DNA of 63,795 bases from Nitrosomonadaceae bacterium (GTDB lineage Bacteria > Pseudomonadota > Gammaproteobacteria > Burkholderiales > Nitrosomonadaceae), in the NCBI GenBank assembly GCA_014190895.1, contig BJGV01000005.1, positions 1 to 63,795 of the forward strand, given 5' to 3'. The notes beneath the pieces were generated by a model. The model saw only the letters and a list, made by a program, of their open reading frames with translations, was not told the DNA's origin and did no database searches. Positions 1 through 63,795 of this stretch are shown here, piece after piece (position 1 is the first letter of the stretch; every line of letters begins with the position of its first letter). A program made the translations under genes and the position numbers.

Positions 1-48
1 GTCAACAGCATAGCTGGGGCTGTGATACCTGTCTTCACCAAGCTCTAA
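1..48 (+). CDS. 3' end of an unidentified protein-coding gene (partial)
   Basis: Frame 1 from the first base reads 15 codons, ending in ...IPVFTKL, followed by TAA at 46-48. It lies directly upstream of a strong plus-strand terminator, which supports its being the true end of a gene that starts outside the window. The tail is too short to recognise a family. Confidence 0.4.
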   Translation, partial: VNSIAGAVIPVFTKL

Positions 49-67
49 AGTAGGCTAGCTACACAAC

Positions 68-113
68 CCGATCTACCTCCTGTTGTAAGATGGGATGGTA
101 GGTCGGTTTTTTT
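68..113 (+). terminator. Rho-independent terminator of the upstream plus-strand gene
   Basis: CCGATCTACC (68-77) pairs with GGTAGGTCGG (97-106) through one G-T pair, and seven T residues follow at 107-113. This is a classical intrinsic terminator reading rightwards. It sits 20 bases after the TAA of the partial gene. Confidence 0.8.
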
Positions 114-120
114 AAAGCGG

Positions 121-146
121 AAAAATAACTCATTGCAACAATGAGT
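121..146 (-). terminator. Probable intrinsic terminator after scpB
   Basis: ACTCATTG (128-135) and CAATGAGT (139-146) form a perfect 8-bp stem with a 3-base loop. Read on the minus strand the stem is followed by TATTTTT, as expected for termination of the scpA-scpB transcript that ends at 208. Confidence 0.65.
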
Positions 147-207
147 AAAGTACAATTTACAGAATGGCAATCAATGCTCAAAAGGATTAGCGGTGGATTG
201 AAAGCTC

Positions 208-843
208 TTACTCAATACTCTCAGTGATAATTGACTCCTGAGCAGATGATAACTCTATGTTACTTTCTAATTCAAACAATGAGCCAGAATCTTCCAGAGG
301 TGGTAACTCTTCTATAGAACGTAAACCAAGATCGTCAAGAAAACTCTTGGTAGTTGCATATAAAGTTGGTCGGCCAGGAACATCTCGATGTCCAATAGAT
401 TCTACCCAGCCACGTAATTCCAAGGTCTTTAATGATTGTCCGGATACAGCTACACCCCGAATTTCCTCAATATCGCCACGTGTCACTGGTTGACGATAAG
501 CGATAATAGCAAGTATCTCTAAAACTGAACGCGAATAACGTAGGGGTCTTTGTGGATTCAGCTTATCAAGAAATTGCTGAATCTCTGGCTTAGTATGGAA
601 CCGCCAACCACTAGCCACATGTACCAATTCAATGCCCTTATTCCTCCACTCGTCCCGCAACTCTTCGAGTAATTTACGTACAATCTCTAAGTTTATTTCT
701 TCATTAAATATTTTTCTTAACTCAGACAGTGATAATGGGTCCTGGCTAGTCAACAACACCGCTTCCAGAATCCGCTTAATCTCGTTAGGATTTGCTGGAC
801 CAGATAAATTATATGGCACTAATGGGATTGGTTGGTCTAACAT
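208..843 (-). CDS. scpB: Segregation and condensation protein B
   Basis: ScpB is the winged-helix kleisin partner that, with ScpA and SMC, forms the bacterial condensin acting in chromosome compaction and segregation. The protein matches the family through the segment IKRILEAVLLTSQDPLSLSE near the N-terminus and VLEILAIIAYRQPVTRGDIE in the second winged helix. About 211 residues is a normal length. I start it at the ATG at 843 (MLDQPIP...). A TTG four codons upstream would also be in frame. It overlaps the 3' end of scpA by about 35 bases, indicating co-transcription and translational coupling. Its C-terminal tail is acidic and Ser-rich, as in many ScpB proteins. Confidence 0.92.
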   Translation of the reverse strand: MLDQPIPLVPYNLSGPANPNEIKRILEAVLLTSQDPLSLSELRKIFNEEINLEIVRKLLEELRDEWRNKGIELVHVASGWRFHTKPEIQQFLDKLNPQRPLRYSRSVLEILAIIAYRQPVTRGDIEEIRGVAVSGQSLKTLELRGWVESIGHRDVPGRPTLYATTKSFLDDLGLRSIEELPPLEDSGSLFELESNIELSSAQESIITESIE

Positions 844-1621
844 AAATAATTCCAAAAATATTGGATTGTGTCACCTCTACTAGAGTTTCTCTAACAAGTT
901 CCAACAATGCAATAAAAGTAACCACTAATTCTGCTATATTAAAAGTGGGATTAAATAATTCATGAAATTTGATGAACTCACGTCCACGCAATTGACGCAT
1001 AATACGGCTCATGTGTGCGCGCACAGAAAGTTTCTCTCGTGTAACATGGTAATGACTCTTATTCTTAATCCCCGCGAATAATGCAAGCCACGCATTATGT
1101 AGATCATTTGCGCTAACTTCCGGCAAGCACCTTAACATTATTTTCTCAGCTGGTACTTTTACCAACGCAAAATCTCGTTCAGCCTGAGGCAAATCATTAA
1201 GACGTGATGCAGCTAATTTTATTTTTTCATATTCTATTAAACGACGAGCTAACGTTGCACGCGGATCAATATCACCTTCAGTATCTTTAGAATTGGAACA
1301 AGGAAGTAACATGCGCGACTTAATCTCAATTAAAACTGCAGCCATCAGCAAATATTCTACCGCTAACTCTAATTGATTGGCGCGCATAATCTCAACATAG
1401 CTCATATATTGTCGAGTAAGCTCTGCCATTGGAATATCTAAAATTTCTAAATTATTTTTACGAATTAAGTAAAGCAATAAGTCCAGAGGACCTTGAAAAG
1501 TATCAAGAAATATTTCTAATGCATCTGGTGGAATATATAAATCTGCCGGTACATCCATCAAAAACTTACCGTGAATCTCTTTAACAGGAACGATGGTATT
1601 AAGAGTGGGAAATTGATTCAT
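809..1621 (-). CDS. scpA: Segregation and condensation protein A
   Basis: ScpA is the kleisin subunit bridging the SMC heads and binding ScpB. The N-terminal kleisin motif FQGPLDLLLYLIRKNNLEI (about residues 42-60) and the following MAELTRQY and LEYLLMAA-type helices are diagnostic. The C-terminal winged helix ends near residue 270. The length fits the betaproteobacterial family. It starts with ATG at 1621 and overlaps scpB. The upstream gene trpS lies about 75 bases away on the same strand, so scpA may be read from trpS or from its own promoter. No organism-specific oddity was seen. Confidence 0.93.
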   Translation of the reverse strand: MNQFPTLNTIVPVKEIHGKFLMDVPADLYIPPDALEIFLDTFQGPLDLLLYLIRKNNLEILDIPMAELTRQYMSYVEIMRANQLELAVEYLLMAAVLIEIKSRMLLPCSNSKDTEGDIDPRATLARRLIEYEKIKLAASRLNDLPQAERDFALVKVPAEKIMLRCLPEVSANDLHNAWLALFAGIKNKSHYHVTREKLSVRAHMSRIMRQLRGREFIKFHELFNPTFNIAELVVTFIALLELVRETLVEVTQSNIFGIIYVRPTNPISAI

Positions 1622-1696
1622 TTTTAAATTAAAATTATATTAGTTAGTACTCATTACGCGTTACCAAACTGCTCTCGCCGCCTTATAAAATATGCA

Positions 1697-2899
1697 CTAG
1701 GAATAATTTAGTCCCATTACTTCCCGCACTTCCTGCATGGTCTCTTGTGCCAATTTATTAGCTTTTTCACAACCATCAGCAATAATATCTCGTACTAAAG
1801 TAGGGTCATCTTCATATGGTCTAGCACGTTCATGCATAGAACGTTGCTCCACCAGAACAGCTTCAATCACTGGCTGCTTGCATTCCAGACAACCGATGTT
1901 AGCACTTCTGCAGCCTTGTTGAACCCAATCTTGAATTTTTTCATCTGAATAAACTAAATGGAATTGCCACACTGGACACTTAGCTGGATCACCTGGATCA
2001 CTTCTCCGGATGCGTGCTGGGTCAGTTTGCATGGTACGAATTTTAACTCTTACGCTATCAGGATCTTCTCTTAATCGGATGATGTTATCGTAAGACTTTG
2101 ACATTTTCTGTCCATCGAGTCCCGGCATCTTTGATACCTCAGTAAATATTGCCTCTGGCTCGCAAAGAGTCGCTTTCCCGCCGCCCTCAAGATACCCAAA
2201 TAAGCGCTCCAGATCTTTTGTACTTAAATTCTGCTGTTCATCAAGCAAGGCTTTCGCCTCGACTAAAGCCTCAAGACTGCCTTGCTCTTGATAACAATTA
2301 CGAAGTCTCTCGTAAATTTTTGATTTTTTAGCACCTAATTTCTTTATAGCTAGCTCAACTTTTTTCTTGAATCCGGCTTCCTTACCATAAATATGATTAA
2401 AGCGACGTGCGATTTCCCGAGTAAACTCAATATGTGCAGTCTGATCCTCACCTACCGGCACAAGGTTGGCGCGATAGATAAGAATATCTGAGCTCTGTAA
2501 TAGCGGATAACCAAGAAATCCGTAGGTGCCCAGATCTTTCCCAGCTAATTTCTTTTGCTGATCTCTATAAGAAGGAATGCGCTCTAGCCAACTTAGTGGT
2601 GTAATCATAGAAAGTAATGCATGTAACTCCGCATGAGCAGGTACTCGAGACTGAATAAAGAAAGTAGCTTGTGTCGGATCTACTCCCGCTGCAAGCCAAT
2701 CCAAAATCATATCCCAAACACTCTGCTCTATAATCTCAGGTGTATCATAATGAGTCGTTAACGCATGCCAATCGGCAACAAAAAAAAGACAGTCAAATTT
2801 ATATTGCAATTCTACCCAATTCTTTAATACGCCATGATAGTGTCCTAAATGCAAACTGCCAGTTGGACGCATTCCTGATAAAACACGATCAGTGAACAT
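1697..2899 (-). CDS. trpS: Tryptophan--tRNA ligase
   Basis: A class I aminoacyl-tRNA synthetase charging tRNA-Trp in the cytoplasm. The HIGH-type motif is HLGH at residues 17-20 and the KMSKS loop is at about 265-269 (counting from the chosen start). The open frame extends 19 codons further upstream to 2956, but MFTDRVLSGMRPTG is the usual beginning of TrpS, so I take ATG 2899. At about 400 residues it is longer than the ~334-residue E. coli enzyme. The extra length is a charged segment between roughly residues 175 and 245, before KMSKS, which I recall as common in betaproteobacterial TrpS. It lies downstream of the M50 protease on the same strand. Confidence 0.93.
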   Translation of the reverse strand: MFTDRVLSGMRPTGSLHLGHYHGVLKNWVELQYKFDCLFFVADWHALTTHYDTPEIIEQSVWDMILDWLAAGVDPTQATFFIQSRVPAHAELHALLSMITPLSWLERIPSYRDQQKKLAGKDLGTYGFLGYPLLQSSDILIYRANLVPVGEDQTAHIEFTREIARRFNHIYGKEAGFKKKVELAIKKLGAKKSKIYERLRNCYQEQGSLEALVEAKALLDEQQNLSTKDLERLFGYLEGGGKATLCEPEAIFTEVSKMPGLDGQKMSKSYDNIIRLREDPDSVRVKIRTMQTDPARIRRSDPGDPAKCPVWQFHLVYSDEKIQDWVQQGCRSANIGCLECKQPVIEAVLVEQRSMHERARPYEDDPTLVRDIIADGCEKANKLAQETMQEVREVMGLNYS

Positions 2900-2945
2900 T
2901 ACTCTATCCTCAATTAACTTATGATTAAATGGTTTACAAAACTCA

Positions 2946-3602
2946 TCAACTGACAAGCCATGCCACGATTTGTACTGTACTTATTATAATAGGTCTCATG
3001 ATAGCTTCAAGTGTACCAGTGAATAATAAGAATAAAAGTATCATGAAGCCATAAGGCTCAATGCGCGAAAATTGATGGGCAATATAATGAGGCAACAAAC
3101 TTATTGCCATACGACCTCCATCTAATGGGGGCAATGGCAACAAATTTAATGCCATTAATACCACATTTATCTCAATACCTGCCTCACCCATTAACATTAT
3201 AAAATCAGTTATTTTACTTTCTGGCATAGCTAAACTAACTTTTATGATAACCGCCCAGAGTAATGCCATTAAAAGATTTGCACCCGGTCCCGCAGCTGCA
3301 ACCCACAACATATCATGCTTAGGATGATGCAAATTATTAAAATTAACCGGCACTGGTTTTGCCCAACCAAATAGAAATCCGGCGCCAGCTGTAAGCTTAC
3401 TTAAAATAAATAATGTTAGGGGAATAATTACAGTGCCCATAAGATCAATATGTCGCAATGGATTTAGACTGACACGTCCCTGACTATATGCAGTAATGTC
3501 TCCAAAATGTTTAGCTACATAACCATGCGCAGCCTCATGCAAAGTAATTGCAGAGATTACCGGTAATGCATAAATAGCAACGCCCAAAATAATGTTATCC
3601 AT
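2946..3602 (-). CDS. Site-2-type membrane metalloprotease (peptidase family M50)
   Basis: A multi-pass membrane zinc protease of the short S2P/M50 type without a PDZ domain. The zinc motif HEAAH is at residues 22-26 in the first hydrophobic segment. The third-ligand motif LPLPPLDGGR is in a later helix, near residue 155-165. Several hydrophobic segments are visible across the ~218 residues. The substrate cannot be told from sequence. M50 genes commonly sit next to trpS and scpAB in betaproteobacteria, as here. Its stop lies 46 bases before the start chosen for trpS. Confidence 0.88.
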   Translation of the reverse strand: MDNIILGVAIYALPVISAITLHEAAHGYVAKHFGDITAYSQGRVSLNPLRHIDLMGTVIIPLTLFILSKLTAGAGFLFGWAKPVPVNFNNLHHPKHDMLWVAAAGPGANLLMALLWAVIIKVSLAMPESKITDFIMLMGEAGIEINVVLMALNLLPLPPLDGGRMAISLLPHYIAHQFSRIEPYGFMILLFLLFTGTLEAIMRPIIISTVQIVAWLVS

Positions 3603-3757
3603 AAACTATATTCCCTCTACTATCGGGATAAAAAATAACTAACGTCTGTTGATATGAGCATAATTTTAAGCTATCCAGGTAGCTAAGAAGAATTAGACTA
3701 CATGAAAGATAGTTCTTAATCTTCAACTTTATGGAGAAAAGAATCTCTTGCTATACA

Positions 3758-4600
3758 TTAAAACAGATTATTCCAATCGTGCCATACTGGTCTACATCCG
3801 GTAGGTAAATCTGGCATCTGGCCTAAATCAAAATAACTCTCTCCCGGTCCATGAAAATCGGAGCCACGCGAGGCCAACAAATTAAATTTCTGAGCATAAC
3901 GAGAAAATAACAGGGACTGTTTTTGTGTATGACTAGCGGTAATGACTTCAATAGCCGCACCGCCTAATGCAGAAAACTCTAATAGTAGCTCATCTAAGAC
4001 GTTTTTATCTAGTCTATAACGAGCCGGGTGAGCAATCACAGCTCTGCCCCCACTATTACATATCCAGTCCACAGCATTTCGTAATGAGGTCCATTGATGC
4101 GGTGCATACCCTGGTTTTCCCTCAACCAAATACTTTTTAAACACAGACTTTACATCTTTTGCATAACCGTGCTCCGTTAAGAAACGAGCAAAGTGAGTGC
4201 GGCCTATCAGTCTTCCTTCACCAGTGTGAGTATAAGCCCCTTTGAGACTATCATGAATACCTATTTTTTCAAGTTGCATGGCAATTTCTTGAGCCCGTGC
4301 TATTCGCCCATAACGAATAGATGCCAACCCTTCTACCAACATAGAATATTCTGGGTTTATACCAAGGCCAACAATATGTAACGTTTGATTACGCCAGCTA
4401 ACAGAAATTTCTACGCCATTAATAAAGATAATATTCGCACAATTAGCAGCAAGACGAGCTTCGTTCAAACCGCTCACACTATCATGATCAGTTAATGCTA
4501 ACACGTTCACCTTGCGAAGAATGGCGCGCGCTATCAACTGCGTTGGCGTCAACGAACCATCAGAGACCGTAGAATGACAGTGCAAATCAATGTTAATCAT
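3758..4600 (-). CDS. PHP-domain phosphoesterase (3',5'-nucleoside bisphosphate phosphatase type)
   Basis: A polymerase-and-histidinol-phosphatase domain protein of about 280 residues. The N-terminal metal-binding signature DLHCHSTVSDG (H7, H9) is present, followed by ALTDHDSVSG and IAHPARY. RGSDFHGPG near the C-terminus supplies the last metal ligands. The closest characterised members (YciV/RnaAM, TrpH-like) remove phosphate from 3',5'-nucleotide bisphosphates or trim RNA 5' ends. The exact substrate here is inferred from family only. The gene has its own 200-bp upstream region (4601-4802) and is followed by the M50-trpS-scpAB series on the same strand. Confidence 0.85.
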   Translation of the reverse strand: MINIDLHCHSTVSDGSLTPTQLIARAILRKVNVLALTDHDSVSGLNEARLAANCANIIFINGVEISVSWRNQTLHIVGLGINPEYSMLVEGLASIRYGRIARAQEIAMQLEKIGIHDSLKGAYTHTGEGRLIGRTHFARFLTEHGYAKDVKSVFKKYLVEGKPGYAPHQWTSLRNAVDWICNSGGRAVIAHPARYRLDKNVLDELLLEFSALGGAAIEVITASHTQKQSLLFSRYAQKFNLLASRGSDFHGPGESYFDLGQMPDLPTGCRPVWHDWNNLF

Positions 4601-4802
4601 AAAATTTTTTGCGAGGTAGATTATCTATGGCAACAAATGAGAAAGAAGTAAAAAATTGACTATACAGAAAATTGATAAATACCCTGCCCCACAAAAAGAT
4701 ACAAAACTCAGGATATTATGCTAAATACGACTGTATCTTATTACAAATTAATTTAATCTGTTTAGATTCTGCGTCAATTTAGTTATACCAATCATCCTTT
4801 TT

Positions 4803-7800
4803 TTATTTCTTATCGCCCCACTCTCGCCAACCCTTTAATAAAGGGAAATATAATCCCAGTCTTACTGGCTGGTCATAAATCGTACGCATAACTTTAGCGT
4901 AACGATCGAGCTGATCACGATAACGCTCCTGTTCATGATCAAGAAATTTTTCTATGTCGGGGCCTTCATGACTACTCGTTTTATAATCTATAATCCAACG
5001 AAATCCATCTGTACTAAAAAAAGTTCGATCAATTATAAGGTTAACATATTCGGTATCAATTACCGTCGTTATACATAACTCATTATGAGAATCTTGCTGC
5101 GGCCCCAATATCCATCTACCAAGCGAATCCTCTACAGTATAAGTCAGTGCTGTAGTCACACTTGTAATTGCTGTCTCGATATCCCTACCGTTATTACTCA
5201 TACCGCATGCGATCAAATTTTTCCTAAATGTATCATGGAGCGCTTTAATTTGTGATACATTCCAACCAATAATTTTGTCTTCTGCTATACGTTGCAGCCA
5301 TCTATGTACGACACTTCCGATATGTCGCGCAGTTTTTCCTGCCCATGAAAATTCAATTTCATTTTGCGTGCCTACTATATTTTTTAGTGAATGCCATTCC
5401 ATTTGCTGTGGCACCATGGGCATTTCCCAATTTGACACAAGACGACATAGCAACTGACTAGACTGAGGTTCATCCAGTTCTTCATTTTTTTTTCTATTAG
5501 CCGTAAGAAATGTATCCGAAAACATAATTTTTGAAGCGGCTTCGACATAAATATTTTCAATTACTGGCCAGAGTTTACTTAACAGCGATCTTCGAATAGG
5601 TGGTCTGAGCTCTATAACACCATCTTGATTAGCATTTAAACTTGTGTTGCCAAGTAAATGCAAGAAACGCTTTGCACGTGTCGCCGCAACATAAAGTAAT
5701 CTTCCATCCTCTAAATCTTCTTTTTCTGCATCCAGTTTCTCTAAAAAAGCATAAATAGAATCGCCATCTGAACCTATTTGTTGAATTGGTGCGAGCAATA
5801 AATCAATATTTCTTGCATTTCCATCAACTAAGGATTGCGCATGACTACGCTCCATCCATGCGAGTAATTTCTTAGTCTTGACTCTCGAAAGACGATCAAT
5901 TCCGGGCATTATGACACAATCAAATTCAAGACCTTTTGCCTTATGAATCGTCATTATTTGCAAAGTACCATTTTCTTCTAAATCTGGCAGCGCATAGAGC
6001 TCAGCTAATTCCTTCTCAAATACTTCGATATCATAAGTATTAGCTGTTCTCTCGTGTGTCTCAAGATGATCGAAATAAATTGCCGCATTCCCTAGGTCAG
6101 TTACACTCTTAATACAAGCTGGCCCACCAAGGGCTATCCATGCTTTTTCAATAGTTATACGTAGGGATTGCCGGTAACTATTGTCAATGCAATTACTCAG
6201 CACTTCTCGCACACGTAGTAGTCGAGTAATTCCATCAATAGAGACTCCTGTCATAACTGCCTCACTATTAAGCAACTCCCATATCGTTTTTTCATTTTCT
6301 TCTGTATTTTCTTCTCCGCTACTTACAACATTAGAACTATAAACAGTTTTCATCGAGACAATTGCATGAAGGTCAGACAGTATTAGACCGCACCAAGGTG
6401 CACGTAATACTGCAAGCCATGCCAACTTGTCAGCCAAATGAGTCAATGCACGCGTTAAAACTAGTAAATCTTGTATCACTGGTTGGCAATCAAGTTTCTC
6501 AATTTCAATCGCACGAAAACGCAACTTCATTTCCCTAATTCGTGGAATTATTTTATATAAATGAGCGCGATTACGTACCAAAATTGCAATAGTAGAAAGT
6601 GGATTTTCACGCTGTACATGCATAATAATCTCAATCACTTTTTCTGCTTCTGCCATATGATCATCATTGAAAAATGGGTGCACGGTCACCGCTGCATCAA
6701 TTAATTTTTTGTGTATGGATATTGATGCTGTATATGGCACCGCACCGGTAGAAATATTCTCATTTCTCGGCATTATTTTTTCAAAAGTATTGTTAATCCA
6801 ATCAACAATGCCGTGCTGAGATCGAAAATTTGTACGCAGATAAATGGGTTGTAAAACGATGTTACCGATGCCTTCTGCACGAGCACGCAGAAATAACCCA
6901 ACCTCAGCTTCACGGAAACGATAGATTGACTGCATTGGATCTCCAACTAAAAACAGACTTCTTCCATCACCCAATTCCCAACCAGCAGTGAGTTTTGTGA
7001 TTAGTTCATATTGACTGATCGACGTGTCTTGAAATTCATCTACTAATAAATGCTGAATTTTGTAGTCAAGCGTAAGCGCGAGATCTGTTGGCGCATTAAT
7101 TTCCCCTAATGCGCGCAAAGCACTCTGCGCAACTTCAGTAAAATCAACTTGTCCGTATGATTGAAATACAAGCTTCATTTGTCCAACTACAATTGGTAAT
7201 AATCGTACGATTGATCTGAGTACTCTCCATTGAGCATCGGTATAAGTAGGTGGTGGAAGAAAACGGATATCATGTAAAGTTTGAGATAGAGCATCTCTCT
7301 CCATGAGTATAGCGCTAAGGGCAAAAACACGTGATTTCCATGTTTTAGCAACTTCTTTTTCCGTTTTATTTTTACCTGCCGGAAAACCATTATTACGATT
7401 GTATTGTTTTCGCCAAACTCCATCTTTGGTAAGCAAAAGTTCGGCTATGCCATACCAGAGAGAAACATCGTGTTCTTCATTACCCGGCAAGAGATTAAGA
7501 TCTTTACAAGTAATAAGTGGGGAATCTTTACAATCAGCGATAAGATTATTCGCCGCATAATGTATAATTTTTATCAGCTCATCCTGCGTCGAGAGAGGAT
7601 AGATACTCAATAGCTGGGACATTGCCTCTCGACGTATATTCTTAAGAGTCGTTTCTAATCTGTTGCGATCTTTATAGTAAATGTAACGCAACCATTGATC
7701 CCGTCGCGATAACATGTCAGCAAGCAGTTTTTCAATCTTAATCACGTCATTATCAAGGTGCTCTAATAAACATCTAATATCCTTTGCTGTTGCAGGATCA

Positions 7801-8291
7801 CTCTCGACTAACTCAATAGTTGCACGTGCCGCTTGGAGATAAAGATTAGATGCATTTTTAATAATTTCTGGTTGGGATCCGAATCTTGAAAGTATCGGCA
7901 TTTGTCTTACAAGTGAGGCGCACAGAGAATCGATGGTCTGTATACGCAAACGTGTCGGATTATTGATAATATGCCAGCCTGCTTGAGAGTCGCGTTGCAA
8001 AACTGCCTCCACAAGATCTTGAGTCAACTTCTCGTGATCAGTCTTAGGAATCTCATTAGTTGAAGAGAGCGCTTTCAATACTCGTTCACGCATTACTGTG
8101 GCGGCTTTGTTTGTGAATGTAATTGCAATTATCTCTTCGGGTGCGGTAACGCGGGCAAGTAATGCAAGGTAGCGTTGAATTAGGAGTTCAGTCTTACCTG
8201 ATCCTGCTGGTGCTTGAACGATAAATGAGTGCAAAGGGTCAAGCGCGCGAAGACGATCAGCAAAATCTGAGATAGGTGTCGATTCTCTCAT
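4803..8291 (-). CDS. addA: UvrD/Rep-family helicase-nuclease, AddA-like
   Basis: A large (1162 aa) superfamily 1 helicase fused to a C-terminal PD-(D/E)XK nuclease, matching AddA of double-strand-break end resection. Walker A is APAGSGKT at residues 27-34. Walker B is DEFQDT near residue 417. GDPMQSIYRFR follows, and motif VI-like LLYVAATRAK lies before the C-terminal domain. The nuclease core IIDYKTSS is near residue 1100. With its partner AddB it would process duplex ends for RecA loading. The start overlaps the stop of addB by four bases (ATGA), so the two are translationally coupled. Chi recognition cannot be judged. Confidence 0.88.
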   Translation of the reverse strand: MRESTPISDFADRLRALDPLHSFIVQAPAGSGKTELLIQRYLALLARVTAPEEIIAITFTNKAATVMRERVLKALSSTNEIPKTDHEKLTQDLVEAVLQRDSQAGWHIINNPTRLRIQTIDSLCASLVRQMPILSRFGSQPEIIKNASNLYLQAARATIELVESDPATAKDIRCLLEHLDNDVIKIEKLLADMLSRRDQWLRYIYYKDRNRLETTLKNIRREAMSQLLSIYPLSTQDELIKIIHYAANNLIADCKDSPLITCKDLNLLPGNEEHDVSLWYGIAELLLTKDGVWRKQYNRNNGFPAGKNKTEKEVAKTWKSRVFALSAILMERDALSQTLHDIRFLPPPTYTDAQWRVLRSIVRLLPIVVGQMKLVFQSYGQVDFTEVAQSALRALGEINAPTDLALTLDYKIQHLLVDEFQDTSISQYELITKLTAGWELGDGRSLFLVGDPMQSIYRFREAEVGLFLRARAEGIGNIVLQPIYLRTNFRSQHGIVDWINNTFEKIMPRNENISTGAVPYTASISIHKKLIDAAVTVHPFFNDDHMAEAEKVIEIIMHVQRENPLSTIAILVRNRAHLYKIIPRIREMKLRFRAIEIEKLDCQPVIQDLLVLTRALTHLADKLAWLAVLRAPWCGLILSDLHAIVSMKTVYSSNVVSSGEENTEENEKTIWELLNSEAVMTGVSIDGITRLLRVREVLSNCIDNSYRQSLRITIEKAWIALGGPACIKSVTDLGNAAIYFDHLETHERTANTYDIEVFEKELAELYALPDLEENGTLQIMTIHKAKGLEFDCVIMPGIDRLSRVKTKKLLAWMERSHAQSLVDGNARNIDLLLAPIQQIGSDGDSIYAFLEKLDAEKEDLEDGRLLYVAATRAKRFLHLLGNTSLNANQDGVIELRPPIRRSLLSKLWPVIENIYVEAASKIMFSDTFLTANRKKNEELDEPQSSQLLCRLVSNWEMPMVPQQMEWHSLKNIVGTQNEIEFSWAGKTARHIGSVVHRWLQRIAEDKIIGWNVSQIKALHDTFRKNLIACGMSNNGRDIETAITSVTTALTYTVEDSLGRWILGPQQDSHNELCITTVIDTEYVNLIIDRTFFSTDGFRWIIDYKTSSHEGPDIEKFLDHEQERYRDQLDRYAKVMRTIYDQPVRLGLYFPLLKGWREWGDKK

Positions 8292-11062
8292 TCATGATCC
8301 TCTTGCTCTACAAGAGCACTATTGAATCGTTCGTGAATTCGACAAAGTGGCTTTATATTACAGTTACGACAGGTTTGTGGGTATTTATTAGGAGCGACTT
8401 GAGCATTCCCGTCAGAAAAATTCTCAGCTATACGAAAGAGATTAGTACGCCAAGCGGCTACTAACTCCTCCCATGAACTATGTAGATCATGCCAGCGTGA
8501 TTCAGAGAGAGCTTGTATATCGGGAAGTAAATCGTCATCTCTTGCTAACCCAATAAACCGCATCTTACCTATCTTAATCTGCGCGAATGCAACTGCAACG
8601 ACATCTGAGTCGGTGGTAACAAGATATAGTGGTAATTGTGGCTCATCTAAACAATCACCAAGTATAGAACTAATTGACAACAATCCAGTCTTATAATCAA
8701 TAATAATTTTACGTCCATCGATAAGTTGATCGACACGATCAAGACGTAATGTCAATAAAAGTCTATCAAGTGTTATGCAATGCTTGTCTTCGGAAGCAAT
8801 CACTTTAAAATCTTTGCGCTTCCTCTCTGTGCTAAGCCATTCAATTGTCAATCTTGCTAAACGCTGTTGTTCTATTTCTGCAAAATATCCTAAAAGTGTC
8901 GCAGGACGATCCGATCGGATGAATGTAATAGATTCTTTGGCAGCACGTAAGACTATTTCTTCGAGATCAACATGACTGATCATATCAAGTGCTTCTTTTG
9001 TCTGGAGTTGTTTCCACACATCTGCTAACACTCGATGTATCAACACACCGCGCTCCATCGCATTAAGTCCGGTGTGTGATGTCTCTAATCCCTTGGCTCC
9101 TAATCGGTGCAATGCCATGGCACGAAACGGACAAGCCATCTGATCTTTTATCACTGCAGCACCGCCTCTAATTTCAGTGACTTGACTTAACATAGGTGCT
9201 TTATAATCTTCCTTATACTCAAATCGACGCAGACTATATATCAGTTCGGAGTAATCTGTATAAATAGGAAGTGTTAATGCGCTCTCTGTAATTTTTAAAA
9301 TTAATGGACTAGGTGTTAATTTACGCTCCTCATTTCTGTTGTTGTAGGATGGATAGCTAAGAATAACTTCCTTACCGCTGACCAACCATTCATTAGTTAG
9401 ACGCAAGGCAAACTCAAGAGATTCAGTAACGGATCTCCATGGTATCTTTGCTATACGTTGTAACTCAATTGGTAGAAATGGATTCGGGCGTGGACGAGGT
9501 GGCCATAATTCATCTGATAGCCCCATTACCCAAAGATGATCAAATTCCATGCCAGCAGATTCTAAGATGCCTAGAATCTGAATTGGGACATCAGGAGTTC
9601 TAGGCTGAAATAATGTTTCTATGGCAATGCGGCGCAAATAAGACACGCCTTCATTGTAAGTAACATTTGACATGACCAAATCCAGAGCTGCGAAATTAGC
9701 AACAACTACATGCCATTTATTCAATACCTGATACTCGGTTGAATTAAGAATACGTTCTCCGGGAAAGCCAATAATTCGTAATATTTCAAAAATAATTCTA
9801 GCTACATCTGACGGCAGCTTCTTACCAAATAAATTTTCCTTCTTGAACTCTGAAAGAATGAATAACTGCTGCGCAAGGATTGGGCAACTCTCCTCACCGC
9901 GCTTATGATTAATTAATACAAGGAGAGATTCTATTGTGATAAATGGCTCGGCAATCTTACGTAATTGTGCATCCAGCAATGCTCGATTCATTATTTCAGA
10001 CTCACTGCCCGCGAGAAATGGAGACCGGAGCAAGCAGCTTGCATTCTCGAAATTAGTTCCTTTTCCAATTAATTCAAAAATTAGAAATGCAATCTTAATC
10101 AATGGATAGGAAATTAGGGTTGCGCCAAGCGATACATTGAATGGAAATGTGTGCTCAACGGTATCCACTGGCATGTTTGAATAATTTGTCTCCATTATAG
10201 ATCTGAAGATGCGCATGACAACGCTACGATGTTTAGTTAGCTCCGGCACAACAATGCCAATTTTTGCCGCACTATTAGCTTCGGCTCGTGTTCTTGCCCA
10301 TGCCGCTGCAAGATGAATCTCGTCACGACTATCAATGCAACTTATACGGCGTATATCGTTCTTATATAATTTAGACTGAGACTGTGACTGTGACTGGGAC
10401 TGTGATTCAGTCCACATTACTTCGCAACCAGCTATTCTAATTTTAATTAATAGCGTTTGCTGCTGGGGTGTTAGCGCATCAAAACCATAACAAATAAGAC
10501 AACTGGGTTTTTTAATCTCTATAGCTTCCCATAAACTCCCTATCAAATCATAAAGACGCGCATTATCGATCTGCCTATTATTCCTAGTTATACGTTTATA
10601 ACGCTCTGCCCAATCTTGAAATGTTTTACTATCGTCGCTTAAGTAAAATTCTTCAAGCTGGTCAATAAGTTGCCATGCATGACCAATCTGCCATGCTTCA
10701 CATACAATCTGAGCAGTTTCTGAAATAGAAAGCAAAGACACCCCAACATCAGAATGCCTAATAATATTCTCCCATAATGCTCGCTCCTGTGTAGGAGAAA
10801 GCAAAATGGGTAATTTCATTTCTTGCGGGGAATAAGATGCTGTCTCGTACGCGCGCTCAATAAAAACATGAAACGGAGAGATGTTAGCTGAATTCCAGCT
10901 AGTAAGTGCACGGGCTCTTTGTGCATCATTAAACTTACGCTTCAATACCAACGAGAGTCGTTGATTAGGAGTAACGACAACAGTACTGTTTTGCGAGTCG
11001 AGGGCCAAACGTTTAAAAACACCGTCTAAAGAGATTTTCGTGAATTCTAAAGTGGAAAACAT
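8288..11062 (-). CDS. addB: PD-(D/E)XK nuclease with Fe-S cysteines, AddB-like
   Basis: Partner of AddA (924 aa). The N-terminal helicase-like part is degenerate and has no obvious Walker A. The nuclease core IIIDYKTG lies near residue 783. Four cysteines typical of the AddB iron-sulfur nuclease are present: one in CPFRAM (about residue 641) and three in CRNCNIKPLC (about residue 892), so a 4Fe-4S cluster pinning the nuclease domain is expected. An unusual run of five Ser-Gln pairs occurs around residues 217-229, encoded by a hexanucleotide repeat (10375-10410). It starts at ATG 11062, 27 bases downstream of the ferredoxin gene, so the order of transcription is fdxA-addB-addA. Confidence 0.85.
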   Translation of the reverse strand: MFSTLEFTKISLDGVFKRLALDSQNSTVVVTPNQRLSLVLKRKFNDAQRARALTSWNSANISPFHVFIERAYETASYSPQEMKLPILLSPTQERALWENIIRHSDVGVSLLSISETAQIVCEAWQIGHAWQLIDQLEEFYLSDDSKTFQDWAERYKRITRNNRQIDNARLYDLIGSLWEAIEIKKPSCLICYGFDALTPQQQTLLIKIRIAGCEVMWTESQSQSQSQSQSKLYKNDIRRISCIDSRDEIHLAAAWARTRAEANSAAKIGIVVPELTKHRSVVMRIFRSIMETNYSNMPVDTVEHTFPFNVSLGATLISYPLIKIAFLIFELIGKGTNFENASCLLRSPFLAGSESEIMNRALLDAQLRKIAEPFITIESLLVLINHKRGEESCPILAQQLFILSEFKKENLFGKKLPSDVARIIFEILRIIGFPGERILNSTEYQVLNKWHVVVANFAALDLVMSNVTYNEGVSYLRRIAIETLFQPRTPDVPIQILGILESAGMEFDHLWVMGLSDELWPPRPRPNPFLPIELQRIAKIPWRSVTESLEFALRLTNEWLVSGKEVILSYPSYNNRNEERKLTPSPLILKITESALTLPIYTDYSELIYSLRRFEYKEDYKAPMLSQVTEIRGGAAVIKDQMACPFRAMALHRLGAKGLETSHTGLNAMERGVLIHRVLADVWKQLQTKEALDMISHVDLEEIVLRAAKESITFIRSDRPATLLGYFAEIEQQRLARLTIEWLSTERKRKDFKVIASEDKHCITLDRLLLTLRLDRVDQLIDGRKIIIDYKTGLLSISSILGDCLDEPQLPLYLVTTDSDVVAVAFAQIKIGKMRFIGLARDDDLLPDIQALSESRWHDLHSSWEELVAAWRTNLFRIAENFSDGNAQVAPNKYPQTCRNCNIKPLCRIHERFNSALVEQEDHE
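10375..10410. repeat. Hexanucleotide tandem repeat (ACTGNG units) inside addB
   Basis: Units ACTGAG, ACTGTG, ACTGTG, ACTGGG, ACTGTG, then a diverged ATTCAG are seen on the plus strand. On the coding strand they give alternating Ser and Gln. Because the unit is 6 bp, gain or loss of copies keeps the frame and only lengthens or shortens an apparent linker. Confidence 0.85.
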
Positions 11063-11089
11063 GCGACGGGATAAATTACCGCTACTGGA

Positions 11090-11413
11090 TCAACGTTCTA
11101 GCATATCCAATTTACTCTTAATCTTTACCCAGTCATCAGCATCGGGTGGGGCATCTTTCTTTTCAATGATAATTTTCCAGGTCTTAGACAAATCGGCGTT
11201 CAGGGCAATAAAATTTTGTTGATCAATTGGTACATCGTCTTCAGCAAAGATTGCTTCAACTGGACATTCAGCTACGCACAAGGTGCAGTCTATACATTCA
11301 TCTGGGTCAATCACCAAGAAATTGGGACCCTCGTGAAAACAATCTACTGGGCACACATCCACACAATCGGTATATTTACATTTAATACAGCTCTCAGTTA
11401 CAACATAAGTCAT
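11090..11413 (-). CDS. fdxA: 7Fe ferredoxin (3Fe-4S/4Fe-4S)
   Basis: A 107-residue ferredoxin of the Azotobacter FdI/FdxA type. The N-terminal cluster region [14 protein letters not shown] and the second motif [12 protein letters not shown] carry the cysteines for one 3Fe-4S and one 4Fe-4S cluster. The C-terminal extension (about 40 residues with TWKIIIEKK) is typical of this family. It is a soluble electron carrier with unknown partners. It lies immediately upstream of addB and addA on the same strand. It has its own 5' region of about 270 bases with no other gene. Confidence 0.94.
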
Positions 11414-11682
11414 AGTAGTTCTTCCTTACATGCTTTATTTTCAAAAATTAAAATGGTAATTCTACCAGAAACTACATACAGATCGTTAATGAACTATAGT
11501 TTACAGACTGTATATTAGGAAGATGCTCTTTACTTGAATACCATACATAACATCAGAGAATCTTAATGAACAAGCAATATGTGGTTGATTAAGAGGATTA
11601 CGGTGCGGTTATACCATCTTTACCAACCTAGGTTAGTCTTGGTAGATAAGATTATGAGGTAACGTGATATTTTTTATAACTT

Positions 11683-12264
11683 TTATACAATTTTATTCAA
11701 TAAATTACGTTTAACCAGTGGCCATTCCTGTCGAAGTATTGAGTAAGTTACGGTGTCACGAATTGAACCATTAGACGTAATTTGATGATTCCGTAAAATT
11801 CCATCTTGTTTTGCACCCAATCTTTCAATCGCAGATCTAGAAGGTTGATTGAAGTAATGTGTTCTAAATTCTACTGCGATCGCCCCTTTCTCTTCAAAGA
11901 TATACTCGAGTAATAGAAATTTACTCTCCCTATTCACACCCGTTCTACATGCTGACTTCGCATACCAAGTATAGCCGATCATTGGTCTCTTATTCAGTTC
12001 ATCTACGTTGTAAAAACGTGTACTACCAACAATTTTTTTTGTTTCTTTTAACCTCACAGCAAATGCGAGACCCCCTTTTTCTGTATCTCTCATAGCGCAC
12101 TCTACATAGTTCTCCATTTGATCTGGCGAGGGTACGTTTGCAAACCAAAGTTTCCAGAGTTCTCCGTCTCTAACAGCAGCCCTCAAAGGCTCTACATGGT
12201 CCAGATTAATGGGCTCTAAAGTTACGATTTGTCCCGTAAACTCCGTCTTCTCAAGCCAACTCAT
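11683..12264 (-). CDS. GNAT-family N-acetyltransferase (RimJ/RimL-like)
   Basis: A 193-residue acetyltransferase of the RimJ/RimL subgroup. It opens with FTGQIVTLEPINLDHVEPL and carries an IGYTWYAKSACRTGVN segment at the acetyl-CoA-binding region, followed by VEFRTHYFNQPSRSAIERLG, the usual GNAT motif B. The acceptor substrate is not predictable. I start at ATG 12264, because GAGGTG lies seven bases upstream. A TTG two codons earlier (12270) lacks such spacing. Gene-poor stretches of 250-270 bp flank it on both sides, so it is probably transcribed alone. It looks like an accessory gene among housekeeping neighbours. Confidence 0.8.
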   Translation of the reverse strand: MSWLEKTEFTGQIVTLEPINLDHVEPLRAAVRDGELWKLWFANVPSPDQMENYVECAMRDTEKGGLAFAVRLKETKKIVGSTRFYNVDELNKRPMIGYTWYAKSACRTGVNRESKFLLLEYIFEEKGAIAVEFRTHYFNQPSRSAIERLGAKQDGILRNHQITSNGSIRDTVTYSILRQEWPLVKRNLLNKIV

Positions 12265-12521
12265 TTCCAAACACCTCTTTTTTTCTTAACGTACGCTACT
12301 TTACACGGATTTCTAACTAAATCTTTTTATAGATTAAGATATGTAAGCACTAGCCTACAGAAAGTACAAGATATTTTCTAGTCTAGAACGGCACGGTAAT
12401 CTAGTGGTTCAGACTCGATACTTCTATGGCAAATCCAAACAACATAGAATCAAATAATTCCAATTACTCATTCTCCCGGGTAGTCCACAAATTAACATGA
12501 AATGTTTACGGATTTCAATGC

Positions 12522-13154
12522 TTAGGATCGACATGAATCAAGTACGATACGTCTCAGAATGTGGAGTTTACCGTGAAAAAAATGTTCCGCTCCAGGAACT
12601 ACAATTATTGGTAATTCCCGCGGAGTCACCCAATCAAGAATAGTCTCTAAAGAGACTATTCTATCTTTATCGCCATGGATAATTATTAATCTTCTAACAT
12701 CGGTAATAACTGGTGAGGTACTAAAATGATCTACCGATGGAGCCACCATCAATAAGGTGTCTGGATTCAACTGTTGTGCTGCACGTGCCTGAATTGCCCC
12801 ACCAAAAGAGAAGCCTGCTAACAGCAAAATAGTGTTATCAAGATACTCCCTAAACTGATCTCTAATGGTTGTAACTACAGTAATTACATCTTCAACCTCT
12901 CCCGCACCTTCGCCATAAACACCTTCACTTTTCCCTACGCCGCGAAAATTAAATTTAACCGCGATAAGTCCTAATTCAAGCGCAGCCTTAAATAAGGTAA
13001 ACACTACCTTATTGTCCATGGTCCCCCCATACAGTGGATGTGGGTGGGCAATGACAGCAAGGCCTCGTCGATGTTCGGAATCTAATCCGGCAAGGATTAC
13101 CTCTAACTTGCCAGATTGGCCATTTATAAAAAATTTTTGAGAGGGAGATTTCAC
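12522..13154 (-). CDS. Alpha/beta hydrolase of the short dienelactone-hydrolase-like type
   Basis: A 210-residue alpha/beta-hydrolase. The nucleophile elbow is GFSFGG at about residues 114-119. HPHPLYGGTMDNKVV and FRGVGKSEG near the N-terminus are hallmarks of the conserved proteobacterial subgroup. HGDKDRIV supplies the acid and GAEHFFHG the catalytic His. The start codon is GTG at 13154, with no strong ribosome-binding site. It lies 43 bases downstream of pmbA on the same strand. No signal peptide is seen, so it should be cytoplasmic. Substrate unknown. Confidence 0.82.
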   Translation of the reverse strand: MKSPSQKFFINGQSGKLEVILAGLDSEHRRGLAVIAHPHPLYGGTMDNKVVFTLFKAALELGLIAVKFNFRGVGKSEGVYGEGAGEVEDVITVVTTIRDQFREYLDNTILLLAGFSFGGAIQARAAQQLNPDTLLMVAPSVDHFSTSPVITDVRRLIIIHGDKDRIVSLETILDWVTPRELPIIVVPGAEHFFHGKLHILRRIVLDSCRS

Positions 13155-13197
13155 AATTAACTAAGGGGTCACTATGCCTCAGATTCTGAACAATGCT

Positions 13198-14541
13198 TCA
13201 AATGCCTGCCACTGTCATATGATCTATCAGTAGCGACCCGCATTGTTTGGAACCACGCACTACCACATCACTACCTACCGCAGAAATGCCGAGAAACATA
13301 TTTCTTAAATTACCGGCAATAGTTACCTCCTCAACTGCATATGCGATTTCACCATTCTCTACCCAATAACCGGCTGCCCCTCGAGAATAGTCGCCTGTAA
13401 CAAGATTAATGCCGTGACCAAGTAACTCAGTTACCAATAACCCCCTGTCCATTTGTTTAAGTAATGCAGAAAACTCTAATGAAGCACCATTATCTAAAAT
13501 TAAATTATGATTACCACCAGCATTTCCGGTAGCGATCAACCCAAGCTTGCGTGCAGAGTAGCTACTAAGAAAATAGCCCTGAACCATTCCATTTTCCACT
13601 ACCTTGCGCCTGGAAGTGATAACACCTTCATTGTCAAAGATACTGCTAGCCAAACCTTTTTTCAGATGCGGTAATTCTAGAATCTGGATATTAGATGGGA
13701 AAACAGATTTGCCGATACTGTCTAACAGAAAAGAAGATTTGCGATAAAGATTACCGCCACTCACGGCACTAACAAAATGTCCTATTAAGCCAGAAGCAAT
13801 AGGTGCTTCAAATAAAACTGGCACCTCACAAGTAGCAATCTTTCTTGCACCTAGGCGTCCTAAACTCCTAGTTCCAGCTTTTCTGCCGATACTTTCGACT
13901 GATTCAAGATCTCTAGAATTACGAGCCACACTGTACCAATAATCACGTTGCATGGCATCATTATGCTTAGCTATGACCGAACAACTAGTACTGTGTCTGG
14001 ATGTAGCATAACCACCCATAAAATTAAAACTATTTGCATAAATAAACTGTGATTCGCTTAATGAAATACCTGCTCCCTCGGAATTAGTAATGCGCTTATC
14101 AACTTTGAGTGCCGCCGCCTCGCAAGTTTGAGCAAGTTCTATTGCCTGCTCTATCGATAAATCCCATGGAAAATATAAATCAAGATCAGGAAAATCATGA
14201 GCCAGTAAATCAACATCCGCTAATCCTGCGCAATTGTCTTCAGCGGTGTATTTAGCAATGGAAAGGGCGGCTGTTACGGTATCGCTTACCGCTTTTTTTG
14301 AGAAATCTGAGGTACTAGCGTGTCCACATCTTTGACCTATATAAACTGTCACTGAAAGGCCTTTGTCGCGATTATATTCAATAGTCTCTACCTCGCCTTG
14401 ACGTATTGTAACATTTTGGCCAAAACCATCTGATACCGCTGTTTCACAATTACTGGCACCGCCCTTCTTAGCCCAATCTAAAATATCATGTGCTATTTGT
14501 TGGAGCGCTGAAATAGGATGGGAAAAATGCTGAGAAGGCAT
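13198..14541 (-). CDS. pmbA: Metalloprotease accessory subunit PmbA/TldE
   Basis: Subunit of the TldD/TldE (PmbA) heterodimeric protease that cleaves unfolded peptides and matures some peptide antibiotics. The 447-residue length is normal. As expected for TldE, no HExxxH zinc motif is present; that motif is in TldD, encoded separately at 19197-20657. Family segments include NRDKGLSVTVYIGQRCGHASTSD, quoted here in two parts as NRDKGLSVTVYIG and QRCGHASTSD, GNAGGNHNL and GDYSRGAAGYWVENGEI near the C-terminus. It starts with ATG 14541 and diverges from darP across 177 bases. Confidence 0.92.
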   Translation of the reverse strand: MPSQHFSHPISALQQIAHDILDWAKKGGASNCETAVSDGFGQNVTIRQGEVETIEYNRDKGLSVTVYIGQRCGHASTSDFSKKAVSDTVTAALSIAKYTAEDNCAGLADVDLLAHDFPDLDLYFPWDLSIEQAIELAQTCEAAALKVDKRITNSEGAGISLSESQFIYANSFNFMGGYATSRHSTSCSVIAKHNDAMQRDYWYSVARNSRDLESVESIGRKAGTRSLGRLGARKIATCEVPVLFEAPIASGLIGHFVSAVSGGNLYRKSSFLLDSIGKSVFPSNIQILELPHLKKGLASSIFDNEGVITSRRKVVENGMVQGYFLSSYSARKLGLIATGNAGGNHNLILDNGASLEFSALLKQMDRGLLVTELLGHGINLVTGDYSRGAAGYWVENGEIAYAVEEVTIAGNLRNMFLGISAVGSDVVVRGSKQCGSLLIDHMTVAGI

Positions 14542-14718
14542 AATTATATAGTCTATAAATTAGGTTCTACTCTGAATCTATTCTATTCTAAGGGATTATC
14601 TAATTAGTGATTACACTTACTTTTAGTACCAAAAAATAATTTAAGTGGGCTCAAGTTGGGTATTAGACTGAATAACGCTATGATAACAGCTTCTTGATGC
14701 TGCATTAGAAAGGTAATT

Positions 14719-15255
14719 GTGAAAAAAAAATTAAATAATAATCTTGAGTATGATCTTCCTCTCAGTAAAACTCGCCTTAAGCAAGATATGCATGCGCTAC
14801 AAGACATTGGCGAGCAACTGGTAACATTTAATCTCAAACAACTATCTGAATTGAACTTATCAGAAATACTGATAGATGCAATAATTGAGGCAAAGAAAAT
14901 ACATAAACATGAAGCCCGTCGTCGTCAAATGCAGTTCATTGGAAAACTAATGCGTGAAGTAGATGTGGCCCCAATTCAGCAGAAAATTTCTATCTGGGGC
15001 GGCATTTCTTCGCAACATAATGCATGGTCAAATTTACTAGAACATTGGCGCGATCGTTTACTAACAGACGAACATGCTATTGCTGAATTTGGACGAGAAT
15101 ATCCCGCTGCTGACTTACAACTCTTACGTACACTTATGCGCAATACCCACAAAGAAAAAATTGCTAATAAAGCACCTAAGAGTTTTCGTGTACTATTTCG
15201 TGAGTTACAAATAATTATTCCAAAGACATTGAGAGTTGGCGTGACAACTAAATAG
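14719..15255 (+). CDS. darP: Ribosome-associated protein DarP (YjgA/DUF615 family)
   Basis: A 178-residue YjgA-family protein. In E. coli DarP binds late 50S precursors and aids large-subunit maturation. Recognisable segments are SKTRLKQDMHALQDIGEQL near the N-terminus, EAKKIHKHEARRRQMQFIG in the middle and the C-terminal FRELQ. The start is GTG at 14719, preceded by AAAGG six bases upstream. Divergent from pmbA, a very common arrangement in beta- and gammaproteobacteria, which supports both calls. Confidence 0.9.
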   Translation: MKKKLNNNLEYDLPLSKTRLKQDMHALQDIGEQLVTFNLKQLSELNLSEILIDAIIEAKKIHKHEARRRQMQFIGKLMREVDVAPIQQKISIWGGISSQHNAWSNLLEHWRDRLLTDEHAIAEFGREYPAADLQLLRTLMRNTHKEKIANKAPKSFRVLFRELQIIIPKTLRVGVTTK

Positions 15256-15362
15256 GCAAGTAGTGTGTAAAGAATTATGCACTACTTGAATCTAGTTACA
15301 GCTTAAAAATTTTATTGCTAATTTTCTGCCGAGATTTATTTTCTCTTTTATTTATAATCACT

Positions 15363-16034
15363 ATGTCCGATAACCTAACACCTCTTATTGAACTTGAGAC
15401 TGGTATCCTTCCAACTCACACCATTCTATGGATGCATGGTCTTGGCGCAGATGGTAACGATCTCATTCCTATCGTTCGTCAAATTAATTTTCCATCTAAT
15501 ATCCATATACGTCTTTTATTTCCTCATGCGCCAATGCGACCAATAACTATAAATCACGGTTCCGTGTTACGTGCATGGTATGACATATATAATTTAGATT
15601 TTGATTGTCGCGAAGATATTGTCGGCCTGCGTTCTTCGCAACTAACAATTGAAGGAATAATCGACTTAGAGGAGCAACGAGGCATCCCGCCTGAAAATAT
15701 TCTACTGGCAGGCTTCTCTCAAGGTGGGGTGATGGCGCTGTACGCCGGTTTACGTTATGCAAAAAAACTAGCTGGTATTGTGGCATTATCGTGTTATCTG
15801 CCACTAGCAAAAAAACTTTCAATAGAGGCTCATAAAGCTAATCTAGATATCCCTATTTTCATGGCACACGGTCATAATGATTCTATGATAGCGTTAACAT
15901 TAGCCACAGCATCAAAAAAAGAGTTGCTTGATTCAGGATATGATCTAGAGTGGCATGAATACCCGATGGAACACTCTGTCTGTATAAGAGAAATTGTTGA
16001 TATTAGTAATTGGTTAAAGCGGGTATTGATCTAG
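15363..16034 (+). CDS. Alpha/beta hydrolase, phospholipase/carboxylesterase family
   Basis: A carboxylesterase of the acyl-protein-thioesterase-like family (about 223 aa). HGLGADGNDLIPI near the N-terminus, the nucleophile elbow GFSQGG, GHNDSMIA with the acid residue, and YPMEHSVC with the catalytic His are all present. The open frame begins at 15315, but MSDNLTPLIELE from ATG 15363 is the more natural start because the upstream codons are hydrophobic and AT-rich with no ribosome-binding site. It lies about 110 bases after darP on the same strand and is convergent with exbD. Confidence 0.87.
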   Translation: MSDNLTPLIELETGILPTHTILWMHGLGADGNDLIPIVRQINFPSNIHIRLLFPHAPMRPITINHGSVLRAWYDIYNLDFDCREDIVGLRSSQLTIEGIIDLEEQRGIPPENILLAGFSQGGVMALYAGLRYAKKLAGIVALSCYLPLAKKLSIEAHKANLDIPIFMAHGHNDSMIALTLATASKKELLDSGYDLEWHEYPMEHSVCIREIVDISNWLKRVLI

Positions 16035-16169
16035 CCAAAAAGAATATGCACTTAAATCGATTTACAGACTGTATTCAAAAGTACCCGACTAAATGATGAG
16101 ATACTTACTAATTAACCCTTAGATGTATGAATCTTATGGTAAAAAAGGTCTATGTTGGAAGGGTGTAAT

Positions 16170-16598
16170 TTAGAATATGTGTTCTTTTGATGGATCAGTA
16201 ACAAATCCGATGCGTGCAAGTCCAGCGCTTGCAGCAATCGACATCACTCGTGCCACGTGCTCATAATGCACATGTTTGTCGGCACGAATATGTAACTCAA
16301 TCCTTGGATCCTGCCTTACTGCCTCAGAAAAACGTCCTGTAAGCTGCTCTAATCCAATTAATTCCCCATTCCAGTACAGGCTAGTATCCTCAAGAATACC
16401 AAGTTCAATGCGCTCCGATTTTGTGACATTTGGACTACTTGATGCTTTAGGTAAATCTACTTTAACTGAGTGCGTCAATAATGGCGCTGTAATAATAAAT
16501 ATTATCAACAAGACCAGCATAACGTCTACCAAGGGAACTACGTTAATCTCGGTCATTAGTGACTGATGTCCGCTATTATTCATGCTACCAAAGGCCAT
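16170..16598 (-). CDS. exbD: ExbD/TolR-family energy transducer
   Basis: Inner-membrane protein (142 aa) with one N-terminal transmembrane helix (about residues 20-42, VVPLVDVMLVLLIIFIITAP). This helix contains the conserved Asp that carries protons in ExbB-ExbD motors. A periplasmic domain follows. Last gene of the thioredoxin-like/tonB/exbB/exbD operon; its ATG shares one base with the exbB stop (TAATG). Because the neighbour is tonB rather than tolA/tolB, ExbD is a better name than TolR. Confidence 0.9.
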   Translation of the reverse strand: MAFGSMNNSGHQSLMTEINVVPLVDVMLVLLIIFIITAPLLTHSVKVDLPKASSSPNVTKSERIELGILEDTSLYWNGELIGLEQLTGRFSEAVRQDPRIELHIRADKHVHYEHVARVMSIAASAGLARIGFVTDPSKEHIF

Positions 16599-17338
16599 TA
16601 CTCTCTCCCTTCAATTGCTGATACCGCATGTAATGATCGTGGCTCACTTGTCGCATCACTACCCTGAGAACCCACAGCAACCAATGCAAAAAGATCATGT
16701 GCAAAGGCGTCTAAACGTGCCAACCATATCCGGTTACGTCGCACGAATGCGTTATAAGCCAACACTGCTGGAATTGCAACAACTAGTCCAAGGGCTGTCA
16801 TAATGAGTGCCTCACCTACTGGTCCGGCTACTTTATCCAAAGTACCTTGGCCAGAAATACCTATCTGCACTAATGCATGATAAATACCCCAAACTGTACC
16901 AAATAAACCAATATAAGGAGCAGATGAACCAGCTGAGGCTATTGCTGTAAGTCCATTCTCTACACGCGTGGCTTCTTGATCAATGCTATTACGCAATACA
17001 CGGGTAATAAACTCACTTGTACCGCCTAACGCAACAAGTTTCTGCATGTTATGTTTTTCTGTGTCGGTGGCAGCATCCAGTGCCGACTTTGCAAGTTTTT
17101 CGAAAGCATTACCATAAGAAATGTTATCGAGCTTTAGACTAGCTTCATGCAAAGAGTTGGCGCTCCAAAAATGCTTCATAAAAATTTCAGCTTGTCGATT
17201 TTCTAAAAAATTGGCGATACTCTTAGTAAGAATGAAATACCAACTGACAACTGACAGTATGAGTAGCAATACAAGCACGCCGATACCCACGGCATCAACT
17301 TGAGTAAGAAAGTGAGCAAATCCCAATTCTTTTTCCAT
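16598..17338 (-). CDS. exbB: ExbB/TolQ-family proton channel protein
   Basis: MotA/TolQ/ExbB proton-channel protein of about 246 residues. It has three predicted membrane helices: near residues 12-36, then two in the C-terminal half. The latter contain IGLFGTVWGIYHALVQIG and VGEALIMTALGLVVAIPAVL, the family signature. The frame is open to 17383, but MEKELGFAHFLTQVDAVG from ATG 17338 is the expected start and lies four bases after the tonB stop. Forms the proton-driven motor with ExbD for TonB-dependent outer-membrane import. Confidence 0.91.
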   Translation of the reverse strand: MEKELGFAHFLTQVDAVGIGVLVLLLILSVVSWYFILTKSIANFLENRQAEIFMKHFWSANSLHEASLKLDNISYGNAFEKLAKSALDAATDTEKHNMQKLVALGGTSEFITRVLRNSIDQEATRVENGLTAIASAGSSAPYIGLFGTVWGIYHALVQIGISGQGTLDKVAGPVGEALIMTALGLVVAIPAVLAYNAFVRRNRIWLARLDAFAHDLFALVAVGSQGSDATSEPRSLHAVSAIEGRE

Positions 17339-17342
17339 GATA

Positions 17343-17972
17343 TTAATGTCCTTGTAGCACGAAGTTAAAAGGTTGTAATGCAACAGCTCTAACTCGCTGC
17401 CCGTTACGTATAGATGGATTACAACGCCAAGTTTTTACTGTGATGAGAGCTACGTCATCAAGACGCTTATAATTACTGCTTTCTATCACTTGCGCATTAC
17501 TCACGCGACCATCTTCATCTAATTCTACTCGTAAGAGTAATTTACCTTCTTCACCAAGACGACGCGAGAGTGGCGGATAAGACGGTGATACCCATTCTGG
17601 GCATGTAACCGATAACTCTGTAGGTAATGTTATTTGTCCAATTGGTGCGGGTTTCAAAGCAACCGCCTCTACTGCCACAGATGGGGGTAAGGATGGTACA
17701 ACTGTCTCTGTCTCAGATAACACTGGCTCTTTGACAACTAATTGCGGTAACTCTAATTTCTTTACTAATCTCGGTTTGATTGGTAACAATGGCGTGACGA
17801 GGGTCTTAATCTCTTCCACTTTGGGTGGAGTCACGAAGCTAACAAATAACGTTACCATGTCCTCTGGGGGGGGAATTAACCGTTGATTCCATAAAACATA
17901 AAGAAACCCCCCATGAATTACAAGAACAAATAATAGATTTACTAAAGACGTATTATTCCTTTTCATTATCAT
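17343..17972 (-). CDS. tonB: TonB family energy-transducing protein
   Basis: A 209-residue TonB. An N-terminal membrane anchor (about residues 10-28) is followed by a Pro/Val/Glu-rich periplasmic linker. The C-terminal TonB domain has the family segment SPSYPPLSRRLGEEGKLLLR and ends with ITVKTWRCNPSIRNG...FNF. It is second in the operon, four bases after the thioredoxin-like gene and four before exbB. A run of eight C on the coding strand (17866-17873) encodes the PPP just after the anchor and is a potential slippage site. No TonB-dependent receptor gene is in this window. Confidence 0.9.
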   Translation of the reverse strand: MIMKRNNTSLVNLLFVLVIHGGFLYVLWNQRLIPPPEDMVTLFVSFVTPPKVEEIKTLVTPLLPIKPRLVKKLELPQLVVKEPVLSETETVVPSLPPSVAVEAVALKPAPIGQITLPTELSVTCPEWVSPSYPPLSRRLGEEGKLLLRVELDEDGRVSNAQVIESSNYKRLDDVALITVKTWRCNPSIRNGQRVRAVALQPFNFVLQGH

Positions 17973-17976
17973 ATAC

Positions 17977-18471
17977 TTAATGATCTTCTGAATTAAATTT
18001 TACATTATGAGTTAACCACTCCTCTATAAACTTCTGCTCAATCAACCCAGTCTTAATTTTACGTTGATGAGTTTGGTCATAAAAATGTGTACGCGGTATC
18101 TCACCATACCAATAGCGATCAATCTCAGAGCGTAAACGTTCTGGCACGCTGTCTGCAAAGACCCATTGCTCGACTTGGCTCATTCCATAACTCTCTACCA
18201 AAGATGCAAGTTGGGATGCATCATTTAACGTATCAGTTGCGACTAAGACTGTATCTAATTTATGATGGCGATCCATGATCCTACTCAACATTCGCAATTC
18301 AGTTGGGCAATACTGGCAATCTAATGACCAAAAAACAAGTATAAATGGCTTGCCTTCACGAGCAGCAAGAATTTTAGCCAAACTCCCAGGAACAAAGGGA
18401 CGGACGTCTCCCGTTGCTCCAATAGCAACTGAGGAGAACAACAACAATATTAGAAATATGCAACGCAACAT
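17977..18471 (-). CDS. Periplasmic thioredoxin-like protein (TlpA/redoxin type)
   Basis: A 164-residue protein with a signal peptide (hydrophobic residues 4-17, likely cut near Ala-19) and a thioredoxin fold. The redox pair is C52-Q-Y-C55, after the strand FILVFWSLD, and a probable cis-proline lies in EIPRTHF near residue 129. It probably reduces or shuttles disulfides in the periplasm. It is the first gene of a tight operon with tonB-exbB-exbD, so it may serve a component of that import system. The role is inferred from context. The upstream palindrome at 18490-18503 may be an operator. Confidence 0.78.
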   Translation of the reverse strand: MLRCIFLILLLFSSVAIGATGDVRPFVPGSLAKILAAREGKPFILVFWSLDCQYCPTELRMLSRIMDRHHKLDTVLVATDTLNDASQLASLVESYGMSQVEQWVFADSVPERLRSEIDRYWYGEIPRTHFYDQTHQRKIKTGLIEQKFIEEWLTHNVKFNSEDH

Positions 18472-18489
18472 TAGTTCACTCTAAAAACA

Positions 18490-18503
18490 AAAATACGTAT
18501 TTT
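18490..18503. promoter_or_regulatory. Perfect 14-bp palindrome upstream of the tonB operon
   Basis: AAAATACGTATTTT lies 19 bases upstream of the first start codon of the thioredoxin-like/tonB/exbBD operon. A symmetric site in that position could bind a dimeric regulator, but it is AT-rich and not a clear Fur box, so it may be chance. Confidence 0.25.
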
Positions 18504-18713
18504 ATCAAGTACATACCTATTACTAAAAATCATTCAATACGTTAGTTACAAACCCATGGCAAGGTAAGAATTTTAATTTTTTACTCAATTTTTTGATTTA
18601 CTTGCTTCCCATTGAGCGGATAAACTGCAAAAATGAATGCACTGGATATTATTTTTTCCAATAAACATAATTAATAATGAGTCTCATGTAGTTTCTCATA
18701 TATTACCACTTAA

Positions 18714-19148
18714 ATGAATCACTTCAAAGAAATAGAGATCTCTGTACCCACTCTCCGCCGACGTTTGCTCAGCATGGTCTACGAATTATTGCTCTTGATT
18801 GCAGTCCTGTTTATTTGTAGCCTTATCTTTCATTTGATATTTCGTGATACAGACTCGTCTTTATTTAAACCAGTGTTTCAATTTTACTTACTAAGCATTA
18901 CTGGTATCTATTTCTCATGGTTCTGGACTCATGGTGGACAAACTTTAGCAATGCAAACTTGGAAATTACAGATTATTAGCATTGATGGGGGAGAAATTGG
19001 AGCAAAAAAGGCAATCTACCGTTACCTATTTGCATTAATAAGTATCTTTTTACTTGGTTGTGGAATACTTTGGGCTTTATACGATCGTGACCGTCAATTC
19101 ATGCATGACAGATTGGCGGGTACTAGAATCATCAATGTCAAAGAATAA
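18714..19148 (+). CDS. RDD family membrane protein
   Basis: A 144-residue inner-membrane protein. Three hydrophobic helices are visible, at about residues 22-45, 56-75 and 104-125. RDD-type features are PTLRRRLLSMVYELLLLI at the start, GGQTLAMQTWKLQII in the middle and LYDRDRQFMHDRLAGTRI at the end. Some RDD proteins have been linked to sodium transport; most have no known function. It sits alone between the divergent tonB operon and the convergent tldD gene. Confidence 0.85.
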   Translation: MNHFKEIEISVPTLRRRLLSMVYELLLLIAVLFICSLIFHLIFRDTDSSLFKPVFQFYLLSITGIYFSWFWTHGGQTLAMQTWKLQIISIDGGEIGAKKAIYRYLFALISIFLLGCGILWALYDRDRQFMHDRLAGTRIINVKE

Positions 19149-19196
19149 AATATAAACCTAAAGTGAGTAGCATTAAGTCTGAAACAGATATCTATA

Positions 19197-20657
19197 CTAA
19201 ACAGTTCCACCTACCGTTAGGCCATCTATTCTTAGCGTCGGCTGACCTACCCCTACCGGTACACTCTGACCTTCCTTGCCACATGTACCAACACCTGGAT
19301 CAAGGGACATATCATCACCTATCATAACAACACGCGTTAATACATCGGGACCATTACCAATCAAAGTCGCACCTTTTACTGGATAAGAAATCTTACCATT
19401 TTCTATCATATAAGCTTCTGCAGCAGAAAAAACAAACTTTCCGCTAGTAATATCCACTTGTCCGCCGCCAAAATTCACTGCATACAGGCCATGTTTAACT
19501 GAAGCAATAATCTCTTGTGGACTATTTCTTCCATTCAGCATATAGGTATTGGTCATACGCGGCATAGGAATATGAGCAAACGATTCACGTCTACCATTGC
19601 CCGTAATAGCAGCGCCCATGAGTCGCGCATTCAGATTATCTTGTAGATAGCCTTTGAGAATGCCATTTTCGATTAGTACGTTACATTGAGTTGCATTGCC
19701 CTCATCGTCGATATTTAAGGAACCACGTCGCTGAGGAATTGTTCCATCATCCACTACAGTTACACCAACAGCAGCAACACGTTCACCAATACGCCCAGAA
19801 AATACAGAACTCCCTTTGCGATTAAAATCTCCTTCCAATCCATGACCAATAGCTTCATGCAGCAGTATCCCTGGCCAACCAGCACCTAGTACTACCGTCA
19901 TAGCTCCAGCAGGAGTCGGCTTTGCATCTAAGTTAACAAGTGCCTGGTGTACCGCTTTCTCGGCGTAATCACGTAATACACTATCGGTAAAATAACTGTA
20001 ATCAAAACGTCCACCGCCACCTGAGATGCCTTGTTCACGATGTCCGTTATCCTCGACAAGAACTTGCAACGAGACTCGTACCAAAGGTCGTATATCTGCC
20101 GCCATAAGACCATCACTACGCGCTACCAAAATCACCTCGTACTCTCCGGTGAGAGAAACCATAACCTGAATCACTCGTTTATCAATTGTACGAGCATACC
20201 TCTCAATCTTTTCTAACAAAGCTATTTTCTCTATGTCTTCTAGACTCGTAATTGGATCTTTAGGACGGTAAAGTTCATATCCTTTACTGCGTCTAATTGC
20301 CTGTACGGAATGATTTCCTCCTTGTCTAGCAATAGCTCGTGTTGCCTGTACAGTTGAATTAAGGGCGGACATACTGATATCATCGGAGTAAGCAAAAGCT
20401 GTCTTCTCTCCACTTACTGCACGTACGCCGACTCCTTGATCGATACTGAAACTACCAGACTTTACGATACCTTCTTCAAGAGTCCAACTCTCTGCACGAG
20501 AGTACTGAAAATAAAGATCGGCATAATCTACATGGTGCGTCAGTATTTGACTAAATACTGACTGCAATTTTGTTACATTTATATCATACGGCATCAGCAA
20601 GCAACGATCCGCCACAATAAAGGGATCGTCAGACTCAATCATGGAGTTTTTAATCAT
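19197..20657 (-). CDS. tldD: Metalloprotease TldD
   Basis: Catalytic subunit of the TldD/PmbA protease. The zinc motif HEAIGH lies in [18 protein letters not shown], with further ligands expected in the C-terminal half. IDDEGNATQ and the ending [16 protein letters not shown] are family features. The length from ATG 20657 is 486 residues. The frame is open to a TTG at 20666, and a second ATG at 20642 would also give a normal-sized protein. None has a convincing ribosome-binding site, so the start is uncertain by a few codons. It follows the nitrilase-like gene, 40-50 bases away, on the same strand; that gene follows yhdP. The yhdP-nit-tldD order is well known in proteobacteria. Confidence 0.93.
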
Positions 20658-20705
20658 GTGGTTCAATTTAACTATCTAGTAAGTAGTGCTATCAATATAA
20701 ATAAT

Positions 20706-21548
20706 TTAACGGCGATACAAAATGCGGTGGTTCAATGCAGGTAAACTATTACGTAAATTCAGCTGATGCCTTGGTTTAATATTTGCAATTACCGCTCCTG
20801 GTCCGCTTAATAAACGATTAATCACCACTCCCCAGGGATCGACGATCATACTATCACCGTAAGTTTCACGACCATTAATATGAAAACCGTTTTGAGCAGG
20901 TGCAATTACATACGCCAAATTCTCAATGGCACGAGCACGAATTAATATCTCCCAATGAGCCTTACCAGTTGTTTTTGTAAAAGCGGCAGGCGCAAGAATT
21001 ATGTCCACTTTTCCCATTGAGCGATAAAGTTCTGGAAAACGTAAATCGTAACAAATAGAGAGGCCGATGCGGCCAAATGGTGATTCTATTACAACTACTT
21101 CGTCACCTGCTTCAATGGTTTCCTCCTCAGTATACAACTCGTCACCAAGATCAAGATTAAATAAGTGCATTTTGTCATAACGTGCAACCTGCTGGCCCTT
21201 ATTATCGTACACCAAGCAACTATTTCTTACTTTATTTGATTTGGATGATGCAAGTGGCACAGAGCCGCCCACAAGCCAGATGCCAAAATGCTTAGCGGTC
21301 TCTTTTAAAAATTCTTGAATTGGTCCGCTACCATCTTGTTCACACACTGCCACTTTGTCAGTATCTTTCATGCCCATAATACAAAAATATTCGGGCAGCA
21401 CTACTAACTGCGCTCCTTGGGACGCCGCTATCTCTACTAGTCTCCCGGCCTCTCTTAAATTAACCGCGACACTAGGTCCAGACAACATCTGAATTGCGGC
21501 AACATAAAATTCGCTGTCAGGCTTGTCGTCAGTATTGAGTTTGATCAA
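20706..21548 (-). CDS. Carbon-nitrogen hydrolase (Nit1-like, deaminated glutathione amidase type)
   Basis: Nitrilase-superfamily amidase of 280 residues with the catalytic triad in place: Glu in VVLPEYFCIMG, Lys in RYDKMHLFNLD and Cys in LSICYDLRFPEL. Members next to tldD and yhdP in proteobacteria resemble the Nit1 repair enzyme that hydrolyses deaminated glutathione. This is inferred from similarity and context. The start codon appears to be TTG (21548), with a GGG stretch about ten bases upstream; no ATG exists before the conserved AAIQM segment. It lies 20 bases downstream of yhdP. Confidence 0.86.
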   Translation of the reverse strand: MIKLNTDDKPDSEFYVAAIQMLSGPSVAVNLREAGRLVEIAASQGAQLVVLPEYFCIMGMKDTDKVAVCEQDGSGPIQEFLKETAKHFGIWLVGGSVPLASSKSNKVRNSCLVYDNKGQQVARYDKMHLFNLDLGDELYTEEETIEAGDEVVVIESPFGRIGLSICYDLRFPELYRSMGKVDIILAPAAFTKTTGKAHWEILIRARAIENLAYVIAPAQNGFHINGRETYGDSMIVDPWGVVINRLLSGPGAVIANIKPRHQLNLRNSLPALNHRILYRR

Positions 21549-21568
21549 AGCTTCTAACCCTATAGATA

Positions 21569-24500
21569 TTATTCTGGGCCATTAGATTTTTCCTCTTTGG
21601 AGCCCAGTTTAGTGATAATTGGGTCTGCCCAAGAACCACTAATATTGTACTCATTAGAAAGAATTGAATTCTCAAGTGCTTTATTTTTTATTATAGATTC
21701 TATAACAGTAGCAACTCCTACAATTGGAGCAACTAATCCCAATGAAGGGGTGACTGTAATGTGAAGTTTCTGGGTTTCTTTTAGCAGATCTATTTGCCCA
21801 TTCATAACAACTTCTGCAGCAGGTCCCTTGATTTTAACATTATTAGTACTTGCCACACCGTAAGCTATATTGAAATCGCCAGAAAATTCATCGAAAGCAA
21901 AACCAGCACTAAAAACATCACGGAAATCTAATAGCATTCTTCGCGGCAATGATCGCAAATCAAAAATACCGAACAATTTACTAATTCCTAGCTCAAATTT
22001 TGGAAACTGTCCTCCTTGAGCTTCTAATTTAATATTCCCAGACAAGGTTTCGTAATCAATGGATTGCGGTACACCAGACCACGACAATATCCCCTCAATC
22101 TTGCCTCTACCACGCTTCACTCGATTAAAATTATTAAAACGTGCTAAGAGTGCATGAATATCACTTGTTTCTAGCTTCACATCTAATTGAACGCGAGGAG
22201 GCGCCGCGCTACTCTGCCATGTCCCATGAGCCATGAACAAGCTCTCTGGACTGGTAATACGCAACTTTTTTATATACCAATCTTGTTCTCGCTGATCTGC
22301 GATTAATTCAAATTCACCTAATTTTTCTCCTTTTAGGATGAAATCCTCTGCTATGACATCAAGCGCTGGCAAGTCTTTGTCTTTTTCTTGCACTCTCTCT
22401 ACAATGTTTGGGTTTTTTGGGTAGAAAGAAGGCATGCTTAATTTCTTCAATCGCATCACTATTTTTCCGTTACCACTAGATTGCCAAACAACATTACCAT
22501 TCATTTCTTCGCTTATAACATCAGAGCGCCATTCGCTGTCAATTCTATTAGCATTTAATATAAACTTATTGAAGCGTCTGCCCAGAAAATCAAATGTGCC
22601 AACCTGAAGATTAATTGTCTCGAGATTCGGATAAGATCCTATTTTCTTGTTATTTTTATTAAACAAATCAAGCCATTGATCTACTTCTAGGGTTGGCAAT
22701 GAACCGGTTAATGATAAATTCCCAGGTGATGAAGAAAGGATTGAATTAGGGCTTATTTGATTGTTACTCACAGAAAGTGCATTGCTAGTGTCTCTAGAAT
22801 GCATAATCCTTAGAGATACTAGTTTACCGTAACTGAGATCCAGCTCATTATGATTGGAATTCAAAAAATTCCAATTCAAACGGAATGGCGCAATGTTTGC
22901 AATTGTCTTATAAAAAGGCGCCGGTAAATGAGAAACAATGCCATCTAATGATGACGCAATCATTATATTTTTTACTCCATTGTTAATATGAATGATTGCG
23001 CTCCAATTAGTTTTCCCATATAAATAATCTAACCACACTTTTTCGGTTTCTGATAACCCATCCCATTTATTTTTTTTGAGTGCATCGAAATCAATCTTAC
23101 CAATTACATTAATATATGAATCGCCAAGTTTTGAGGTAGTAGAATCAATAGTCGCTGGTCCGCCCATAATCTGGGCACTAATATTTTCTGTCTTTATGGT
23201 AGATTCCGTAAATTTTAGCATCCCATTTACTTTCTTTAAATTAGGGAGATTCTGATTAAAATTAATTTCATTATCAATAAACCGATAACTAGCAGTTAAT
23301 TTCTGGTTCTTGGAATTCTGTAGAGGGATGGTAGATTTAAAGAGTAACTCTCCATTTCCAGTGGCGCCAATATTACCGATAATTTTGGAAATATACTCAT
23401 TCATCCTAGTATTTCTGGAGAGCTCTATAAATTCTTTAGTGGGTCCAGTAATCTTTCCTTGAGTCTCTAAAATTACATTACGCGCAGTTACGTCAGCAAT
23501 CTTTAATTCCATATTTTCTATCTTGGTGCCAAGAGTATTCGCCTGTAAATTACTCATTTCTAGATGGTTACCATAGAATAGTAAATTAGTTGAGATATTC
23601 TCTATTCTTGGCCACCCCGGAATATGATCCAACACTACCCCTGATACTCTCGTATCTATCTGGAAAATGCCTTGAGTATCTTTATTAAAAGGAAAGGATG
23701 CTAAATTACCTTTAATATGCAACTGTACGCCGCCAAGCTCTCCTGACACAATCGATTTATCAAGCCAGTTATATAGGGATTTTCTTGTTATTAATGGGAT
23801 TTGGTGCAGTGCATAATGTGCATCTATGTGCGTCATATCACCCACTAAATCAAGCACACCTGGACTATTATGCTCAGTAAGATAAGTGCCGTGAATATTT
23901 CCAGTTACATAGTTACTCTTAAAAGAGATATCGCTAAACTTAAATTCAATTTCATCTTTATCGATCAATAAGTTCCAATTAATTTGACCAGTAAGTTTAT
24001 CTAGCAGCAATACTTCATGGAAAAAATTAGGTAATTCTACGCTAAAATTTTTAGAGTCAAGGTTTAATACACCAGCTCTATCTGAAAAATCTAAACGCCC
24101 GCTAATACCGCTGAATGTGGGTATTCCTTTGAGTTTTTGTACACCTAAGTTAGAGAACTCTCCTCTAATATTTAAAGATTCAGATACCGATTGATCCCCG
24201 TTCCATTCTGCTAACACATCACGAATTTCTCCATTAAGAATTACTCCATTTAATTGCTTCTGAAATATTTTATTTACAGGAAGATACTGAACTAATTTCT
24301 CTATCATTCCAAGATTTAACTGATCGGCATTTAATTTCCAGGTATTAAACGTATTATTCCCAGATAATGGTGCTTGCAGTAAGAAATCTAATGACTGCCA
24401 CGTATGTTCTCCAAGCATGGCAATCTCTAATTGCTTAGCAAAGAATTTAGCACCTTGGTTTGTATTATTATCTTCTTTCTTCCATCCTACTCTGCCATGC

Positions 24501-25423
24501 AAGTGAATTAAATTTAGTTCTGGTAGATCTTGTGCTAAATGCATTCCGACATCTTGTAAACCTAAATCTGCCGTCAGATTCTCCATGTGTCCATCTTCCA
24601 TTCCAATCCATATGCGAAGAGATCCTATCCCACGATTAAATCTAATTGCTTCCGGAAATGGCAACCATGTTTGCCAAAGAAAAACATTAGTGTGGTTAGA
24701 TTGTACAGATAATCTTCCGTGCCATTGGTCAAAAGTATCCAGAGATATCCCGGAAAAATTGCCGTGGAAACTTAAAGGTGCGGAAAGTTCAGAAGGGGGG
24801 GTGGCGTCTATACTAAACTCATGCTGATCGCCATAATTTTTTAAATTCAGAGTGACTTCTTTAAACTCTAACAATGGTGCCCGAAGTTGTTCATCCTGCC
24901 AATAAATATTGGCATTATCAACAGCAACCTCTCGTTGACGCAATAACCAGTCAAGAAAATTGTTGCTCGCCTCAGTCTTGTCTTTATTAAGAGTGATGCC
25001 GGCTAGATATATCGTTCCTAAAGAATCACGACGAACAATAGCGTTAGGTTGGTTTATTTTAATTTTATTAAAATATAATTCGCCATACAATAACGAAAAC
25101 CAAGAAAGTGTGCCGTCTACCTTATTCAGTAATAGAACAGGTACATTCTCTTTGTCATACACTTGCACGGTACCCATTGTGAAATGAGGATGTAATTCAT
25201 CCCAATCCGCGCTCATTTGACCTATAGTTACGCGTTGACCGGAAGCTTGGGTAATAGCGAACGCAATATCTTCACGGTAGCGCTCAACGTCAGGTAGTAG
25301 CCAGTAACGTAATATCAACAACGAAAGAGATGTGCATACTACTATAGCGAGCAACAAAGGTATCAATAGGCGGGACAAGAAGCCGCCGTATCTTACAAGA
25401 AGTGAGGTAATTGAAAAGTTCAA
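21569..25423 (-). CDS. yhdP: YhdP family protein (AsmA/TamB-like phospholipid transporter)
   Basis: A very large (1284 aa) envelope protein with one N-terminal transmembrane anchor (about residues 15-38) and a long beta-rich periplasmic region. YhdP, TamB and YdbH are thought to bridge the membranes and move phospholipids to the outer membrane. Recognisable features are VTIGQMSADWDELHPHFTMG near residue 50 and the C-terminal GGQFPKFELGISKLFGIFDL followed by LPRRMLLDFRDVF and a GFAFDEFSGDF segment. The start is a TTG at 25423, because no ATG precedes the anchor. First gene of yhdP-nit-tldD; diverges from glnE across 211 bases. Confidence 0.9.
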   Translation of the reverse strand: MNFSITSLLVRYGGFLSRLLIPLLLAIVVCTSLSLLILRYWLLPDVERYREDIAFAITQASGQRVTIGQMSADWDELHPHFTMGTVQVYDKENVPVLLLNKVDGTLSWFSLLYGELYFNKIKINQPNAIVRRDSLGTIYLAGITLNKDKTEASNNFLDWLLRQREVAVDNANIYWQDEQLRAPLLEFKEVTLNLKNYGDQHEFSIDATPPSELSAPLSFHGNFSGISLDTFDQWHGRLSVQSNHTNVFLWQTWLPFPEAIRFNRGIGSLRIWIGMEDGHMENLTADLGLQDVGMHLAQDLPELNLIHLHGRVGWKKEDNNTNQGAKFFAKQLEIAMLGEHTWQSLDFLLQAPLSGNNTFNTWKLNADQLNLGMIEKLVQYLPVNKIFQKQLNGVILNGEIRDVLAEWNGDQSVSESLNIRGEFSNLGVQKLKGIPTFSGISGRLDFSDRAGVLNLDSKNFSVELPNFFHEVLLLDKLTGQINWNLLIDKDEIEFKFSDISFKSNYVTGNIHGTYLTEHNSPGVLDLVGDMTHIDAHYALHQIPLITRKSLYNWLDKSIVSGELGGVQLHIKGNLASFPFNKDTQGIFQIDTRVSGVVLDHIPGWPRIENISTNLLFYGNHLEMSNLQANTLGTKIENMELKIADVTARNVILETQGKITGPTKEFIELSRNTRMNEYISKIIGNIGATGNGELLFKSTIPLQNSKNQKLTASYRFIDNEINFNQNLPNLKKVNGMLKFTESTIKTENISAQIMGGPATIDSTTSKLGDSYINVIGKIDFDALKKNKWDGLSETEKVWLDYLYGKTNWSAIIHINNGVKNIMIASSLDGIVSHLPAPFYKTIANIAPFRLNWNFLNSNHNELDLSYGKLVSLRIMHSRDTSNALSVSNNQISPNSILSSSPGNLSLTGSLPTLEVDQWLDLFNKNNKKIGSYPNLETINLQVGTFDFLGRRFNKFILNANRIDSEWRSDVISEEMNGNVVWQSSGNGKIVMRLKKLSMPSFYPKNPNIVERVQEKDKDLPALDVIAEDFILKGEKLGEFELIADQREQDWYIKKLRITSPESLFMAHGTWQSSAAPPRVQLDVKLETSDIHALLARFNNFNRVKRGRGKIEGILSWSGVPQSIDYETLSGNIKLEAQGGQFPKFELGISKLFGIFDLRSLPRRMLLDFRDVFSAGFAFDEFSGDFNIAYGVASTNNVKIKGPAAEVVMNGQIDLLKETQKLHITVTPSLGLVAPIVGVATVIESIIKNKALENSILSNEYNISGSWADPIITKLGSKEEKSNGPE

Positions 25424-25515
25424 TAAATAATTCCAGTTTCACTACCTAATACACTCTATCCTGCTTTAATAGGATAGAACTGAGTATACTTTCAGAATCC
25501 AGCTTTTCAATGGTA

Positions 25516-25531
25516 AATTACAATTGTAATT
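25516..25531. repeat. Perfect 16-bp palindrome between yhdP and glnE
   Basis: AATTACAATTGTAATT lies in the 211-bp divergent region. A second inverted repeat, TCTATCCT...AGGATAGA, is at about 25452-25475. Either could be regulatory for the divergent pair. Given the AT-richness, chance is also plausible. Confidence 0.25.
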
Positions 25532-25634
25532 GAGATTTAATATGATTATCTTCATACAGTCTCCGAAAAGTGCTACTAGGTGCGCTAAAAATAATTAATT
25601 ACTCTAAATTTATTGTAACCCTGAATCCTCAGTT

Positions 25635-28418
25635 ATGCATACAACCAATTGCTCTGCTGAAGAAATAATTTTCTCTAATCTAGCATTCAGTCGTTATGCA
25701 AAACGCTTGCTAGAAAGCGAACCTAATCTGCGAACAGAGCTTCTTCAGAACATACAACATGTTTTTCTTGAAGAGGAAATGCAGGTATTTCTAAATTTAA
25801 ACTCTAATACTATAAACAATGAGACTGCTCTTCATAGCACTCTAAGGCGCTTACGTAAAAGAGTAATACTGCGTCTAATGATGCGTGATCTCAGTGGATT
25901 AGCTACTCTCGCAGAAGTTATGACAAGTATGACTAATTTAGCTCAGATTACCGTACGCTTTGCCCTCAATTGGTACCAAACTTGGCTGACCGATCCTAGT
26001 CGCTATGGTCTACCCAAGGGCGCTAAAAGTAGAGAAATACAAAAAATGTTGATCATCTCTATGGGAAAACTAGGCGGTGGTGAACTCAATGTGTCATCGG
26101 ATATAGACCTGATTTTTCTTTACCCAGAAGATGGTGAAACCAATGGAACCAAATCAATTTCTAATCATGATTTCTTCTCTCGTCTAGGACGAAAATTAAT
26201 TGCGAGCCTTAACGATATTACTGCTGACGGTTATGTTTTCCGCGTCGATATGCGACTACGTCCTTATGGCGAGAGCGGTCCGCTGGTTATGAGTTTCTCT
26301 ATGCTAGAAGAGTATTTTCTAACGCAGGGACGCGAATGGGAGCGTTATGCTTGGATTAAAAGTCGTGCAATCACTGGCTCGTCTACAGAAGAATCGATAT
26401 TAACGGAGCAAATAATAAAGCCTTTTGTATTTCGAAGGTATTTAGATTTCAGTGCCTATGAATCTATGCGTAGTATGCACACACAAATTCGTCAAGAAGT
26501 TGGCCATCGAGAGGCGCATAGTAATATTAAACTTGGACACGGAGGTATTCGAGAAATTGAATTTATTGTTCAAGTATTTCAATTGATCAGTGGTGGGCGT
26601 GATGCCGAGCTACGTGCCCATGCGACAATCGCTACCTTACAGTGCCTACAAAAAAAGAAAGAATTATCAGATAAGGTAGTTACAGAGCTTACTGATGCCT
26701 ACTATTTTTTACGTAATCTAGAACATAGGTTGCAGTATCTGGATGACCGCCAAACTCAAATATTGCCAGAAGATTCGCTAGATCAAACGTTAATAGCGGC
26801 CGCTATGGGCTTTCCTAGTTACGTTACCTTCTTACAGCAACTCAATATCCATCGCAATAATGTGGCTCTCCATTTTGAACAGATACTATCTTCTCCTCAA
26901 AAACACCAAACAAAGAGTGTATTGGCATGCCTATGGCAAGAGCTCTCTCAGGATGGGGATAAAGATAAATCCGCTATTGCTCGACTAGATACAATGGGAT
27001 TTTCTCAATCAGAGAAGATTCTTAAGAATTTACAAGAATTTCGTCTTAGTGCTCGTTACCGACAGTTACCTGCATCAAGCCAAGAGAAGATTGACGCTTT
27101 AATACCTATCATTATTGAGATTTCGGTCAAATTTCCTCCTGCTGACGTTACCTTAGAACGTATCATGCGATTCCTTGAAAGCATAATTCGACGAGCTCCG
27201 TACCTGGCTCTCTTAATAGAGCGTCCTCAAGCCCTAGAACAGGTAATTAAATTTGTTAGCATTAGTCAATGGGCTGGTGAATATCTAAGTCAACACCCTA
27301 TTCTACTTGATGAATTACTTAATCCATCGGACTCTGCCAAAGCGCCAGATTGGCCTACATTAAAAACAGAACTGATACAACAATTAAACGGTACTAAAAA
27401 CTCCGGTAAAGATGACACTGAGAAAAAAATGGATATTTTACGGCATTTTCACCATACTCAAGTATTTCAACTATTAGCAAGAGATTTAAGGGGATTGCTA
27501 TCACTAGAAACTCTAAGCGATTTTTTAACTGATCTTGCTGACTTGATACTTGATGTAGTGTTAAATTTAACTTGGTTAGGACTGAAAAAAAGACATTTAG
27601 ATATACCCACATTTGCTATTATCGGTTACGGTAAATTAGGTGGAAAGGAATTAGGATACGTATCTGATCTCGATATTATTTTTCTTTATGACGATACCCA
27701 TCTCGATGCACCAGAAATTTACGCAAAACTTGGCCAACGTATCAATTCATGGCTTACCAATTACACTTCGGCTGGATTTTTATATAAGACGGATTTGCGC
27801 TTACGTCCCAACGGTGCTAGTGGCTTATTAGTCACTTCTATCAATGCTTTCCAACAATACCAACAGCAACAGGCTTGGGTATGGGAGCACCAGGCATTGA
27901 CTCGAGCACGTTTTGTGGCGGGGGATAAGCACGTAGGAAAAATATTTGAACAAACCCGGATAGACATCCTGCGTCAACAACGCAATTTAAAAGATCTGAG
28001 ACATGACATTTTAATCATGCGTCAAAAGATGTTGGATAGCCATCCAAATAAAACTAAGTTATTCGATATCAAACATGACCGGGGTGGTATTATTGATGTT
28101 GAGTTCATAGTGCAATATCTGGTTCTTGGATACGCTTGCGATTATCCAGCATTAACTAATAATACCGGCAACATCGCACTGCTTGAACTCGCTGGAGGGC
28201 TTCAGTTAATTCCTATGACGACGGCTAAAAAAGTAAGCGATGCTTACCGAGAATTCCGCCGTGTACAACATCAACTAAGGTTGAACAATAGTTCGAGTCT
28301 AGTGGAGACCGATACAACAGGCGAAAACACACAAATATCTGTGCGCGTTGAAACTGATTATTTACAGAATGCTAGAACAGCAGTATTACATTTATGGGCG
28401 GAACTATTTAATTCTTAA
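25635..28418 (+). CDS. glnE: Bifunctional glutamine synthetase adenylyltransferase/deadenylase
   Basis: A 927-residue GlnE that attaches and removes AMP on glutamine synthetase in response to PII and glutamine, setting ammonia assimilation. Two nucleotidyltransferase domains are visible. The first has GKLGGGELNVSSDIDLIF near residue 143 (deadenylase half). The second has GKLGGKELGYVSDLDIIF near residue 664 (adenylylase half). Each is followed by an R-rich LRLRP-type segment (MRLRPYGESG, LRLRPNGASG) and a GGI-(R/I)-(E/D)-(I/V)-EF motif. ATG start at 25635. No glnA or glnB/K is in this window. Confidence 0.95.
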   Translation: MHTTNCSAEEIIFSNLAFSRYAKRLLESEPNLRTELLQNIQHVFLEEEMQVFLNLNSNTINNETALHSTLRRLRKRVILRLMMRDLSGLATLAEVMTSMTNLAQITVRFALNWYQTWLTDPSRYGLPKGAKSREIQKMLIISMGKLGGGELNVSSDIDLIFLYPEDGETNGTKSISNHDFFSRLGRKLIASLNDITADGYVFRVDMRLRPYGESGPLVMSFSMLEEYFLTQGREWERYAWIKSRAITGSSTEESILTEQIIKPFVFRRYLDFSAYESMRSMHTQIRQEVGHREAHSNIKLGHGGIREIEFIVQVFQLISGGRDAELRAHATIATLQCLQKKKELSDKVVTELTDAYYFLRNLEHRLQYLDDRQTQILPEDSLDQTLIAAAMGFPSYVTFLQQLNIHRNNVALHFEQILSSPQKHQTKSVLACLWQELSQDGDKDKSAIARLDTMGFSQSEKILKNLQEFRLSARYRQLPASSQEKIDALIPIIIEISVKFPPADVTLERIMRFLESIIRRAPYLALLIERPQALEQVIKFVSISQWAGEYLSQHPILLDELLNPSDSAKAPDWPTLKTELIQQLNGTKNSGKDDTEKKMDILRHFHHTQVFQLLARDLRGLLSLETLSDFLTDLADLILDVVLNLTWLGLKKRHLDIPTFAIIGYGKLGGKELGYVSDLDIIFLYDDTHLDAPEIYAKLGQRINSWLTNYTSAGFLYKTDLRLRPNGASGLLVTSINAFQQYQQQQAWVWEHQALTRARFVAGDKHVGKIFEQTRIDILRQQRNLKDLRHDILIMRQKMLDSHPNKTKLFDIKHDRGGIIDVEFIVQYLVLGYACDYPALTNNTGNIALLELAGGLQLIPMTTAKKVSDAYREFRRVQHQLRLNNSSSLVETDTTGENTQISVRVETDYLQNARTAVLHLWAELFNS

Positions 28419-28618
28419 TTATGGTTCTAAGGAAAGTGTTAGAGCACAGATTGGGATGGTAGTACCAGTAGATGGGGCAAAAGTTATTCTTAATGCACTC
28501 TTAATGACATTTGCACAAAAGAAATATCCATTTGTAGGGCCGGCCAATGGTTTTATGCTCACAAGACTTTGTAGTTAAATTATCAGAATCTATACATTTA
28601 AACCAAAGCCCCTAAAAA

Positions 28619-28673
28619 ATGTATTCTTCTTAGAATACATTATCTGGGGAGAGAATCCTATCTGTATTCTCTC
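28619..28673 (+). promoter_or_regulatory. Two adjacent hairpins between glnE and ilvE
   Basis: ATGTATTCT (28619-28627) and AGAATACAT (28632-28640) form a perfect 9-bp stem with a TCTT loop. GAGAGAAT (28649-28656) and ATTCTCTC (28666-28673) form a second 8-bp stem, ending about 50 bases before the ilvE start. No good U-run follows the first, and TTAAAAAA follows the second. They could terminate glnE transcription or structure the ilvE leader. No leader peptide rich in Ile/Val/Leu was seen. Confidence 0.45.
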
Positions 28674-28723
28674 TTAAAAAATGCGCTAGAATGTACCTTT
28701 AAATGCTTAATGGGAGTTTCCGA

Positions 28724-29644
28724 ATGTCAATGGCTGACCGCGATGGTGTTATCTGGAACGATGGAAAAATGGTTCCTTGGCGTGAGGCGACTACACACAT
28801 ACTTACTCACACTCTGCACTATGGCATGGGGGTTTTTGAAGGTGTACGCGCTTACAATACATCCAAAGGAGTCGCTATTTTTCGTTTAAAAGAACACACC
28901 GACCGACTATTCGATTCAGCACATATTTTCATGATGAAAATGCCTTACGATAAAAACACGTTAATGGACGCTCAATGTCAGGTGGTTAAGCAAAATAAAC
29001 TGGGGTCATGTTACATTCGTCCAATTGTATTTTATGGATCCGAAGCCATGGGGATCTCTGCCAAAGTACTTTCTGTACATGTGGCTGTAGCCGCATGGCA
29101 ATGGGGAGCCTATCTTGGTACGGATGGTCTTGAAAAAGGTATTCGCGTCAAGACCTCGTCTTTTTCTCGTCATCACGTCAATGTTAACATGTGTCGTGCC
29201 AAATCGGTTTCTACCTACACCAACTCAATTCTTGCTCATCAAGAAGCGGCTCACGACGGTTATGATGAAGCTTTGTTATTAGATGTTGATGGCTATGTAG
29301 CAGAAGGATCAGGTGAAAATATCTTTATTGTTAAGCATGGGAAAATTTATACGCCAGATATGACTTCCTGTCTTGAAGGCATTACTCGCGCTTCTGTCAT
29401 TGAACTTGCCGAGGAAATAGGAGTTACAGTTATTCAAAAACGTATCACTCGTGATGAGGTATATTGTGCAGATGAGGCATTCTTTACCGGCACAGCAGCT
29501 GAGGTGACACCAATTCGTGAACTTGATAATCGCATGATTGGTGACGGTAAACGCGGCCCAATTACAACTAAATTACAAACCATGTTCTTTGACTGCGTTA
29601 GCGGAAAGACCAAGAATCATGACGACTGGCTTACCTATGTTTAA
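28724..29644 (+). CDS. ilvE: Branched-chain amino acid aminotransferase
   Basis: Class IV PLP-dependent aminotransferase for the last step of Ile, Val and Leu synthesis (about 306 aa). Features are VIWNDGKMVPWREA at the start, HTLHYGMGVFEGVRAY, the probable PLP lysine in RAKSVSTYTNS, EGSGENIF and the C-terminal FFTGTAAEVTPIREL. The frame opens at 28703, but ATG 28724 has GGGAG seven bases upstream and gives the usual MSMADRDG beginning. Order glnE-ilvE-zinc-finger protein. Confidence 0.94.
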   Translation: MSMADRDGVIWNDGKMVPWREATTHILTHTLHYGMGVFEGVRAYNTSKGVAIFRLKEHTDRLFDSAHIFMMKMPYDKNTLMDAQCQVVKQNKLGSCYIRPIVFYGSEAMGISAKVLSVHVAVAAWQWGAYLGTDGLEKGIRVKTSSFSRHHVNVNMCRAKSVSTYTNSILAHQEAAHDGYDEALLLDVDGYVAEGSGENIFIVKHGKIYTPDMTSCLEGITRASVIELAEEIGVTVIQKRITRDEVYCADEAFFTGTAAEVTPIRELDNRMIGDGKRGPITTKLQTMFFDCVSGKTKNHDDWLTYV

Positions 29645-29667
29645 TAAAATTTAAAACCAAAGTATTT

Positions 29668-29865
29668 ATGCAGAATAGTCTTATTCCTAAGAAACAAAAC
29701 TCGATAGAAATTACCATAAGGGATTTGCCATTGCACTGCCCCACGTCATTAATGTCAGCATGGGACTCTCATCCACGTGTATTTTTACCCATCAAAGATA
29801 TGAGTGGGGTCTCATGTCCATACTGTGGTACACACTACATACTGAGAAACTTGATAGCAAAATAA
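29668..29865 (+). CDS. Small zinc-finger domain protein (CHCC type)
   Basis: A 65-residue protein related to the small conserved zinc-finger family found after ilvE in betaproteobacteria and to a mitochondrial complex I subunit (NDUFS6-like). Visible zinc ligands are C in LPLHCPTS, H in WDSHPRVFLPI and the CPYC pair in GVSCPYCGTHYIL. It lies 23 bases downstream of ilvE on the same strand, so it is probably co-transcribed. Function in bacteria is not established. Confidence 0.8.
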   Translation: MQNSLIPKKQNSIEITIRDLPLHCPTSLMSAWDSHPRVFLPIKDMSGVSCPYCGTHYILRNLIAK

Positions 29866-29979
29866 AACTAATAACCTGTCTATTAATATTATTAGTAGAT
29901 AAACTCCGTTATCTTAACAGAAATCTCCTGTATATCTGATTAAAATTAAAATTTTTATATTCACTGGTCAGTATTTTAG

Positions 29980-31380
29980 ATGTCCGAATTTATGAAAAAA
30001 ACTGTGCATGAAATTCCCCACGAGATTTTTAAAGCTTATGACATACGGGGAGTAGTTGGAGAAACTCTTACCCCTAAGATTACGATGGCTATTGGTCACG
30101 CTATCGGCTCAGAAGCCAGGAAACGTGGCCTCGCATCGATAGCCATAGGACGCGATGGAAGATTATCAGGATTTGAATTAGCGAAAGCCCTTGCAAAAGG
30201 TCTGCAAATGAGTGGTATCGATGTAATAGATGTGGGAATGATTGCCACTCCTATGCTCTACTTTGCCGCTCATGAATTATGTCATTACTCTGGAGTAATG
30301 ATTACAGGTAGTCATAATCCACCTAATTACAACGGATTAAAGATAGTGTTAGGTGGTGAGACACTGGCAGGTGATTCTATACAGGACCTGCGCATTCGAC
30401 TCAAAAATAAAAATCTCATTCACGGCGATGGCAATTATTGTGTAAAAGATATTACTGAAATATATCTTCAGCGCATTATCACTGATATCAAACTAACGCG
30501 TCAGATGAAAATTATTGTTGACTGTGGTAATGGAATACCGGGTGCCTTTGTACCAACTCTCTACCGCAATCTTGGTTGTACAGTTACCGAGCTCTTTTGC
30601 GAAGTAGATGGAACCTTTCCTAATCATCACCCGGATCCATCAGTTCCTGAGAATATGCGTGATTTAATCTACGCGCTTAAAACTACAGATGCTGAGATAG
30701 GACTTGCCTTTGACGGCGATGGTGATCGCTTAGGTGTAATCACAAAAGATGGCAGCGTCATCTACCCTGATCGTCAATTAATGCTGTTTGCTGCTGATGT
30801 GTTGTCTAGAAATCCTGGGGGGCAGGTTATCTTTGACGTAAAATGCACTCGTAATTTAGCTCCATGGATAAAGCGTCACGGTGGCAAACCTGTTATGTGC
30901 AGAACGGGACACTCATTTATTAAAGGTAAGATGAAAGAAACTGGTGCACTTATAGCGGGTGAGATGAGTGGGCACATTTTTTTTAAGGAACGTTGGTATG
31001 GATTTGACGATGCTCTTTATGCGGGTGCACGACTATTAGAATTACTTAGCCAACAAATAGATAGCAGTGCCGCACTATGTAGTCTCCCAGATTCAATTAA
31101 TACTCCAGAATTACAAATACAATTAAAGGAGGGTGAAAACTATGCACTTATCGCACAATTACAAAAAACTGCGCATTTTCATAACTCAGAACAAATTATT
31201 ACCATTGATGGATTACGAGTTGAATACAAAGATGGTTTTGGGTTAATGCGCTCATCTAATACTACGCCAGTAATCGTATTACGCTTTGAAGCAAACGACA
31301 AAGAAGCATTAAAACGAATTCAAGAAGATTTTCGTCAGGTTATTCTTTTAGCTAGGCCTAATATAATTATGCCTTATTAA
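29980..31380 (+). CDS. Phosphomannomutase/phosphoglucomutase (AlgC-like)
   Basis: Alpha-D-phosphohexomutase of 466 residues. It interconverts hexose 1- and 6-phosphates for nucleotide-sugar, exopolysaccharide and LPS synthesis. It has FKAYDIRGVVGETLT at the N-terminus, the phosphoserine loop TGSHNPPNYNG near residue 106, the magnesium loop DGDGDRLG near residue 246, the sugar-binding GEMSGHIFF near residue 327 and the phosphate-binding RSSNTTP near the end. It starts at ATG 29980, about 115 bases after the zinc-finger gene. No other sugar-nucleotide gene is adjacent. Confidence 0.92.
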   Translation: MSEFMKKTVHEIPHEIFKAYDIRGVVGETLTPKITMAIGHAIGSEARKRGLASIAIGRDGRLSGFELAKALAKGLQMSGIDVIDVGMIATPMLYFAAHELCHYSGVMITGSHNPPNYNGLKIVLGGETLAGDSIQDLRIRLKNKNLIHGDGNYCVKDITEIYLQRIITDIKLTRQMKIIVDCGNGIPGAFVPTLYRNLGCTVTELFCEVDGTFPNHHPDPSVPENMRDLIYALKTTDAEIGLAFDGDGDRLGVITKDGSVIYPDRQLMLFAADVLSRNPGGQVIFDVKCTRNLAPWIKRHGGKPVMCRTGHSFIKGKMKETGALIAGEMSGHIFFKERWYGFDDALYAGARLLELLSQQIDSSAALCSLPDSINTPELQIQLKEGENYALIAQLQKTAHFHNSEQIITIDGLRVEYKDGFGLMRSSNTTPVIVLRFEANDKEALKRIQEDFRQVILLARPNIIMPY

Positions 31381-31472
31381 TAGATTTGGCCCGAGTATTC
31401 ACATCTAAAAATATACTATGTAAATCATGCTGCTAAATGCAATTTTTTATATCACGATTAATTTTTTATTAA

Positions 31473-31973
31473 ATGCTCAAAATAGATTTAGAAAACCATA
31501 AGGAAATCTGTGTTCTTTTTGTCTGTATGGGCAATATCTGTCGATCACCTACTGCAGAGGCAGTATTCAAGTATAAAGCTAAAATCGCTGGCTTAGAAGA
31601 GATGTTCCATGTCGATTCTGCTGGCACTCATAATTTCCATATTGGTAAATCGCCAGATAAAAGGGCTGTAAAAGTAGCAGATCGACGTGGTTATAACATG
31701 CAAGAATTACGTGCTCGTCAGATACATCTATCAGACTTCAAAAAATTTCAGTACATTTTAGCGATGGACAATCATAATCTCACCGTACTTAATCAGCATT
31801 GCCCTTCAGAACAATGCCATAAAATTCAACTCCTTATGCAATACAGCGGTGAATTCTCTGGGAAGAAAGAGGTGCCTGATCCTTATTTTGGCTCATACCA
31901 GAATTTTGAAAAAGTATTGACCATAATTGAAGAATCTATGGATGGTTTTCTCAAGCATATACAAAGAAAATGA
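31473..31973 (+). CDS. Low-molecular-weight protein-tyrosine phosphatase
   Basis: A 166-residue LMW-PTP. The P-loop CMGNICRSP lies near residue 18-26, after VLFVCM. The general-acid loop VPDPYFGSYQNFE is near residue 130. Such enzymes dephosphorylate tyrosine kinases of capsule and exopolysaccharide systems or act as arsenate-reductase relatives. No partner kinase is in the window, so the target is unknown. It follows the phosphohexomutase by about 92 bases on the same strand and is convergent with rne. Confidence 0.9.
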   Translation: MLKIDLENHKEICVLFVCMGNICRSPTAEAVFKYKAKIAGLEEMFHVDSAGTHNFHIGKSPDKRAVKVADRRGYNMQELRARQIHLSDFKKFQYILAMDNHNLTVLNQHCPSEQCHKIQLLMQYSGEFSGKKEVPDPYFGSYQNFEKVLTIIEESMDGFLKHIQRK

Positions 31974-32055
31974 ATTAAATAAAAATTAATATAAGAGTGA
32001 CAAGGAGAAAATTCTCACCCTTTCTCTCGCCACTTTTCTTTCTTCCGTTTCTCTA

Positions 32056-34551
32056 TTATTCCGATCTATGTGTTTCAATCTGCATTAGCTGCTCACTTTC
32101 TACCACTATTGATGGAGAAGACTTTGCACGCAACCGTTTAGGTGCTACTGATTCTTCTATTACAATGGTCTCAATATTAACTTTTCTTTCCATAATAGTT
32201 TCTATCATCACTAACCCACTTAGAGAAAAATCTTGCGATTCTATAGTATGCAATGATGAAATATCTCTGGGTGTCTGTGACTCAGATACAGCCAATACTG
32301 TGGGTGTGACTACCGTAACTACATCCTGCTTAATGACAATTTCAACTGGTGAAATTTCTGTCATTAATGTGGCTTGAGCAGGCGTTTTCGTACTAAGAAT
32401 TGACTCTTGTTGGAGTAACTCTGGTAATTCGATTATTGATTGCGTTAGTTGATTACTTTGTATAGAACTTTTCTCAGGTTCGCGCTGATCATTTCTAGAA
32501 GGCTCATCGTGATCACGTCGTCTATTGCTACCACGACGACGGCGAGAGCGTCCACTATCTTCGCCTTGTCTCGTTTGAGCCAGGATTATTGATTGCCCCT
32601 CTCCTTCAGAAGACTTCACTTCTACCGGAATATTCTCATCACGTGATGAACGTAATTGTCCTTTGTTTGTGGGTCTATCACTTCGAGATTTCTGTTCATC
32701 GCGAGAAAATCGCTGAGCTCCAATTTCTTTTAGAGTACCACTCTTCTCACCACGCTCATGATCACGCCCGCCTCTACCACGATCACGATGCCCGCGCTCT
32801 TGTTTTGTAAATTTAGCTTTATTTTTTTCTGGCTCTATTATCTTCTCTCTCGTATTTATAGGTTTGAACCAGTCAAAAACTCTATCTAAAAATGAAAGTT
32901 TCTTATGCTGATGACGAGATTTTTCCTCATGAATCGGTGCAGGTTGTAATGGCGTAATATCTTGGACGACTGCTTTTAGGCGTGTTGACTTAATCTCTTG
33001 TTTGCCTGATGACAAAGCTATTACTTCTTTAATTGGCTTCTCTACCATCTGATAACTAGTCTGAATTTCATTAAGTTTTACATCATCATGACGCAAACGA
33101 ACAACATTATAATTTGGTGTTTCCAGATAAACATTGGGAATTAACATCACGTTGACTTTTAATCGTGCTTCAATAGCATGTATTTCAGCACGTTTCTCAT
33201 TTAACAAATAAGTTGCGACATCTACTGGTACCTGAACATGGAGTGCTGCAGTTCCATCTTTCATCGCTTCCTCTTGAATAATTCTGAGAATATGTAATGC
33301 AGAGGAGTCAGTACCACGAATGTGACCAGTACCATGACAACGTGGACAGGAGATGTAGTTACTTTCACCCAGTGAGGGTCGTAAACGCTGACGAGATAGT
33401 TCTAATAGACCGAAGCGAGAAATCTTACCTACTTGTACCCGCGCACGATCATAACGTAGAGCATCAAGCAAACGATTCTCTACCTCACGCTGGTTGCGAG
33501 TAATCTCCATATCAATAAAATCAATTACCACTAACCCGCCAAGATCACGCAAACGCAATTGTCGCGCAACTTCATCGGCAGCCTCTAAATTAGTGTTAAG
33601 TGCAGTTTGTTCAATATCTGAGCCGCGAGTGGCACGAGCTGAATTTACATCAACCGATACCAGCGCTTCAGTATGGTCAATTACTATGGCACCACCTGAA
33701 AGTAACGTTACTTGCCGAGAGTACGCGGTTTCAATCTGGTGTTCAATCTGAAAACGTGAAAATAACGGTACATCGTCTTGATAAAATTTAACACGATCAA
33801 CATTACCCGGCATAACATGAGCCATAAACTGACGAGCTTGGTCATAAATACTCTCAGTATCGATGAGAATCTCACCAATTTCTTGATGGAAATAATCCCG
33901 TATAGCACGTATTACAAGACTGCTTTCTTGGTAGATAAGAAAGGCGCCACTTTGACCCTTAGAAGCGTCCTCAATAGCTCTCCATAATTGTAATAAGTAA
34001 TTTAGATCCCATTGCAACTCTTCCTCACTGCGACCTATTCCCGCAGTGCGAGCAATAGTACTCATACCCGATGGGATATTTAATTGTGCCATTACATCGC
34101 GCAATTCGGCTCGATCCTCTCCTTCAATACGACGAGACACCCCCCCGCCACGTGGGTTGTTTGGCATCAAAACTAGATGTCTACCGGCCAGTGAAATATA
34201 CGTTGTAAGTGCAGCGCCCTTATTGCCGCGCTCGTCTTTGTCCACCTGGACAATAAGCTCCTGATTTTCACGTAACGCATCTTGAATGCGTATACGACCG
34301 GAATCAACACTTTCTTTGAAATAAGCGCGGGATATTTCCTTAAACGGCAGAAAACCGTGACGTTCGCCGCCATATTCGACAAAGGCGGCTTCAAGACTAG
34401 GTTCAATACGGGTAACAACTGCTTTATAAATATTACCCTTACGTTGCTCTTTACCAGCAAATTCAATATCTAAATCAACAAGTTTCTGGCCATCAACAAC
34501 AGCGACACGAAGCTCTTCAGGTTGTGTCGCATTAAATAACATGCGTTTCAT
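32056..34551 (-). CDS. rne: Ribonuclease E
   Basis: Endoribonuclease E/G family (831 aa), the scaffold of the RNA degradosome and main mRNA-decay/rRNA-processing enzyme. The N-terminal catalytic half carries an S1 domain (about residues 38-120), the catalytic aspartates in [10 protein letters not shown] and VVIDFIDME, and the zinc-link CPRCHGTG near residue 400. The C-terminal half (about 520-831) is low complexity: an Arg-rich region with [16 protein letters not shown] and [12 protein letters not shown], then an Ile/Val/Thr/Ser-rich tail. This is typical of RNase E rather than the shorter RNase G. ATG 34551 is preceded by GGGGGA. Diverges from rluC across 440 bases. Confidence 0.95.
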
Positions 34552-34991
34552 TATTATTTGTCCCCCGCGCGCTAGTCACGAGCAGACAGGCTACACACGG
34601 TTAGACAACCTCCAACTCGTGTATGTGAGAATTCTTAGTTAGGCAACTTCATCGTTGCACTCGATTACTGCTAATCATCATCATTCTCCTTGGCCCGTCA
34701 CTACAAATATTGCTTCTCAGGAAATAAGAAGTAATACCAAAAATTGGATTTCAGTTAAGTTCGACTATGACTACTTCTTTGGACAAGAAGTGCTACGATA
34801 CTAGAAACTGAAATCTACGTGTGCTTTAAGCGCGCAATTCAATTACTATCGCTGCTTATATTGGTGAGCGACATTAACCAGGTTCGAAGTCTTATATTAA
34901 CCCTAGTCCAAGAAATTCCGTCAATAGCACTATTTCGTGCACCGGATAGAAAAGGGACTGAGACATCAAGTCTTTAATTATAAATAAAATT
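34552..34991. other. 440-bp gene-free divergent region: probable rne 5' leader plus rluC promoter
   Basis: No open frame or tRNA is convincing here. RNase E mRNAs in proteobacteria usually carry a long structured 5' untranslated region through which the enzyme limits its own synthesis, and this interval is in the right place. I infer that role but did not fold it. A GC-rich block GCGCGCGGGGGA sits just before the rne start codon. The rluC side is AT-rich and lacks an obvious Shine-Dalgarno sequence. Confidence 0.5.
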
Positions 34992-35993
34992 ATGAATTTA
35001 GGCAAAGACTTTACCCTAAGTCCTGTGATTAAAGAGATCATTGACCATAACAGCAGTGGTCAACGTATAGATAATTTCTTGATAAAACGTCTTAAAGGGA
35101 TCCGGAAAGACCATATTTATCGATTTATGCGTAGTGGCCAGGTACGCGTAAATAGCAAACGTATTAATGCAGACTACCGTTTAAAAGAGGGGGATACGGT
35201 CCGTATCCCACCGGTAAAGGTCATAAAAGATGCTCCTGTTGTTGCCAGAATATTAACTAAGTCACGATTCATCTCATTCGAAATTCTGTTTCAAGATGAA
35301 GCTCTCATGGTGATTAATAAACCGGCTGGTATAGCAGTGCATGGTGGTAGTGGCGTGAGCTTCGGTGTTATTGAACAACTAAGGGCTCAATACCCTAATT
35401 GGAAATTTATAGAATTAGTTCATCGTCTTGATCGGGAAACATCAGGAATCCTATTGCTCGCCAAGAAACGTGGGGCGTTAGTTGAACTACATCGACAAAT
35501 ACGTGAAGGCAAGATAGAGAAACGTTACCTCGTAATGGTTAAAGGTAACTGGCCGAATATAAGACAAAATGTCAGATTTTCACTCAATAAATACGTTACG
35601 ACAACCGGGGAAAGACGCGTGGCAGTGGTCACCGATAAAACGGGGAATAAAAAAGGAGTAACGGCTCACACACTAATTACCTTGCAAAAATCCTGGCAAG
35701 ATTTTAGTTTATTGGAAGCAGAATTAAAAACAGGACGCACTCATCAAATTCGCGTGCATCTCGCCCATCTTGGCTTTCCTATCGCTGGTGATGCCAAGTA
35801 TGGAGATTTTTCACTTAATAAACAATTGGCGGGGAGAAATAGTAAGATGCCTAATTTGAAACGCATGTTCCTACATGCTGCTGTAACCATAATAACGCAT
35901 CCAGAAACAGGTGAAAGTTTACGTCTAGAGGCTCCTCTGGCAGATGATTTACAAAGATTCTTAGATAGATTAAATACTAGGAGTATCAATTAA
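34992..35993 (+). CDS. rluC: 23S rRNA pseudouridine synthase RluC
   Basis: RluA-family pseudouridine synthase of 333 residues. In E. coli RluC modifies 23S rRNA positions 955, 2504 and 2580. An N-terminal S4 RNA-binding domain (about residues 17-75, with QRIDNFLIKRLKGI and GQVRVNSKRI) is followed by the catalytic domain with the Asp motif HRLDRETSGILLLAKK and the RTHQIRVHLAHLGFPIAGD signature. The location opposite rne, followed by a HAD phosphatase, is the standard proteobacterial arrangement and supports RluC over its paralogues. Confidence 0.92.
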   Translation: MNLGKDFTLSPVIKEIIDHNSSGQRIDNFLIKRLKGIRKDHIYRFMRSGQVRVNSKRINADYRLKEGDTVRIPPVKVIKDAPVVARILTKSRFISFEILFQDEALMVINKPAGIAVHGGSGVSFGVIEQLRAQYPNWKFIELVHRLDRETSGILLLAKKRGALVELHRQIREGKIEKRYLVMVKGNWPNIRQNVRFSLNKYVTTTGERRVAVVTDKTGNKKGVTAHTLITLQKSWQDFSLLEAELKTGRTHQIRVHLAHLGFPIAGDAKYGDFSLNKQLAGRNSKMPNLKRMFLHAAVTIITHPETGESLRLEAPLADDLQRFLDRLNTRSIN

Positions 35994-36041
35994 TAAACAG
36001 CAAAGAATATATCATTCCCCATATGCAAGTAATCATTTTTT

Positions 36042-36698
36042 GTGAATAAGAAATTTGATCTACTGGTATTTGATTGGGATGGGACTCTGGTTGATTCCGC
36101 CGGTGCTATTATATCGTCAATAAAAAATGCAGCTCGTGACGCGGAATTACCCGAACCTTCAAATATAGCAGCACGTTATGTCATTGGTCTTGGATTAAGG
36201 GAGGCCGCAGAATGTCTTTTTCCGGCTATCTCACCACAGAAATTTGAACTACTGTCTAATCGCTATCGACATCACTATCTCGCCCTTGATTCCAAGATCT
36301 CACCTTTCAAAGGTGTAATCAAGATCATTGAAACTCTATATAAAAAAAAATTCTTATTAGCAGTAGCAACTGGGAAAAGCCGAGCAGGATTTGATCGTAG
36401 TCTTGAATCTAGTGGATTAAAGAATTATTTCCATTCTAGTCGTTGTGCCGATGAAACTTCCTCTAAACCTAATCCATTGATGTTGTTTGAATTAATGGAA
36501 CAATTCAACATAGAAGCAGAACGTACTCTAATGATCGGTGATACTACTCATGACTTGCAAATGGCCATTAATGCTAGAGTTGCAGGGCTCGGTGTAACTT
36601 ATGGCGCCCACTCCAGAAAGAATATTGAGTCTTTGACTCCGTTTGCCTGTGTTGACAGCATCATGGATCTATCCTCATGGTTGAATACAAATCTCTAA
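36042..36698 (+). CDS. HAD-superfamily hydrolase (Gph/phosphoglycolate-phosphatase-like)
   Basis: A 218-residue HAD phosphatase with all motifs: nucleophile FDWDGTLVDS (residues 10-19), motif II VATGKSRAG, the Lys of motif III in SSKPNPLML and motif IV MIGDTTHDLQMA. A small helical cap lies between motifs I and II, as in phosphoglycolate phosphatase. In this position after rluC, proteobacterial genomes carry a Gph-like enzyme of uncertain substrate. The start codon is GTG at 36042, 48 bases after rluC. Confidence 0.87.
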   Translation: MNKKFDLLVFDWDGTLVDSAGAIISSIKNAARDAELPEPSNIAARYVIGLGLREAAECLFPAISPQKFELLSNRYRHHYLALDSKISPFKGVIKIIETLYKKKFLLAVATGKSRAGFDRSLESSGLKNYFHSSRCADETSSKPNPLMLFELMEQFNIEAERTLMIGDTTHDLQMAINARVAGLGVTYGAHSRKNIESLTPFACVDSIMDLSSWLNTNL

Positions 36699-36829
36699 CT
36701 AGATGCAAAAAATCAATTATTATACGGACAGTTGCATACAAGTTATTTTTAAAATAAGGTATCATGAATTTAGAGTTGCTACGGCAATAAGAAGCATGAC
36801 AATGATATTTTTAAAGGTTAAATACAACT

Positions 36830-37780
36830 ATGATTAACCCAATAAACCACAACGAAGGTTGGGAGAAACAAGCATTGGAAAGATTAGCTTTGGCCTCGCT
36901 ACAAGAGGAGCGCAGAGCTCGTCATTGGGGTATACTTTTTAAGTCGCTTACCCTTCTCTATCTATTCATTATTTTATTCCTTGGACTAGGCTGGATCGGT
37001 AGCAGCGGGATGTCTACTTCTGGCAAACATAGCGCCCTTATTGAATTACGTGGCGAAATCTCTGCTGATAGCGTTAGTAATGCTGATAATATTAATACCG
37101 GTCTGAGACAAGCATTTCAGGATAAAGACACGCAAGGGGTTATTCTGCGCATCAATAGCCCTGGCGGCAGTCCAGTGCAGTCAGGTTATATCAATGATGA
37201 AATACGTCGTTTAAGGGCCGAATATCCTGATACTCCACTTTATGCGGTAATTGAAGACATATGTGCTTCAGGTGGTTACTATGTTGCGGTTGCTGCTGAC
37301 AGAATTTATGTAGATAAGGCCAGTATTGTCGGCTCAATTGGTGTGTTGATGAATGGGTTTGGCTTCACCGGCGCAATGGAAAAACTTGGTGTTGAAAGAC
37401 GATTACTCACAGCGGGGGAAAACAAAGGTTTCCTTGATCCTTTTTCGCCACCCAACATACAGCAGCAGGAATATGCTAGAGAAATGTTAACAAGCATCCA
37501 TCAACAGTTTATTCAAGTGGTGCAACAGGGTAGAGGTAAACGCTTAAAAGACGCTCCGGAAATCTTCAGTGGCGTCGTTTGGACTGGTCAAAAAAGCATA
37601 GACCTAGGACTTACGGATGCTCTGGGTAGTGCTGAATATGTCGCACGTGAGATCATAAAAGCTGAAAATATTATTGACTTTACTACTAAAGAAGGTCTCA
37701 CCGAACGTTTTGCTAGACGTTTTGGTACAGCAACAGTTAGCGCTCTAATTGGAGCCGGAAAAGGGTTGGAATTACGATAA
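36830..37780 (+). CDS. Signal peptide peptidase SppA-like serine protease (S49 family)
   Basis: Membrane-anchored S49 protease of 316 residues. The N-terminal hydrophobic helix is at about residues 39-58. The S49 core begins with HSALIELRGEIS. Signature segments are RINSPGGSPVQSG, the Ser nucleophile region ICASGGYYVAVAAD with IVGSIGVLMNGFG, and the general-base Lys in AGENKGFLDPF. It is the short single-domain SppA form. Third gene of the rluC-HAD-S49 series, after a gap of about 130 bases, and convergent with the methyltransferase at 37803. Confidence 0.9.
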   Translation: MINPINHNEGWEKQALERLALASLQEERRARHWGILFKSLTLLYLFIILFLGLGWIGSSGMSTSGKHSALIELRGEISADSVSNADNINTGLRQAFQDKDTQGVILRINSPGGSPVQSGYINDEIRRLRAEYPDTPLYAVIEDICASGGYYVAVAADRIYVDKASIVGSIGVLMNGFGFTGAMEKLGVERRLLTAGENKGFLDPFSPPNIQQQEYAREMLTSIHQQFIQVVQQGRGKRLKDAPEIFSGVVWTGQKSIDLGLTDALGSAEYVAREIIKAENIIDFTTKEGLTERFARRFGTATVSALIGAGKGLELR

Positions 37781-37802
37781 TAAGTCTCATCATTGATCAA
37801 CA

Positions 37803-38510
37803 TCATCCATGTAGTAAGAAAATTACAAGCTCTTTGTCTACTTTAGGCGCAGTCTGTTTCCATTCTTTCACTGTTTTAGTTCTAATTTGTTCGTTTGCAA
37901 GAGTAATATTACTGGCGATACACAGATTAGTATTGTTCTGACAGTTCTGAATAAGGGCTTCCAATAATCTCTGATTGCGATAAGGAGTCTCAATAAATAT
38001 CTGCGTCTGATCGTCTCGTACCGACTCTCTCTCTAATTGAATGATCTTAATAATCCGTTTATTTCTCTCTACAGGTAGGTAACCATGAAACATGAAGCGT
38101 TGCCCATTTAACCCTGATGCCATTAATGCCAATAGAACAGAAGATGGGCCTACTAGTGGCACAACTCGAATATTTCTCTGATGCGCAATTCGTATTAAAC
38201 CGGCACCAGGATCTGCCACTGCTGGACATCCAGCTTCAGATAGCAACCCTACATTATTTCCCGATAGCAACGGCGCAAGAAAATCTATGAAATTTTTAGA
38301 TTGAGTATGCTCATCTAATGCTTGCATCTTAATCTCTTGTAACGATAAATTACAATCGACTTGTCTCAAAAATTTTCTAGCAGCTTTTGGATTCTCAACA
38401 ATATAGTAACTGAGGTCTGCGATACATTGTTTAACAGCTGTAGGAATTACCCAAGCAATATCTCCCTCACCGAGTAAGGTTGGAATAAGATAAAGAGTGC
38501 CGTAAGTCAC
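37803..38510 (-). CDS. Tetrapyrrole-methylase-family SAM-dependent methyltransferase (RsmI-like)
   Basis: A 235-residue member of the tetrapyrrole (corrin/porphyrin) methylase fold, related to RsmI (16S rRNA C1402 ribose methylation). The central segment [19 protein letters not shown] and [20 protein letters not shown] carry the SAM-binding features. The first strand [12 protein letters not shown] differs from the LY(V/L)V-T-PIGN start of true RsmI, so this is more likely the RsmI-like paralogue commonly paired with maf in betaproteobacteria. It starts with GTG overlapping the maf stop (GTGA), so the two are translationally coupled. Confidence 0.83.
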
Positions 38511-39133
38511 ACTATTTCCAAGCCTTCATTCGCTAACATTTTAACCAAAGCAATCAGAGGCAATCCAACAAGCGCATTAGGATCATTGCTCACTATATGT
38601 TCGATTAAAGCTATGCCTAAACCCTCTGACTTCATGCTGCCGGCACAATGATACGGTTGTTCTTTAACTAGGTAATTTTCTATTTGTCGATCGCTTAATT
38701 CACGGAATTTTACAAGAGAAGTAATAAGTTGTGATTGCATCCTCCCGCTCTGACTACTAAAAAGACTCAATGCAGTATGAAATATCACCTCTTTCCCCCG
38801 CATAAGATGCAATTGGTTAATTGCATTGACATAATTTAACGGTTTACCAAGTTGAACGTTATCTAACGTCACCACTTGATCGGCACCTATAATAAGCGCG
38901 TCTGGAAATATCACGGCAACAGCACGGGCTTTTGTTTCCGCTAAACGACAGGCAGTTTCTCTAGGTGTCTCATCAAATAAAGGAGATTCATTAATGTCCG
39001 GGACAGAGACCTCAAATGGAATTTGTAGACGCTGCAATAGCTCATAACGATAAACAGAACTAGATCCTAATATAATTTTTTTGGTATACTGTTTTGGTTT
39101 CAAAGATTTTTCTACACTGATTGTTTTATACAA
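38507..39133 (-). CDS. Maf-family nucleotide pyrophosphatase (YceF/MafB type)
   Basis: Maf/YceF nucleoside-triphosphate pyrophosphatase that cleaves non-canonical or methylated nucleotides such as m7GTP. It has the phosphate-binding start [17 protein letters not shown], the core ADQVV in LIIGADQVV and [12 protein letters not shown]. The first 18 or so residues precede the conserved fold, and the only start codons are TTGs, at 39133 or ten codons later, so the exact N-terminus is uncertain. It diverges from yceD across about 41 bases. Confidence 0.87.
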
Positions 39134-39174
39134 TTTTTAACACCTAAGACCAAAAAATATACTATGTATGCCTT

Positions 39175-39675
39175 ATGTCTGCACATTTTGCAATAGATCC
39201 CCTTGATTTTGTACGGAATACTAGGGCACTATATGGTAAAATTGCGGTGGCTAAGCTAGTGCGCCTACAAAACTCTCTATTTAATAATCAGAATGAGCTA
39301 GAGTACACAATAGCTGGCGCTTTAGATAGAGATGATCGACCAATAATACAGGTCACTGTAAAAGGAATAATAAATCTTCAATGTCAACGCTGTCTCGGTG
39401 AGTTGGAATACGCCCTAAATCTACTTGCCTGTTTACTGGTGGTAAGAAATGAAGATGAGCTACTTCATCTTGATAAAGATCTTTCAGTTGAGGGCGTTCT
39501 GGCGGTACCTGATGTGAACATCTTGACGCTCATTGAAGATGAAATTATCCTTAGCCTACCAATCTCACCACGCCACCAGGAAAATGAATGCTCAACAAAT
39601 AAACCTACTGATGATAACTCAACAAATACAAAAAATTTCTTCGCAAAATTAACAACGCTCAAGAAATTACATTAA
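39175..39675 (+). CDS. yceD: DUF177/YceD family protein
   Basis: A 166-residue YceD-type protein with the conserved paired cysteines in LQCQRCLGELEY near residue 67 and an acidic VLxVPDVNILTLIEDEIILSLP segment (quoted in part). YceD genes nearly always precede rpmF, and the family has been tied to 23S rRNA or ribosome homeostasis in plants and bacteria. A role in ribosome assembly is inferred from that. It starts at ATG 39175, with no clear ribosome-binding site and only 12 bases after a TATACT hexamer (39158-39163), so leaderless translation is possible. Confidence 0.86.
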   Translation: MSAHFAIDPLDFVRNTRALYGKIAVAKLVRLQNSLFNNQNELEYTIAGALDRDDRPIIQVTVKGIINLQCQRCLGELEYALNLLACLLVVRNEDELLHLDKDLSVEGVLAVPDVNILTLIEDEIILSLPISPRHQENECSTNKPTDDNSTNTKNFFAKLTTLKKLH

Positions 39676-39698
39676 AATTACTAGAGGAGTAAAATATA

Positions 39699-39878
39699 AT
39701 GGCTGTCCAACAAAATAAAAAATCTCCATCGAAACGTGGCATGCATCGTTCACACGATTTCTTGACAAGCACCCCATTAGCTACAGATACAAGCACTGGT
39801 GAAATACATATACACCATCACATCAGTCCTAACGGCTACTATCGTGGTAAAAAAGTCGTTAAAACAAAGAGCGATTAA
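39699..39878 (+). CDS. rpmF: 50S ribosomal protein L32
   Basis: Fifty-nine codons from ATG 39699 to TAA 39878. It begins [20 protein letters not shown], the universal L32 N-terminus, and ends in a basic [14 protein letters not shown] tail. GAGGAG lies nine bases upstream. It sits 23 bases after yceD and 63 before plsX, the standard yceD-rpmF-plsX order. A CHHC zinc site is absent; only His residues are present, as in many proteobacterial L32 proteins. This gene is easily missed because of its size. Confidence 0.97.
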
Positions 39879-39941
39879 TTGCGAATTAAAATTCTAAGCT
39901 ATCAATTCTTTCAGTTTATCTAGCTTTATAGACCACTCAAA

Positions 39942-41003
39942 TTGGATACTACCGTAGCTATAGACTGTATGGGGGGTGATCGCGGCCCCCGTGTAATTGT
40001 GCCCTCAGCCGTTAACTATTTACACCGTAATCCAGAAATCAGCATTATTCTAGTAGGTATACCAGAGGCTATAAAAGCGCAATTATCTATCCTCAATGTA
40101 AAATTAAGCCATCGACTAAGATTGTATGCCGCAACTGAGGTAGTTGACATGAATGATCAGCCCTCATTGGCACTACGTAGTAAAAAAGATTCTTCAATGC
40201 GAGTTGGGGTCAATTTAATTAAAAACGGAGAAGCTCAGGCCTGTGTCAGCGCTGGCAACACTGGTGCACTGATAGCCACTTCTCGATTTGTATTAAAAAC
40301 ACTTCCTGGTATCGATCGTCCGGCCTTAGCTGTAATACTGCCCACCATTAAAGGACATACCTACATGTTAGATTTGGGTGCTAATGTGGACTGTAGTCCG
40401 GAACAACTATTGCAATTTGGTATAATGGGATCTGCCTTAGTATCTTCTGTGGAAAAAAAAGAAAAACCCAGTGTTGGCTTATTAAATATAGGCGAAGAGG
40501 CGATTAAGGGTAATGAAACAGTGAGGCAAGCGGCTGATTTATTACACGCTAGTGGATTAAATTTCTATGGCAACATCGAAGGAAGTGACATTTACAAGGG
40601 TACAACTGACGTAATCGTATGTGATGGTTTTGTTGGTAATGTTGCCCTAAAAGCTTCAGAGGGAGTAGCGCAGATGCTCTCTACTTACCTGCGTGAGGAA
40701 TTTAAACGCAATCTACTAACTAGACTTGTAGGACTCTTTGCCTCACCGATTATTCATACTTTTAAACGTCGGATTGATCACCGTCGTTATAATGGTGCTA
40801 GCTTACTTGGGTTGCGTGGCATCGTGATCAAGAGTCATGGTTCTGCCGATAATTATGCATTTGGTTTTGCAATAGAGCGTGCGGTCCAAGAGATTCGTAG
40901 TGATACTCTATGTCAAATTAGTAAACACATAGTGGAATCGCCTTATTACTTAGCGAATCAGTCTTTGCAATCGCAATCCCCATCAGAAAAAGAAATTCTA
41001 TGA
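39942..41003 (+). CDS. plsX: Phosphate acyltransferase PlsX
   Basis: Converts acyl-ACP and phosphate to acyl phosphate, the acyl donor for PlsY at the start of phospholipid synthesis. It is a membrane-associated cytosolic enzyme of 353 residues. The family start [13 protein letters not shown] is followed by [38 protein letters not shown] and [14 protein letters not shown]. The start codon is TTG at 39942, because no ATG precedes the conserved strand. Its stop overlaps the fabH start (ATGA). Confidence 0.95.
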
Positions 41004-41959
41004 TTCATTCCAAAATAATTGGAACAGGAAGTTACTTACCCAAAAAGATTTTGACTAACCATGATCTCGAGCTCATGGTAGATACCACTGATGATTGGAT
41101 ACGTAGTCGTACCGGTATCGTTCAAAGACACATTGCAGCCGATGGTGAAATGGCAAGCGACATGGCGCTTAATGCCAGTCGTGAGGCTATGGATGCATCA
41201 GGAATAAAAGCTGGTGAAATTGACTTAATCATTGTCGCCACCACTACACCGGATATGATTTTTCCCAGTACCGCTTGTATTCTACAAAACAAGCTTGGAA
41301 TTAAAGGTTCCGCAGCATTTGATATGCAGGCAGTCTGTAGTGGTTTTATCTACGCACTCACCACCGCAGACATGTTTATTCGCTCTGGAAAATATAGAAC
41401 GGCACTAGTGGTTGGTACTGAAATCTATTCACGTTTACTCGATTGGAATGATCGTAGCACTTGCGTATTATTTGGCGATGGCGCAGGTGCTGTTTTAATG
41501 ACCCAGAGTAATCAGCCGGGGATACTCTCAAGTCATCTGCGCGCAGATGGTAGTCAACATAAAGTTCTCTCAGCTACAGGCAGTAGCTGTGGTGGTAAAG
41601 TACAAGGAAATCCTTTTCTTACTATGGAAGGAAGCGTAGTGTTCAAATTTGCAGTAAAAGTTCTGACAGAAATCGCACATGAAACTGTTATCGGGAGTAA
41701 TCTACAAATGTCTGATATAGACTGGCTCATTCCTCACCAGGCCAATATTCGTATTATACAATCTACTGCGAAAAAATTAGATATACCGATGGAGAAAGTG
41801 ATAACCACTGTAGATAAGCATGGTAATACCTCTGCCGCTTCCATTCCACTAGCGCTAGATATAGCTGTACGTGATGGACGCATTAAACAAGATCAGCATA
41901 TACTCCTGGAAAGCGTTGGTGCTGGTTTTACATGGGGAGCGACGTTAGTTCGCTGGTAA
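41000..41959 (+). CDS. fabH: 3-oxoacyl-ACP synthase III
   Basis: KAS III, which condenses acetyl-CoA with malonyl-ACP to start type II fatty-acid synthesis (319 aa). The catalytic Cys is in [10 protein letters not shown], His in PHQANIRI and Asn in [11 protein letters not shown]. The beginning [15 protein letters not shown] is typical. ATG 41000 overlaps plsX by four bases, and fabD follows three bases after its stop, giving tight translational coupling. Confidence 0.96.
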
Positions 41960-41962
41960 GAA

Positions 41963-42901
41963 ATGGAATTTGCATTTGCATTTCCTGGTCAAGGCTCACA
42001 ATCAGTTGGCATGATGAAAGAGTATGCTGATTTTTCTATAGTGCGCCAAACTTTCTCTGAAGCATCTGATATCCTTAATCAGGATTTCTGGAGAATGATC
42101 AATGATGATCAAACTAATGATCTTAATCTTACCATTAACACACAACCATTAATGCTGATATCTGGAATTGCAATATATCGTGTTTGGGAAAGCTTGGGCG
42201 GCAAAAAACCAACCCTCATGGCTGGTCACAGTTTAGGAGAGTACACCGCATTAGTGGCTGCGGGAGCTATAACTTTTCCGGATGCTTTATCTACGGTACG
42301 TTTCCGAGCAGAAATTATGCAACAAGCGGTGCCGGAAGGGACAGGAAGTATGGCAGCACTAGTGGGATTAAGCGATGATATAGTTAATGCGTTATGCATT
42401 GAGATCACAAGTGATTCTCATGGAGAATCACTTGAACCTGCAAATTTTAACTCGCCTGGACAAGTGGTAATTGCGGGGCACAAGAATGCGGTATTACGTG
42501 GCATTAAACTGGCTCAATCAAAAGGTGCAAAACTAACAGCGCTTTTACCTATAAGTGTTCCATCACACTGCTCGCTGATGACTTTGGCAGCAAAAAAATT
42601 GCAACAACGACTAGATATATTATCTGTAAAACCGCCATTAATTCCAATATTGCATAATGCAGATGTACAACATCACGCCGATCCTGCATCCATTAAAAAT
42701 ATCTTAGTACAACAACTATGCGCCCCAGTACGCTGGACGGAAACTATCCGTACTTTTGCTGCCGCAGGTATTGTTTATGTGGCAGAATGCGGACCTGGAA
42801 AAGTATTAACAAGACTCAATAAACGCATAGATAAAGACTTACAATGTCTAGGGTTGACAGATAGTACAGTGCTTCAAAAAGCTATAAAAATCTTAATATA
42901 A
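41963..42901 (+). CDS. fabD: Malonyl-CoA:ACP transacylase
   Basis: Transfers malonyl from CoA to ACP (312 aa). FAFPGQGSQSVGM opens the protein. The nucleophile Ser is in AGHSLGEYTAL near residue 92. The conserved Arg lies in TVRFRAEIMQQAVPEG and the His in ISVPSHCSLM. It lies between fabH and fabG in the usual order. Confidence 0.96.
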   Translation: MEFAFAFPGQGSQSVGMMKEYADFSIVRQTFSEASDILNQDFWRMINDDQTNDLNLTINTQPLMLISGIAIYRVWESLGGKKPTLMAGHSLGEYTALVAAGAITFPDALSTVRFRAEIMQQAVPEGTGSMAALVGLSDDIVNALCIEITSDSHGESLEPANFNSPGQVVIAGHKNAVLRGIKLAQSKGAKLTALLPISVPSHCSLMTLAAKKLQQRLDILSVKPPLIPILHNADVQHHADPASIKNILVQQLCAPVRWTETIRTFAAAGIVYVAECGPGKVLTRLNKRIDKDLQCLGLTDSTVLQKAIKILI

Positions 42902-42986
42902 GAATGATTTGAGAAACATATAGAATTTACATACTCTGCGGTTTATAAATACCTCTATGACTGCTTACCTAACACTTGGGAGCATT

Positions 42987-43727
42987 ATGTTACAAAATCA
43001 GATCGCTTTAATCACTGGTGCCAGTCGTGGTATTGGGCGAGCTATCGCGTTGAAATTGGGTCAAGATGGGGCCACTATAATTGGTACCGCAACCACCCAA
43101 GAAGGTGCTGAGAACATTAGCCGTTATCTAGATGAGGCTGGTATTAAGGGTATTGGCTTGGTATTAAACGTTAACAATATTAACCAAATAAAAATCGTCA
43201 TTGAAGAAATAGTAGAAAAATTTGGTGATATTACAATACTAGTAAATAATGCTGGCATAACTCGTGACAATCTCCTAGTTAGAATGAAAGACGTAGAATG
43301 GGATGAGACTTTAGATACCAATCTAAAATCAATATTTCTTCTAAGTCGTTCGGTGCTACGTGCCATGATGGGCGCGCGTTACGGGCGCATCGTTAATCTT
43401 TCTTCAGTGGTGGGTGTCACGGGTAATATGGGGCAGGCTAATTATGCAGCTGCCAAAGCTGGTATATTTGGCTTCAGTAAGTCACTGGCACGTGAGGTAG
43501 GAAGTCGAAATATCACTGTGAATTGTGTCGCACCAGGATTTATAGATACAGATATGACCCGCTTACTCACCGAAAAACAAAAACAGTACTTGATTCAACA
43601 TATCCCAATAGGTAGACTTGGGCAACCAGAAGAAGTGGCATCGGCAGTGGCATTTCTCGTTTCACCTGCTGCTGGATACATTACTGGCACGACATTACAT
43701 ATTAATGGCGGAATGCACATGGAATAA
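42987..43727 (+). CDS. fabG: 3-oxoacyl-ACP reductase
   Basis: NADPH-dependent beta-ketoacyl-ACP reductase of the short-chain dehydrogenase family (about 246 aa). It has the cofactor motif [19 protein letters not shown] and the catalytic Ser/Tyr/Lys set in [11 protein letters not shown] and YAAAKAG. The C-terminus is [15 protein letters not shown]. The frame opens at 42957, but ATG 42987 ([13 protein letters not shown]) has GGGAG about seven bases upstream and is the normal start. A gap of about 85 bases separates it from fabD. Confidence 0.95.
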
Positions 43728-43942
43728 CTGAGTAAATTCTCTGATTACTTATTAAAAAACTCATAAATCTTTATTTTCTAATCATTATACTTCACCACCC
43801 TAATTAGGACTGATCTGATAAGATATGGATATTCAACTTTTAATCTAAATACCGACTAAAAAATAAATGCTAGGGATTTGTATCTATAATTCGGATTTGA
43901 ATGGAAATTTTGAACATATCTTTCAATAAAAAACGTTTTTGG

Positions 43943-43971
43943 TTTTCAGAGTGTTGAAATTTTGTTAGAAT
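43943..43971 (+). promoter_or_regulatory. Candidate sigma-70 promoter for acpP (extended -10)
   Basis: TTTTCA (43943-43948) and TAGAAT (43966-43971) are 17 bases apart, and a TG one base upstream of the -10 makes it an extended -10 element. It lies about 40 bases before the acpP start, in a 283-bp gap after fabG. A separate strong acpP promoter is usual in proteobacteria because ACP is very abundant. Confidence 0.5.
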
Positions 43972-44010
43972 ACCGACTGTTTCTCTTACTCAAGAAGGAA
44001 GGGCGTTTAG

Positions 44011-44247
44011 ATGGAAAATTTAGAACAACGCATCAAAAAGATCGTAGCTGAGCAACTAGGGGTCAATGAAACCGAAGTTAAAAACGAATCTTCTTTCGTA
44101 GAGGATTTGGGTGCAGACTCACTTGATACTGTTGAGCTTGTGATGGCGCTAGAAGAAGAATTTGAATGCGAAATTCCTGATGAGCAAGCAGAAAAAATAA
44201 ATACCGTTCAACAGGCCATTGATTACGTAAACTCTCGTACAAACTAA
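44011..44247 (+). CDS. acpP: Acyl carrier protein
   Basis: A 78-residue acidic ACP that carries fatty-acyl intermediates on a phosphopantetheine arm. The modified Ser is in [18 protein letters not shown] (Ser near residue 38). The start [18 protein letters not shown] is canonical. GAAGGAAGGG precedes the ATG. fabF follows after 32 bases that include a run of seven C. Confidence 0.97.
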
Positions 44248-44279
44248 TCTCGTCCACCCCCCCAACATTCGGAGTCACC

Positions 44280-45527
44280 TTGCCCAAACGTAGGGTAGTT
44301 ATAACCGGCATGGGTATCGTTTCACCTGTCGGCAACACTATTTCAGATGCCTGGAGAAATATCTTGGCAGGAAAATCTGGTATCACTAGGATCTCTCGAT
44401 TTGATCCCTCTGCTCTCGCTTCGCAGATTGCTGGAGAAGTGCGCGAGCTTGATATCACACAGTATCTATCTGTAAAAGATACTCGTCGCATGGATGCTTT
44501 CATCCACTACGGTATGATTGCTGCAATACAGGCAATTAAGGATGCTGGTATTGACGATATTAATGCTACTAATCTTGAATCTGAACGCATTGGTATCAAC
44601 ATTGGTTCTGGTATTGGTGGATTATCGATGATCGAAAATACCCACGACGCTTATCATGTAGGTGGTCCACGTAAAATCTCCCCTTTTTTTATTCCCAGTA
44701 CTATCATTAATATGATTGCTGGCAATCTATCTATTATGTTTGGTTTCAAAGGACCAAATTTAGCCATTGTTACCGCTTGTGCAACTGCAACTCACTGTTT
44801 AGGTAATGCAGCTCGCATGATCGAATATGGTGACACGGATGTAATGATTGCAGGTGGTGCGGAATCATGCGTAACACCGCTTGCTGTTGGTGGTTTTGCT
44901 TCAGCTAGGGCGCTCTCGACAAGGAATGATGATCCATGTACCGCTAGCAGACCCTGGGATAAGGACAGAGATGGTTTTGTACTAGGAGAAGGCGCAGGTG
45001 TACTGGTGTTAGAAGAAATGGAACATGCCAAGCGCCGTGGTGCAAGAATCTACGCAGAGTTGGCTGGCTTTGGCATGAGTGCCGATGCTTATCATATGAC
45101 TTCACCCTGCGAAGATGGTGAGGGTGCCGCACGCTGCATGACTAATGCTCTTAAAAATGCAGGTATAAATGCCAATGAGGTGGACTATATTAATGCCCAT
45201 GGCACCTCCACGCCATTAGGTGACATAGCTGAAACCATATCAGTGAAACGTTGCTTTGGTGATCATGCCAAGAAACTTGTGGTCAACTCCACCAAATCTA
45301 TGACAGGGCACTTGCTCGGTGCCGCAGGGGGTGTAGAGGCAATATTTTCTACATTGGCTATATATCACCAGACTTCTCCACCCACCATCAATATCTCAAA
45401 CCAAGATCCACAATGTGATTTAGATTATGTCCCCCATACTGCAAGAGACATGAAAATTGATATTGCCATGTCTAATTCGTTTGGATTTGGGGGCACTAAT
45501 GGGACGCTTATTTTCAAAAAGTTATAA
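44280..45527 (+). CDS. fabF: 3-oxoacyl-ACP synthase II
   Basis: KAS II, the elongating condensing enzyme also needed for temperature control of unsaturated chains (415 aa). The catalytic Cys is in [12 protein letters not shown], with His in [11 protein letters not shown] and in [13 protein letters not shown]. It starts [15 protein letters not shown]. The start codon is TTG at 44280, with GGAG seven bases upstream. It lies directly after acpP and before mltG. Confidence 0.95.
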
Positions 45528-45544
45528 CGCTACTGTCGTAACGC

Positions 45545-46534
45545 ATGCATACGTTAAAACGTTTAATTCTTCTTTTCTTAATTATAGTCTCTCTATTTAT
45601 TGGGTGGTTTATCTACTACATCAACGTTGCAAGCTATTCCCCTTCCACTCCTTACGAATTTTCAATCAAGCCTGGTAGCAATCTGAAAGATATTGCCGAA
45701 CAGTTGAACGCTACCGGGATATTATCTAATGCTTGGTCATTTATATTACTATCACGAGTAATGGGTTATGAATCCTCGCTTAAAGCGGGTGATTATGAGA
45801 TCACTGAAGCAATTCCACCGCTTCAATTACTAAAACGTATTACCGATGGAACCTCTAGTCAGAGTGAAATAAAATTTACTGAAGGGTGGACTTTTCGACA
45901 ACTTAGACAATCCCTAGATGCGCACCCTGCTATTCGTCATGATACCAAAGAACTTAATGACAAAGAAATTCTGAGAATGATTGGAGCAAATGAAACAATA
46001 GCGGAGGGACTATTTTTCCCTGATACCTATTTCTTTTCAAAAAACAGCAGCGATATTGGAATTCTGAAACGTGCCTATCGTGGAATGCAGAGTAATCTTA
46101 TATCAGCATGGAAGAAAAAAGATCAAGATTTATTTCTCAAGAATGCTTACCAAGCTTTAATTCTGGCTTCCATAGTTGAAAAAGAGACTGGCAAGGAAGA
46201 AGACCGAGCTACGATTGCTGGCGTTTTTATTAATCGTCTGCGATTAGGTATGCCTCTTCAGACTGACCCTACAGTGATCTATGGTTTGGGAGAAAAGTTC
46301 AATGGCAATCTCCGAAAAATAGATCTGTTAACTGATCATACCTACAATACTTATACTCGTCTTGGTCTTCCACCCACACCCATTTCCATGCCAGGAATGT
46401 CTTCAATTCTGGCTACATTAAACCCAGCTAAAACTGATGCCTTATACTTTGTCGCAAAGGGAAACGGAAAATCACATTTCTCCAATAATTTAGTAGATCA
46501 TAACCGCGCAGTAGCAAAATACCAAAAAAGATAA
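45545..46534 (+). CDS. mltG: Endolytic murein transglycosylase MltG (YceG-like)
   Basis: Inner-membrane lytic transglycosylase that cuts nascent glycan strands and sets their length (329 aa). An N-terminal membrane helix (about residues 7-25) is followed by a LysM-like segment (EFSIKPGSNLKDIAEQL) and the catalytic domain with the Glu in LASIVEKETGKEEDR, FINRLRLGMPLQTDPTVIYG and TYNTYTRLGLPPTPIS. The tmk-holB genes that often follow are absent here. It is convergent with xthA, separated by 18 bases. Confidence 0.93.
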   Translation: MHTLKRLILLFLIIVSLFIGWFIYYINVASYSPSTPYEFSIKPGSNLKDIAEQLNATGILSNAWSFILLSRVMGYESSLKAGDYEITEAIPPLQLLKRITDGTSSQSEIKFTEGWTFRQLRQSLDAHPAIRHDTKELNDKEILRMIGANETIAEGLFFPDTYFFSKNSSDIGILKRAYRGMQSNLISAWKKKDQDLFLKNAYQALILASIVEKETGKEEDRATIAGVFINRLRLGMPLQTDPTVIYGLGEKFNGNLRKIDLLTDHTYNTYTRLGLPPTPISMPGMSSILATLNPAKTDALYFVAKGNGKSHFSNNLVDHNRAVAKYQKR

Positions 46535-46552
46535 ATAAAATGAATTCGATCA

Positions 46553-47320
46553 TTACGTTTTAAGATCTACTATCACCGGAGAATGATCCGAGGGTCTCTC
46601 GTTCTTACGCGGCTCTTTATCTATAGTACATGTGGTACATGTACTAACAAATTCTTTACTTAACAGAATATGGTCTATTCGCATACCCATATTTCTCCGG
46701 AAAGCCATCATTCGGTAGTCCCACCATGTGTAAGATTTATCAGGTTGATTAAATAGACGGAAGCTGTCCATTAATCCTAGTTTAAGCAGCTCTTTGAATG
46801 CCTCTCGTTCTAAATAGCTAAATAATACCTTCCCTTCCCATAATTCTGGATCATGCACATCACGTTCTTCTGGTGCAATATTAAAGTCACCTAGTAATGC
46901 TAATTTTGGATATTTAATTAACTCGTCTCGCAACCATTTATTAAGCGCAACCAACCAATCTAATTTGTATTGATATTTTTCTGATCCAACACTCTCGCCA
47001 TTTGGAACATAAATACACACTACCCTTGCGTCTCCGTAAGTTGCAGCCAAAACACGTCTTTGAGGGTCTATCAAACCAGGTATTGCAGTAATCACTTCGT
47101 TCCCCACTTTCTTACCAAGTAACGCCACTCCGTTATATGTTTTTTGACCAGCGTAAATAGACTGATATCCTGCATTCATAATCTCAGTTGTAGGAAAATT
47201 CTCATCTTGTAGTTTGGTTTCTTGTAGGCATAACACGTCAGGCTGATTAACTGCTAACCAATTAAGAACCTGAGGTAAACGAACTTTCAGAGAATTAACA
47301 TTCCAAGTAGCAAGTCTCAT
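46553..47320 (-). CDS. xthA: Exodeoxyribonuclease III
   Basis: AP endonuclease/3' exonuclease of base-excision repair (255 aa), EEP superfamily. Visible motifs are WNVNSLKVRLPQ, LQETKLQDENFP with the metal-binding Glu, LLGDFNIAPEERDVHDP with the catalytic Asp/Asn, MRIDHILLS and SDHSPVIVDL with the catalytic His. ATG at 47320. Single gene convergent with mltG. A 270-bp region on its other side separates it from the ferritin-like gene. Confidence 0.94.
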   Translation of the reverse strand: MRLATWNVNSLKVRLPQVLNWLAVNQPDVLCLQETKLQDENFPTTEIMNAGYQSIYAGQKTYNGVALLGKKVGNEVITAIPGLIDPQRRVLAATYGDARVVCIYVPNGESVGSEKYQYKLDWLVALNKWLRDELIKYPKLALLGDFNIAPEERDVHDPELWEGKVLFSYLEREAFKELLKLGLMDSFRLFNQPDKSYTWWDYRMMAFRRNMGMRIDHILLSKEFVSTCTTCTIDKEPRKNERPSDHSPVIVDLKT

Positions 47321-47516
47321 AAGAATTATTTATCTCCAATATTAATTACATAAATAATCAGTAATTTTAGTTTCTAGGTATTAAATCAATCGTATGATTC
47401 AGTTGTCAAGTAACTTTTCTCTGCGAACTAACATGATTCTGAGGTCGGATCCTATTTAAAATTAGGCTAATTTTTCTGTTAACGTTACAATGAATTACTA
47501 TCTCAAGCGTGCATAG

Positions 47517-47526
47517 CCCCCCCCCC
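47517..47526. repeat. Run of ten C upstream of the ferritin-like gene
   Basis: An uninterrupted C10 tract lies 64 bases before the ATG at 47591, in an otherwise AT-rich intergenic region. It is the longest homopolymeric C/G tract I noticed in the window and lies where a promoter or leader would be. Confidence 0.85.
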
Positions 47527-47590
47527 GAAGTCTCTTAAAAGATATTGAATATTCACTTATTTACTAGACTTATTTACTAGGATAGAGATT

Positions 47591-48484
47591 ATGAAAAAAA
47601 CTAAATTCTTATCTATTTTCACATCTGCCACAGAACAAGAGAGAGCGGATAATTTTGATAGTTACTGGGAATTTACACAGAAACATGGCGGACAACTTCT
47701 TGAGGATACTAAGGATTTATCAGAAAAACAGGCTAAGTTATTATATTTTAAGAATCACCCTATCAGATTACAAAAACCACTTGCAAACCCTAATGCTTTT
47801 TATCGTAATTACATTACGATGCAAGATGACCCAAAATCATTAGATCGCATGACATTAATGTTGACGGGTATGTATAAATTTGCTAGACATGAATGGGTGG
47901 GGATTAAAGGTGCATGGGATGTAGTTCCATGCATGGCAGATTCGCATACAATTAAAGATAAGATTAGTCGCATGCATTTAGCTGAGGAATTTTGTCACCA
48001 GCGCCTATTCCATGAAATGTTAATCACCTGTGGATTGGATAAAGTTGAATGGGTTCCTCTGGGACCAATTAAAGAAAAAATCTACGAACAATTTCCTAAA
48101 TTTCCAGAATCTATAATGTCTCCCCCAGCCTTTATAACTGAATTAATGGGGGTGACTTACTATCTCCATTTAAACCATCTCTTGGATGAGGTATTAACTG
48201 ATGAACCAGAGGTGTTGAGACGCATGAAAGAATTGCTAGATGAAATTACTATCGATGAGATAGCACATGTAGGACAGAGAAGGAATTTTATTGGTCCAGT
48301 CGGTATAAGAATATCCAAGATGCTAGTACAGCCATTTTATACCTTGTTTTTCAATGACATCCCAGAAATTGGTCAACTATTTAATGTCAAGAAAATGATT
48401 GAAGATGGTATTAACTTTGACTTTAATAACCTATCCTCTTCTATGATTGAACGCAGTTGGATTCCCTCCTACTGCAAAACTTAA
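47591..48484 (+). CDS. Unassigned ferritin-like protein, predicted di-iron
   Basis: I do not recognise a named family for this 297-residue protein. It is helical and shows the ferritin-like ligand pattern: E101 in ARHEWVG, E133/H136 in AEEFCHQ, E184 in FITELMG, and E223/H226 in IDEIAHVGQ. The spacings of 32 and 39 residues between the first and second Glu of each half match class I di-iron carboxylate proteins (ferritins, R2, AurF-type oxygenases). This predicts an iron-dependent oxidase or oxygenase acting in the cytosol, since no signal peptide is seen. It starts at ATG 47591, stands alone, and is convergent with xerD. Function is inferred only from the ligand pattern. Confidence 0.72.
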   Translation: MKKTKFLSIFTSATEQERADNFDSYWEFTQKHGGQLLEDTKDLSEKQAKLLYFKNHPIRLQKPLANPNAFYRNYITMQDDPKSLDRMTLMLTGMYKFARHEWVGIKGAWDVVPCMADSHTIKDKISRMHLAEEFCHQRLFHEMLITCGLDKVEWVPLGPIKEKIYEQFPKFPESIMSPPAFITELMGVTYYLHLNHLLDEVLTDEPEVLRRMKELLDEITIDEIAHVGQRRNFIGPVGIRISKMLVQPFYTLFFNDIPEIGQLFNVKKMIEDGINFDFNNLSSSMIERSWIPSYCKT

Positions 48485-48516
48485 TTCTCTTCTGCCCGCG
48501 CTATCCTATATACAAT

Positions 48517-48538
48517 ACATCATCCACGTGGATGATGT
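48517..48538. terminator. 22-bp perfect palindrome at the xerD stop, probable bidirectional terminator
   Basis: The half-site ACATCATCCAC (48517-48527) is followed immediately by its exact complement to 48538. As RNA it would form a 9-bp stem with an ACGT loop, followed on the plus strand by TTTATT. It lies 33 bases after the ferritin-like gene and includes the final codons (HHPRG) and stop of xerD on the other strand. Confidence 0.6.
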
Positions 48539-49425
48539 TTATTATGGAGCTGCTTCAATCTCTCCCTTGCCACATGAGTATAGATCTGTGTTGTGGAAAT
48601 ATCCGCATGGCCCAATAACAATTGCACCACACGCAAATCAGCACCATGATTAAGTAAATGGGTAGCAAAAGCATGACGTAACGTGTGCGGTGATAACGGT
48701 TTCTCAATACCAGCATGGTGTGCATGGCGTTTTATGAGATGCCAGAAGGCTTGACGTGTCATAGACTTACTTCGAGTAGTCAAAAATAATGCATTGGCAA
48801 TTTTTCCATTTAGAAGAGTTGGTCGGACTTCTGTCATGTAACGACTAATCCAGGCTAATGCTTCCTCTCCTAATGGCGCCAATCGCTCTTTCCCGCCTTT
48901 ACCCATAACTCGCACCACACCCATACTCAAACTTGTTTGTCCAACTGTCAAGCCGACCAGTTCGGATACTCGCAACCCGCTAGCATAAAGCACTTCTAGC
49001 ATGGCACGATCCCGTAGGCCCAATAAACGGGCTACATCAGGCGAATTCAGTAACCCCTCTACGTCTGTTTCAGTAAGATTCTTAGGTAGGATGCGCGGCA
49101 ATTTTGGGGTGTCAATATTCAAACTAGGGTCCACTAGAATCTTTCCCTGACGAAGCAGAAAACGATACAATCTTTTTAAACTTGACAATTCACGACTGGT
49201 AGTACTGGCTTTGACTCTGGTGAAAACTTTATAGGCAAGAAACTCGAGTAAATTGGAATGATTGGCGTCTACTAATACGGTCGCATGATGTTTTTCTAAC
49301 CATACGCCAAATTGCTGCAAATCATTACGATAGCTTTCCAATGTATTCTTCGATAGACCATCTTCTAACCATAAGGCATCAGAAAATTCATCCAGTAACT
49401 CTGCGTTAAGCTGAGAGACTTTCAT
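48520..49425 (-). CDS. xerD: Site-specific tyrosine recombinase XerD
   Basis: Chromosome-dimer-resolving recombinase (301 aa) that acts with XerC at dif. The N-terminal SAM-like DNA-binding domain starts with DALWLEDGLSKNTLESYRND. Catalytic residues are Arg in ASGLRVSELVGL, His/Arg in LSPHTLRHAFATHLL, His in LLGHADISTTQIYTHV and the terminal Tyr in the same block. It begins inside the end of ogt (20-bp overlap), so the two form an operon. I saw no dif-like site in the window. Confidence 0.94.
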   Translation of the reverse strand: MKVSQLNAELLDEFSDALWLEDGLSKNTLESYRNDLQQFGVWLEKHHATVLVDANHSNLLEFLAYKVFTRVKASTTSRELSSLKRLYRFLLRQGKILVDPSLNIDTPKLPRILPKNLTETDVEGLLNSPDVARLLGLRDRAMLEVLYASGLRVSELVGLTVGQTSLSMGVVRVMGKGGKERLAPLGEEALAWISRYMTEVRPTLLNGKIANALFLTTRSKSMTRQAFWHLIKRHAHHAGIEKPLSPHTLRHAFATHLLNHGADLRVVQLLLGHADISTTQIYTHVARERLKQLHNKHHPRG

Positions 49426-49942
49426 GATTCAGTAACCAGCGCTTAATAGTAAGGGGAAATCCATAATTTGCATTCATAAAACCACCTAACTGACCATCTC
49501 TTGAAATAACACGATGACATGGAATAAAAATAGGGAGTCGATTAGCCCCACAAGCTTGACCCACAGCGCGAGGTGAAGAATGAAGCAGAGTAGCGATATC
49601 GGAATAGCTGCAGGTCACACCGACAGGGATCGTTTGAATAACTTGCCATGTACGCTGCTGATGAATGGTGCCAATAGCACATAATGATAAATCTAATGCA
49701 AAATTAGGGTTAACTACATACTCTTGCAATTGCTTGCAAACCTCAGCGGCCAGAGCATTCTGTGGGGACAGGAGCCTTGTATTAAGGGGTAAGTATCTAA
49801 TATCAGTCAATTGATCTTCTTGAATAAGGATCCCAAGAATGGCAAACGGGGTAGCAATTTTAGCTTGATACTCATTTGTCGCTTTGCTTTTAAGAGTATA
49901 TCTAGATTGGCTCATTAACGTCCTCACAATTTCATTCTGCAT
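49406..49942 (-). CDS. ogt: Methylated-DNA--protein-cysteine methyltransferase
   Basis: Suicide repair protein that removes O6-alkyl groups from guanine (178 aa). The acceptor Cys lies in IPCHRVI within NRLPIFIPCHRVISRDG. The helix-turn-helix region is IPVGVTCSYSDIATLLHSSPRAVGQACGANR, quoted here as IPVGVTCSYSDIA and SPRAVGQACGANR. The usual GGYxGG loop is altered: GGFMNANYGFPLTIKRWLLNHE is seen here (in parts GGFMNANYGFP and IKRWLLNHE). It is co-transcribed with xerD and divergent from pepA. Confidence 0.9.
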   Translation of the reverse strand: MQNEIVRTLMSQSRYTLKSKATNEYQAKIATPFAILGILIQEDQLTDIRYLPLNTRLLSPQNALAAEVCKQLQEYVVNPNFALDLSLCAIGTIHQQRTWQVIQTIPVGVTCSYSDIATLLHSSPRAVGQACGANRLPIFIPCHRVISRDGQLGGFMNANYGFPLTIKRWLLNHESLSA

Positions 49943-50034
49943 CCACTTTGACTTTATGTTGATAGTCCAGCGATAATCGATCTTTCGTTGGTTCGTATAA
50001 TCTTGCTGTAAAACTTAGAACTAAGGAGTAAGAA

Positions 50035-51534
50035 GTGAAATTTAGCATAAAGAATGGGAAGCCAGAGATGCAAAAAAGTGCCTGTGTGGTAGTAGGTGTT
50101 TTTGAATCACGTCAATTAACTGAGGCTGCAAGAGCTATTGATAAAATTACAGGTGATTACATTAGTAGCATAGTAAATCATGGTGATATGGAGGGCAAGG
50201 AAGGCTCAACACTTCTATTACATAGAGTACCAAATACTCTCTGTGAGCGCGTACTACTGGTAGGATTGGGCAAAAGAGATGAGTTCTGCGATAAAAAATA
50301 TCGCGATGCAATACGTGCCACTTTTGAGGCATTACATAAGACTGCAGCTTCGGATGCGGTCTTATTTCTAACTGAAAATCCAGTAGAGAACCGTGATGTT
50401 GCTTGGAAAATTTCTCAAGCAGTCATTGTATCAATGGAGAGCATTTATCGCTCTGATCAACTCAAAAGTACACAAGATAAAACTAAACGATGTCTCCAAA
50501 AAATAGTTCTTGGGCAAGAAAATCAATTGAATCTCGTTACCGCAGAGAAGGCTCTACAACAAGGACTGGCTATTGCCCATGGTATAAACTTAACAAAAGA
50601 TTTAGGAAATCTTCCGCCTAATATCTGCACCCCTACCTACTTAGCAAAACAGGCCCTTAGCCTAGCTAAAACTCATAAACTTAAGACTAAAATCTTAGAA
50701 GAAAAAGACATGGGAAAGCTTGGTATGGGATCGCTTCTGTCCGTCGCACGTGGTAGTCGTCAACCCGCCAAACTAATAATACTAGAATACTGGGGGCGGT
50801 CTAAAAAAGAGAAGCCTATTGTGTTAGTTGGTAAGGGTGTCACTTTTGATACAGGTGGCATCTCATTAAAGCCTGCAACGGAAATGGATGAGATGAAGTA
50901 CGACATGTGTGGAGCAGCCAGTGTACTTGGTACGCTTACAGCAATTGCGCATATGAAACTCCCTATTAACGTGATTGGCATTATTCCAGCTACTGAGAAT
51001 ATGCCAGATGGCAATGCGACTAAGCCTGGCGACATTGTAACAAGTATGTCTGGTCAGACTATTGAAATTCTGAACACTGATGCCGAGGGGAGACTGATTT
51101 TATGCGATGCATTAACCTATGCCGAACGTTATGAACCAGAAATAGTGATCGATATTGCAACCCTTACTGGCGCCTGTGTCATTGCGTTGGGACATATAGC
51201 ATCAGGTCTACTAAGTAACGATGAAAACCTAGTAAAAGAGCTACTTTATGCTTCTGAATTATCAGCAGACCGAGCTTGGCCTCTGCCATTATGGAACGAC
51301 TACCAAGAACAACTGAAGAGTAACTTTGCTGACATGGCAAATATTGGTGGACGAGCTGCAGGTACTATCACGGCTGCCTGTTTTCTATCGCGTTTCACTA
51401 AAAAGTATCGATGGGCACACTTAGATATCGCTGGTACTGCGTGGAAATCTGGTAAAGAAAAAGGTGCGACTGGTCGACCAGTGCCGTTACTCACGCAATT
51501 TCTAATAGAACGAGCGGCAAAGAAAAGATCTTAA
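50035..51534 (+). CDS. pepA: Leucyl aminopeptidase (cytosol aminopeptidase, M17)
   Basis: Di-zinc/manganese aminopeptidase of 499 residues, hexameric in the family. It also serves as a DNA-binding accessory factor in Xer recombination in E. coli. Features are GKGVTFDTGGISLKPA, the signature NTDAEGRLILCDAL, IDIATLTGACVIALG and the C-terminal WAHLDIAGTAW. The start is GTG 50035, with AAGGAG seven bases upstream. It lies divergent from ogt-xerD and in the conserved pepA-holC-valS order. Confidence 0.95.
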   Translation: MKFSIKNGKPEMQKSACVVVGVFESRQLTEAARAIDKITGDYISSIVNHGDMEGKEGSTLLLHRVPNTLCERVLLVGLGKRDEFCDKKYRDAIRATFEALHKTAASDAVLFLTENPVENRDVAWKISQAVIVSMESIYRSDQLKSTQDKTKRCLQKIVLGQENQLNLVTAEKALQQGLAIAHGINLTKDLGNLPPNICTPTYLAKQALSLAKTHKLKTKILEEKDMGKLGMGSLLSVARGSRQPAKLIILEYWGRSKKEKPIVLVGKGVTFDTGGISLKPATEMDEMKYDMCGAASVLGTLTAIAHMKLPINVIGIIPATENMPDGNATKPGDIVTSMSGQTIEILNTDAEGRLILCDALTYAERYEPEIVIDIATLTGACVIALGHIASGLLSNDENLVKELLYASELSADRAWPLPLWNDYQEQLKSNFADMANIGGRAAGTITAACFLSRFTKKYRWAHLDIAGTAWKSGKEKGATGRPVPLLTQFLIERAAKKRS

Positions 51535-51540
51535 AGAAAT

Positions 51541-51972
51541 ATGACACTAATTGATTTTTATTCCGGTGTTGATGACAAGTTACACACTGCTTGTCGTTTA
51601 AGTGCTAAAGCGGTGCAGCAAGGCCTCAAAGTAATGATCTATACGCCCGATGCTCAAGTAACGGAACAGTTGGATCAATTACTATGGACTTTCTCTTCTA
51701 CTAGCTTTATTCCACACTGTCGTGCAAACGACATGCTGGCTAGCAAAGTTCCAGTGGTACTGAGCCAACAATCTGAGGAATTTCTGCACGACGATGTGCT
51801 TCTGAATTTAAATATTGATTACCCTTCTTTTTTTAGTCGTTTCAAGCGACTAATTGAAATTATAGGAACTACATCAGAAGATATACAAGCAGCAAGAAAA
51901 CGCTACCGCTTCTATCAAGACAGGGGATACGAAATCCGTATTCACAAACTTAATGGCGAACAGATACGGTGA
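51541..51972 (+). CDS. holC: DNA polymerase III chi subunit
   Basis: HolC (143 aa) links the clamp loader to single-strand-binding protein at the replication fork. IDFYSGVDDKLHTACRLSAK at the start, LLWTFSSTSFIPHCRAND and the C-terminal RKRYRFYQDRGYEIRIHKLNG match the family. It lies six bases after pepA and about 107 before valS, the order found across beta- and gammaproteobacteria. Confidence 0.93.
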   Translation: MTLIDFYSGVDDKLHTACRLSAKAVQQGLKVMIYTPDAQVTEQLDQLLWTFSSTSFIPHCRANDMLASKVPVVLSQQSEEFLHDDVLLNLNIDYPSFFSRFKRLIEIIGTTSEDIQAARKRYRFYQDRGYEIRIHKLNGEQIR

Positions 51973-52079
51973 AAGAATGCGAAATACATCGTGCATAGAC
52001 CATCAGTCTCAATAAGAAGCGGTCAAAAAATCCGCTACAATAACAATTTCTGAACGCTAACAAATTCAATTAATTCTTT

Positions 52080-54848
52080 ATGGAACTTGCTAAAAGCTTT
52101 GAACCGCGACCTATTGAGGATCATTGGTATCCTATATGGGAAGCTGCTGGTTACTTTACACCGATTTTAACTAAGATATCTGATCAAACAACCCTGCCCT
52201 ACTGCATCATGCTGCCACCGCCTAATGTTACTGGCACACTACACATGGGACATGCCTTTCAACATACTTTGATGGATGCGCTTACCCGCTATCATCGTAT
52301 GTGTGGTGATAGCACGCTATGGCAACCTGGTACCGATCACGCCGGTATTGCTACCCAGATTGTGGTGGAACGTCAACTAGACCAGCGCAATATTGATCGA
52401 CGTGATCTAGGGCGCGATGAATTTCTTAAACGTGTGTGGCAATGGAAAGAGGAATCAGGATCTACTATTACCCAACAAATGCGTCGCTTGGGCGCCTCCT
52501 GTGATTGGTCGCGCGAACGTTTCACCATGGATGATGGTTTATCTCGTACCGTCACCGAGGTCTTTGTAAGACTCCATCGTGAAGGATTAATATATCGCGG
52601 AAAGCGATTGGTGAATTGGGACCCAGTGCTCCAAACAGCAGTATCTGATTTGGAGGTAGTGTCAACTGAAGAAGATGGATTTCTATGGCATATCTGCTAT
52701 CCATTGGAAAAAGCAGTAGATGGAATAGAAGTATTAATTGTTGCAACTACTCGCCCGGAAACCATGTTGGGTGATATGGCAATCGCAGTTCATCCGGATG
52801 ACCCACGTTACCAGCATCTAATTGGTCACCATGTATGCCTCCCTTTATGTCAACGTACCATTCCTATTATTGCTGACGCTTATGTAGACCCTGAATTTGG
52901 AACTGGTTGCGTAAAAATCACACCCGCACATGATTTTAATGACTACCAGATTGGTCAACGGCATAAGCTTATGATGTTTAATATTCTCACCTTAGATGGG
53001 AGAATTAACGACCTAGCGCCTCCAAAATATCGAGGTCTTGATCGCTTTGATGCCAGAAGAGAAATTATCGCTGATCTAAAAAGTGAAGGATTAATGGCTG
53101 AAATAAAACCACATAAATTAATGGTGCCTCGTGGTGATCGAACTCATACAGTGATTGAGCCAATGCTAACTGATCAGTGGTATGTTGCAATGGAAGATAT
53201 GGCTAAACAAGGGCTCAAGGTGGTGGCTGATGGAGAGATAAAATTTACCCCAGAAAATTGGGGTCATACTTACAATCAATGGCTTGAAAATATTCAGGAC
53301 TGGTGTATATCCAGACAATTATGGTGGGGTCACCGAATTCCCGCTTGGTATGACGAAGCCAATAAAATTTATGTTGCAAATAGTCTAGAGGAGGCACAGC
53401 AATTAGCTGGTCATAAGAACCTTAAGCAAGATGAGGATGTGCTTGATACTTGGTTTTCTTCAGCACTATGGCCATTCTCAACACTTGGTTGGCCGGAAGA
53501 AACACCAGAATTCAAGAAGTTTTTACCAACCTCAGTGCTTATTACCGGTTTCGATATTATTTTTTTCTGGGTAGCGCGCATGGTAATGATGTCACTTCAT
53601 CTCACTGGGAAAGTACCATTTCATGAGGTCTACGTAACTGGCCTTATCCGTGATTCGGAAGGCCAGAAGATGAGCAAATCCAAAGGTAATGTCCTAGACC
53701 CACTAGACCTTATCGATGGCGTTACTTTGCCGAATCTAATCATCAAACGTACTGCCGGTCTCATGAATCCAAAACAAACTGAGTCGATCATTAATATTAC
53801 GCGCAAACACTTCCCTGATGGTATTCCTGCATTTGGCACCGATGCACTACGTTTTACTTTTGCCAGTCTTGCCTCCCATGGTCGCGATATAAAATTTGAT
53901 TTACAACGATGTGAAGGTTACCGAAATTTTTGTAATAAATTATGGAACGCTACCCGCTATGTATTGATGAATTGCGAGGGCAAAAATACAGATCTTAATA
54001 ACGATCTGCCATTAAAACTTTCTTTTGCTGATCAGTGGATTATTAGCCGCTTACAAGAGGCGACAAAAGTTGTAGAGCAAGCATTTCAGGACTATCGATT
54101 TGATGTTGCAGCGCGTGAGATTTATAATTTTATCTGGGTTGAGTATTGCGATTGGTACTTAGAGTTCGCAAAAGTGCAATTAAGTAATCGTGATGAGTTG
54201 ATACAATGCGCTACTCGATACACTTTAGTATCTGTACTAGAAACAATACTCAGGCTTGCTCACCCTATTATCCCGTTTATTACCGAAGAATTGTGGCAGA
54301 AGATAGCGCCTCTTGTTGGTAAACAAGGAGCAAGTATCATGCTACAACCATACCCTAAAATTGATTCAAAGAATATTAATGTAGATGCAATGAATTGCGT
54401 TGCCGAACTCAAAGAAATGATTAATGCCTGTCGTGCTCTTCGTGGCGAAATGAATTTATCACCGGCATTAAGGATCCCATTGCTAGCCGCAGGCGATCCA
54501 GAAACTTTAGCGAACTTCTCTGTTTATTTATTAACACTAGCGAAATTATCAGCTGTAGAAATTATGCAATCTACGTTGCCTAATATTGATGCACCAGTTG
54601 CAATTGTTGGTGAATTCAGACTAATGCTGAAAATTAAAATGGATGTAGTCGCAGAACGTGAACGCATCACAAAAGAAATAGTACGCATCACAATAGAAGC
54701 AAACAAAGCAAGCGCTAAGCTTGCTAATTCTGGGTTTATTGAGCGCGCACCGGAAAAGGTGGTAGAGCAAGAAAAAGATCGCCTCTCTGGTTTTAATGCC
54801 ACTTTAAAGAAACTACAAGAACAATTAGAGAAACTAAGTTCAGCCTAA
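52080..54848 (+). CDS. valS: Valine--tRNA ligase
   Basis: Class I synthetase of 922 residues. The HIGH motif is in [18 protein letters not shown] (HMGH near residue 57). The editing domain contains [17 protein letters not shown] and THDFNDY-type residues ([14 protein letters not shown]). The KMSKS motif is [15 protein letters not shown] near residue 530. The C-terminal ~70 residues form a coiled coil typical of ValS ([16 protein letters not shown] to the end). It follows pepA-holC. Confidence 0.96.
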
Positions 54849-55092
54849 TGCTAATAATGTGTGCATATTAGTGCTGGCTCAATGAAATAGGACTAATGTA
54901 CTTAATGTAAGAAGCTTTCTTTACTAACTTTCTAGCCTCTTGTAATAAGCGCTAGCCAGACTTTGTGTCTCAATAGCCAGGTGATGGAAAAATGAGTAAG
55001 TTGAGCCTTTCTGATATTTGAATTCACTTTAAAATGTGCTCTAGGTAATGAACACTGGTCGCACTCAAGAATGATAGCTATTCAGGTCTCGT

Positions 55093-56535
55093 ATGGATTT
55101 TCTACCTATCTTTATTGATATTAAAAATCGCAACTGCTTGGTGGTAGGTGGCGGGGAGGTAGCTACCCGTAAAATTAGCATGCTCTTGAAAGCAGGTGCC
55201 AAAATCACTGTCATCGCTCCAGAACTTGATACAGGGCTTAGTGAACTACTGCAACAAGGAATAATTATCCATCGTGCCGAGGTATTTCACGCTGGTCATC
55301 TTGACAATGTTGTACTCGTAATCGCAGCTACTGACGATCGTTCGGTCAATCAGCGAGTTTCCGAATCTGCCAAAAAACTTGGTATCCCAGTCAATGTAGT
55401 AGATAACCCCAGTTTGTGCTCTTTTATTATGCCCTCTATCGTAGATCGATCCCCTATTCTAGTCGCGATTTCTAGCAGCGGAACATCACCAATCTTAGCA
55501 AGAGTATTACGTGCCAATCTAGAGACTATCATTCCAGAAGCTTATGGAAGGCTGGCAAGTTACGCAGCTCACTTCCGTGAGCAGGTAAAACTACGTTTTC
55601 CTCATCCAGGAAAACGTCGCATTTTTTGGGAAAAGGAATTACAGGGGCCATTCGCTGAAATGGTGTTTGCTGGTAATGATCAAGCCGCAAAAGATTATCT
55701 ACAAAATTTATTACATGATCGGGCGGATAATGCGCCAAGTGGGGAAGTCTATCTAGTGGGAGCTGGGCCGGGAAACCCAGATCTGCTGACTTTTCGCGCA
55801 ATGCGTCTAATGCAGCAAGCCGACGTGGTAGTGTATGACCACCTAGTTTCGTCTCCCATATTAGATATGGTGCGTCGAGATGCCCTACGTATTTATGCAG
55901 GCAAGGAACGACAAAAGCATACGATGTCACAGGAATCAATCAATGATCTACTGGTCAGATTAGCGAAAGAAGGTAAACGTGTATTACGTTTAAAGGGTGG
56001 GGATCCTTTCATCTTTGGCCGTGGTGGAGAAGAAATTGAGACGTTAGCTAGTCACGGCATTGCATTTCAGGTGGTGCCAGGCATCACAGCAGCTTCTGGA
56101 GTGTCTTCCTATGCTGGTATCCCGTTGACTCATCGAGATTTTGCGCAGTCATGTATTTTCGTGACTGGTCATCTTAAAGACAACAGCGTAAATCTTGATT
56201 GGCCTGCATTGGCAAGACCAAATCAAACCATTGTAATCTACATGGGGTTACTTGGATTACCCGTGATATGTCAGCAACTGATTGCACACGGTTTGCCCGC
56301 ATCTACAGCAGCGGCCATTGTGCAACAAGGCACCACCCATACACAACGAGTTCTGGTCGGTTCCCTAAAGACACTTCCTGGCTTAACTGCCTCTGCTAAT
56401 CTAACACCCCCCACTCTTATCATTATTGGTGAGGTAGTCAAACTACATCACAAACTTGCCTGGTTTGAATCAGAGCGAAATCTCTATGCTGAGGCGCCTA
56501 CGATTAACCCAAAAAAGAAACAGAACAACAGCTAA
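55093..56535 (+). CDS. cysG: Siroheme synthase CysG (uroporphyrin-III C-methyltransferase/dehydrogenase/ferrochelatase)
   Basis: Trifunctional enzyme of 480 residues making siroheme for sulfite and nitrite reductases. The N-terminal half is the NAD-dependent precorrin-2 dehydrogenase/ferrochelatase (VVGGGEVATRKISMLL, SSSGTSPILAR). The C-terminal half is the SAM uroporphyrinogen methylase (LVGAGPGNPDLLTFRAM, LRLKGGDPFIFGRGGEE, VPGITAASGVSSYAGIPLTH). It starts at ATG 55093, in a 244-bp gap after valS. No assimilatory sulfate-reduction genes are in the window. Convergent with the peroxiredoxin. Confidence 0.95.
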   Translation: MDFLPIFIDIKNRNCLVVGGGEVATRKISMLLKAGAKITVIAPELDTGLSELLQQGIIIHRAEVFHAGHLDNVVLVIAATDDRSVNQRVSESAKKLGIPVNVVDNPSLCSFIMPSIVDRSPILVAISSSGTSPILARVLRANLETIIPEAYGRLASYAAHFREQVKLRFPHPGKRRIFWEKELQGPFAEMVFAGNDQAAKDYLQNLLHDRADNAPSGEVYLVGAGPGNPDLLTFRAMRLMQQADVVVYDHLVSSPILDMVRRDALRIYAGKERQKHTMSQESINDLLVRLAKEGKRVLRLKGGDPFIFGRGGEEIETLASHGIAFQVVPGITAASGVSSYAGIPLTHRDFAQSCIFVTGHLKDNSVNLDWPALARPNQTIVIYMGLLGLPVICQQLIAHGLPASTAAAIVQQGTTHTQRVLVGSLKTLPGLTASANLTPPTLIIIGEVVKLHHKLAWFESERNLYAEAPTINPKKKQNNS

Positions 56536-56552
56536 CACTTAAGAATCTATTA

Positions 56553-57191
56553 TTATTTATTAGGCTGTGGCGTGATACGTAAATAAGGGCGAGGTGCTTT
56601 GTATCCTTTAGGATATTTCTGTTTAATAATCGCCTCATCTTGAATCGTTAATGGAATAATAACGTCATCACCATCGCACCAATTGCCTGGAGTAGCTACC
56701 GTATGACTATCTGTCAATTGTAAAGCATCGATGACGCGCAGTACTTCATTGAAATTTCGGCCAGTGCTCATGGGATAAATAATAATAAGGCGTATTTTCT
56801 TTTGTGGATCAACGACAAATAATGAACGAACCGTCATGGTCTGCGACTGATTTGGATGAATCATATCAAATAGAACTGAGACTGTTTTATCTGCATCCGC
56901 AATGATTGGAAAACCAACAATCGTATTCTGAGTTTCTTCAATGTCTTTAATCCAATCTAGATGTTTATTTACTGGGTCGATAGATAATCCAATCGCTTTT
57001 ACGTTGCGCCTATCAAATTCAGGTTTAAGTTTTGCAGTCAGGCCGAGCTCGGTAGTACACACAGGTGTGAAATCAGCAGGATGTGAGAACAAAATCACCC
57101 AAGAATCTCCTATCCATTCATGAAATTTAATCTTACCAATGGAGGAGTCTTGTTCGAAATCGGGTACAATGTCACCTAAACGTAAAGTCAT
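56553..57191 (-). CDS. Peroxiredoxin, 1-Cys (Prx6) type
   Basis: A 212-residue thiol peroxidase. The peroxidatic Cys is in HPADFTPVCTTELG near residue 46. The long C-terminal arm with TPGNWCDGDDVIIP and KYPKGYKAPRPYLR is typical of the Prx6/AhpC-TSA C-terminal domain. It reduces peroxides in the cytosol; the reductant partner is unknown. Single gene, convergent with cysG and divergent from the membrane protein at 57483. Confidence 0.9.
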   Translation of the reverse strand: MTLRLGDIVPDFEQDSSIGKIKFHEWIGDSWVILFSHPADFTPVCTTELGLTAKLKPEFDRRNVKAIGLSIDPVNKHLDWIKDIEETQNTIVGFPIIADADKTVSVLFDMIHPNQSQTMTVRSLFVVDPQKKIRLIIIYPMSTGRNFNEVLRVIDALQLTDSHTVATPGNWCDGDDVIIPLTIQDEAIIKQKYPKGYKAPRPYLRITPQPNK

Positions 57192-57254
57192 GAGAATCTC
57201 CCTTAAATTGAGATCTTAGTATATCCTGACTAACCCTAGAACTTAACAACTTTA

Positions 57255-57308
57255 TACGGCGCATTTTAAATTCAAAATTTTTGGTCAGTATGGATCATGT
57301 ACGGCGCA
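57255..57308. promoter_or_regulatory. Two copies of TACGGCGCA between the peroxiredoxin and the membrane-protein gene
   Basis: TACGGCGCA occurs at 57255-57263 and 57300-57308, 45 bp apart start to start, in a divergent 291-bp region that is otherwise AT-rich. Two direct copies of a GC-rich 9-mer about four helical turns apart could be an activator or repressor site. Only the repetition is observed. Confidence 0.3.
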
Positions 57309-57482
57309 CTTCATTAATCAATTCAAATTGCCTTGAATCTGATCGGGCTTATTTTTCATCTTTTTTTTCTTTATTACAGTTTTTTCCAGGGATAAAAACT
57401 TGAATGTACTGCAGTCAATCGAATCTATTCAATTGAAAATCAGAACACTGATAACCTCAACAATTTCACAAGGAATCGCACC

Positions 57483-57974
57483 ATGGATATGAGCTCTCAT
57501 ATGACACATTATATGGAATTACTGATGACTAATCAGCCATGGAACCTAATTATTTACATGGCAGTTCCTGTAATACTTGCCGAAATTATTGCAATTTCTG
57601 AGCTGTATCTTCTCTTTACCGGAAAAAATAGCGGGGCAATCAAAACACTGAGCACAACATCAGGCATCGTTGTTGGGTGGTATTTCTTAGGAATTTTTAT
57701 CAATCTTCTCCTAACAGCTGTCATTCCATTAACGACTTCTAATGGATGGCGAGGTATTGCAGATGTGATCGCTGTTGGATTTTATCTGCTCGGGGTGATC
57801 CCTCTTTTTGGTATAGCTTTGTTAAGGATGAATCTCATAGCATCCGCTGTTTCACAAAGAGATCGAAATAAACTCCACGCTATCTTTGTTGGAATTTTCT
57901 TGGTAGTTGCGCATATAGCCATGATATTTGGTATGGTTGATCCCCATGTATTGAGCTCTGCTAAGACCGTCTAA
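57483..57974 (+). CDS. Small four-helix membrane protein with Met/His-rich N-terminus (possibly DUF6803)
   Basis: A 163-residue integral membrane protein. Four hydrophobic segments are visible, at about residues 19-45, 57-84, 91-118 and 130-152. The first 26 residues contain seven Met and two His (MDMSSHMTHYMELLM...), suggesting soft-metal binding. It resembles a small family of unknown function that I recall from NCBI annotation as DUF6803; that match is from memory. AAGGA precedes the ATG. It lies 265 bases upstream of ureB on the same strand but behind its own hairpin terminator. It is not UreI or a HupE/UreJ nickel permease by sequence. Its role in urease metal or urea supply is speculation from position. 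Confidence 0.7.
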   Translation: MDMSSHMTHYMELLMTNQPWNLIIYMAVPVILAEIIAISELYLLFTGKNSGAIKTLSTTSGIVVGWYFLGIFINLLLTAVIPLTTSNGWRGIADVIAVGFYLLGVIPLFGIALLRMNLIASAVSQRDRNKLHAIFVGIFLVVAHIAMIFGMVDPHVLSSAKTV

Positions 57975-58009
57975 ATTTAAAATAAATAAAGATCAATATT
58001 CTCTTGCTA

Positions 58010-58041
58010 CCTAGCAGAGACTATCTCTCTGCTAGGTTTAA
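58010..58041 (+). terminator. Hairpin terminator after the membrane-protein gene
   Basis: CCTAGCAGAGA (58010-58020) pairs perfectly with TCTCTGCTAGG (58026-58036) across a CTATC loop, followed by TTTAAT. The 11-bp stem is strong but the T-run is short. It would separate the membrane-protein transcript from urease. Confidence 0.6.
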
Positions 58042-58084
58042 TATCGGTAGTTAGTATGCAACGATAAAACTATCGCAATATTAA

Positions 58085-58102
58085 TATAATTAGAGATATA
58101 AT
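58085..58102 (+). promoter_or_regulatory. Two TATAAT hexamers, candidate urease promoter -10 region
   Basis: Perfect TATAAT occurs at 58085-58090 and 58097-58102, 138-155 bases upstream of ureB. Neither has a good -35 hexamer at 16-18 bp, so activator dependence or chance in AT-rich DNA are both possible. No sigma-54 (GG-N10-GC) or NikR-like site was found by eye. Confidence 0.3.
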
Positions 58103-58239
58103 TAAAAAATAGTGCTTAACAAAGAGTATGTAACGCCAAAAATTAGGCGGCATTTAATAGCTACAGAAAGAGTCCTGTCGGATAAAATAAATGAGTGGTG
58201 TCCCACAAATCTCGTGAGTAATAACAGGGGAATAAAATT

Positions 58240-58614
58240 ATGATACCAGGTGAAGTGATTGTAGGAAAAGGCGACATTGTGTGTAATGTCGGACGTAAGA
58301 CCATTAAACTGAAAGCAACCAACATGGGTGATAGGCCAGTACAAATTGGCTCACATTTTCACTTCTTTGAGGTCAACAAGGTCATTAGTTTCAATCGTGA
58401 AAAAGCCTTTGGTATGCGTTTAAATATTCCAGCAAGTACAGCTGTCCGTTTTGAGCCAGGTGAAGAAAAAGAAATAGAATTGGTTGAAATAGGCGGTGCC
58501 CGTCGTGCTTTCGGTCACAACGATCTCGTGAATGGTAGTGTTACGAAAAATGCTGACAAAGAAGCATCTATGAGACTTCTCAAGAGCAATCATTTCAAGG
58601 ATCAATCATCATGA
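58240..58614 (+). CDS. ureB: Urease beta subunit
   Basis: Small structural subunit of urease (124 aa). Family segments are [13 protein letters not shown] at the start, [45 protein letters not shown] and [20 protein letters not shown] is the form I recall from Helicobacter UreA, whereas many other bacteria have GSHYHF-type sequences. It is about 15-20 residues longer than the usual beta subunit because of a charged tail. ATG 58240 has AGGGG nine bases upstream. It ends in an ATGA overlap with ureC. In most bacteria ureA precedes this gene; here it does not. Confidence 0.94.
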
Positions 58615-60332
58615 GCTTAACGATTAACAAAAAAAATTACGCTAACTTATTTGGGCCCACAATAGGCGACAAGGTTCGATTGGCAGACACGGATCTTTTC
58701 ATCGAGATAGAAAAAGACCATGGTACTTATGGGGACGAATCAAAATTTGGCGGTGGCAAGAGTATTCGTGATGGCATGGGCCAATCATCCACTGCGCTTA
58801 GAGACGAAGGGGTGCTGGATTTTGTGATTACTGGTGCAGTGATTATTGATCACTGGGGTATCGAGAAAGCAGACATTGGCATTAAAGATGGAAAAATCGT
58901 TGGAATTGGCAAAGCCGGCAATCCAGACATGATGGATGGCGTTTCGCCCAATATGATCATTGGTGCTTCCACCGAAGTACATGGTGCCTATGGTTACATT
59001 GCCACTGCAGGTGGCATCGATACTCACATTCACTTTATCAGTTCTACTCAAATTGAAACCGCCCTATTTAGCGGTGTCACTACAATGTTAGGTGGGGGCA
59101 CCGGTCCTGCTGATGGGACTAATGCCACAACCATTTCCCCTGGTAAATGGAATATCCAGAAAATGCTAGAAGCGGCTGATGCATTTCCTATGAACCTTGG
59201 GTTCTTTGCTAAGGGCAATTGCTCCACTGAAGCACCCATAGCAGAACAGGTCGAAGCAGGGGCTTGTGGTCTAAAAATACATGAGGACTGGGGCTCAACA
59301 CCGGCAGTGATCAATACCTGTTTAAATGTTGCCGATCGATACGATGTTCAGGTGGCTATTCATACAGATACTCTCAATGAAGCAGGATTCCTAGAAGATA
59401 CCGTCAAAGCAATTGGTGGTCGCGTGATTCATACCTTCCATACAGAGGGCGCTGGTGGTGGTCATGCACCCGACATTATCAAGATAGCGATGTACCCCAA
59501 TATATTGCCGTCCTCTACCAATCCCACCCGTCCGTTTACCGTTAATACATTTGATGAGCATATGGACATGCTCATGGTCTGCCACCATCTAAGTAGGAAT
59601 ATTCCAGAAGATGTATCTTTTGCTGATTCTCGTATTCGTCCTGAAACAATGGGGGCAGAAGATATTTTGCACGACAGGGGTATTTTTAGCATGATGTCCT
59701 CCGACTCTCAGGCCATGGGACGCGTAGGTGAAGTGATTATTCGTACCTGGCAAACCGCTGATAAAATGAAAAAACAATTCGGCGCGTTAGATGAGGATAA
59801 AAATAATCAGAATGATAACTTTCGAGTTAAACGATACATTGCGAAATACACTATTAACCCCGCCATTACACACGGTATCTCTCAGTATGTTGGCTCCATC
59901 GAGCCTGGCAAGATGGCGGACATTGTTTTGTGGAGTCCTGCCATGTTCGGGGTTAAACCTGAAATTATTATCAAAGGCGGTATGATCATTGCAAGTAAAA
60001 TGGGCGATGCAAATGCTTCTATTCCTACCCCGCAACCGGTGATTTACCGTAAAATGTTTGGAGCCTATGGTCACGCACTATCTAAAACTTGCGCCACATT
60101 TGTCTCCAAGGCATCCATCAAAAAAGGAATTGTTGCGGAATATGGGCTGAATAAAATGATATTGCCCGTCTCAAATTGTAGAAATGTCGGTAAGAAAGAT
60201 TTAATTCATAATGATAAAACGCCTGATATCTCAGTTAATCCAGAGAATCATGAGGTAAAAGTAGATGGCATCAAAATATCTTGTGAACCGGCTAAACAGT
60301 TAGCGTTAGCGCAACGTTACTTCTTATTCTAA
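58611..60332 (+). CDS. ureC: Urease alpha (catalytic) subunit
   Basis: Nickel-dependent hydrolysis of urea to ammonia and carbamate, in the cytoplasm (573 aa). Active-site residues are all present: H139/H141 in DTHIHF, the carbamylated K222 in [10 protein letters not shown]251 and H277 in AIHTD and TFHTEG, the flap C324/H325 in MVCHHL and D365 in SSDSQAMGR. This residue set is the Klebsiella numbering plus five, so the fold should be standard. The end [11 protein letters not shown] is typical of non-Helicobacter enzymes. Translationally coupled to ureB. Confidence 0.97.
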
Positions 60333-60371
60333 TGAACCTATAAACTCAACTCACTCAATATTGGCGGAGCT

Positions 60372-60674
60372 ATGCATCTAACACCTCGTGAAATTGAAAA
60401 ATTAATGCTGCACAGTGCAGGGGAACTGGCAAAGAAGAGGAAGGCCAGGGGCGTTAAATTAAATCATCCAGAGTCCATTGCGCTCATTTGTAGCGAGCTC
60501 ATGGAAGCCGCACGAGATGGTAAAACTGTTGCGCAATTAATGCAATTGGGTGCAACACTACTCACCCGAGCTGATGTGATGGAGGGTGTAGGGGAGATGA
60601 TTCATGACATACAGATAGAAGCCACTTTCCCAGATGGAACAAAATTAGTCACAGTACACGATCCCATTCGCTAA
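60372..60674 (+). CDS. ureA: Urease gamma subunit
   Basis: A 100-residue gamma subunit, complete and unfused. [20 protein letters not shown] opens it and [15 protein letters not shown] closes it. [14 protein letters not shown] is close to the version I recall in Helicobacter UreA. ATG 60372 is preceded by GGCGGAG. It lies 39 bases after ureC, although in nearly all bacterial urease operons ureA is the first structural gene. The unusual position suggests an internal rearrangement. It is followed by a 449-bp gap before ureE. Confidence 0.95.
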
Positions 60675-61123
60675 TCACTAAAAAGTATCTTCAATGGCAT
60701 CAGTATTTAGGTGAGTGCCCTGTATCAGATATAACTTCTCAAATAAAAAAAATTTTGGGTTGATAAAATTGTAGATAAAGATGTCTCCAATTTTCCCGAT
60801 GATGCGCAACGCCGAATCAGGGAGAGAGAGAATCAGTGACGCTAAATTGATAACAATGACCTAACTATCTCGTGTGCTCATGGGAATGGTATTGCCCACA
60901 CTCCCCCCCCTCAGACCCCTCGATTATTAACGGATATACTCCAGACATATATCCCGTATCAGAATATTACATAGCCCTCCCAGATTCTGGGTTAAGAAAG
61001 TCAGGGAATCGCTGTCGCAGGCATGCTAAAATCTACCAACTAGGAACACGACAAACCGACAACTGTTGGTTTGTCGTGCATGTATTATCTATTTTCTAGG
61101 GATCTGATAGAGGAAATAAATAT
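60675..61123. other. 449-bp gap between ureA and ureE without a supported gene
   Basis: An open frame at 60872-61099 (75 codons, Cys/Tyr/Pro-rich) looks like chance. Another fragment at about 60690-60760 reads QYLGECPVSDITSQIKKILG and stops, so a decayed gene is possible but unproven. Landmarks are a run of eight C (60903-60910) and an 11-bp perfect hairpin (61047-61078). I could not see ureI, ureD or a transposase in it, on either strand. Confidence 0.6.
61047..61078. promoter_or_regulatory. Perfect 11-bp stem hairpin 46 bases before ureE
   Basis: CACGACAAACC (61047-61057) pairs with GGTTTGTCGTG (61068-61078) around a 10-base centre that is itself partly complementary. No T-run follows, so it is not a standard terminator. 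It could stabilise or attenuate the ureEFG transcript, or mark the edge of a lost insertion. Confidence 0.45.
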
Positions 61124-61648
61124 ATGATAATCAAAGAGATATTAGGAAATATATCGAGCATATCGCTAGATGGCTTGGAACTTGATCCGCTAGAGTTGGA
61201 ATGGTTTGAGACATCTAAGCGTATTCAAAGTAAGCTCACTTGTGCTGGAACGGAAATCTCTATTAAGTTTTTCAAAGCAGGTCAGCGACTATCTCAAGGT
61301 GACATCCTATTTAAGGATACTGAAAAAGCGATTGTGGTAAACATTAAGGCCTGTGAGGCCATTGTCATTACTCCCATTTCAATGTTAGAAATGGGTACCG
61401 TATGTTACGAGATAGGCAATAAACATGTGCCCATCTTTATTCAGAATGATCAAATCATGATTCCATTTGAAGAGCCTCTGCTGCGGTGGTTGGACGCAAG
61501 TGGATACCGCCCAGTCAAAGAAATGCGACAATTAAAAAGTATGCTCAAATCCACCGATGCATCCCATGGACACGCTCATGCCCATGATCATGAGACATTG
61601 TTTACGAAAATTACGAATCTTGCCTCCAAGTATTCACATGAAAAATAA
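61124..61648 (+). CDS. ureE: Urease accessory nickel chaperone UreE
   Basis: Delivers nickel to UreG/apo-urease (174 aa). The N-terminal domain has LELEWFETSKRI and LSQGDILFKD. The conserved nickel-binding His is H101 in CYEIGNKHVPIF. A His-rich stretch near residues 146-156 (SHGHAHAHDHE) adds metal capacity, which Helicobacter UreE largely lacks. The overall pattern (MII..., LEWFET, LSQGDILFK, CYEIGN) is Campylobacterota-like by my recollection. AGAGGAAA precedes the ATG. It ends inside ureF by about 11 bases. Confidence 0.93.
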   Translation: MIIKEILGNISSISLDGLELDPLELEWFETSKRIQSKLTCAGTEISIKFFKAGQRLSQGDILFKDTEKAIVVNIKACEAIVITPISMLEMGTVCYEIGNKHVPIFIQNDQIMIPFEEPLLRWLDASGYRPVKEMRQLKSMLKSTDASHGHAHAHDHETLFTKITNLASKYSHEK

Positions 61649-62327
61649 CTTCCTGGGAAACCTGCTTCATTTATCTGATTCCACGTTACCCATTGGCGGT
61701 TTCTCGCACTCGCATGGACTGGAGACTTATGTCCAATTAAAAATGGTGCATGATGCCACATCAGCAAAAGAATTCATTACAGAAAATCTAAAATCTAATA
61801 TTAAATACAATGATGCCTCTTTTGTACGCTTGGCTTATGAGGCAGCTGCTAATAATCATCTGAGCGAGATCATTTTATTAGATCAGGAATGTACCGCGCT
61901 AAAATGTGCTAAGGAAATTAGACAGGCCAGTCAAAAGCTTGGCATCAGATTAATGAAGATATTTAGAAGGTATCAAGATCATGAGTTAGCCGCATCTTAT
62001 GATCAAGCCATTCAAAATAATGAAGCCTCGGGTCACCATTGTATCGCTTTCGGGATGTATGCTTTTTTACTAGAAATCCCATTAGAAGAAACGTTATACG
62101 CTTACTACTACAACACCGCGGTGGGGCTCGTGACAAATAGCGTCAAGCTCATACCTCTGGGGCAATTAGATGGGCAGGATATCTTATTCCATCTACAGCC
62201 CATCATAATCGATCTGGTGGCAGAAACTTTGATTGTAAAAAGAGCCTCGGTAGGTCTCCTAGATATTGGTCTAGATATTCGCTGTATGCAGCACGAGCGT
62301 CTGTACTCTCGGCTGTATATGTCTTAA
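61638..62327 (+). CDS. ureF: Urease accessory protein UreF
   Basis: Part of the UreD/F/G complex that assembles the nickel centre and acts as the UreG regulator (about 229 aa). STLPIGGFSHSHGLETYVQL at the N-terminus and MQHERLYSRLYMS at the very end are family features. The ending is, as I recall it, identical to that of Helicobacter UreF. The frame is open to 61557, but ATG 61638 (MKNNFLGNLLHLSDS) is the natural start and overlaps ureE by 11 bases. Confidence 0.92.
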   Translation: MKNNFLGNLLHLSDSTLPIGGFSHSHGLETYVQLKMVHDATSAKEFITENLKSNIKYNDASFVRLAYEAAANNHLSEIILLDQECTALKCAKEIRQASQKLGIRLMKIFRRYQDHELAASYDQAIQNNEASGHHCIAFGMYAFLLEIPLEETLYAYYYNTAVGLVTNSVKLIPLGQLDGQDILFHLQPIIIDLVAETLIVKRASVGLLDIGLDIRCMQHERLYSRLYMS

Positions 62328-62358
62328 TTAACTAACAACAAGTAAAGAGGGGCTGACA

Positions 62359-63006
62359 ATGCAAACAGATAAGATCAGGACATACGTAAAAATTGGCGTG
62401 GCAGGGCCTGTTGGTTCAGGTAAAACTGCGTTAATAGAACGACTCACTCGACAACTCATTAATCGTTACAGCATGGCAGTCATTACAAATGATATTTATA
62501 CCAAGGAAGATGCGGAATTTCTAACTAAAAATAGCTTGATGCCCAAAGAACGCATCATGGGAGTTGAAACTGGTGGGTGTCCGCATACCGCAATCCGAGA
62601 AGACGCGAGCATGAACTTAGAGGCAGTTGATGAGATGGCCAATCGTTTCCCAGACATTGAATTAATGTTAATAGAAAGTGGGGGAGATAATCTTTCCGCA
62701 ACCTTCAGTCCCGATCTTGCAGACATCACTATTTTTGTGATCGATGTGGCAGAAGGTGAAAAAATACCCCGTAAAGGGGGACCTGGAATCACGCGTTCAG
62801 ACTTACTGGTCATTAATAAAATTGACTTGGCACCCTATGTCGGAGCAAGTTTAGAGGTGATGGAAACGGATGCGCGTAGAATGCGCTGTGGTGCTCCATT
62901 CATATTTACGAATTTAATGACCTTGGAGGGTCTAAATAGCGTTATCGGATGGATTCAAAAATATGCGCTATTGGAAGATGTTGAAGAACCCATATTACTG
63001 CGCTAA
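62359..63006 (+). CDS. ureG: Urease accessory GTPase UreG
   Basis: SIMIBI-class GTPase that supplies nickel to urease with GTP hydrolysis (215 aa). The P-loop is GPVGSGKT at residues 16-23 and the nickel-binding CPH motif is at about 74-76 ([12 protein letters not shown]). [14 protein letters not shown] and [13 protein letters not shown] complete the G motifs. The ending ALLED followed by a short tail matches the Helicobacter type by memory. AGAGGGG precedes the ATG. Last urease gene; no ureD/ureH follows. Confidence 0.96.
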
Positions 63007-63113
63007 CCAAATTTCTTGATTAAGACAGATGATTGATTCGTCGATGACAGCATAACCGTATTATATGGCCATAATTTTTGTCCAATAACACCGATTAAAA
63101 AATGAAGACATAA

Positions 63114-63148
63114 AAAAGCCGAAGCCCGCAATGCGGGCTTCGGCTTTT
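63114..63148. terminator. Strong bidirectional terminator between ureG and the porin gene
   Basis: AAAAGCCGAAGCCCGC (63114-63129) pairs with GCGGGCTTCGGCTTTT (63133-63148): a 16-bp stem with a 3-base AAT loop, A-run on one side and T-run on the other. It can stop transcripts from both ureG (plus) and the convergent porin gene (minus). Confidence 0.92.
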
Positions 63149-63186
63149 ACAACAGGATATACCGATTCTAAATAGAATCTAATCCC

Positions 63187-63795
63187 TTAAATTTGCAATT
63201 GGAAAGCGACCTTAAATGCATTGATCGTTTGTCCAACAACACCAGGCGCATAGTTCAGCCCTGTGGTGTACAAGTTACCACGTTGGTAGAATGCAGCAAG
63301 ACGTGCATTATGACCATCGATTACGTAGTTCATGCCACCTTCAGCTTCTGTACGATTACCACTCATTTCAGGCTGAATACTGGTATACCGACCGTAGGGT
63401 TGGAATCTTCCGATACCGACCTTATGTGGGATCAAGTATAAACCATAAGCCGTCCAAGACTGTCCACTAAACATAAGACCGCCAAGAGGATCGGCAACGC
63501 CGGCGGCGGTACGTTGGGCTACGGTATTCAGAGTGCCGCCACTTGCCCAGAATCTCTTGTACTCACCGTTGAACGTGAACACGCCCATGTTGTTGTCTAA
63601 TACTTTTTCAAACAACACGTCAGCTACAACACCAGTAAAGTCAGAACGATAGTTTAAAGTACCAGCACCATTTTTCTGATGATTGACACCGACCGCAACG
63701 GCTAAAATATCGCCAGCTGAACCGTAGTAGGTACCACTGGTGTAGTAGCCAGGGTTCTTTTCTGGGTTCAAGAAGTTGTAGGTTAAACGACCTGC
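63187..63795 (-). CDS. Outer-membrane porin (3' part, runs off the window)
   Basis: About 203 C-terminal residues of a beta-barrel porin. The frame stays open to the last base of the window, reading AGRLTYNF then LNPEKNPGYYTSGTYYG, so the N-terminus with the signal peptide is missing. A TTG at 63771 is not a true start. Alternating hydrophobic/aromatic strands (GDILAVAVGVNHQKN, VFTFNGEYKRFW, RLAAFYQRGNLYTTGLNY) and a final aromatic-free strand ending AFQLQI fit a porin of the kind common in Nitrosomonadales-type betaproteobacteria. The substrate is unknown. Confidence 0.82.
   Translation of the reverse strand, partial: AGRLTYNFLNPEKNPGYYTSGTYYGSAGDILAVAVGVNHQKNGAGTLNYRSDFTGVVADVLFEKVLDNNMGVFTFNGEYKRFWASGGTLNTVAQRTAAGVADPLGGLMFSGQSWTAYGLYLIPHKVGIGRFQPYGRYTSIQPEMSGNRTEAEGGMNYVIDGHNARLAAFYQRGNLYTTGLNYAPGVVGQTINAFKVAFQLQI

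Follow-up and report, generated by a model that had tools for sequence, protein, structure and literature searches.

The window analysed here, that is, the whole stretch of 63,795 nucleotides, carries a reading frame of 297 codons that is open throughout on the plus strand, as had been predicted from the letters of this DNA, and its product is referred to below as P0001. On one side of this gene lies xthA (46553-47320, minus strand), and on the other lies a convergent gene for a XerC/XerD-type tyrosine recombinase (48520-49425, minus strand). The gene itself and the repeat that separates it from the recombinase gene are as follows.

47591 to 48484, plus strand: open reading frame of P0001, 297 aa, a predicted R2-like dimetal-carboxylate protein of the ferritin superfamily
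48517 to 48538, no strand assigned: terminator-like 9-bp inverted repeat with a T-rich tail on both strands, between the P0001 gene and the convergent recombinase gene

Agreement with four relatives at codon positions 1, 2 and 3 was 0.74-0.77, 0.88-0.91 and 0.45-0.51, respectively, and because of this pattern we conclude that P0001 is a real gene under purifying selection, which we class as strong. The G+C content of the gene is approximately 0.37, which is below that of most of its flanks (0.34-0.45). The search for inverted repeats around the gene returned two, compared with an expectation of 0.7 from shuffles. Upstream of the gene, the A+T-rich gap also contains a run of ten C residues (window 47517-47526).

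Ligand residues and predicted fold

The original prediction had proposed a class I di-iron ligand set at E101, E133/H136, E184 and E223/H226, and this numbering is correct. The residues in question, together with a conserved C-terminal tail, map to the window as listed here, the helices being those of the predicted model.

47891 to 47893, plus strand: codon of E101, the first ligand, on helix 86-109; invariant in 42/42 and 27/27 sequences
47987 to 47998, plus strand: E133-F-C-H136 (ExxH), on helix 121-146; ligands invariant
48140 to 48142, plus strand: codon of E184, on helix 173-201; invariant
48254 to 48268, plus strand: D222-E223-I-A-H226 (DExxH), on helix 206-233; D, E and H invariant
48458 to 48475, plus strand: C-terminal W290-I-P292-S-Y294-C295; W, P, Y and C invariant

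All six ligands are kept in 42/42 sequences from relatives 60-75% identical to P0001 and in 27/27 of a wider set reaching down to 50% identity, and the conservation in homologues that a genuine metal site should display was in this way borne out. The wider set of 27 sequences deliberately leaves out one row, L092 (locus positions 5477-6427; genome G514), which is the exception to this conservation: it is a diverged second copy that keeps E101, E133, H136 and E184, while K and R replace E223 and H226, and the same genome also carries an intact copy (L093) beside it. The further invariant residues are D222, F140, R99, H100, R127, H129, E132 and R138, with D222, immediately before E223, corresponding to what we take to be the second-shell Asp of the DExxH motif in R2-type proteins. 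When P0001 was shuffled (n = 20,000), two ExxH motifs arose in 18% of the shuffles and the whole spaced ligand pattern in 2.1%, therefore the motif alone is a modest hint. The ligand set stands above chance because the six residues are invariant in both sets and because a confident model places them on four core helices.

This model was obtained with AlphaFold2 from the 42-row alignment and is all-helical, with a mean pLDDT of 92.5, a pTM of 0.91 and 238/297 residues at 90 or above; two of the five models average approximately 92 and three approximately 83. Four long helices, 86-109, 121-146, 173-201 and 206-233, bear the ligands, and they are set among further helices in an order that we take to be R2-like. 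Clustering of the ligands in the predicted fold, on which the di-iron proposal depended, thus finds support in this confident model, where it is read from the positions of four long helices in R2/R2lox order. Structural comparison by VIA-align gave R2lox (4ac8) as the top match (Z 14.5, rmsd 4.3, 229 residues, 12% identity), with human R2 (3olj) at Z 14.1 (rmsd 3.7, 216 residues) and other R2lox and class I R2 chains, among the best 50 matches, within 1.5 Z of 4ac8. R2lox therefore ranks first but within 1 Z of R2, and the best 50 matches include no AurF chain and no CADD chain. Foldseek against the PDB yielded no match with E ≤ 0.001, the leading weak matches being stearoyl-ACP desaturase, R2lox, R2 and COQ7. 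It should be noted that helical models with no clear relative can reach a best Z of approximately 14 in VIA-align, and the fold score of P0001 is therefore support for kinship and no proof of it. The mutual agreement of the ligands and the predicted fold is the stronger argument. Considering both, the Glu/ExxH/Glu/ExxH set and the placement of the ligands on four core helices of a predicted ferritin-like bundle would make P0001 a class I dimetal-carboxylate protein, and it probably belongs to an unannotated family that is part of the ferritin-like superfamily and shares the overall fold of R2 and R2lox.

Comparison with known dimetal proteins

P0001 scores below the cut-off of every Pfam and NCBIfam model, and the search of PDB sequences gave no match beyond a single irrelevant haemoglobin (E approximately 0.1), which agrees with the earlier statement that the protein could not be assigned to a known family. 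More specifically, NCBIfam gave no TIGR04305 (CADD/HDO) match for P0001, R2 (PF00268) is absent among the Pfam matches listed for the family at E up to 10, and FA_desaturase_2 is likewise absent among those listed. Our literature search found no paper on this family among those that it covered.

R2lox is the nearest solved fold, is of similar length and is presumably alike in the kind of ligands and the order of helices. However, identity to P0001 is 8-13% in the R2lox rows of VIA-align with no sequence match, and the Val-Tyr ether cross-link pair of R2lox is absent, given that the positions we take to be those of the Val (E+4) and the Tyr (E-5), judged by ligand offset only, are I105 and P179 in P0001. 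Class I R2 (PF00268) has nearly the same structural score and shares the DExxH motif, but P0001 is without the radical Tyr: the position of this residue in Escherichia coli R2, which lies seven residues beyond the Glu in the first ExxH, is the invariant F140 here. Class Ic R2 proteins also have Phe at the radical-Tyr position. The best fold matches to the model include R2 structures, as would be expected if P0001 were the class I R2 radical subunit of ribonucleotide reductase. This identity is nevertheless highly improbable, considering that more than half of the Nitrosomonadaceae genomes (25/37) have no P0001 match, and it was rejected on account of the R2 gene that the window's genome already possesses (G000:C3:548-1411) and of the invariant F140 at the radical-Tyr position. 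Plant-type acyl-ACP desaturases occupy the first rows of the Foldseek list, but their matches have E values of 0.06 and worse and 12-14% identity in the first four rows.

Only one Pfam family, AurF (PF11583), gives a match to nearly all members of the P0001 family. This match is weak and local and is found in 42/42 members (best E 0.0011) and in 25/27 members of the wider set (best E 0.00027), and it is this recurrence that raises the possibility of an AurF-like N-oxygenase acting on an amine. In hhalign, the comparison of the P0001 family with a set of ten AurF-type sequences paired both ExxH motifs and returned the best E value of five comparisons (0.0074), but at a weak probability of 5%. 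The comparison with R2 gave E 0.071 over 24 columns only, the unrelated controls gave 0.74 (CADD), 0.15 (CcmC) and 0.69 (XthA), and, on the same scale, AurF against R2 gave 5e-7. P0001 itself scores 12.3 bits against the AurF model, compared with a curated cut-off of 29.6 bits, and this Pfam match spans residues 119-144 only. As the part of AurF with which the first ExxH of P0001 is paired differs between Pfam and hhalign, kinship with AurF is a lead only. Additionally, the extra His of AurF is absent: its position, four residues ahead of the Glu in the second ExxH, is I219 in P0001, and overall we consider an AurF-like N-oxygenase rather unlikely.

The CADD-type p-aminobenzoate (pABA) synthase (TIGR04305, HDO) is likewise an O2-using dimetal enzyme found in ammonia oxidisers. 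However, it belongs to a family other than that of P0001, has what we take to be a different fold and is encoded by a separate gene in the window's genome. According to one report, Nitrosomonas europaea uses a CADD-like self-sacrificing pABA synthase (PMC11965152). That P0001 replaces the p-aminobenzoate pathway as this synthase does could be suggested by the proximity of folE in 12 Nitrosospira-type loci, but is scarcely credible, since 35/37 Nitrosomonadaceae genomes match the CADD model, with or without P0001, and since the CADD and P0001 families fail to align in hhalign (E 0.74). This replacement was rejected because a CADD-family gene above the curated cut-off is present at G000:C2:80728-81396, a conclusion that presumes this gene to be active. 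A role in replacing a ubiquinone hydroxylase was also dropped, as flavin Ubi-hydroxylases, the type searched for, occur in 37/37 genomes with no visible trade-off with P0001. In five genomes of the genus g3 (G009, G012, G015, G018 and G021), one Ubi-hydroxylase homologue each gives a split match to the model, in two parts, as though it contained an insert.

Distribution and gene neighbourhoods

The P0001 family is found mainly in ammonia- and methane-oxidising bacteria. Within the Nitrosomonadaceae, it is present in 12/37 genomes and is unevenly spread among genera, with matches in 10/10 genomes of one genus, 1/10 and 0/9 of two others and 1/8 of the window's own genus, while 0/24 other genomes of the same order have a match. 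In the methanotroph order (the order of G452, taken as Methylococcales), 50/151 genomes match, 47 of these with a full-length copy, and the remaining three carry fragments (G541, with internal stops, G581 and G582). The broken copy in G541 lies at G541:C67:89701-89966, and at locus L102 a C-terminal fragment (14659-14904) was seen approximately 8 kb from the intact gene. A third group, the small phylum of the genome containing locus L059, has the family in 8/46 genomes. Matches are otherwise confined to one genome (G628) among the 368 other genomes of the class sample, and 0/397 other genomes in the phylum sample have one. When named GTDB contigs were scanned with exact short P0001 peptides, an approach that detects close relatives only, 50 loci were returned: 22 are titled Nitrosomonas, Nitrosospira or Nitrosovibrio (one of them, L063, a partial gene), 25 bear methanotroph titles (Methylobacter, Methylomonas, Methylovulum, Methyloglobulus, Methylomicrobium, Crenothrix, Methylococcaceae or Methylococcales), two are titled only Gammaproteobacteria bacterium, both with pmoB, and one is titled Deltaproteobacteria bacterium (L059). 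No relative was detected in the viral contigs and plasmids searched. Sequences of ammonia oxidisers and methanotrophs are intermixed in a tree of 76 rows. However, a topology holding the 22 Nitrosomonadaceae rows together was not rejected (p-AU 0.41; 71 rows, with five long rows left out), and as grouped Nitrosomonadaceae are compatible with the data we make no claim of horizontal transfer between ammonia oxidisers and methanotrophs.

The ferritin-like superfamily includes iron-storage, ferroxidase and sensing-type proteins, and the frequent absence of the P0001 gene, together with the decayed or partial copies (G541, G581, G582 and L092), is what might be expected of such a protein or of a non-catalytic relic. 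P0001 is, however, an R2-like protein of one chain that has additional conserved helices, as opposed to a ferritin-length four-helix subunit, and strong purifying selection acts on its gene; we therefore regard a storage, ferroxidase, sensing or relic role as improbable.

The hosts of the family suggest a comparison with the copper membrane monooxygenase. In the Nitrosomonadaceae, pmoB/amoB (PF04744) is found in 9/12 genomes with P0001 compared with 13/25 without, and in the methanotroph order pmoB is found in 41/47 genomes with a full-length P0001 copy compared with 88/104 others, where G573 and G583 are counted as negative, being absent among the positives listed and fitting the two remaining negatives. 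G451, a genome of the third group, has the P0001 family and no pmoB match. Given that there is no association inside the methanotroph order, the link between P0001 and pmoB/amoB is one of lineage only, and a functional tie was rejected. The window's genome (1.32 Mb in 25 contigs, rated 99.97% complete) gave no pmoB/amoB match, as opposed to 4/7 other genomes of its genus, and the multi-copy pmoB/amoB operon may simply be absent from this assembly. In the Methylococcus capsulatus genome, MCA0346 and MCA2963 have phylogenetic profiles that group them with pmoC3 and with a gene of Nitrosomonas, as given in the genome paper (PMC517821).

The original prediction also described the gene as standing alone between xthA and xerD, which is true of the window but does not hold in every other genome. 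Among 48 loci covering the 47 methanotroph-order genomes with full-length copies, ccmC adjoins the P0001-family gene in 20, 16 of which also have ccmB, and the usual arrangement is ccmA-ccmB-X-ccmC-ccmE on one strand, with X being the P0001-family gene; CcmB, CcmC and CcmE were confirmed by Pfam at one such locus. A class-III aminotransferase gene, read by eye as hemL, adjoins in a further 2/48 and also at loci L038 and L047. These neighbours could indicate an oxidase of haem or cytochrome-c assembly, whose target in these cytochrome-rich bacteria would be haem, one of its precursors or a maturation factor. We think this unlikely, considering that 26/48 loci have neither a ccmC nor a hemL-read neighbour, that loci in the other groups have different neighbours and that ccm is, as we take it, far more widespread than the P0001-family gene. 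All of the ccm loci may also descend from one old insertion, and for this reason the ccm setting, although the only widely seen context, is retained as an alternative to the main reading and not as its basis.

Elsewhere the contexts vary. Nitrosospira loci have folE and xthA upstream of the P0001-family gene, and folE (GTP cyclohydrolase I) is nearby in 12 loci of the Nitrosospira type, one of which was checked by Pfam. Third-group loci have a branched-chain aminotransferase gene or other neighbours. Taken together, the neighbours in Nitrosomonadaceae and third-group loci, read partly by eye, are folE, xthA, xerD, bioA-like and branched-chain aminotransferase genes. ABC-transporter ATPases and fatty-acid desaturases are found beside the gene in several loci, but were dropped as evidence because the contexts vary and the count has no background. 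Examples of a membrane fatty-acid desaturase gene near the P0001-family gene are at 3364-4551 of L030 (Nitrosomonas) and at 1136-2290 of L203 (third group). No recurring operon partner, such as a reductase, was found among the P0001-family loci, and the contexts point to no single pathway.

Proposed activity and its meaning

The cautious di-iron interpretation of this gene is supported. P0001 is most likely a stand-alone O2-activating dimetal oxidase or oxygenase, with both the metal site and the activity being predicted, and we consider it reasonably probable that it is an R2-like protein of an unannotated dimetal family that carries out a two-electron oxidation or oxygenation of a small organic substrate. 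The enzyme types offered in the original prediction (an N-oxygenase, a decarboxylase or an unknown oxidase) are candidates at the level of guesses. The data show the reading frame, its conservation, the invariance of the ligands, the predicted fold and the distribution, and from the ligands and the modelled fold we infer metal binding, O2 chemistry and a redox role. In the mechanism that we propose, E101, E133, H136, E184, E223 and H226 on the four core helices would hold two metals, and the pair would most likely be Fe/Fe or Mn/Fe. In its reduced state the site would bind O2 and form a peroxo or high-valent intermediate, following which P0001 would perform a two-electron oxidation of its substrate in the form of hydroxylation, desaturation or oxidation. 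The electrons may be supplied by a shared cellular reductase. Our leading guess, held with low confidence, is that the substrate is probably hydrophobic, because R2lox, the nearest fold, co-purifies with fatty acids and reportedly hydroxylates alkanes (PMC10867098).

A broader and more doubtful possibility is that the family represents a separate, unnamed lineage of R2-like O2-activating dimetal oxygenases, performing an oxidation that is linked to lipid or haem and restricted to bacteria whose membranes oxidise methane or ammonia, and in which the C-terminal WxPxYC tail may take part in catalysis or reduction. What is new for P0001 is the invariance of its ligands, its R2-like model, the absence of a family name, its distribution across methane oxidisers, ammonia oxidisers and one further group, and the exclusion of two roles. 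The six ligands and the C-terminal tail offer direct test points, and since some hosts are available in culture, among them Methylobacter tundripaludum as well as several Nitrosospira and Nitrosomonas strains, removal of the gene could be tried. Soluble dimetal oxygenases perform difficult oxidations with O2, and a conserved, unannotated family concentrated in methane and ammonia oxidisers is a target for a new reaction in bacteria of importance to greenhouse gases and nitrogen loss.
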